Of a stretch of 27,139 nt of DNA, positions 1-27,139 are shown in pieces (the first letter of the stretch is position 1; every line of letters starts with the position of its first letter). The notes under the pieces were generated by a model. The model was not told the origin of the DNA and did no database searches. It saw only the letters and a program-made list of their open reading frames with translations. The position numbers and the translations under genes are program-made. Source of the DNA: a virus; IMG/VR virus record IMGVR_UViG_3300012920_000208, positions 1 to 27,139 of that record; one strand, written 5' to 3'.

Positions 1-69
1 AACCTTTTCTTTACGTTGCTGTGGAGTTAGTCCCATAATTTCTCTATTTATATTCTTTGTATTTATCAT
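1..69 (-). CDS. partial CDS, 5' end only, unknown product
   Basis: A minus-strand reading frame starts with ATG at 69-67 and stays open for 23 codons to the window edge. Its ATG overlaps the TGA of the DnaB-like helicase gene in an ATGA junction, the same coupling seen between other genes of this operon, which is the main reason to accept it. The visible peptide begins MINTKNINREIMG and is polar and Lys/Arg-rich. In related phages a primase or another replication gene often follows the helicase, but nothing in 23 residues identifies one here. Confidence 0.55.
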   Translation of the reverse strand, partial: MINTKNINREIMGLTPQQRKEKV

Positions 70-1022
70 CTTCTTTCTTGTTGTCCTGGGGTTGGCATCT
101 CTTCAATTTGCATTTGTTCAAACTTAGCCTTGAAGAAACTCATCCTAGCATCACCATTTCTTGCTTTTAGAAAGTGTAATACTAATGTTCTATCATTTTC
201 TATTATATATCTATCAGGTCCATAGTATCTAATCTTCTGCTTTGCTGGCCTGTTAATACCTATTAAAGTATCAGCATGCTGTAGCATTGCATCTGAGCCA
301 AATATATCTGACTCAAGAATATAGTTACCATATTTACCATCTATAGCTCTATCCGGATTATCTATATTCCTATTCAATTGTGATAAGCATATAAACAAAC
401 AAGGATAGTCTCTCTTACACTGTGTAAAGAACTCACCTAATTCAAATAACATATCTAATGTGCTATTCTGATATGGTGCTCTCTTAACTAGCATACTATG
501 ATCAAGAGTTACAATTGTATTTATTCCTTTATGAGCTGTCATATATCTATCTATCTGTTCACGCATTTGGTTAACAGTCATAGGTGTAGATATAATATCA
601 ACTGGATACTTTACTCTTTCTTTAGCATATAAATGACACTGATTTAATGTTTCATTATTTAGCACTGATCCAGCGCTACATAACTCTTTATAAGTTTTAC
701 CAGTAATTGAACTAAATTCTCTGATAGCTGATGTTCTACCAACCATCTCAAACTGAAATTCTAAAACTCTAAACTTATCATTAGGGTTTAATATAAATGA
801 TTCTCTAATTATTTGATCCTTAATTAGTGTTTTACCTGAGCCAGGTCTACCACCAATTACAGTTAATGTGTTCCATTCTAATCCATCAGTTGTTGCATCA
901 TTAAACTTGGGCCAAGGTGTATATATAGATTTCTCCTCTCCGGTAGATCTCTTAAACATATATTTAAGTGCTTCATTGAAGGCTGCATATTGTCCAACCC
1001 AAGCATCTGATGTTTTACTCAT
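66..1022 (-). CDS. DnaB-like replicative helicase (SF4/RecA fold)
   Basis: This 318-residue protein is a RecA-fold ATPase of the DnaB helicase family, expected to unwind the phage replication fork as a hexamer. Visible motifs are Walker A GGRPGSGKT (residues 57-65), a DnaB-like FQFEM segment (89-93), Walker B TIVTLD (169-174), the SQLNR motif (214-218) and KARNGD (286-291), which sits where DnaB has its arginine-finger region. It lacks most of the N-terminal DnaB domain, so it is a short, helicase-domain-only version. Its ATG overlaps the TGA of the upstream winged-helix gene (ATGA), and it lies third in a replication operon after a DnaA-like gene. The family call is firm; the role at the fork is inferred. 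Confidence 0.9.
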   Translation of the reverse strand: MSKTSDAWVGQYAAFNEALKYMFKRSTGEEKSIYTPWPKFNDATTDGLEWNTLTVIGGRPGSGKTLIKDQIIRESFILNPNDKFRVLEFQFEMVGRTSAIREFSSITGKTYKELCSAGSVLNNETLNQCHLYAKERVKYPVDIISTPMTVNQMREQIDRYMTAHKGINTIVTLDHSMLVKRAPYQNSTLDMLFELGEFFTQCKRDYPCLFICLSQLNRNIDNPDRAIDGKYGNYILESDIFGSDAMLQHADTLIGINRPAKQKIRYYGPDRYIIENDRTLVLHFLKARNGDARMSFFKAKFEQMQIEEMPTPGQQERR

Positions 1023-1609
1023 ACTACATTCTCTTTAAAGTGTTCATCTTCTGTGTTAATACCTTCTAGTATCATATCACAGTAGTCAGCTAATGTAGAA
1101 TGTTTAACTCTATGCTTATCTTGTTTACATATAAAGTATTGACTTGTCTGCATATACAGATAATCAGCATCTCTATACTCATTGACATACATTTTGGTTG
1201 CTTTTATTATGTCATCCCATGTATAATCATATGTTTCAAAGAACCATCTAAATGCTTCACCAAGAGCTTTTACATTATTTCTTGCTGGTTTACCACTAGG
1301 TAGTTTTTTAGCAGGAAATATTTCTCTATATGCATTTATTTTATCTACATGATTCTTACCCATAAGTTGAATATCAGTCTTCTTTTTAGCTTTTATAAAA
1401 TAATTATCTAATCTCACCATAAACAACTTTGCCTGTGGTGTTAGTTTATATACGTTATTATCTAAGTTTAAATATCCAAGGTTTACTAACTGATCCTTGT
1501 CTTCTTGTTTAGATAATGGCAACGCTACTTTGTTCTTCATCCCAAACAAGATTAGAGTTTGGTTGGGAGTCAATTTTTCTTTTAATATTTTCTGGAATAG
1601 TTCCCACAT
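1019..1609 (-). CDS. winged-helix replication-associated protein, candidate helicase loader
   Basis: A 196-residue protein. Residues about 10-70 look like a winged-helix fold (a helix starting LTPNQTLILFG, then a hydrophobic strand pair NVYKLTPQAKLFMV). A Lys-rich linker follows, then a second, mostly helical domain with the segment LPSGKPARNN and several aromatic residues. I recognise this C-terminal pattern from unannotated proteins of Bacteroidetes phages but know no function. It sits between a DnaA-like gene and the DnaB-like helicase and overlaps both, by 101 nt upstream and by ATGA downstream. That position suggests an initiator or helicase loader (inference). A start at 1540 would cut the upstream overlap to 32 nt but would remove the first helix, so 1609 is preferred. 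Confidence 0.7.
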   Translation of the reverse strand: MWELFQKILKEKLTPNQTLILFGMKNKVALPLSKQEDKDQLVNLGYLNLDNNVYKLTPQAKLFMVRLDNYFIKAKKKTDIQLMGKNHVDKINAYREIFPAKKLPSGKPARNNVKALGEAFRWFFETYDYTWDDIIKATKMYVNEYRDADYLYMQTSQYFICKQDKHRVKHSTLADYCDMILEGINTEDEHFKENVV

Positions 1610-2015
1610 CTTTAATTATCTCTTTTAAAATTTGTTTATATGCACCTATCATTTCTCTATCCTTACAGAAGAAAGCATTCTCTACCTTTCTAACTGCATT
1701 AATAATTGATGCATGATTCTTATTAATTGATTTCCCTATGTTTGTTTTCTTATGACCAGATAGATAAGCTATATGAGACATGCTCTGATAATATACCTGA
1801 AACTCTCTATATCTTGTTCTAGATGCCATGGACTCTATGTATTTGTATTTAGGGTTATTCTGTACAAATGCATCATAAGCACACTTTTTAAGTGTATCTA
1901 GAGATAACATGTATTCATCCTGTTCTGGAGTGAATACATATACCTCTACATTATGCTTATCAAAAAAAGTTTTCTTGAACCTTTTTATGTCCGTATGTTG
2001 TTGGTTATTAGACAT
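1509..2015 (-). CDS. DnaA domain IV-like DNA-binding protein
   Basis: A 168-residue protein. Residues about 65-115 resemble the DnaA C-terminal helix-turn-helix (domain IV): a leading basic helix (RTRYREFQVYYQ), then IAYLSGHKKTNIGKSI, and NKNHASIINAVRKVE in place of the DnaA signature DHSTVIHAVRKIE. There is no Walker A, so it is not a full DnaA ATPase. A role in binding origin sequences is inferred from the motif and from being the first gene of an operon that ends in a DnaB helicase. A Bacteroidetes-type promoter lies just upstream (2037-2067), which would give a 5' leader of only about 15 nt. Its last 33 codons overlap the next gene. Confidence 0.72.
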   Translation of the reverse strand: MSNNQQHTDIKRFKKTFFDKHNVEVYVFTPEQDEYMLSLDTLKKCAYDAFVQNNPKYKYIESMASRTRYREFQVYYQSMSHIAYLSGHKKTNIGKSINKNHASIINAVRKVENAFFCKDREMIGAYKQILKEIIKDVGTIPENIKRKIDSQPNSNLVWDEEQSSVAII

Positions 2016-2036
2016 TTACAATTTAATTTGGGTTAA

Positions 2037-2067
2037 CAAAGATACTAAAAATTACCAGTTGATACAA
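2037..2067 (-). promoter_or_regulatory. Bacteroidetes-type promoter for the replication operon
   Basis: Read on the minus strand, TTG (2067-2065) is followed by 20 nt and then TATCTTTG (2044-2037), matching the Bacteroidetes primary sigma consensus TTTG-N17-20-TAnnTTTG. The predicted start of transcription lies about 15 nt before the ATG at 2015. The same TATCTTTG octamer occurs at two other gene starts (2781 and 13127). Confidence 0.6.
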
Positions 2068-2771
2068 CTTTTTCCCTGGTTTTCTAGTATATTATTTGCT
2101 TTATTAAATACATCATTACAATCCCATTCACCACCTCTATAGGCAGCTGATGCTGGGTGTGTACATTTTAATATTTTACAATTGGGTAATAGTGTTTGCC
2201 ACTCTTCTGCTTTTTTACCCATTAATATAAAAACTGTATCTTTTTTATGCTTGTTTATATTTTCAAATAAGTATTTAGTAAATGGTTTCCATATGTGATA
2301 GTGTGATCCTATCTTGTTAATCTCTACAGTAAATGCTGTATTAAGTAACAGCACGCCCTGATTAGCCCAACGTCTTAGATCACATTCTTCTGGTGTATAC
2401 ATAACTCTACCTGTATCAGTATAGTCACCTATTGTTTGCTTTAGTATATATTGTAAAGATTTTTCAGCTTTACCTTTATTACTACAGCTAAAAGCTATTC
2501 CGTCAGCAACTCCAAGCTGTGGATAGGGATCTTGACCTACTATCACAACTTTTACATCATCATATGGACACTCATAGAATGCATTAAACACATCTTTAAA
2601 CTTTGGGGTGAACCTTTTACCTTCATTTACTTTACTAACTAAAGACTGCATTATTAAATCAAACTCTAGTCCATTTATAAAGGGAGACAACATGCGCTCC
2701 CAACCACTATCTTGTAACTTATTATTTAGTGAGTCACGTATATTTGTTATATCTATTGCTATATTTTCCAT
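2052..2771 (-). CDS. ung: uracil-DNA glycosylase (family 1)
   Basis: A 239-residue protein of the family 1 UDG type, which removes uracil from DNA and starts base excision repair. The water-activating loop GQDPYP is at residues 79-84 (catalytic Asp81), the uracil-binding FS segment at 94-95, the LLLNTAFTVE strand at 141-150, and the leucine-loop region HPASAAYRGG at 205-214 (catalytic His205), a variant of the usual HPSPLSAHRG. Length is typical. UDG is a recurrent gene in crAss-like phages. It diverges from the plus-strand gene at 2807, leaving about 35 bp between starts, and ends about 36 bp before the DnaA-like gene. Symbol by family resemblance. Confidence 0.93.
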   Translation of the reverse strand: MENIAIDITNIRDSLNNKLQDSGWERMLSPFINGLEFDLIMQSLVSKVNEGKRFTPKFKDVFNAFYECPYDDVKVVIVGQDPYPQLGVADGIAFSCSNKGKAEKSLQYILKQTIGDYTDTGRVMYTPEECDLRRWANQGVLLLNTAFTVEINKIGSHYHIWKPFTKYLFENINKHKKDTVFILMGKKAEEWQTLLPNCKILKCTHPASAAYRGGEWDCNDVFNKANNILENQGKSCINW

Positions 2772-2780
2772 AATTTATTG

Positions 2781-2788
2781 TATCTTTG
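2781..2788 (+). promoter_or_regulatory. -7 element of a candidate promoter for the 2807 gene
   Basis: TATCTTTG lies 18 nt before the ATG at 2807 in the short gap between divergent genes. The -33 element is poor: the nearest TTG (2756-2758) is 22 nt upstream, slightly beyond the usual spacing. The identical octamer appears in the better promoters at 2037 and 13127. Confidence 0.45.
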
Positions 2789-2806
2789 ATGCTTAAAATT
2801 AATATT

Positions 2807-3268
2807 ATGTCTGATAAAAAGAATTTACAAACCTATAAGACCTATGACTTTACAAAAGTCATTACAGGTATCAAAGTATCAACTGTTTATATCCCTGGTA
2901 TAGAAAAGATCTTAACCAAATGGGTAACTGCAGAAGATAAAATTGAGACTATAGGTGAAACTTTTAAAAAGTTTGTTGAAATTCAAAAAATTGATGAAGA
3001 ACTTTCTAAACTAAATCTATCTCAAGAAGAACTAGCTGAGAAAGCCAAAGATGGCCCAAAGCTAAATGATTTTGAGATGGATGTATATTGCTTATGGTCT
3101 TTGCTACAACAAATGAAGTTCTTAGCTAGAGAGCAAGGTTATGAAAAAGAAACTACTACCAATGCTACTCAAGAAGACATTGCAGAATTAGGCAAAGCTC
3201 TTGCAGCGGGTACTAATATTAATGATAAACTTGCTGATCTGTCAAATAAACTTAAAATAGTTAAGTAA
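2807..3268 (+). CDS. hypothetical acidic/helical protein
   Basis: A 153-residue protein of unknown function, one of only two plus-strand genes in the left arm. Residues 1-35 mix strands and turns (YKTYDFTKVITGIKVSTVYIPG). The remainder is mostly charged helix with a Glu/Lys-rich middle (SKLNLSQEELAEKAKD) and an Ala/Asn-rich tail that ends in a Lys-rich helix. The start is set at ATG 2807. The frame also opens at TTG 2786 and ATG 2789, but these lie within or directly after the putative -7 element, so they would be leaderless or untranscribed. The next gene begins in a TAATG overlap with its stop codon. No catalytic motif or membrane segment was seen. Confidence 0.7.
   Translation: MSDKKNLQTYKTYDFTKVITGIKVSTVYIPGIEKILTKWVTAEDKIETIGETFKKFVEIQKIDEELSKLNLSQEELAEKAKDGPKLNDFEMDVYCLWSLLQQMKFLAREQGYEKETTTNATQEDIAELGKALAAGTNINDKLADLSNKLKIVK
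2828..2856 (-). promoter_or_regulatory. candidate antisense-lying promoter for ung
   Basis: On the minus strand, TTTG (2856-2853) is followed by 17 nt and TAGGTTTG (2835-2828), an exact fit to TTTG-N17-TAnnTTTG. It lies inside the 5' part of the plus-strand gene at 2807 and would give ung a leader of about 50 nt. The sequence is AT-rich and within coding DNA, so a chance match is possible. Confidence 0.35.
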
Positions 3269-3354
3269 TGACTAATGAGATAACTCTTTTTCTATGTTTT
3301 GCAGTAATATGTTTATTACTTGTTTCATATAGAGATGAGCCACCATCACCTTAG
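3268..3354 (+). CDS. 28-residue single-pass membrane microprotein
   Basis: ATG at 3268 overlaps the TAA of the preceding gene (TAATG), and the frame closes at TAG 3352-3354. The peptide is MTNEITLFLCFAVICLLLVS followed by YRDEPPSP: a short acidic N-terminus, about 15 consecutive hydrophobic residues that form a convincing membrane segment, and a charged, Pro-rich tail. Its last 9 nt overlap the end of the convergent gene at 3346. Phages often encode such mini membrane proteins for lysis or interference with the host, but no specific function can be assigned. The coupling and the clean membrane segment support it being real. Confidence 0.5.
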   Translation: MTNEITLFLCFAVICLLLVSYRDEPPSP

Positions 3355-3729
3355 TTGCATACCACTAAAGTCTCCTATTTCCATAGCTGCTTGAATTGCA
3401 AGGTTTAGTTCTTCTTTATCACACTTTGCAAATGATTTACAATACTCTTTATTATTCTTCATAAAGCATAATCCTGCTTTTCTTTTTACTTGAAGTTTGA
3501 TTTCTTCAAAAGTATACCCAAGCTCATTAGCTATTTCACGGATCATTGCGTGTATTCTAGCTAATTGTGGGTTACTACCTTTACCATCCTGTACACCTAT
3601 GAAAACTTCTACTCTTACACCATCTTCATGCTCTTTGAAAAAGTTATCATACTTAGTCTGGTATGCTTTTATAGGGAAATGTAACTTTCCATCTTTTACT
3701 GTGCCTTCTATAAACAGCTGATCTCTCAT
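3346..3729 (-). CDS. hypothetical protein, possibly NinB-like
   Basis: A 127-residue protein. The N-terminal third is beta-rich (QLFIEGTVKDGKLHFPI, then VRVEVFIGVQD). The centre, NPQLARIHAMIREIANELGY followed by TFEEIKLQVKRKAG, is helical. The layout of a two-strand start, then a helix with a spaced Arg/His, then a basic helix, loosely recalls phage recombination proteins of the NinB type, but I cannot see the decisive residues. It is the last gene of the chain of small minus-strand genes, and its ATG overlaps the TGA or TAG region of its upstream neighbour by 4 nt. It converges with the membrane microprotein gene. Function is unassigned. Confidence 0.6.
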   Translation of the reverse strand: MRDQLFIEGTVKDGKLHFPIKAYQTKYDNFFKEHEDGVRVEVFIGVQDGKGSNPQLARIHAMIREIANELGYTFEEIKLQVKRKAGLCFMKNNKEYCKSFAKCDKEELNLAIQAAMEIGDFSGMQLR

Positions 3730-4049
3730 AGTCCCTCTGCATTATAGATAGAGTCATGATATCTCCATCTTGCACGTTCATCTATTATTGAATCTGATTT
3801 TGTATATATATGTATACTATCATTTATGATTTCCCAATGCATAATCCACGGGTTTTTATCTAGATAGCTTTCATATTTATCACAACAATCTTTTGGAACA
3901 ACCTTATCAGGTGTTTTACAACCATTTAATAAAAATAATATAATTAGTATGAGTCCTGTTATTACTGTACTTATGCCAGCAATTTTTTCTGTAGTTTCTA
4001 CTCTACTCCTACTCCTACCTTGTCTGTATTTAATATCTTCGTCTGTCAT
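3726..4049 (-). CDS. small membrane protein or lipoprotein, spanin-like architecture
   Basis: A 107-residue protein. Residues 1-23 are polar and Arg-rich, residues 25-42 are strongly hydrophobic (GISTVITGLILIILFLL), and a lipobox-like LNGC ends at Cys44. A soluble, charged, aromatic region follows. It could be anchored by an uncleaved N-terminal helix facing the periplasm or be processed as a lipoprotein. The long 24-residue segment before the hydrophobic core is unusual for a lipoprotein signal. Small one-helix or lipidated phage proteins are often spanins, but no partner is obvious here. It overlaps both neighbours by 3-4 nt. Confidence 0.6.
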   Translation of the reverse strand: MTDEDIKYRQGRSRSRVETTEKIAGISTVITGLILIILFLLNGCKTPDKVVPKDCCDKYESYLDKNPWIMHWEIINDSIHIYTKSDSIIDERARWRYHDSIYNAEGL

Positions 4050-4168
4050 TTTTCTTTTATTATTTCTGTTAATATTGATATAGCCACATCCAGGCTTCTT
4101 TGTGAGGTACCCGGATGTGTCTCTACCTTATCTAACAAATTTACAACACTAATCAATTTCTCAATCAT
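4046..4168 (-). CDS. 40-residue hypothetical protein
   Basis: ATG at 4168-4166 opens a 40-codon frame that stops in an ATGA overlap with the next gene (4049). The peptide begins MIEKLISVVNLLDKVETHPG and ends in a helix with ILTEIIKEK. It is mostly amphipathic helix, with no membrane segment or motif. Both ends are coupled: its own ATG overlaps the TAA of the upstream 49-residue gene. That tight packing in an otherwise gapless operon is the main evidence that it is translated. Confidence 0.5.
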   Translation of the reverse strand: MIEKLISVVNLLDKVETHPGTSQRSLDVAISILTEIIKEK

Positions 4169-4317
4169 TATCTTTTATTTTTAAGATCCCAATCCCAACT
4201 ATAATCTGGATCATGAGGATCTAATTCAACTGTAGGTGATGCATTCATCCACCTTCCATTTGTAAATATATACTTTTTTCCTTTTATTATTCTAATTTTA
4301 TCTTTATTCTGACTCAT
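4168..4317 (-). CDS. 49-residue hypothetical protein
   Basis: A 49-codon frame from ATG 4317-4315 to TAA 4170-4168. The first half is basic with a strand-like IRIIKGKKYIFTNGRW stretch; the second half is acidic and Trp-rich (PHDPDYSWDWDLK). It overlaps the end of the upstream 90-residue gene by 14 nt and couples to the next gene by TAATG. No family is recognised. It fills what would otherwise be a gap in the operon. Confidence 0.5.
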   Translation of the reverse strand: MSQNKDKIRIIKGKKYIFTNGRWMNASPTVELDPHDPDYSWDWDLKNKR

Positions 4318-4576
4318 GATATTCTAGTATTTCTCTCTCTACTTCATCTGTATCTATATCATAAAGATGATGCATCAGTGGCCATATGTCTACTTTGATT
4401 CTTTTTCCATTTATATCTGACAATACAAGCATTGCTTTATATAATGTAACTGAAGCATCAGATCCTGGATGACCTGGATCTCCATTAGGATAAGACCAAA
4501 TCATAGGCTCTCCTGGCTCATAGTCATAATGAAATTCTATTATTAGAGTTTCATATTCATAATCCCACGTAGCCAT
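4304..4576 (-). CDS. hypothetical acidic protein, 90 aa
   Basis: A 90-residue, strongly acidic protein with many Tyr, Trp, Pro and His residues. A beta-like start (WDYEYETLIIEFHYDYEPG) leads to a Gly/Pro turn region (PNGDPGHPGSDAS), a hydrophobic strand or helix (LYKAMLVLSDINGKRIKVDI) and an acidic C-terminal helix. No catalytic motif was recognised. Its ATG overlaps the TAA of the upstream zinc-ribbon gene (TAATG), which fixes the start. It lies in the run of small genes between the SF2 helicase and ung. Function unknown. Confidence 0.65.
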   Translation of the reverse strand: MATWDYEYETLIIEFHYDYEPGEPMIWSYPNGDPGHPGSDASVTLYKAMLVLSDINGKRIKVDIWPLMHHLYDIDTDEVEREILEYHESE

Positions 4577-4809
4577 TATGCAAATCTTTTTTGTCCATCT
4601 ACATACACATATTCAATACCACAAGCCTCACATATTCCTGTATCTTCATTGCGTACTATGACTGGTGTGTCACAATTACCACAACCTTCTTCAGGTACAT
4701 ATATAAACTCTTCACAAGATTGGCGTGCAAGCTCTTGTATATGTGCATCATGATCACCATTGTAATCACGTTCTATCATGTCCATGTATATTTGTTTCAT
4801 CTTACCCAT
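4576..4809 (-). CDS. zinc-ribbon small protein
   Basis: A 77-residue protein with two CxxC pairs, Cys43/Cys46 and Cys60/Cys63 (CGNC and CEAC), separated by 13 residues: a typical zinc ribbon, structural or nucleic-acid-binding. The N-terminal half is an acidic helix. Two starts are possible. ATG 4809 overlaps the upstream 40-codon gene by 13 nt. ATG 4800, which gives MKQIYMDMIERD and 74 residues, makes an exact ATGA junction with that gene's stop and is at least as likely. Function in the phage is unknown. Confidence 0.65.
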   Translation of the reverse strand: MGKMKQIYMDMIERDYNGDHDAHIQELARQSCEEFIYVPEEGCGNCDTPVIVRNEDTGICEACGIEYVYVDGQKRFA

Positions 4810-4919
4810 GGCTCATATCTTTTTGTAGATTTACCATCCCACTTACGGTGATAGTATTCTGGATTCTTAAGTACTCTCATAAAACCATATAGGTTCATCA
4901 TCTTTAGTAATTTTAGCAT
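4797..4919 (-). CDS. 40-residue basic hypothetical protein
   Basis: A 40-codon frame from ATG 4919-4917 to TGA 4799-4797, between the SF2 helicase gene and the zinc-ribbon gene. The peptide starts MLKLLKMMNLYGFMRVLKN and ends in a basic, aromatic stretch (YYHRKWDGKSTKRYEPW). The stop is coupled to the next ATG (4800). In-frame ATGs at 4901 and 4898 give shorter versions. The amphipathic, Met/Leu-rich N-terminus could contact membrane or protein, but no function can be assigned. Confidence 0.45.
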   Translation of the reverse strand: MLKLLKMMNLYGFMRVLKNPEYYHRKWDGKSTKRYEPWVR

Positions 4920-4947
4920 AATTAATTTATTTAGTAGTTATTTTTAT

Positions 4948-6075
4948 TTATCTATTTAGCGGGTTATAGTAAGTAACTTTACTCTCATCAAAAGATTTGA
5001 GTGCACGATTTACCCATGTAACATCTTGTGTATTTTTGTAACACAGTATATGACATACTGCTGTCTCAGTAGGATTTAATCTTAACAATCTACCAATTCT
5101 TTGTGCTGTTTTACGCTCATTACCATATGCATGCATTATAATACCTGATTTTAACTTTGGAATTGTAACACCTTCTGATAATTGTAACACACAAGATAAT
5201 TGATGAATCCGTCCATCAGAAAATAACTCTAAATTATCTTCTGATTTTGGATTCTTAGAATGATAACTATATTTACATATTCTGTCTGCTTGTGCTTGAG
5301 TATTAGCAAAGACAATACATTTAGTGTCAATGTTTTTTAGCATACTCTTTACATAGCTCTCTTTACTTGTATAATCCATTAGAGCTCTCATCCGCATAAT
5401 TCTAGAAAACTGTATTTGTTTCTGAGTTTGTGCTTCTGCTACTCTACTGTTTATATAGTTATAATCCTTTTGTTCTGTTGTCCACCAGAAACCACCATTT
5501 TTATTTTTCTTTTTAAGTGTAGGCAATTTAGATAGTTCTAACTCATGTACTATAATCTTATAGTCATTTAATATCTTTGAGTCAGTTGCAGCATCTACAT
5601 TAAATAAATACTTCATGGGACAATATTTTTGAACCATTTTACCTTTTTCTGATTGCCTATCTTTTGGCGGTGTACCTGTCATACCAAGGATTCTACCTGA
5701 AAAATTACTTAGAAATGAATCATGTGATTCCTTAAGACTATGGCATTCATCTAAATAAAGAAGATCATATGACTTTGGATCTTTTTTCTTTAGTGATATA
5801 TATGTAGTAAATTCTATGTGTTCTAATAAGACAGTCTTATTCATAAGTTCTAGCTCTTGTACCCATGAATCTTTAACAGACCACTTTGGTATAACAACTA
5901 AAGCTTTTATAAACTGATCATAAAAATTACTGAGGTGCTGAATAGCTATACGTGTTTTACCAACACCCATAGATATACCCAGACCACATCTATTATTTTT
6001 TATTGCAATTGCTAATGCATCTGCTTGTACTATTTCTCTATTACTCACGTTAGGAGTCTTATTAATTGTTTGCAT
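4948..6075 (-). CDS. SF2 (DEAD/SNF2-type) helicase
   Basis: A 375-residue superfamily 2 ATPase. Walker A is GISMGVGKT (residues 33-41), the Walker B box is DECH (109-112), motif III is GMTGTP (131-136), and motif VI is QRIGRLLRL (325-333) in the second RecA domain. This is the two-domain layout of SNF2/DEAD helicases, which move on DNA using ATP. SNF2-like helicases are a recurrent replication-module gene of crAss-like phages. The start is set at ATG 6075. The frame extends seven codons further to a TTG, but the ATG is better. It lies just downstream of three tRNA genes. The substrate is unknown. Confidence 0.88.
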   Translation of the reverse strand: MQTINKTPNVSNREIVQADALAIAIKNNRCGLGISMGVGKTRIAIQHLSNFYDQFIKALVVIPKWSVKDSWVQELELMNKTVLLEHIEFTTYISLKKKDPKSYDLLYLDECHSLKESHDSFLSNFSGRILGMTGTPPKDRQSEKGKMVQKYCPMKYLFNVDAATDSKILNDYKIIVHELELSKLPTLKKKNKNGGFWWTTEQKDYNYINSRVAEAQTQKQIQFSRIMRMRALMDYTSKESYVKSMLKNIDTKCIVFANTQAQADRICKYSYHSKNPKSEDNLELFSDGRIHQLSCVLQLSEGVTIPKLKSGIIMHAYGNERKTAQRIGRLLRLNPTETAVCHILCYKNTQDVTWVNRALKSFDESKVTYYNPLNR

Positions 6076-6105
6076 ATGTATATTGAGATGAAACAAATTG
6101 CTATC

Positions 6106-6121
6106 CAGGTAACTATACCTG
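6106..6121. repeat. small hairpin between the tRNAs and the SF2 helicase
   Basis: CAGGTA and TACCTG form a perfect 6-bp stem with a 4-nt loop, about 30 nt upstream of the helicase ATG and about 47 nt past the tRNA-Met 3' end on the minus strand. It lacks a T-tract on the minus side, so it may serve RNA processing or protection rather than termination. Confidence 0.35.
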
Positions 6122-6167
6122 TATAATTAAATTTTTTTTTCATACTTTTTTTATTAGTTAATAAAGG

Positions 6168-6241
6168 TGCACCCTACAGGGCTTGAACCTGTGACCTACC
6201 GGTTATGAGCCGGTTGCTCTGACCAACTGAGCTAAGAGTGC
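6168..6241 (-). tRNA. tRNA-Met (CAT anticodon)
   Basis: Read on the minus strand, this 74-nt sequence folds into a full cloverleaf. The acceptor is GCACTCT/AGGGTGC with discriminator A, the D stem GCTC/GAGC, the anticodon stem ACCGG/CCGGT with loop CTCATAA, and the T arm ACAGG-TTCAAGC-CCTGT. The paired G1-C72 argues for an elongator rather than an initiator. A CAT anticodon could also be a lysidine-modified tRNA-Ile, which cannot be separated by eye. The terminal CCA is not encoded. Confidence 0.9.
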
Positions 6242-6244
6242 AAG

Positions 6245-6329
6245 TAGCCGGAGTGGGACTTGAACCCACACGGGCATACTGCCCAACAGATTTTAAGTCT
6301 GTCATGTCTACCAATTCCATCATCCGGCC
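6245..6329 (-). tRNA. tRNA-Leu (TAA anticodon)
   Basis: An 85-nt class II tRNA on the minus strand. The acceptor is GGCCGGA/TCCGGCT (first pair G-U), the anticodon stem ACAGA/TCTGT with loop CTTAAAA, there is a long variable arm (TGGGCAGTATGCCCG), and the T arm is GTGGG-TTCAAGT-CCCAC. It would read TTA, a very common Leu codon in this AT-rich phage. CCA is not encoded. It lies 3 nt upstream of tRNA-Met. Confidence 0.92.
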
Positions 6330-6334
6330 ATATG

Positions 6335-6408
6335 TGATCCCACTAGGATTTGAACCTAGAACCTACAGCTTAGAAGGCTGTTGCTCTATCCAGTTGAGCT
6401 ATGGGACC
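6335..6408 (-). tRNA. tRNA-Arg (TCT anticodon)
   Basis: A 74-nt minus-strand cloverleaf with acceptor GGTCCCA/TGGGATC and discriminator A, D stem GCTC/GAGC, anticodon stem ACAGC/GCTGT with loop CTTCTAA, and T arm CTAGG-TTCAAAT-CCTAG. It would read AGA, the dominant Arg codon in the genes of this window. CCA is not encoded. It is the first tRNA of the trio, just downstream of the HNH gene. Confidence 0.92.
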
Positions 6409-6414
6409 ATAAAG

Positions 6415-6684
6415 TTATGATCTTGAGCCTGAGAATCCTAATTCAAAAGATTCAGCTGGATGTTCTTCTATCCACATGTGACAGTTTCTACAAACTGGTA
6501 ACCATGTAGATGTTTCTAAGTGGTATACACCACGGCCATGTTTATGATGAACATCTGTAGCGTGCAAAGTACACTTATGTATTTTTGCATGACAGATAGG
6601 GTTGTCTTGTAAATACTGCCTACGTTTTTTACTATAGGCAGCATTTATCTTTGACATTTTATTTGAGACTTTTTTGATACTCAT
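6415..6684 (-). CDS. HNH-type zinc-binding nuclease-like protein
   Basis: An 89-residue protein with the HNH/treble-clef pattern: Cys31 and Cys38, then DVHHKHGRG (residues 44-52), then CRNCH (65-69) and IEEHP (72-76). HNH proteins are metal-dependent nucleases; in phages they can act in packaging, replication or homing. This small form with the HHKxGRG and CRxCHxWIExHP segments is common in Bacteroidetes phages. The start at 6684 keeps the IKKVSNK leader, which I remember as part of the family. An internal ATG at 6657 would avoid the 26-nt overlap with the upstream gene. Whether it cuts DNA cannot be told from sequence. Confidence 0.75.
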   Translation of the reverse strand: MSIKKVSNKMSKINAAYSKKRRQYLQDNPICHAKIHKCTLHATDVHHKHGRGVYHLETSTWLPVCRNCHMWIEEHPAESFELGFSGSRS

Positions 6685-7201
6685 TTGGTTTAATTGTAAA
6701 AAAGTTTCTAGGTAATAAACCTAAAGACATAAATTTTAAAACTACATCTTCATAGGTTATACCTAAGTCTTTGAATGTAAACGTATTCTTGAAATCATCT
6801 AAAGTTTCTTCTGCAGGTATACTTGCAATATACTGTGCTAAAGGACTGTGTTTAAATGTATTGCTAAGATAAGCATTTATTTTCTTATTGCTTATCATTT
6901 GCTTCCATCTATTGATTTCTACTTGTCCACGTTTCCATACTCTGGTTATTCTACGTCTTTTATCCCAATGAAGCTTCTTAACTTCTTCAGGTTTATAGAC
7001 ATTGAGACCATGTAGTACACGTTTAAACAAAAAATGTTGATAAGGATTAAGTTTACTGTATTCAAAAGAGTTTATTAGAGATGGTGGATGTAACTGATAT
7101 TCAGAATACAATCCTAGATATTGGTAACGCTCAATGCGTTTGGATAATTTTAGTTCTCTATCATTTAGTTTAAGTTTTTGGATTTGTTCATGAGATAACA
7201 T
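6659..7201 (-). CDS. hypothetical basic protein, 180 aa
   Basis: A 180-residue, Lys/Arg/Tyr-rich, mostly helical protein with no recognised domain. Notable segments are a basic stretch LHWDKRRRITRVWKRGQVEIN in the middle, suited to nucleic-acid contact, and a C-terminal helix-rich part with TFTFKDLGITYEDVVLKF. It overlaps the HNH gene by 26 nt and is the first gene downstream of the terminator at 7243-7282, so it probably begins a transcript that continues through HNH and the tRNAs. No promoter of the TAnnTTTG type was found before it. Function unknown. Confidence 0.65.
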   Translation of the reverse strand: MLSHEQIQKLKLNDRELKLSKRIERYQYLGLYSEYQLHPPSLINSFEYSKLNPYQHFLFKRVLHGLNVYKPEEVKKLHWDKRRRITRVWKRGQVEINRWKQMISNKKINAYLSNTFKHSPLAQYIASIPAEETLDDFKNTFTFKDLGITYEDVVLKFMSLGLLPRNFFTIKPNEYQKSLK

Positions 7202-7242
7202 ACTGTTTATTTTAGATATTAGTGATTTAATTAATGGTGTGT

Positions 7243-7282
7243 AAAAAATGAGGGTAGGTAGCTACTTAATTCACTACCTACC
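7243..7282 (-). terminator. rho-independent terminator after the SSB-like gene
   Basis: On the minus strand, GGTAGGTAG and CTACCTACC form a perfect 9-bp stem (7282-7274 with 7261-7253) around a 12-nt loop, followed by CTCATTTTTTAC. It lies 24 nt after the stop of the gene ending at 7306 and separates it from the next gene at 7201. Confidence 0.75.
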
Positions 7283-7305
7283 GCAGCATTCTTCAGAAAA
7301 ACTTA

Positions 7306-7890
7306 TTAAAGTTCAAAGGTTTCTTCTTCAAGAACCTCTTCTTTTTCTTCAACTACGTCTTCTACTACTGTATCACTAGTATCTTCTGTCTCAACTTCAT
7401 TTTCTTTCTCATCAACGTTGATTCCAAAAGCTTCAGCTGTTTTACCAGCCTCAATCTTTACTGCTGTCTCAGATCCATTAGCTTCTCTAATGTCTTGTCC
7501 ATTAGTGTGAGCTAATAGTACATCTTCTGCATCCACATTTGGTACAAAAAATGTTTTCCTATAAATAGGTTGACCATCTACACAGCATATAATACCTGTA
7601 TCACCAGCATATTTATAATCTCTATCTGGATCATTTTTGCTAAATGGTTCTAGTTGTTCTCTAATTATAATCTTACCTGATAATGATTCTCCTGCTTTGA
7701 AGCCCATTTCTTGTAAGTCTTCTAATTTACCATGGATTAATGTTGATACGTTTGAGCTTTTTACCCAACCGTTAACTCCAAATGTTACTCTTTTCTGACC
7801 TAATCTTACATAGCCATACTCTGAATTACTACTTGATTGACGGATAACATTTCCCATGTCATCAGCAATGATGTTTACTTGATTTTGCAT
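7306..7890 (-). CDS. probable single-stranded DNA-binding protein with acidic tail
   Basis: A 194-residue protein. Residues 1-125 are beta-rich with aromatic and basic residues (YGYVRLGQKRVTFGVNGWVK, then LSGKIIIREQLEPF). The last about 45 residues are highly acidic and end EEEVLEEETFEL-like, the layout of SSB proteins whose acidic tail recruits partners (usual tip DDDIPF). It lacks a plain bacterial SSB signature, so the assignment rests on architecture and on its place in the replication arm. The frame opens 29 codons earlier (7977), but that part overlaps the upstream gene and looks non-coding; ATG 7890 gives a sensible protein. A terminator follows at 7243-7282. Confidence 0.6.
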   Translation of the reverse strand: MQNQVNIIADDMGNVIRQSSSNSEYGYVRLGQKRVTFGVNGWVKSSNVSTLIHGKLEDLQEMGFKAGESLSGKIIIREQLEPFSKNDPDRDYKYAGDTGIICCVDGQPIYRKTFFVPNVDAEDVLLAHTNGQDIREANGSETAVKIEAGKTAEAFGINVDEKENEVETEDTSDTVVEDVVEEKEEVLEEETFEL

Positions 7891-7933
7891 TTTTAAAAAA
7901 TTTAATGGATTAATAAAATAATTGATTGATGAT

Positions 7934-8203
7934 TTAGCAATCATCTGAATGAAAATACGGGTCTTCCAGTTTTTCATATGCTTCTAATTCATCTAAAGCA
8001 GGTTCATGTTCTTCAATATGTTCTATTGATACTTTTTCTACTTTAGTATTACTATCAGCAAATGTGTTATAAAAAGGATTAACCACTTCTTTAGTATACG
8101 CTGAACTAAGGCCATTAAGATCATTATACTCATCATCTGTTAATGCTAAGTATTGCTCTACTGAACACTCAATTATTCTGCCGTTTGGAAGTTGTATTAT
8201 CAT
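7934..8203 (-). CDS. conserved-looking acidic hypothetical protein
   Basis: An 89-residue acidic protein that starts MIIQLPNGRIIECSVEQYLA followed by LTDDEYNDLNG. I recognise this N-terminal pattern (a short beta hairpin, then a helix 'VEQYLxLTDxE') from unannotated proteins of marine Bacteroidetes phages, but no function is known to me. The C-terminal part is a Glu-rich helix ending YFHSDDC. It lies 43 nt upstream of the SSB-like gene and is probably cotranscribed with it. A weak -7-like TATCTTTA lies just upstream (8230-8223 on the minus strand) without a convincing -33 box. Confidence 0.65.
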   Translation of the reverse strand: MIIQLPNGRIIECSVEQYLALTDDEYNDLNGLSSAYTKEVVNPFYNTFADSNTKVEKVSIEHIEEHEPALDELEAYEKLEDPYFHSDDC

Positions 8204-8311
8204 TCTTTATTTTATTGCTGTAAAGATAATAATATAAACTTCTTTGAGTCAGTATATATGAATGTATTTTAGTCCAATTGAAAAATAATAAGCATATATA
8301 TAGCTAACGTT

Positions 8312-8563
8312 TTATAATATTTGTAGCTTTCTGCCTATTCTAGAGATGTATTTATGTTGTTTTAACTCTTTTAACCATCTTTTAATAGAAGATTGACTTG
8401 AGTCAGCATCATCAGCTAATGTGCTAATAGATGGCCAACATAATCTGTTTTTATTTGCATAGCAACATAAAATACTATACAAACCTTTTGCTTGAATAGA
8501 TAAGTTAGGATCTGTTAACACTTTATGTTTAACAATTCCATACCTACTGCTCTTCTTGTACAT
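8312..8563 (-). CDS. helix-turn-helix (HTH_36-like) DNA-binding protein
   Basis: An 83-residue protein with the pattern of the HTH_36 family found in replication initiators and phage regulators: LSIQAKGLYSILCCYANKN, then CWPSISTLADDADSSQSSIK and RWLKELKQHKYISRIG. That is a first helix, a 'PSxxxLA' turn, a recognition helix and a wing. It is nearly all domain, so it may act as a small regulator or as a truncated initiator. It overlaps the 62-residue gene upstream by 20 nt and ends a four-gene run, followed by about 108 nt without a gene. Confidence 0.75.
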   Translation of the reverse strand: MYKKSSRYGIVKHKVLTDPNLSIQAKGLYSILCCYANKNRLCWPSISTLADDADSSQSSIKRWLKELKQHKYISRIGRKLQIL

Positions 8564-8732
8564 GATCTTTCAATAATCTAAGCAAAGCTAAGTTATTATC
8601 TTGCTCAGATTGTAATTTTAGATCTTTTAAAAAGAACTTTGTATTCATATAAGGCCCAAAATGTTTATGTTCATCCTGTTCCTTAAAGCTTTTATACTCT
8701 TTTTTAATTAATGTTATTGATAATTTTGGCAT
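8544..8732 (-). CDS. hypothetical charged protein, 62 aa
   Basis: A 62-residue, strongly charged helical protein (MPKLSITLIKKEYKSFKEQD; later a Leu-rich NNLALLRLLKDHVQEEQ). There is no recognised motif. It starts 1 nt after the stop of the 181-residue gene and overlaps the HTH gene by 20 nt, so it is translated as part of that unit. It may be a partner of the HTH protein, but only position suggests so. Confidence 0.55.
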   Translation of the reverse strand: MPKLSITLIKKEYKSFKEQDEHKHFGPYMNTKFFLKDLKLQSEQDNNLALLRLLKDHVQEEQ

Positions 8733-8733
8733 A

Positions 8734-9279
8734 TTAAAAGTTATCTGGGTTATCTATATGTTCTGTTGTACACAGACTAAGCTCTGTCTGTCTACCATTC
8801 TTATAATACTTTATAGCATTTTTAGTAATTCTGGTACAAAACATAGGATTTGTTTCATGTTCAACCTTTTTTAACTCTTTATTGGTATCATGATATAATA
8901 GATCAACCTTTATTCTGCTATAAAAAGGATTAAACTCTTTATCTGTTGACCAAGATGAATCACCTGTTACTATACCATACACTAATGTATGATCAGTAGG
9001 TAATAAACCCATATCCTCTAATATATCAACCTCATACTCTTTACCTACGTGGTAAGTTGGAGGTTTAACCTTAACATAATCACCAATTTTAAGTGACTTA
9101 TATTCTTTTTCTAATAACATTAGGTGTATTATAGCCTCTATTGAGGATACTGACAAATCATTTGCCAATATTTGTAATACATGCCTACTATTGCTGCTAA
9201 CTCTAAATTGACCAGAGTCAACAACTTTCTTAAATATAGTATGTACTACGTCTTTATGTAATGTATAAGTATCTGACAT
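8734..9279 (-). CDS. hypothetical protein, 181 aa, helical N-terminus and SH3-like barrel
   Basis: A 181-residue protein of unknown function. Residues 1-55 are helical (DVVHTIFKKVV and VLQILANDLSVSSIEAIIHL). Residues about 63-140 look like a small beta barrel: LKIGDYVKVKPPTYHVGKEY, then LVYGIVTGDSSW and IKVDLLYHD. The C-terminus is basic and ends HIDNPDNF. The 'GDYVKVKPP' start resembles SH3-like or KOW-type barrels. It is the first gene after a noncoding stretch with three hairpins (9307-9434), so its leader RNA may be structured. Confidence 0.65.
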   Translation of the reverse strand: MSDTYTLHKDVVHTIFKKVVDSGQFRVSSNSRHVLQILANDLSVSSIEAIIHLMLLEKEYKSLKIGDYVKVKPPTYHVGKEYEVDILEDMGLLPTDHTLVYGIVTGDSSWSTDKEFNPFYSRIKVDLLYHDTNKELKKVEHETNPMFCTRITKNAIKYYKNGRQTELSLCTTEHIDNPDNF

Positions 9280-9306
9280 AATTTAATTTTTAGTTATCAG
9301 AGAGCA

Positions 9307-9434
9307 CATACAGAAAACAAGTATGAGAAAACTGTATGGCTCCTGACATTGATTACACACAATCAACACAACCCCACAAGACCTAACTACACTAGCATTA
9401 TAAATTAATTATAATACTGGTGTTGTTAGTGGTC
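9307..9434. repeat. three consecutive inverted repeats in an intergenic gap
   Basis: Between the genes at 9279 and 9449 there are three separate stems. CATACAG/CTGTATG (9307-9313 with 9332-9338) is perfect over 7 bp. TTGATT/AATCAA (9349-9354 with 9361-9366) has a 6-nt loop. A long imperfect hairpin pairs 9383-9403 with 9409-9429: 21 positions, two mismatches and one G-U, loop ATTAA. GACC/GGTC at 9380-9383 and 9431-9434 can extend it. No T-tract follows on the minus strand, so simple termination does not explain it. It may be a structured leader or a small RNA. Confidence 0.5.
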
Positions 9435-9448
9435 CACCTGTGGAACTT

Positions 9449-9775
9449 TTACTTTTTATGGAATTCAATGGCAACGAATGGTAATACTAATACCCACTTA
9501 TTATAGTGACTAAACGATCCATCTACACCAAAAGCAATTCCAAAGATTGGTATAAAATCTACTGTTACTTTTGGTAATAGCTTTGTCTTACGCATCATTG
9601 TTAAATAAAATATTGCATTTAACCATGCTACTGCTAATACAAGGAATTCAAATAAGAATTTACCAAAACCTAGCCAACCATTATAATAATAGTTGCCTAA
9701 TGTTACTGCGGTTAATCCAAATGGTATTACTACCACGAATAACCATTTCATGCATACTCTGAAGAATGTTTTCAT
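9449..9775 (-). CDS. small multi-pass membrane protein
   Basis: A 108-residue, very hydrophobic protein with about three membrane segments: residues 11-30 (WLFVVVIPFGLTAVTLG), 37-58 (FGKFLFEFLVLAVAWLNAIF) and a less certain pair around 74-104 (FIPIFGIAFGV and WVLVLPFVAIEF). Short basic loops (MMRKTK) and the C-terminal HKK suggest an inside-facing tail. It starts 12 nt after the stop of the surface lipoprotein gene, so the two are probably cotranscribed. It could be a holin or an envelope exclusion factor; the pairing with a lipoprotein makes an envelope role plausible, but nothing proves it. Confidence 0.65.
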   Translation of the reverse strand: MKTFFRVCMKWLFVVVIPFGLTAVTLGNYYYNGWLGFGKFLFEFLVLAVAWLNAIFYLTMMRKTKLLPKVTVDFIPIFGIAFGVDGSFSHYNKWVLVLPFVAIEFHKK

Positions 9776-9787
9776 AATTGTTTTTTT

Positions 9788-10273
9788 TTAATTGTAGAAG
9801 ATAATAGTATCTCCTGAGTTAATATTAATATTTAGATCCCACGTCTTAAGATAAAAGCCTAATGTACCATGTGTAGCATTATAGCCAGAAATATCAGGTT
9901 CAGCTGATGCATAATAATGCTCAGTTGTACTGTGTATTTCTATATCTGGTTGTGAAATCATTGAGTTTAGGTTCCACTGCAACCATATATCATCACCATT
10001 TTCATAGCATTGACTACCGTTTTGTGGTAGACAATCAGCCATAAAAGCATTAAAGCTGGTATCCCATTTGGTTTGAGCGGTTACACCATTACTATCTATA
10101 TCATAATAACCCCTATACACCCAATGGTTATTTTGATAATCATATCCCATGCTGTATAACGATACATCTGTATTAGATAGTAGTTCTTGAACTGGACATA
10201 CTGGTTCAAGTTCTTCCTTTTGACAGGAAGTAAACGATAGGAGAATGCCTATACATATAATTAATTGTTTCAT
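9788..10273 (-). CDS. phage-encoded surface lipoprotein (LES-type export signal)
   Basis: A 161-residue protein with a textbook short lipoprotein signal, MKQLIICIGILLSFTSC with the lipidated Cys at 17, followed directly by QKEELE. This closely matches the lipoprotein export signal (consensus QKDDE) known to send Bacteroidetes lipoproteins to the outer face of the outer membrane. The mature part is beta-rich and aromatic with several Cys residues, resembling a small extracellular domain; no family was recognised. A surface lipoprotein made by an infecting phage could mask or block a receptor, as T5 Llp does in another host group (analogy only). It is followed 12 nt later by a membrane protein gene, and the candidate origin region lies upstream. 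Confidence 0.75.
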   Translation of the reverse strand: MKQLIICIGILLSFTSCQKEELEPVCPVQELLSNTDVSLYSMGYDYQNNHWVYRGYYDIDSNGVTAQTKWDTSFNAFMADCLPQNGSQCYENGDDIWLQWNLNSMISQPDIEIHSTTEHYYASAEPDISGYNATHGTLGFYLKTWDLNININSGDTIIFYN

Positions 10274-10353
10274 ATTTACTTGTTTATTTATTTGTGCAAT
10301 ATTGCGGGTACTATGCCTATCATCCTATAGAGGAAAGACAAAGTAATTATATA

Positions 10354-10421
10354 AGCCAACACACTGTAATTATATTTTTGTGGATAATGTGAATTCTCCC
10401 GCAATTACAGTTGTGTTAGCT
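10354..10421. repeat. large inverted repeat around a DnaA box
   Basis: AACACA-CTGTAATT (10358-10371) pairs with AATTACAG-T-TGTGTT (10403-10417) over 14 bp with a single bulged T at 10411. After one mismatch, three more pairs (AGC/GCT) extend it. The 31-nt loop (10372-10402) contains TGTGGATAA. The right arm also belongs to a competing repeat, CCCGCAAT, that pairs with 10301-10308. Confidence 0.7.
10379..10387 (-). promoter_or_regulatory. perfect consensus DnaA box
   Basis: Read on the minus strand, this 9-mer is TTATCCACA, identical to the high-affinity bacterial DnaA box. It lies in the loop of the large inverted repeat. Two one-mismatch copies elsewhere (near 2518 and 6468) are inside genes and are taken as chance. 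Confidence 0.5.
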
Positions 10422-10565
10422 ATATTTATATTATAGGTTGTAACAAAAGTTACAGTAGTGGTAAAAGGTGGTATTTTGTGGGTATAAGACCTATCTTTTT
10501 GTGTTACACACACATAAAATAAAATTTTACCACAGTTTTATGCAATAAATTGGCATAACGTGCTA

Positions 10566-10576
10566 TAGCTGGGGAG
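10566..10576. repeat. direct repeat copy 1 (TAGCTGGGGAG)
   Basis: TAGCTGGGGAG followed by AAGA. A second copy at 11100-11110 is followed by CAGA, giving 15 positions with one mismatch. The two copies bracket the 109-residue gene at 10706-11035. Runs of four G are rare in this AT-rich sequence. Confidence 0.45.
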
Positions 10577-10663
10577 AAGATGGCCGTAACTGTAGTTAGC
10601 AGAGCAGAAAGCAGATAAAATAGCAGTAACTTTTACTTGCATGCATTGCTTTTACTCTGTTAA

Positions 10664-10697
10664 CTAAAAGACAACAGAGCTGTTACACTCTGTTGCC
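10664..10697 (-). terminator. rho-independent terminator with an alternative pairing
   Basis: On the minus strand, GGCAACAGAG (10697-10688) pairs with CTCTGTTGTC (10679-10670) over 10 bp with one G-U, around an 8-nt loop, then TTTTAGTTA. It lies 8 nt past the stop of the gene at 10706. A third segment, AACAGAG on the minus strand (10661-10655), can pair with the same CTCTGTT arm, giving an attenuator-like alternative. Confidence 0.65.
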
Positions 10698-10705
10698 TAT
10701 TGTTA

Positions 10706-11035
10706 TTAGACACTCTCTACCCAACGCAGATTAGTTTCTTCCCCTGTGTTTAAATCTACTACAGGGTTATCACTTAATTTAAAGTTTGGCATTTCATCTC
10801 CTTGGTTGAGTTTGTTTTGCAAAGCTTTAATTGTAGGATGTTGTGCGTTCATCACTTTGTTTGTATCAGGGTCTATAAGACTTAAGATGCCAAAGGTTAC
10901 ATTACCTGTTGCTCTTGTTGCTACTGACATTCCTGCAAGCTCATTCTTCTTTGAAGTGATTGGCTTGTCTGATACAATGATGGTTGCTGTTCCTGTGTTC
11001 TCATTGATTCTTAATTTTCTGAAAAATACTGACAT
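10706..11035 (-). CDS. hypothetical protein, 109 aa, first gene of the minus arm
   Basis: A 109-residue protein starting MSVFFRKLRINENTGTATII. It alternates strands and turns and contains TRATGNVTFGILSLIDPDTN and a conserved-looking end with NLRWVESV. No family is recognised; the beta-rich, mildly charged make-up could suit a small nucleic-acid-binding or virion-associated protein. The frame opens 20 codons earlier (11095), but that extension falls in the G-rich intergenic DNA and is rejected in favour of ATG 11035. It is a single-gene unit with its own terminator (10664-10697) and is bracketed by copies of TAGCTGGGGAG. Confidence 0.65.
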   Translation of the reverse strand: MSVFFRKLRINENTGTATIIVSDKPITSKKNELAGMSVATRATGNVTFGILSLIDPDTNKVMNAQHPTIKALQNKLNQGDEMPNFKLSDNPVVDLNTGEETNLRWVESV

Positions 11036-11099
11036 AATTATTTTATTTAAAAGTTTATGGGCTCTCACATTGTTGTGGGGGTACCCGTTGTACAAATTT

Positions 11100-11110
11100 T
11101 AGCTGGGGAG
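11100..11110. repeat. direct repeat copy 2 (TAGCTGGGGAG)
   Basis: This is the partner of the copy at 10566-10576, in the same orientation and 534 bp away. It lies 65 nt upstream of the minus-strand gene start at 11035 and 165 nt upstream of the plus-strand gene at 11275. Confidence 0.45.
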
Positions 11111-11207
11111 CAGAATAGTAGAACCTTTCAAGCACGCAAAACACACAACTTTTTGGGGGGCAAAAAATTTTTTTTCCAGAAGGCGGGGACATCTTGTGAC
11201 TCAAAAA

Positions 11208-11250
11208 CTTTTATAGAATTTAAAAAATCACTATATTATTCTTATAAAAG
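11208..11250 (+). repeat. leader hairpin before the basic-protein operon
   Basis: CTTTTATAGAAT (11208-11219) pairs with ATTCTTATAAAAG (11238-11250) over 12 bp with one bulged T, around an 18-nt loop. It ends 24 nt before the ATG at 11275, so it would sit in the 5' leader of the late operon or act as a paired binding site. Confidence 0.45.
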
Positions 11251-11274
11251 AGTTACTAACTAAAATATGCCCCA

Positions 11275-11586
11275 ATGACTGAACCTAATGAAAAAGATGA
11301 TATCATGGATAGAATACAACAAATGCAATTAGATCAAATATTATTGGACAAGGCATATAATAATGCTTGGCTAATACTGTCCGGGCAGATCACCTTTGAT
11401 GAGCTATTAGGTCATAACTTCCAAAAAGAAGAGTCTATGATAATGGCTTTTGATCCTGAAAGAGGACCGAAAAAGGAAGAGTTAGAAAATATGATTGCAC
11501 ATTTCATTGAAACTGAACAGTATGAGAGGTGTGCAAAACTCACTGAGATATTGAATAAAACATACCCTAAATTAAGTTCAGAATAA
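11275..11586 (+). CDS. hypothetical acidic protein, UVR-like C-terminal helix pair
   Basis: A 103-residue acidic, helical protein and the first gene of the plus arm. The C-terminal about 40 residues (KKEELENMIAHFIETEQYER followed by CAKLTEILN) resemble the UVR motif of UvrB/UvrC, a helical hairpin that mediates protein contacts; the resemblance is in spacing and character only. Its TAA overlaps the ATG of the first Lys-rich gene (TAATG), so it is translated with that cassette. As the only acidic member beside five very basic proteins, it might act as a partner or chaperone for them (inference). Confidence 0.65.
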   Translation: MTEPNEKDDIMDRIQQMQLDQILLDKAYNNAWLILSGQITFDELLGHNFQKEESMIMAFDPERGPKKEELENMIAHFIETEQYERCAKLTEILNKTYPKLSSE

Positions 11587-11792
11587 TGGCACTAAAAAAA
11601 TCAAGTAAAAAGAAAAAAAGTACCGTAAATAGTAGTGGAAACTACACAAAACCGGGAATGCGTAAAAGATTATTTAACCAAATCAAAGCCGGAAGCAAAG
11701 GCGGAAGACCGGGACAATGGTCAGCACGTAAAGCTCAGATGTTAGCTAAACGTTACAAAGCTGCTGGTGGAGGTTATAAAAGTAAAAAGTAA
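11586..11792 (+). CDS. Lys-rich small basic protein 1
   Basis: A 68-residue, extremely basic protein. A Lys/Ser-rich N-terminus (MALKKSSKKKKSTVNSSG) leads to a Gly/Arg/Lys core, KGGRPGQWSARKAQMLAKRY, and an end GGGYKSKK. The 'GQWSARKAQ..A..Y...GGGYK' pattern is one I know from unannotated marine phage and giant-virus proteins. The composition resembles histone tails or phage core proteins, so DNA or RNA binding, perhaps packaged in the virion, is likely. It is joined to both neighbours by TAATG-type overlaps. Confidence 0.7.
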   Translation: MALKKSSKKKKSTVNSSGNYTKPGMRKRLFNQIKAGSKGGRPGQWSARKAQMLAKRYKAAGGGYKSKK

Positions 11793-12019
11793 TGGCACTT
11801 AAAAAGAAAAAGCCTGTAGCTGCAAAGGTAATGGCTAAAAGCGTATATAAGAAAGGCGGTTCAGTTGGATCTACTAAAGGTGTAAAAGCACCTGCAGGTT
11901 TTCACTGGATGAAAAGTGGATCTGGTTTTAAGCTTATGAAGCACTCTGGAAAGTTTGTACCTCACAAGGGAGCATCCCTAGTTGCTAAGTTTAAAGTACA
12001 GAAGAGACATAGCAAGTAA
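11792..12019 (+). CDS. Lys-rich small basic protein 2
   Basis: A 75-residue basic protein. A Lys/Ala start (MALKKKKPVAAKVMAKSVYK, nearly the same first residues as protein 1) is followed by GVKAPAGFHWMKSGSGFKLM and KHSGKFVPHKG. The GFHWMKSGSGFKLMKH segment looks like a small folded hairpin rather than a disordered tail. It starts on the stop codon of protein 1 and ends on the start of protein 3 (TAATG). A nucleic-acid-binding role is inferred from charge and context. Confidence 0.7.
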   Translation: MALKKKKPVAAKVMAKSVYKKGGSVGSTKGVKAPAGFHWMKSGSGFKLMKHSGKFVPHKGASLVAKFKVQKRHSK

Positions 12020-12342
12020 TGAAAAAGAAGAAAAAAGATCCTAAAGTAGGAACAGGAAAGAAACCTAAAGGATCTGGTAGAAGACTTTACACTGATGAGA
12101 ATCCAAAAGATACCGTTAAGATAAAGTTTGCTACTCCTGCTGATGCACGTGCAACAGTAGCTAAAGTAAAAAAGATTAAAAAACCTTTTGCTAGGAAGAT
12201 TCAAATACTAACGGTTGGAGAACAAAGAGCAAAAGTTATGGGTAAAACTCAAGTAGTTTCAATATTTAAAAAGGGTAAAGAGGCTATTAGAAAGAAACAT
12301 AAAGGTAATGGCAAAAACAAAACAACAAAAAAGTCTAGATAG
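12019..12342 (+). CDS. Lys-rich small basic protein 3 (DUF5824-like)
   Basis: A 107-residue basic protein that begins with a run of Lys and then DPKVGTGKKPKGSGRRLYTD and ENPKDTVKIKF. To my memory this block is the hallmark of the Pfam family DUF5824, seen in marine phages and large eukaryotic viruses; no function is established. The rest is helical (ARATVAKVKKIKKPFARKIQ) with a Lys-rich tail. Its last 35 nt overlap the next gene in another frame. DNA binding or virion assembly is inferred only. Confidence 0.75.
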   Translation: MKKKKKDPKVGTGKKPKGSGRRLYTDENPKDTVKIKFATPADARATVAKVKKIKKPFARKIQILTVGEQRAKVMGKTQVVSIFKKGKEAIRKKHKGNGKNKTTKKSR

Positions 12343-12550
12343 GTGGACTAAACAAAAATGGAGAACACCTTCTGGAAAGAAAAGTTCTGAGACAGGAGAA
12401 GTATATGCTCCTTCTGCCACTATCAAAAAGCTTAAGAGTACTAAAAAGGGTAGAGCTAAACTAGCTGCAGCTAATAAAAAGAAAAGAGCAGCAACAAAAA
12501 AAGGTAAGCAACACGCAAGACATGGCTTACACAAAGGTAAAAAAAGATAA
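12308..12550 (+). CDS. Lys-rich small basic protein 4 (DUF5872-like)
   Basis: An 80-residue basic protein with SLDRWTKQKWRTPSGKKSSE followed by TGEVYAPSATIKKL and a Lys/Arg/Ala-rich tail. The 'WTxQKWRTxSGK' and 'TGExYxPxxxI' blocks match, from memory, Pfam DUF5872, which occurs in phages and nucleocytoplasmic large DNA viruses. It overlaps protein 3 by 35 nt and ends 2 nt before protein 5. Function is unknown; the basic charge suggests binding to packaged nucleic acid. Confidence 0.8.
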   Translation: MAKTKQQKSLDRWTKQKWRTPSGKKSSETGEVYAPSATIKKLKSTKKGRAKLAAANKKKRAATKKGKQHARHGLHKGKKR

Positions 12551-12552
12551 CA

Positions 12553-12843
12553 ATGGCTAAGAAAAAAGACAGCAGACTTACAAGAGCAGGTGTATCAGGC
12601 TATAATAAACCTAAACGTACACCAAATCATCCCAAAAAATCACACATAGTTGTAGCAAAAGAAGGTGATAAGGTAAAAACTATCCGTTTTGGACAACAGG
12701 GTGTTAAGACTGCAGGTAAACCTAAAGCAGGTGAGTCAGCAAGACAAAAGGCCAGACGTAAAAGTTTTAAAGCAAGACATAGAAAAAATATTGCAAAAGG
12801 TAAAATGAGTGCTGCATATTGGGCAAACAGAGTAAAATGGTAG
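12553..12843 (+). CDS. Lys-rich small basic protein 5 (DUF6321-like)
   Basis: A 96-residue basic protein with KDSRLTRAGVSGYNKPKRTP, then KSHIVVAKEGDKVKTIRFGQ and QGVKTAG, a helical SFKARHRKNIAKGKMS, and the ending AAYWANRVKW. This long conserved-looking string matches, from memory, Pfam DUF6321, shared between marine phages and algal or giant viruses. The IRFGQQGV part is likely a beta hairpin and the rest helical. It closes the basic cassette with TAG and is 3 nt from the next gene. Function unknown. Confidence 0.8.
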   Translation: MAKKKDSRLTRAGVSGYNKPKRTPNHPKKSHIVVAKEGDKVKTIRFGQQGVKTAGKPKAGESARQKARRKSFKARHRKNIAKGKMSAAYWANRVKW

Positions 12844-12846
12844 ATT

Positions 12847-13086
12847 ATGACACAATTGCAACTAATAAAATTAGGATTTAAGAAGGTTTTGATAGATGAA
12901 CAAGATGAAGATCACTTTTATTATGACCTTGAATTTGGAGAAATAGTATTTATTTCTGGAGATAATAATGAAGCAGAAGAAGACGGTGGATGGTATGTAA
13001 CTACCCCATGTCAAACGTTAAGATTCTATGCGTACTCTGAGATCAAAAGCGTAATAGATATATTTAACCGTAATAAAATTTCTTAA
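12847..13086 (+). CDS. hypothetical acidic protein, 79 aa
   Basis: A 79-residue acidic protein: QLIKLGFKKVLIDEQDEDHF, a strand YYDLEFGEIVFISGD, an acidic loop NNEAEEDGG, a strand WYVTTPCQTLRFY and a final helix SEIKSVIDIFNRNK. This is the layout of a small alpha/beta protein common in Bacteroidetes phages and prophages and still unannotated. It follows the basic cassette by 3 nt and precedes a strong promoter at 13105-13134, so it probably ends the first transcription unit of the plus arm. Confidence 0.65.
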   Translation: MTQLQLIKLGFKKVLIDEQDEDHFYYDLEFGEIVFISGDNNEAEEDGGWYVTTPCQTLRFYAYSEIKSVIDIFNRNKIS

Positions 13087-13104
13087 AAATAATATCTAAA
13101 CTTT

Positions 13105-13134
13105 TTTGATGTAAACTATTTTTGTATATCTTTG
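13105..13134 (+). promoter_or_regulatory. strong Bacteroidetes-type promoter
   Basis: TTTG (13105-13108), an 18-nt spacer and TATCTTTG (13127-13134) match the Bacteroidetes consensus in full. It lies 28 nt before the ATG at 13163 in a 76-nt gap and should drive the endolysin and head operon. Confidence 0.75.
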
Positions 13135-13162
13135 TCAATATTAATTTAAAAAATATTGCAAG

Positions 13163-13471
13163 ATGGCAAATAAAACCAACAATCAACCGCTTGATGAAAA
13201 AGAACCTCAAATGTCAAAAGAGGAAATGGCCAAGCGTAGAGAAGAAATCACAGAATTTTATAAAGATAACATACCTCATCTTGAAGTACAAGCTGATTAT
13301 GAGATGTTATTGGCTGCAATTGAAAAGGCTAGAGCAGAAAGAATGCAGGCACAAATGTTTATGGCACAGTCATATGCTAATCAGAATGGTCAATCTAGTG
13401 TAGATCCTAATTCTGAAGAAGGCAAAGCTTTTCAAGAAGCTATGGCTAATGCTGTAAAAGATCAAAAATAA
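13163..13471 (+). CDS. small helical, Met/Gln-rich protein
   Basis: A 102-residue protein. A polar start (NKTNNQPLDEKEPQMSKEEM) leads to a long charged helix containing REEITEFYKDNIPHLEVQAD and YEMLLAAIEKARAERMQAQM, then an Asn/Gln/Ser-rich tail. It is probably a coiled coil and could be a small virion component, since it heads the operon with the endolysin and capsid genes. I recognise the 'NIPHLEVQ..YE' pattern from crAss-like relatives without a known role. It has its own promoter 28 nt upstream and stops 5 nt before the endolysin gene. Confidence 0.65.
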   Translation: MANKTNNQPLDEKEPQMSKEEMAKRREEITEFYKDNIPHLEVQADYEMLLAAIEKARAERMQAQMFMAQSYANQNGQSSVDPNSEEGKAFQEAMANAVKDQK

Positions 13472-13476
13472 TAATT

Positions 13477-14400
13477 ATGAGACAATTAAAAGTAGGAAGT
13501 AAAGGAAATGATGTAAAAACGTTACAAACAAAATTAAAGATTACTGTTGATGGACACTTTGGACCATTAACTGAAAAGGCAGTGGAAAAATATCAATTAG
13601 CTAAAGGCTTACCATGCACAGGTGTAGTTGATAATGATATGTGGTCACTGCTTTTAAATTTAGAATATAAACCAGAAGAAGACATTACAGAAGATACAGA
13701 TGTAAGTGATCAGTATTTTAAAACTAGATTTGATCAAATAATACATAAGCATTATTTACCTAAAGGAGAATATGTAGAAGGTCCTATACAAAATGAGTAT
13801 ATCTTTTTACATCATACTGCAGGTAATGCTAACCCATATAGATGTATAGATCATTGGGGTAGAGATACTAGAGGTAGAATAGCTACAGAATTTGTATTAG
13901 GAGGTATTAATCATAGAAATGGTAATGATGAATATGATGGTGTCATGGTACAGGCATTTCCTGAAGGATGTCAAGGTTATCATTTAGGTAGAACTGGATC
14001 TGGTTTTATGAACCGTCACTCTGTTGGATTAGAGATATGTAGTATGGGATACTTAAACAGTAGAGGTATGACTACATATGTAAATAGTAAATGCGTTGAA
14101 GATCAAATAGTTGAGCTTCCAGAAATGTTTAAAGGTTACCTACACTGGCATAAATATTCAGAGGAGCAAATAAAAGCTACTGAAAAATGGATTAGATATG
14201 TAGGAGAAAGAGATCAGATAGACATAAGACTTGGACTAAAACAATTTATAAAGAAGTATGGTCCAACAAAAGGTTTTGAATTTCAAGAAGATGCATTTTA
14301 TGGTAAGGTAAGAGGATTATTAACACATACAAATGTTAGGAAAGATAAGTGGGATTGTTTTCCACAACCAGACTTTGTAGATATGATAATGAGTTTATAA
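13477..14400 (+). CDS. endolysin: peptidoglycan-binding domain + N-acetylmuramoyl-L-alanine amidase
   Basis: A 307-residue lysozyme-like amidase that cuts the bond between muramic acid and the peptide stem. Residues 1-60 are a PG_binding_1 domain (LKVGSKGNDVKTLQTKLKI, then DGHFGPLTEKAVEKYQ). Residues about 105-300 are an amidase_2 domain: LHHTAG with His112/His113, YHLGRTG (169-175), RHSVGLEIC (180-188), and the zinc site completed by His284, Lys291 and Cys294 (HTNVRKDKWDC), as in T7 lysozyme. No signal peptide is visible, so release would need a holin, or it is virion-borne. It is cotranscribed with the head genes rather than with an obvious holin. Confidence 0.9.
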   Translation: MRQLKVGSKGNDVKTLQTKLKITVDGHFGPLTEKAVEKYQLAKGLPCTGVVDNDMWSLLLNLEYKPEEDITEDTDVSDQYFKTRFDQIIHKHYLPKGEYVEGPIQNEYIFLHHTAGNANPYRCIDHWGRDTRGRIATEFVLGGINHRNGNDEYDGVMVQAFPEGCQGYHLGRTGSGFMNRHSVGLEICSMGYLNSRGMTTYVNSKCVEDQIVELPEMFKGYLHWHKYSEEQIKATEKWIRYVGERDQIDIRLGLKQFIKKYGPTKGFEFQEDAFYGKVRGLLTHTNVRKDKWDCFPQPDFVDMIMSL

Positions 14401-14401
14401 T

Positions 14402-14773
14402 ATGGCATTAGTAAATAAAGTAGATTTAAAATTGCAAGTAGACTTAAATAAGTCTATAAAGTATCAAATTGTTACTTATTGTTTCTTTAAAGATATTCTT
14501 ATATCTAATTCAGACTTAAAGTTTTTGAGTGAATTAGCTAAATCAGGAAAAATAGAATTAACTAAGTTTTGTTCAGATTTAGTAAAAGAAAATATATTTA
14601 AAAGCTCACAATCAGCAAGAAATGCAATAACAAAAGCTGAGAAAAAAGGATTATTAGATAAGCAAGGTATAAATAAAAAAACAATAACAATTAATAATGA
14701 TATGAATGTGCAAACAACAGGGTTAGTTTTATTAGATTATAAAGTATTAGGCCGTGAAACCCAAGAGTCATAA
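14402..14773 (+). CDS. winged-helix-like hypothetical protein
   Basis: A 123-residue basic protein. Residues 1-30 are a strand and helix (MALVNKVDLKLQVDLNKSIK). Residues about 35-90 look like a winged helix: SNSDLKFLSELAKSGKIELT, KFCSDLV, SSQSARNAITKAEKKGLLDK, followed by beta residues. It could bind DNA as a late regulator or packaging factor. It lies directly upstream of the IHF-like gene and overlaps it by 20 nt. Similar pairs precede TerL in crAss-like genomes, to my recollection. No enzyme motif was seen. Confidence 0.65.
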   Translation: MALVNKVDLKLQVDLNKSIKYQIVTYCFFKDILISNSDLKFLSELAKSGKIELTKFCSDLVKENIFKSSQSARNAITKAEKKGLLDKQGINKKTITINNDMNVQTTGLVLLDYKVLGRETQES

Positions 14774-15110
14774 AGACTTTAAGGAAGGGATAGCTGATGA
14801 GGTAGGTGTTCATCAGTCTGTTGTTGATGACTTTATATCTTTTTATTATGCTAAAGTAAGAAGCAAGCTTTCTAATCTAGAGTTTCCTAGAATTTATTTA
14901 GATGGATTGGGAACTTTTTATTTAAGAAAAAATAAATTAGAAAAAGCAATAAAAAGAAATAAGAGTATATTAGGAAACTTAGCTAAAAGAACTTATGCAG
15001 GTTTTGCAAAAAGTGAGGATGTACAGAGAGATATAGAAAAGATGGAAAAGGCATTAGAACAAATGGAAAAAGATATTCTAAATAAAAAAAAGTTTAGAAA
15101 TGAAAGGTAA
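14754..15110 (+). CDS. IHF/HU-like DNA-bending protein
   Basis: A 118-residue protein with the HU/IHF layout: an N-terminal helix pair (DFKEGIADEVGVHQSVVDDF, then ISFYYAKVRSKLS), the turn IYLDGLGTFYLRKNKL matching the family's 'GxGTFxxR', then a basic arm and a charged C-terminal coiled coil (EKMEKALEQMEKDILNKKK) that normal HU lacks. HU/IHF proteins bend and wrap DNA; crAss-like phages typically carry IHF-like genes near TerL. The start codon is GTG (14754), the only suitable one in frame. It overlaps its neighbours by 20 and 11 nt. Confidence 0.78.
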   Translation: MKPKSHKDFKEGIADEVGVHQSVVDDFISFYYAKVRSKLSNLEFPRIYLDGLGTFYLRKNKLEKAIKRNKSILGNLAKRTYAGFAKSEDVQRDIEKMEKALEQMEKDILNKKKFRNER

Positions 15111-15429
15111 ATGGAAAAAATATTTAGATGTATTTAAGAATGCTGATAAAATTGCAGAAGGCATAGCAAATACTGTATTTAAAAAAGAACATGTTGAAGC
15201 AGTAGCTACAGATAGATTTCAGATCTGTATTAAATGTTCTTTATTTGATGCTAGAGGTGATAGTTGTGTAGTACCTGGATCTCAACCATGTTGTGGTGAT
15301 TGTGGTTGTAGTTTAGCATTTAAAGTAAGATCACTATCATCAGAATGTCCAAAAGGATTTTGGGATGCATTAGTGACAGAAGAGGATGAAGAAATAATAA
15401 CAAAACAAATAGATAAAAATGGAGATTAA
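15100..15429 (+). CDS. Cys-rich probable zinc-binding protein
   Basis: A 109-residue protein with eight Cys residues: 43, 46, 56, 64, 65, 68, 70 and 83 (CIKC, then CCGDCGC, then ECPKGFW). The spacing suits one or two zinc sites. A basic helical N-terminus (KGKWKKYLDVFKNADKIAEG) precedes it and an acidic tail ends it. This Cys-rich type is common in Bacteroidetes phages just before structural genes, but its function is unknown to me. It overlaps the IHF-like gene by 11 nt and the next microgene by 11 nt. Confidence 0.7.
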   Translation: MKGKWKKYLDVFKNADKIAEGIANTVFKKEHVEAVATDRFQICIKCSLFDARGDSCVVPGSQPCCGDCGCSLAFKVRSLSSECPKGFWDALVTEEDEEIITKQIDKNGD

Positions 15430-15505
15430 TTACATTTATAATGGAGAAGTAACTAAAGTAATTACAAATACAGAAGGTTACTGGTATACTTCAATAACAC
15501 TATAG
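15419..15505 (+). CDS. 28-residue microprotein
   Basis: ATG 15419 opens inside the last codons of the Cys-rich gene, and the frame closes at TAG 15503-15505, two nt before the nuclease ATG. The peptide, MEINYIYNGEVTKVITNTEG then YWYTSITL, is entirely beta-like, as in a small three-strand sheet. It exactly fills the gap between two genes in an operon without other gaps, which is the main support. No function can be assigned. Confidence 0.4.
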   Translation: MEINYIYNGEVTKVITNTEGYWYTSITL

Positions 15506-15507
15506 TC

Positions 15508-16323
15508 ATGGCAATTTCATTCAAAGAACAAGGACATTTATATGAGAGCATTGATCAAGATAATATAACTTGGACAAGTGTAACCTCATTAGTTTCTAAG
15601 TTTAAACCTAAATTTGATAGAGAAGGTCAAGCTAAAAAATCTTCTAAAAATAAAAGATCTAAGTGGTATGGTATGACACCAAAAGAAATTATTGCTGCAT
15701 GGGATGGTGAAACTGAAAGAGCAATAAAGCTGGGTAACTTTTACCATAATCAAAGAGAAGCTGATATGCTTGATTTAAAGACTATAGGTAGGCATGGTGT
15801 AGAAGTACCTATAATTAAACCAATAGTTGATCAGAACGGCACTAAAATAGCTCCTGTGCAAAAGTTAGAGAATGGTGTATACCCAGAACATTTGGTATAT
15901 TTAAAATCTGCAGGTATTTGTGGTCAAGCAGATTTAGTTGAAGTTGTTAATGGTTATATAAATATTACTGATTATAAAACTAATAAAGAGATAAAAGAAA
16001 AAGGTTTTACAAATTGGGAAGGTATAACTAATAAAATGTTTAGACCGGTAAACCATCTTGATGATTGTAATTTAAACCATTATAATTTACAACTCAGTAT
16101 TTATGCGTATATTATTAAAAAGCATAATCCTAAACTTAAAATAGGAGATCTGGTAATACAACATGTAAAGTTTAAACAAATAGGAGAAGACAAAAATGGA
16201 TATCCTATAAATGAACATGTAAATGGAGAGCCGGTGTTAGAGGAAATAAAAATTTATAAACTACCATATCTAAAGGATGAAGTAAATTCAATAATGATAT
16301 GGCTAAAAGAAAACCAAAAATGA
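15508..16323 (+). CDS. PD-(D/E)XK nuclease (RecB/Cas4-like)
   Basis: A 271-residue nuclease-like protein. The catalytic pattern is visible: LGNFYH (residues 75-80) as the 'GxxxH' motif, GQADLVEV with Asp142, TDYKTNK with Asp155 and Lys157, and NLQLSIYAYII with Gln195 as the trailing Q-Y motif. This is the RecB-type exonuclease layout, cutting DNA ends with a divalent metal. It sits among head genes rather than replication genes, so a role in recombination-linked packaging, DNA end processing or degradation of host DNA is open. The first 50 residues are beta-rich and then Lys-rich. It overlaps the next gene by 4 or 25 nt depending on the start. Confidence 0.82.
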   Translation: MAISFKEQGHLYESIDQDNITWTSVTSLVSKFKPKFDREGQAKKSSKNKRSKWYGMTPKEIIAAWDGETERAIKLGNFYHNQREADMLDLKTIGRHGVEVPIIKPIVDQNGTKIAPVQKLENGVYPEHLVYLKSAGICGQADLVEVVNGYINITDYKTNKEIKEKGFTNWEGITNKMFRPVNHLDDCNLNHYNLQLSIYAYIIKKHNPKLKIGDLVIQHVKFKQIGEDKNGYPINEHVNGEPVLEEIKIYKLPYLKDEVNSIMIWLKENQK

Positions 16324-16568
16324 AAGAATATATAGCAGCAGTAGCAATACAATCTTTAAAGTCAAAGGTTCCAACAGATTTTAGATTTGAAGAAACAAAA
16401 ATATGTATTGACTTAAGTAAAATAGTATGGTTCAAAGAATATTTTCATGTAGCAACAGATAAGTTCAAAGCAACACATACTGAAGTATTATTATTTGGTC
16501 AATCTAATCCTATTATTTTAGTGATAGGATATGAAGATTTAAAGAAAGACATTAACAAAAAAAAATAA
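16299..16568 (+). CDS. hypothetical protein, 82-89 aa
   Basis: A short basic alpha/beta protein: YIAAVAIQSLKSKV, then FRFEETKICIDLSKIVWFKE and TEVLLFGQSNPIILVIGYED. No family was recognised. ATG 16299 lies within the nuclease gene; ATG 16320 (MKEYIAAVA) forms an ATGA junction with the nuclease stop and may be the true start. The alternating hydrophobic strands suggest a compact fold. Its neighbours are the nuclease and a beta-rich protein of similar size, which could be a related small virion or regulatory protein. Confidence 0.6.
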   Translation: MAKRKPKMKEYIAAVAIQSLKSKVPTDFRFEETKICIDLSKIVWFKEYFHVATDKFKATHTEVLLFGQSNPIILVIGYEDLKKDINKKK

Positions 16569-16574
16569 AAAGTA

Positions 16575-16925
16575 ATGGCAAATACAATTCCTATTTTAAA
16601 AACAAACTTTAAAACATTAACTCAGGTATTTCCTATTGTCCAAAGAGATGCTAGTGGTACCTTTTCAACAGACACTAATGGTGAATTTTTACCTTTAGAT
16701 ATGTCTAAAAGAACAGACTTATACATTGATGTGAATACTATAGTTGGTGTATCTAAGTTTTTTGATACACAAAAAAATGACATTAGAGGAAGCTTTAGTC
16801 AAATCACAATTATTGGTGCATCTGTACCTCTTTTTCCTATTGTAGTAACTGAAAGTGTTGCTACTATTAAAGGTTATATGAATGAAAGAGAAGAATGTGC
16901 AGAATTATGTAGAGATAATGCGTAA
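16575..16925 (+). CDS. hypothetical beta-rich protein, 116 aa
   Basis: A 116-residue protein with few helices: PILKTNFKTLTQVFPIVQRD, a Ser/Thr/Gly turn region, LYIDVNTIVGVSKFFDTQKN and ITIIGASVPLFPIVVTESVA, then a helix with Cys residues (EREECAELCRDN). Part of it (VNTIVGVSKF and the VP-F segment) resembles the smaller protein just upstream (CIDLSKIVWFKEYF), so the two may be distant paralogues. It ends in an overlap with the next ATG. A minor structural role is plausible from position only. Confidence 0.6.
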   Translation: MANTIPILKTNFKTLTQVFPIVQRDASGTFSTDTNGEFLPLDMSKRTDLYIDVNTIVGVSKFFDTQKNDIRGSFSQITIIGASVPLFPIVVTESVATIKGYMNEREECAELCRDNA

Positions 16926-17443
16926 TGATAGTAAAATTATTTGACATACAAAACAGTAAGGTAGTTTTAACAGAACACTGTTATACATTACCATTTTTAA
17001 AAGGGATTATGACTGAATATCCTGATACACATATGCAAGTTTATCAGTATCTATTTTATATGAGCTGTCCTAATCCTGATTTAAATCCTTTTTTTAATTT
17101 ACCAGAACATGAGAAAGAGGATATTATTATAGAAGAAATAGGATTAGAAGAATCTACTGAAGATCCAAAGATTAGATATGGATTAGATATGTGTAAAAAG
17201 CTCTATGAAACACCAACATATAGAGCATATGTAGGTATAAAGTCAATGTTAGATAGACTTGCTAAATACATGGAAGTTACACAGATTGAACATGGTAGAG
17301 ACGGTAATATTAATTCTATGGTAAATGCAGCTGCTAAGTTTGAGCAGATAAGACAATCTTATAAAGGTGCATTTACAGACATGAAAAATGAACAAGAGAG
17401 TTCTGTACGTGGTGGTGCAGGATTAGCTTATGATCAATTATAA
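16925..17443 (+). CDS. hypothetical helical protein upstream of TerL
   Basis: A 172-residue, mainly helical acidic protein. It starts with a short strand pair (MIVKLFDIQNSKVVLTEHCY), then helices rich in Tyr and Met (DTHMQVYQYLFYMSC), an acidic segment (EKEDIIIEEIGLEESTED), a charged helix (YRAYVGIKSMLDRLAKYMEV) and a polar tail ending GGAGLAYDQL. No domain was recognised. In crAss-like genomes conserved uncharacterised proteins occupy this place before TerL. It may be a packaging accessory or a small terminase candidate, but no helix-turn-helix is evident. Confidence 0.6.
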   Translation: MIVKLFDIQNSKVVLTEHCYTLPFLKGIMTEYPDTHMQVYQYLFYMSCPNPDLNPFFNLPEHEKEDIIIEEIGLEESTEDPKIRYGLDMCKKLYETPTYRAYVGIKSMLDRLAKYMEVTQIEHGRDGNINSMVNAAAKFEQIRQSYKGAFTDMKNEQESSVRGGAGLAYDQL

Positions 17444-17464
17444 ACCAAAATTAAAATTAAAATT

Positions 17465-17923
17465 ATGAACAAAAGAAAAAAAGCAGACAGATGGTTTGCA
17501 GCAAATGGAATTAATCCTAACACTCCTGATAGTGATGGGAATGCAAGATTATTAGACTTAGCCCCTTCAGGTGTATGGTGTGCTGATTCAGATGGAGTAA
17601 CTAGTTATAGCTGTACAATTAGTGTACAAGGATATTTATTTTACTCACATGTATCAGTAATTTTTGAAGATGGTAATGGAAACACCTATGAGTTTGAAGG
17701 TGGTGCCGGGGGAGTAGGAGTAGGAGATACTGAAGCTGAGGGTATTATTTACTTTGGTGATGAAGAAACTTTACTAAAAGCAACTACTTTTGGAGTAGCA
17801 TTTATTGCTGAAGACGGTGGTGCATTACAAGTAACATGGGGTACAAGTGGTAATGCTACAGCAGTAGGTGTAGGTGAAGGACTAGGTGCATTTGGTGGTA
17901 GTGGATCTTGGAAAAAAGTATAA
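17465..17923 (+). CDS. Gly-rich beta protein, candidate head-decoration protein
   Basis: A 152-residue protein poor in Lys and very rich in Gly after the first 25 residues: SCTISVQGYLFYSHVSVIFE, then FEGGAGGVGVGDTEAEGIIY and TAVGVGEGLGAFGGSGSWKK. Alternating hydrophobic and Gly residues suggest a beta sandwich or barrel; there are only two Cys residues (39 and 50), which could be a bridge. The composition is unlike its Lys-rich neighbours. A surface or decoration role is inferred only from location among head genes and from beta content. It is preceded by an A-rich leader (accaaaattaaaattaaaatt) and no Shine-Dalgarno site. Confidence 0.55.
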   Translation: MNKRKKADRWFAANGINPNTPDSDGNARLLDLAPSGVWCADSDGVTSYSCTISVQGYLFYSHVSVIFEDGNGNTYEFEGGAGGVGVGDTEAEGIIYFGDEETLLKATTFGVAFIAEDGGALQVTWGTSGNATAVGVGEGLGAFGGSGSWKKV

Positions 17924-17927
17924 GAAT

Positions 17928-18203
17928 ATGAAACAAGTAGTTATACCAGTAGGTAAAAGGTTGTTAATCAAAAGAAAAGCTGCAGAGACTAAAACAGCAT
18001 CAGGAATTATTATACCAGAAATAGCTCAAAAAAAAGAGTTTAAAGGTACAGTAGTTGGAGTTGGTGCTGAGGTAGAAGAAATATCTGTAGGAGATGAGGT
18101 ACAATATGCAGAGCATGCTATGCCTACACCAATGAAACATGAAGGTGAGGAGCATTTACTTCTTCAAGCTGGAGATGTATTTGCTATCATAAGATATGAG
18201 TAG
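17928..18203 (+). CDS. GroES-like co-chaperonin
   Basis: A 91-residue protein of the chaperonin-10 family, which caps GroEL during folding. It shows VIPVGKRLLIKRK (residues 5-17), a mobile-loop-like TKTASGIIIP (21-30) whose hydrophobic III contacts GroEL in the family, GTVVGVG (40-46), VGDEVQYAEH (54-63) and a dome-like MPTPMKHEGEEH insert. The length is just under the usual 95-97. The frame extends 14 codons upstream into the preceding gene, but ATG 17928 is the natural start. It overlaps terL by 8 nt, inside the head operon, so like T4 gp31 it may adapt host GroEL to fold the capsid protein (inference). Confidence 0.85.
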   Translation: MKQVVIPVGKRLLIKRKAAETKTASGIIIPEIAQKKEFKGTVVGVGAEVEEISVGDEVQYAEHAMPTPMKHEGEEHLLLQAGDVFAIIRYE

Positions 18204-20385
18204 GATTATTCCAACATATGAGAAAGGGAAATGGAGCACTACTGAATTTGAAAATGATCTTGACTTTAGAGAATACCTAGAGACTATTTTTAAAGAGCCA
18301 GGTAAATATGAATTTACTGAAGTGGCATTAGAGTTCAACAAAGAAGCCCGCACATTTAATGAGCAGGGCTTCTATTGTAATGCTCCTTTTAGATCTAAAG
18401 ATTTTACTTCTTACTGGGAGGATCAAAAAAATAAATGTAGGCAGGGAGTAATATACAAGGATAATAATCATGAATGGTATCTTACAAGAGATTACTATAT
18501 GTGGTTAAACTTCTTACCTATTTTTGACAAAGAAGAAAAACATTATGGTTTTGCAAAAGTACGTGATGCACAGTATCACATGGCTTTGTATGAAATATTA
18601 GCAGAGTTGAATAATCAGCATTCTGCTATACTTAAGAAAAGACAGATAGCATCTTCTTATTTTCATATGGCTAAAATTATAAACCAGTATTGGTTTGAAG
18701 AAGGTTCTATATGCAAAATAGGTGCATCATTAAAAGATTATATTAATGATAAAGGATCTTGGAAGTTTTTAGAAGAATATAAAACATTTTTAAATGAGCA
18801 TACAGCCTGGTATAGACCAAGCAATCCTGAAAAAGTTTTATTATGGCAACAACAGATTGAAGTTAAAGTTAATAATAGAAAAACCTCTAGAGGATTAAAA
18901 TCTAAAATACAAGGTGCATCTTTTGAAAAGAATGCAACAACTGGTGTAGGTGGGCCGTGTACTTACTTTTTTCATGAGGAGGCAGGTATTGCAAAAAATA
19001 TGATGCAAACTTATGAGTACTTGCGTCCTGCAATGTCATCAGGTATGGTTACTACTGGTATGTTTATAGCTGCTGGATCAGTGGGTGATTTGGAACAATG
19101 TAATCCACTAAAAGAAATGATATTAAATCCAGGAGCAAATGATATATATGCTGTAGAAACTAATCTAATGGACGCTGATGGTACTATTGGTATGGCAGGT
19201 CTATTTATTCCTGAACAGTGGTCTATGCCACCTTATATTGATAAATACGGCAACTCACAGATAGATGAAGCTATTAAAGCTATACTCATAGAAAGACAGC
19301 GTTGGAAGAATGAGTTAAGTGGTGAACAATATCAGTTGAGAATATCTCAGAAACCTTTAAATATTGCAGAAGCTTTTGCATATAGAAAAGAATCTATTTT
19401 TCCACAAGGCATACTAAGTAAACAGCTTAAAAAAATAGAAGAGAAAGAATATCCATATGAGTTGATTGATTTAGAAAGAGATCAAACTGGTATAATAGCA
19501 AAGAGGACAAAAAAACTACCTATATCTGATTTTCCTGTAAATAAAAAACAGACTGACAAAACCGGATCTATTGTAGTTTGGGAAAGACCTGCAAGTAAAA
19601 GTCCAGACTTTGGTTGTTACTATGCATCTATTGACCCTGTATCAGAAGGTAAGACTACAACATCAGATTCTTTATGTAGTATTTATGTGTATAAAAATGC
19701 TATAGAAGTTACAAGAGAGCTGCCAAGTGGAGATGTAGAACAGTTTATAGAAAAAGATAAAATAGTTGCTGCATGGTGTGGAAGATTTGATGACATAAAT
19801 AAAACCCATGAAAGATTAGAAATGATCATAGAGTGGTATAATGCATGGACTATAGTTGAAAATAATATATCATTATTTATACAACATATGATTGCAAGAA
19901 AGAAACAAAGGTATTTAGTACCTAAACAACAAATATTATTTTTAAAAGATCTTGGATCAAATAGAACAGTATATCAAGAATATGGTTGGAAAAATACAGG
20001 GACATTATTTAAAAGTCATTTAATATCATATGCTATTGAATTTTTAAGAGAAGTAATAGATGAAGAGTTAGATGATAATGGTAATGTTATGCAGCAAACA
20101 CTTGGTGTAGAAAGAATACCAGATCCAATGTTATTAAAAGAAATGTTAGCATATTATCCTGGTCTTAACGTGGATAGATTAGTAACCTTTGGTGCATTGA
20201 TTGCATTTGTTAAAATCCAACAATCTAATAGAGGATACTCTAAAAGACGTGAATCAGAGGATAATTCCTTGGTAAATTCACAAAAAATAAGTAAATTAAA
20301 GTATAGTCCGTTTAGGAATATAGGTTATAATAAAAGACAATCTAACCCAAGAATAAGAAGATCTGGCTTCAAAAATTATAAATAG
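18196..20385 (+). CDS. terminase large subunit (TerL)
   Basis: A 729-residue DNA-packaging motor. The ATPase half has an atypical Walker A-like KKRQIASSYF (147-156) and a Walker B YFFHEEA (257-263). The nuclease half has an RNase H-like triad at YASIDP (Asp480), TIVENN (Glu555) and NVDRLVTFG (Asp660). The last about 60 residues are basic and Ser/Asn-rich. The great length and the degenerate Walker A are seen in crAss-like TerL proteins. It cuts concatemeric DNA and pumps it through the portal encoded directly after it (TAG then ATG with no gap). It overlaps the GroES-like gene by 8 nt. Confidence 0.9.
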   Translation: MSRIIPTYEKGKWSTTEFENDLDFREYLETIFKEPGKYEFTEVALEFNKEARTFNEQGFYCNAPFRSKDFTSYWEDQKNKCRQGVIYKDNNHEWYLTRDYYMWLNFLPIFDKEEKHYGFAKVRDAQYHMALYEILAELNNQHSAILKKRQIASSYFHMAKIINQYWFEEGSICKIGASLKDYINDKGSWKFLEEYKTFLNEHTAWYRPSNPEKVLLWQQQIEVKVNNRKTSRGLKSKIQGASFEKNATTGVGGPCTYFFHEEAGIAKNMMQTYEYLRPAMSSGMVTTGMFIAAGSVGDLEQCNPLKEMILNPGANDIYAVETNLMDADGTIGMAGLFIPEQWSMPPYIDKYGNSQIDEAIKAILIERQRWKNELSGEQYQLRISQKPLNIAEAFAYRKESIFPQGILSKQLKKIEEKEYPYELIDLERDQTGIIAKRTKKLPISDFPVNKKQTDKTGSIVVWERPASKSPDFGCYYASIDPVSEGKTTTSDSLCSIYVYKNAIEVTRELPSGDVEQFIEKDKIVAAWCGRFDDINKTHERLEMIIEWYNAWTIVENNISLFIQHMIARKKQRYLVPKQQILFLKDLGSNRTVYQEYGWKNTGTLFKSHLISYAIEFLREVIDEELDDNGNVMQQTLGVERIPDPMLLKEMLAYYPGLNVDRLVTFGALIAFVKIQQSNRGYSKRRESEDNSLVNSQKISKLKYSPFRNIGYNKRQSNPRIRRSGFKNYK

Positions 20386-23136
20386 ATGAAAGTATTAAAT
20401 GCAATGCAAATGAAAAATGGGGCACGTGCTGAAAGCGGACCTACATTTTCAAACTTAACACAACCAGTTCAGTTTTTACCATATAAGAAAAAAACTGATG
20501 ATTGGGCAGCATGGAACTTAGATTGGTTAGAAATGCAAGGAATAGAGTTTTTACGTATAAACTCTAGAAGGTTATTAAAGAACTATAAGTTAGCAAAAGG
20601 TGTAATAGATAAAACAGATTACATAGTTGAGCCTGACAATGAGTATAAAGATCTCATGGATGTATTAACTACAGAAAATGATTCTGCACTAGAACTTAAG
20701 TTTTACCCTATAGTACCTAATGTTATAAATGTATTAACTGGTGAGTTTGCAAAAAGATATTCTAAGGTTCAATTTAGAGCAACTGATGATGCATCTTACA
20801 ATGAAATGCTAGAAGCAAAAAGAATTCAAATAGAAGAAGCATTACTTGCTGAAGCAGAATCAGAGTTAATACGTAGAATGATAGAGATGGGTATGGACCC
20901 AGGATCTGAAGAAGCACAACAACAATTAAATCCAGAATCTTTAAAATCATTACCAGAGATAGAAGACTTTTTTAGTAAGTCTTATAGAAGTATGGTAGAA
21001 GAGTGGGCATCTCACCAACTTGCAGTAGATGAAGAAAGATTTAAAATGCAAGAACTTGAAGAAAGAGGATTTAGAGATATGCTAATTGCTGACAGAGAGT
21101 TTTGGCATTTCCGTATGTTAGAAGATGACTATGATGTAGAGTTATGGAATCCGGTATTGACATTCTATCAAAAGTCTCCAGACCAAAGATACATTGCAGA
21201 TTCAAACTATGTAGGTAAAGTAGACTTAATGACTGTAGCTGATGTGGTAGATAAGTATGGATATTTAATGAATGAAAAACAATTAAAGTCATTACAAAAG
21301 ATTTATCCAGCAAGATCAGCACAATATCAAGTAAATGGATATCAGAATGATGGTGCATACTATGACCCTAAAAGATCTCATGAATGGAATACAAACATGC
21401 CAGGCTTGCCTTATAGACAGTTTGTAAGTAATTTCCATAATGATCCGGCAAGAGGTGGAGATATATTAAGTCAAATATTAGATGAGAATGAAGATGTTTC
21501 TATGTGGGGTGAAGGTAACTTAATGAGAGTTGCAACTATATACTGGAAGACACAACGTAGAGTTGGTCACCTCACAAAAGTAGAATTTGATGGTGAAATT
21601 ACACAAGAGATTGTGGATGAAACATTTAGAATTACTAAAAAGGCAGTATATGATACTTCAATATTTAAACATAAAACTAAAGAGAATCTTTTAGAAGGTG
21701 AACATATAGATTGGATATGGATAAATGAAGTATGGGGCGGAGTTAAAATAGGTCCTAATTTACCTGCTATGTGGCAAACTACTATGGGTGATAATATAAA
21801 CCCAATATACTTAGGTATAAACAGAAAGAAGCCAGGAAGATTACCTTTTCAATTTAAGGGTAATAATAGTTTGTATGGTTGCAAGCTTCCTGTAGAAGGT
21901 AGAGTTTTTTCTGATAGAAATACTAGATCAACTTCTTTAGTTGATTTAATGAAAGCATATCAAGTTGGATACAATATGGTTAATAACCAGATTGCTGATA
22001 TTCTAATAGATGAATTAGGTACAGTAATTATGTTTGATCAAAATGCTTTACCACGTCACTCAATGGGTGAAGACTGGGGTAAGAATAATTATGCAAAAGC
22101 ATGGGTAGCAATGAAGGATTTTCAAATGTTACCTCTTGATACATCAATTACAAATACTGAGAATGCAACTAACTTTAATCATTATCAAACTCTAAACATG
22201 GAGCAGACTAATAGATTAATGTCTAGAATTCAACTTGCAAATTATTTTAAACAACAATGTTTTGATGCTATTGGTATTAACCCTCAACGTTTAGGTGGGG
22301 CTGTATCTGCACAAACAGCAACAGGTGTTGTACAAGCAATGCAACAATCATATGCACAAACAGAAATGTATTTTGTACAGCATTCAGATCATCTTATGCC
22401 AAGAGTACATCAAATGAGAACTGACTTAGCACAGTTCTATTACAGTTCAAATCCAAGTCTAAGGTTGCAATATATATCTACAGAAGCAGAAAAAGTCAAT
22501 TTCCAAATTAATGGAACAGATCTATTAATGAGAGATTTCAATGTATTTGCAACAACTAAAACTAATCATAGAGCTATTTTAGAAAGTCTTAAACAAATGG
22601 CTCTTACAAATAACACAACAGGAGCAAGTATTTATGAGCTAGGTAATATTGTAAAAGCTGATTCTATTGCAGAAGTTTCTGACATACTTAAGGATGCAGA
22701 GACTAGAATGCAGAAACAAAGACAGCAAGATATGGAACAACAGCGTCAATTACAAGAACAACAGTTACAAGCTAAGGCTCAAGAAGAACAACAAAAACTA
22801 CAAGTTGAAATGTCTGAGAATGAGAAAGATAGACAAAATGATGTTCTTCTAGCAGAAATTAGATCAGCAGGATATGGTTCAATGGTTGATATAAACAAGA
22901 ATGAACAGTCTGATTATATGGATGCAATGAAAGATATTAGAGAGACTACTCAATATAGAGAACAGATGAATATGAAGCGTGAAGAAAATGCTTCTAAATC
23001 TGCAATGGAAAATAGTAGACTTGATGTAGAAAGAGAGAAAATAGCTGCTTCAAAACAAATAGCTGACACAAAACTTCAAATTGCAAGAGAGAACAAAAAT
23101 AAATATGATTCTCCAAAAACAAAAGAAGATAAGTAA
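20386..23136 (+). CDS. portal protein (large, crAss-like)
   Basis: A 916-residue protein directly after terL, the expected place and size for the crAss-like portal, which forms the 12-fold ring for DNA entry. The N-terminal two thirds mix helices and beta (WNLDWLEMQGIEFLRINSRR; FYPIVPNVINVLTGEFAKRY; GRLPFQFKGNNSLYGCKLPV). Residues about 765-835 are a very Gln/Glu-rich coiled coil (RQQDMEQQRQLQEQQLQAKA), and the C-terminus is a charged, Lys-rich tail. No enzymatic motif is seen. The assignment rests on gene order and length plus these features. It is followed by 129 nt with a strong hairpin. Confidence 0.82.
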   Translation: MKVLNAMQMKNGARAESGPTFSNLTQPVQFLPYKKKTDDWAAWNLDWLEMQGIEFLRINSRRLLKNYKLAKGVIDKTDYIVEPDNEYKDLMDVLTTENDSALELKFYPIVPNVINVLTGEFAKRYSKVQFRATDDASYNEMLEAKRIQIEEALLAEAESELIRRMIEMGMDPGSEEAQQQLNPESLKSLPEIEDFFSKSYRSMVEEWASHQLAVDEERFKMQELEERGFRDMLIADREFWHFRMLEDDYDVELWNPVLTFYQKSPDQRYIADSNYVGKVDLMTVADVVDKYGYLMNEKQLKSLQKIYPARSAQYQVNGYQNDGAYYDPKRSHEWNTNMPGLPYRQFVSNFHNDPARGGDILSQILDENEDVSMWGEGNLMRVATIYWKTQRRVGHLTKVEFDGEITQEIVDETFRITKKAVYDTSIFKHKTKENLLEGEHIDWIWINEVWGGVKIGPNLPAMWQTTMGDNINPIYLGINRKKPGRLPFQFKGNNSLYGCKLPVEGRVFSDRNTRSTSLVDLMKAYQVGYNMVNNQIADILIDELGTVIMFDQNALPRHSMGEDWGKNNYAKAWVAMKDFQMLPLDTSITNTENATNFNHYQTLNMEQTNRLMSRIQLANYFKQQCFDAIGINPQRLGGAVSAQTATGVVQAMQQSYAQTEMYFVQHSDHLMPRVHQMRTDLAQFYYSSNPSLRLQYISTEAEKVNFQINGTDLLMRDFNVFATTKTNHRAILESLKQMALTNNTTGASIYELGNIVKADSIAEVSDILKDAETRMQKQRQQDMEQQRQLQEQQLQAKAQEEQQKLQVEMSENEKDRQNDVLLAEIRSAGYGSMVDINKNEQSDYMDAMKDIRETTQYREQMNMKREENASKSAMENSRLDVEREKIAASKQIADTKLQIARENKNKYDSPKTKEDK

Positions 23137-23196
23137 GCGTTAGCTATATACTGCAAAATATTTTCAATTTTTAGAAAATTTATTAAGTTTATAGTG

Positions 23197-23230
23197 ATGA
23201 TAATATAGAAAAGTTTCTGTATATTATTAT
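23197..23230 (+). repeat. AT-rich hairpin between portal and scaffold genes
   Basis: ATGATAATATA (23197-23207) pairs with TATATTATTAT (23220-23230) and, after a 2-nt bulge, GAA pairs with TTC around an AAGT loop: 14 pairs including one G-U. There is no T-tract after it, so it is a better candidate for RNA processing or stability than for termination. It lies 35 nt before the scaffold ATG. Confidence 0.45.
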
Positions 23231-23265
23231 TGTAACAAGTATTAATTATTAAAACCAACATAATT

Positions 23266-24597
23266 ATGGCAACTGAAACACAAACTGTGAATAGTAACGT
23301 AGAACAAGTAGAAGTAAATTTAGATGAGATCTTTAATGCTGCACCAAGTGGAGCTGACATGATCCAAGATACGGCTACAAAACCAAAAAACATATTCTCT
23401 GGCTTAGGTAAAGCTACAGCTGATATGTCTTTTGCAGATCCTGACAAAGATGATAAGGATGATTTAAATGCAAAAGTTGAAGAGAGTAAAGAAGAACCAG
23501 CAACTGAAGAAGTTAAAGCAGAGGTTGAAGAGAAAAAGGAAGAAGTAAAAGAAGAGTCTAAAGAAAAAGTAGATGAGATTTTTGAAGCTTTAGATCCTAG
23601 TAATGAAGTTGAAGAAGAAGAAGTAACAGAAACTAAGGCTAAAGAAAAAAGAGGTAGAAAAGCAATAAGCGGTATCTCAGACGTATTTACTAAGTTGATT
23701 AAAGATGATAAGATTGTTCCTTTTGATGATGATAAACCTTTAGCAGAATACACTGCAAAAGATTGGGAGGAGCTTATTGAAGCTAATTTAGAAGAAAAAG
23801 CAAGACAAGTAAGAAGTGAAACTCCTAAACAATTTTTTCAGAGCTTACCACAAGAATTACAAATAGCTGCTAAATATGTAGCTGATGGTGGTAAAGATTT
23901 AAAGAGTTTATTTACAACTCTAGGTCAAGTTGAAGAAACTAAAAGTATTGACGTTAAATCTGTAGCTGGACAAGAAAGAATTATTACTGAATATTTAAGT
24001 GCAACTGGATACGGTACAGCAGAGGATATTCAAGAAGAAATAGAAATTTGGAAAGACTTAGGTAAATTAGAAACACAAGCTAATAAGTTTAAACCAAAGT
24101 TAGATAAGATGCAAGAAAAAGTTGTTGCACAAAAACTAAAAGAGCAAGAGCTTAAAAAGAAACAACAACAAAATGCATCACAACAGTATATGAAAAATGT
24201 TTATGAAACATTAAAAGAAGGTAAATTAGGTGATATCAAAGTTGATAGAAAGACTCAAGCTATGTTATATAATGGTTTAGTTCAGCCTAACTATCCTTCA
24301 GTAAGTGGAACCAACACTAATTTATTAGGGCACTTACTAGAAAAGTATCAATTTGTTGAGCCAAACTACGCATTAATATCTGAGGCTTTATGGTTATTGC
24401 AAGATCCTGAAGGATATAAAGCTAAGATCATGGATAAAGGTGCTCAGAAAAGTGTAGAGAAAACGGTTAGAAAACTGAAGAGTGAACAAGCAAATGTAGG
24501 TGGATCATCATTAGGTGTTGCACAAGCAGAAGAAGAAAGTAAAAGAAGTTCAAAAAGAAAGATTACTAGACCGGCAAACATATTTAAAAGAATTTAA
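23266..24597 (+). CDS. probable scaffold / capsid assembly protein
   Basis: A 443-residue protein between portal and MCP. Residues 1-60 are low-complexity, residues about 65-130 are extremely Glu/Lys-rich (AKVEESKEEPATEEVKAEVE), the middle is helical (QEEIEIWKDLGKLETQANKF and a long KQQQNASQQ helix), and the C-terminus is basic (KRSSKRKITRPANIFKRI). A charged, helical, largely disordered protein with a basic tail next to MCP fits a scaffolding protein, whose basic end usually binds capsid subunits. In crAss-like genomes a conserved uncharacterised protein holds this position. No protease motif was seen. Confidence 0.65.
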   Translation: MATETQTVNSNVEQVEVNLDEIFNAAPSGADMIQDTATKPKNIFSGLGKATADMSFADPDKDDKDDLNAKVEESKEEPATEEVKAEVEEKKEEVKEESKEKVDEIFEALDPSNEVEEEEVTETKAKEKRGRKAISGISDVFTKLIKDDKIVPFDDDKPLAEYTAKDWEELIEANLEEKARQVRSETPKQFFQSLPQELQIAAKYVADGGKDLKSLFTTLGQVEETKSIDVKSVAGQERIITEYLSATGYGTAEDIQEEIEIWKDLGKLETQANKFKPKLDKMQEKVVAQKLKEQELKKKQQQNASQQYMKNVYETLKEGKLGDIKVDRKTQAMLYNGLVQPNYPSVSGTNTNLLGHLLEKYQFVEPNYALISEALWLLQDPEGYKAKIMDKGAQKSVEKTVRKLKSEQANVGGSSLGVAQAEEESKRSSKRKITRPANIFKRI

Positions 24598-24654
24598 TTA
24601 GGTAAATTAAATGTATAAACTGAAAATTAATTATTAATCAAAAACAATCAAATT

Positions 24655-26274
24655 ATGGCAACTCCAGTTTTAAATAATGGGATTTTCCTACGTGATACAA
24701 GCTATAAAGCAAGTTCACATATTGATTCTTATCACCTTACCCAGATGCTTGGTAACCCTGAGCCTATGGATATGGGACCAATTGATTTATGGGCTATGAC
24801 CCAGAAGGTAGAAATGCCTTTATATCAAATGGCTTCTTTTGGTGGAAAGAACACAATATTAGTGGATAACGCTAGAGGTGAGTACAAGTGGCAAACTCCT
24901 GTTGCACAGGATCTTCCTTATATTGTGGCTGACATTGAACCTGCGAATACAAACAAGGGTATAGATGGAACACTATTTAAGATCAAGATCAACAAGAGAA
25001 CTTTTGGACATGGTGACATTATTACTTATGATAAGTATAATGGATTAGAATTGTACATTACAGCTGATGATATTATCCCAGCAGGTGATGGATATGTCTA
25101 CACAGTCCAATTAGTTAACAACAACAACTCAGCGGTATTAGATAACAAATACTTAGCTAAAGGTACTAAGTTCTTCAGAAAAGGTTCTGCAAGAGGTGAG
25201 TACGGAGAAAGATTCTCTGATATTGAAACAGGTTCAGGTTTCCGTGAGTTCTACAACTATGTAGGAGGAGCAGAAGCTCATGTACACTATTCAATTTCTT
25301 CAAGAGCAGATTTAATGATCAAAGGCGGATTAAACGCTGATGGTACTGTACCTGTTACTGAAATATGGAGAAACTACAACACAGATCCAAATAATCCATC
25401 TGTACCTAGTATTGAAGGATTAGTAGCAAACATGGGTAAAGCGGGTGCAAGAGAAGCATTTGAGAATGGAACTCTTACAAGAACTTTCATTACAAATATG
25501 GAAGCAGCTCACTTATCTAAGATTGCAACGGATATTGAAACTTACCTGATGTGGGGTAAAGGTGGTAGAATTAAGCAAGACGGTCCAGATGACATTAGAT
25601 TATCTGTAGGTTTATGGTCACAGTTGGATAACTCATTTAAGAGAGTTTACAACAAGTCATCATTTACACTTGATATGTTTAAATCTGAGCTTTACAACTT
25701 CTATCAAGGTAAAGTTGAATTCAAAGGACCAGACCCACAAAGATCACTTGTTGTACAAACAGGTATTGGTGGTATGCAATTAATCAACAAAGCTATTGCT
25801 GATGAAGTGTATGGTTCAGGTCTAGTACAAAATGCTTCACAAATTGGAGCAGTAACAGGACAAGGAATGGACTTAGATTATGGTTTTGCTTACACAAGCT
25901 TTACTATTCCATTCTTAGCTAATGTTAAGTTTGTATTAAACCCAGCATTTGATAATTTAAATACTAATGACATTGAGAATCCATTAATTGATGGAAGACC
26001 ATTAAGTTCATTTAGCTTTATTATCTTTGATGTTACTGATGAAGGAAATGATAACATTCACTTGTTAAAACTTTCTTGGGATAATCAACTTAAGTGGTTC
26101 TACCAAAATGGTACTATGGACTACATGGGAAGAACTCAAGGATTTGCTTCTACAGGACAGTTCAATGGATACAGAGTATATATGACTCAAACCATGCCAG
26201 CTGTATGGGTTAAAGATCCGACTAAAGTTCTTAAAATAGTAATGAGAAACCCAGTTACTGGAGGATCATTCTAA
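24655..26274 (+). CDS. major capsid protein
   Basis: A 539-residue protein with the composition and place of a HK97-fold major capsid protein: after portal and scaffold and before a strong terminator. It is well balanced, rich in Asn, Gly and aromatic residues, and has few Cys. Segments include GFREFYNYVGGAEAHVHYSI, a long helix around NGTLTRTFITNMEAAHLSKI, and a C-terminal beta part ending VLKIVMRNPVTGGSF. Codons such as GGT, AAC and TTC look more frequent here than in its neighbours, as in highly expressed genes. The A-rich leader AAAACAATCAAATT precedes ATG, with no Shine-Dalgarno site. Confidence 0.85.
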   Translation: MATPVLNNGIFLRDTSYKASSHIDSYHLTQMLGNPEPMDMGPIDLWAMTQKVEMPLYQMASFGGKNTILVDNARGEYKWQTPVAQDLPYIVADIEPANTNKGIDGTLFKIKINKRTFGHGDIITYDKYNGLELYITADDIIPAGDGYVYTVQLVNNNNSAVLDNKYLAKGTKFFRKGSARGEYGERFSDIETGSGFREFYNYVGGAEAHVHYSISSRADLMIKGGLNADGTVPVTEIWRNYNTDPNNPSVPSIEGLVANMGKAGAREAFENGTLTRTFITNMEAAHLSKIATDIETYLMWGKGGRIKQDGPDDIRLSVGLWSQLDNSFKRVYNKSSFTLDMFKSELYNFYQGKVEFKGPDPQRSLVVQTGIGGMQLINKAIADEVYGSGLVQNASQIGAVTGQGMDLDYGFAYTSFTIPFLANVKFVLNPAFDNLNTNDIENPLIDGRPLSSFSFIIFDVTDEGNDNIHLLKLSWDNQLKWFYQNGTMDYMGRTQGFASTGQFNGYRVYMTQTMPAVWVKDPTKVLKIVMRNPVTGGSF

Positions 26275-26289
26275 GAATTGTAATTAAAA

Positions 26290-26320
26290 GGGGAGGTGGG
26301 TCAAACCTCCTCCCTTTTTT
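26290..26320 (+). terminator. rho-independent terminator after the major capsid gene
   Basis: GGGGAGGT (26290-26297) pairs with ACCTCCTCCC (26305-26314, one bulged T) around GGGTCAA, followed by TTTTTTATTTTT. It begins 16 nt after the MCP stop and is the strongest hairpin terminator in the plus arm, insulating or attenuating transcription into the following genes. Confidence 0.85.
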
Positions 26321-26347
26321 ATTTTTAACCTTTTAAAATAAAATATC

Positions 26348-26584
26348 ATGGGAGCACCTAAACAACTAGCTGTATTAAAATCACAGTTTGAGAGCCCAGC
26401 ATATGAAGGGGTTTCAAGAGCAGAAACAGGTAATGCAAGACTACTACATGTAAATTTAGTTAGATCTTGGATACGTGATATTGCTGACTCTGATTCTTAT
26501 CTTGATAATGCTGCTGCTAAAGCTGCAGGCTTAAAAAAAGGAGATTTATATCATACAGCAGGACTTTTAAAAATTGTTATTTGA
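26348..26584 (+). CDS. small capsid-associated candidate protein
   Basis: A 78-residue protein: GAPKQLAVLKSQFESPAYEG, NARLLHVNLVRSWIRDIADS, and a C-terminal AAGLKKGDLYHTAGLLKIVI. The ending 'aGlkkGDlYhtaGlLkiV' is a motif I know from the C-termini of many phage structural proteins, where it forms a small trimer-like cap. Its position right after MCP suggests a head decoration or fibre-base part. It follows the MCP terminator, so its expression may depend on read-through or on a separate promoter not seen. Two hairpins follow it. Confidence 0.65.
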   Translation: MGAPKQLAVLKSQFESPAYEGVSRAETGNARLLHVNLVRSWIRDIADSDSYLDNAAAKAAGLKKGDLYHTAGLLKIVI

Positions 26585-26603
26585 TATAACAGTCAAAAAC
26601 TTT

Positions 26604-26663
26604 AGCAAGGATAAAACCTTGCTTTAGAAATATTAGTAATAATAAAACGTGCAAAACTTGCAC
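26604..26663 (+). terminator. pair of hairpins after the small capsid-associated gene
   Basis: AGCAAGG/CCTTGCT (26604-26610 with 26617-26623, loop ATAAAA) and GTGCAA/TTGCAC (26649-26654 with 26658-26663, loop AAC, followed by TTTTG) lie in a 122-nt gap. Each has a short or missing T-tract, so they are weak terminators or RNA-processing sites. Confidence 0.4.
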
Positions 26664-26706
26664 TTTTGACGTGAGTAACAATTATTAATTTTTAAAAAAC
26701 CAAAAA

Positions 26707-27139
26707 ATGGAAGATTACACTATTGTTGAGAAATATCAACATACAAAAAAGAGTAGCACAATTGCTATTAGACCTTATTTTAATCCAAACAAGGAGAACA
26801 TGGGGTTAGAAAAATATGGACTAGCTATGCATGATGGCGTATGGCATCAAGAAAGTTTAGCTTGTCTAGAGATAAATGGAGTTAAAAGATATGTTACAGG
26901 ACTAAATGAATTTGCTCCTGAAGTAAAAATGTTACCTCCAGCAGAGAAGAAGGCTAAGATTGCAGAAATCAGAAAGGTAGTTTCTGAATTAGAAGCTGAG
27001 TTAGCTGCTAATGTAGTTGATCCTAAAGATAAAGACTTTTGGAATAAACTAACTGTTATGAAGCCAGACAACTCTAAGTTTTGGGATAGAATTGAAATAA
27101 GATGTGGTAATGATCCAGTATTTTTAGATGCAGAAGTAG
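26707..27139 (+). CDS. partial CDS, 3' end beyond the window, unknown product
   Basis: ATG 26707 opens a frame that runs in phase for 144 codons to the last base of the window without a stop. The peptide begins MEDYTIVEKYQHTKKSSTIA, has a central strand region (GLAMHDGVWHQESLACLEIN) and a charged helix (EKKAKIAEIRKVVSELEAEL), then FWNKLTVMKPDNSKFWDRIE. No family was recognised. The A-rich leader (TTTAAAAAACCAAAAA) matches the start context of the capsid genes. It sits just after the capsid block, where crAss-like phages carry further structural genes, so a virion role is plausible. Confidence 0.7.
   Translation, partial: MEDYTIVEKYQHTKKSSTIAIRPYFNPNKENMGLEKYGLAMHDGVWHQESLACLEINGVKRYVTGLNEFAPEVKMLPPAEKKAKIAEIRKVVSELEAELAANVVDPKDKDFWNKLTVMKPDNSKFWDRIEIRCGNDPVFLDAEV

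Follow-up and report, generated by a model that had tools for sequence, protein, structure and literature searches.

Organization of the locus

The analysed DNA (27,139 nt, referred to as the window) is an IMG/VR record representing a fragment of an aquatic crAss-like phage. Its TerL is of the crAss type, with 24–26% identity to many crAss-like records, and its portal, major head protein (MCP) and DnaB-like helicase match phage families. The main features, all on the minus strand, are as follows.

66–1022, minus strand: DnaB-like helicase (Pfam DnaB_C, E 1.6e-17; phrog_19), sharing an operon with the DnaA-domain-IV-like gene
1509–2015, minus strand: stand-alone 168-aa DnaA-domain-IV-like protein of the DnaB operon, assigned by profile, fold and alignment
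10310–10352, minus strand: second hairpin of the putative leader, around TTCCTCTATAGGATGATAGGCATAGTACCCG, a 16-mer conserved in dozens of IMG/VR contigs; it folds in most relatives
10354–10421, minus strand: inverted repeat enclosing a 31-nt loop; it represents one form of the stem-loop, variable among relatives, that lies at the 5′ terminus of the putative leftward leader
10379–10387, minus strand: TTATCCACA, the reported DnaA box; exact match, specific to one lineage
10415–10435, minus strand: A/T-only run followed by GCTAAC (TATAATATAAATATAGCTAAC), DUE-like or -10-like by its gap (22 bp past the array) and consensus
10457–10485, minus strand: three CCAC-centred 9-mers (ATACCCACA, AATACCACC, TTTACCACT), 10 bp apart and head to tail, in 37 of 43 distinct regions
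10669–10698, minus strand: predicted intrinsic terminator of the 109-aa gene; its stem shows compensated changes in relatives
10706–11035, minus strand: conserved 109-aa protein, weakly SSB/PriB OB-fold-like (best E 0.08)

The 432-bp gap at 10274–10705 contains no ORF of at least 50 aa, in agreement with its earlier description as gene-free, and it lies next to the boundary between the replication block and the structural block of genes. The gene downstream of the region varies among relatives. The neighbouring 109-aa protein was modelled as a beta-rich fold with weak similarity to SSB/PriB; four loci (L091, L111, L120 and L030) carry its gene in two nearby copies. The sequence CTKCTCCCCAGCTA flanks this gene in the window (10566–10579 and 11100–11113, both minus strand); among the scanned genomes, it appeared near this locus only.

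The reported DnaA box and its hairpin

The sequence-only reading had proposed that a perfect DnaA box, held in the loop of a large inverted repeat, marks a phage origin read by host DnaA, by a phage mimic of DnaA, or by both. Its description of the box was accurate: TTATCCACA, at 10387–10379 of the minus strand, is an exact match located in a loop of 31 nt, closed by a strong inverted repeat with the arms AACACA(A)CTGTAATT and AATTACAGTGTGTT and with GCT/GGC lengthening the stem. Folding of 10340–10430 as DNA gave −14.3 kcal/mol (z −4.5), and none of 200 shuffles was equally stable. The 9-mer, the sole exact copy within the window, is expected 0.003–0.006 times in 432 bp, that is, well under once locally, as had been estimated, and 0.4 times in the whole window. 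At the same time, DnaA boxes were not enriched, since TTATNCACA occurred twice in the window versus 2.3 expected, and no enrichment was detected across the genomes either.

Comparison of the hairpin segment among relatives

Relatives were gathered by means of the neighbouring 109-aa gene (32 found, using the longer ORF that extends to 11095) and the conserved 16-mer (91 stretches, most with the same element), and removal of near-duplicates left 43 distinct regions, the window included. In the closest relative, L001, both flanks are nearly base-for-base those of the window and the segment with the box and the stem is replaced. The TTATNCACA box was absent from this region in all 42 other distinct relatives. 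Three loci (L015, L091 and L098) retain a stem at the same position with a different sequence, and among the relatives with the stem, three inner pairs are altered on both sides; these compensatory changes indicate that the hairpin is a maintained structure. The homologous hairpin loops read ATACCAATA where the window has TTATCCACA. The variable segment was also considered as a possible small ORF: inspection by eye showed a codon-like pattern in some relatives and in-frame stops in others, and because of these stops the segment was not regarded as coding. A search of annotated phages found no similar DNA, and the Rfam search of the region gave zero matches.

The proposal that the box serves as a phage origin was not supported by this comparison. 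It fails because L001 keeps the flanks without the box and the stem, which is the observation that had been named in advance as contradicting it, and the box is likewise missing from the other distinct relatives. Recognition by host DnaA or a phage mimic of a perfect box displayed in a hairpin loop, despite the perfection of the box, its low local chance expectation and the strength of the hairpin, is largely refuted by sequence comparison and seems to us very improbable; moreover, the homologous loops carry another sequence, and in the literature consulted, origins use clusters of boxes rather than a single one (PMC5043019). So, TTATCCACA is probably incidental: a 9-mer peculiar to one lineage, in the loop of a leader hairpin that itself varies.

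The left arm of the stem is formed by the motif ATATAGCTAAC, an 11-mer with exactly three copies in the window, at 8298–8308 (plus strand), 10415–10425 (minus strand) and 23139–23149 (minus strand), and relatives carry it at matching intergenic places, one of them directly 3′ of the stop codon of the portal gene. It could be supposed from these exact, matched copies, from the use of the motif as a stem arm and from the swapping of the segment between near-identical relatives that the hairpin segment is itself a recombination or regulatory site, built on ATATAGCTAAC, which recurs three times per genome at conserved intergenic positions. However, the segment between sites was not observed in inverted form, and this explanation is considered unlikely.

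The CCAC array and the A/T-only run

A different element is conserved 70–100 bp from the reported box. Three CCAC-centred units in exact 10-bp steps are present in 37 of the 43 distinct regions, including the window, and the gap between this array and the A/T-only run is 20–22 bp in 33 of the 37 array-bearing relatives. The run is mostly 15–17 nt long, and its end is ATATAGCTAAC. Along the leftward strand, the order is terminator, CCAC units, gap, A/T-only run, ATAGCTAAC and leader hairpins. The spacing of the array and the run is thus held in most of the 43 distinct regions, whereas the reported box is not persistent. In the five genomes or fragments tested, the triple array occurred at one place per genome, against an expectation of 0.01 per window.

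According to per-position counts, the units approximate WWWHCCACN, of which TTATCCACA is one instance, and they differ from TTATCCACA by one to five mismatches. Compared with TTWTNCACA, units 1 and 3 mostly have two mismatches or fewer, and unit 2 has three to four. Judged from this comparison, the non-coding region 10274–10705 is a real, strongly conserved, switch-like control element common to dozens of aquatic crAss-like phages.

The shuffle-corrected folding of the region favours the leader strand over its complement (mean z −2.5 versus −1.2; lower in 34 of 43), whereas the raw folding energy had favoured the complementary strand; this signal is moderate, and the sequences compared are related to one another. 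The frequency of sigma-70-like matches in the region was not above that of shuffles.

The DnaA-domain-IV-like protein

The sequence-only reading had also pointed to a phage protein resembling DnaA domain IV in a DnaB operon, and this was supported: 15 of 16 family members matched Bac_DnaA_C (Pfam, PF08299; best E 2e-8), and Foldseek with the model of the 168-aa protein returned DnaA DNA-binding domains as the top PDB matches (probability 1.00 to 3pvp and 1j1v). The copy in the window itself matched with E 0.014, below the cut-off, and one genome scored above the curated cut-off. No AAA+ domain (PF00308) was found in the window, so a full DnaA initiator is not present there. Of the DnaA contact positions in the family alignment, R399 and H434 are invariant, D433 is replaced by N and T435 by A; that is, two of the four contacts are kept. 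What R399 and the HTH helix do in DnaA has been described (PMC5742627); Bac_DnaA_C-like domains are found in other proteins as well, where their targets may differ and need not be DnaA boxes (PMC6006769). No similar DnaA-IV protein was found in annotated phages. The gene and the one that follows share approximately 100 bp in different frames (1509–1609, minus strand), at the start of the latter.

In six genomes (G017, G018, G019, G020, G021 and G023), the match is confined to the tail of the protein, the stretch that runs into the next gene in the window. Four of the six (G017, G020, G021 and G023; loci L084, L105 and duplicates) nevertheless have the full triple array, which shows that the array cannot depend on the phage protein as its sole reader. 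Conversely, G006 and G014 encode the protein and lack the full array. A strict coupling of the array with the protein was therefore rejected. In one lineage, G012/G027 (L154, L155), the array is changed and DHSS stands in place of NHAT. The DnaA-IV-like gene of the same two loci is interrupted in frame by a TAG codon, suggestive of amber recoding.

Discussion

We favour, with a probability of roughly 0.55, the view that 10274–10705 provides the leftward operon with its promoter/operator and a structured 5′ leader; TTATCCACA would be incidental to it. Transcription of the 109-aa gene would end at the intrinsic terminator, a DNA-binding protein would occupy the three CCAC sites, all on one helix face, and the DNA would open approximately 21 bp beyond the array, at the conserved A/T-only run; the leftward transcript would then start near GCTAAC, and the leader RNA would fold into one or two hairpins. 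What the comparison shows directly is the conservation, the spacing, the terminator-like stem and the covariation in the hairpin stem; promoter activity, strand opening and the identity of the reader protein are what we infer. Transcription is preferred because of the upstream terminator and the composition-corrected folding of the leader strand: an intrinsic terminator whose stem shows compensated changes lies ahead of the region, so that the leftward genes require a promoter of their own at this place.

The same arrangement counts against the promoter-based explanation, because DnaA boxes, too, are placed head to tail at about two turns from the A/T-rich DUE beside them. The sigma-70 result, the moderate strength of the leader folding signal and the variable downstream gene also weigh against it. 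The region might instead be an oriC-like phage origin, at which the CCAC sites would be bound by host DnaA, by the DnaA-IV-like protein of the phage or by both, the A/T run would melt, and the helicase of the DnaA-IV operon would be loaded. We regard this as possible but distinctly less probable than the promoter/leader, and keep it in consideration because its geometry resembles oriC; both functions can coexist. The three sites share the CCAC core of TTATCCACA and lie head to tail, pointing at an A/T-only run 20–22 bp away; a distance of about two helical turns between the last box and the DUE is typical (PMC5043019), and so are low-affinity boxes in the same direction (PMC5742627). Additionally, a DnaA-IV-like protein is phage-encoded, a possible SSB is nearby, and the position beside the switch between replication and structural blocks may be compared with the block-junction origin of another crAss-like phage, an Ori-Finder prediction (PMC12386605). 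Against an origin stand the one to five mismatches of the units from TTATCCACA, the four genomes in which the DnaA-IV domain is missing and the full array present, the two that keep the protein without the full array, and the skew, which gave no replication signal. The cumulative GC-skew minimum indeed falls at this locus, but it is accounted for by gene direction and not by a replication-caused inflection: in G005, third-position sense skew did not differ between leading- and lagging-type genes (0.19, 0.18, 0.18), with no replication component visible. Since the skew tracks gene strand, its minimum gives no independent support for an origin.

A more specific and still more tentative extension is that aquatic crAss-like phages have their own oriC-like origin, comprising three phased CCAC sites and an unwinding run, which would be read by a phage DnaA-IV-like protein of shifted specificity or, where the protein has been lost, by host DnaA. 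Whichever function prevails, the precisely spaced cis element conserved in dozens of aquatic relatives, mostly with a DnaA-IV-like gene, offers a short defined DNA for direct origin or promoter tests. In the literature searched, an origin of a crAss-like phage appeared only as a software prediction, and a phage-encoded DnaA domain IV was not reported.

Comparison with known systems

The favoured promoter/leader shares with phage promoter/operator regions that have structured leaders its place after a terminator and upstream of an operon, its phased operator-like repeats and its leader hairpins, and differs from them in that neither known promoter motifs nor Rfam families gave a match. As in bacterial oriC, the region has head-to-tail 9-mers with a CCAC core, an A/T-rich run about two turns away and replication genes nearby; by sequence, the adjacent A/T-rich element of oriC would correspond to the A/T-only run, which has the appropriate distance from the array in most relatives. 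Unlike oriC, the units are weak matches to TTWTNCACA with 10-bp spacing, the window has no full-length DnaA, and the initiator and function of the element are putative. With regard to a cluster of DnaA boxes, the region has three phased CCAC units, of which the second is the weaker match, and only one exact box, which is not conserved. The phage protein differs from DnaA domain IV (PF08299; PDB 1j1v, 3pvp) in being a stand-alone 168-aa polypeptide without AAA+, with N and A replacing D433 and T435, and resembles it in its fold, as found by Foldseek, and in the invariance of the R399 and H434 positions throughout the phage family.
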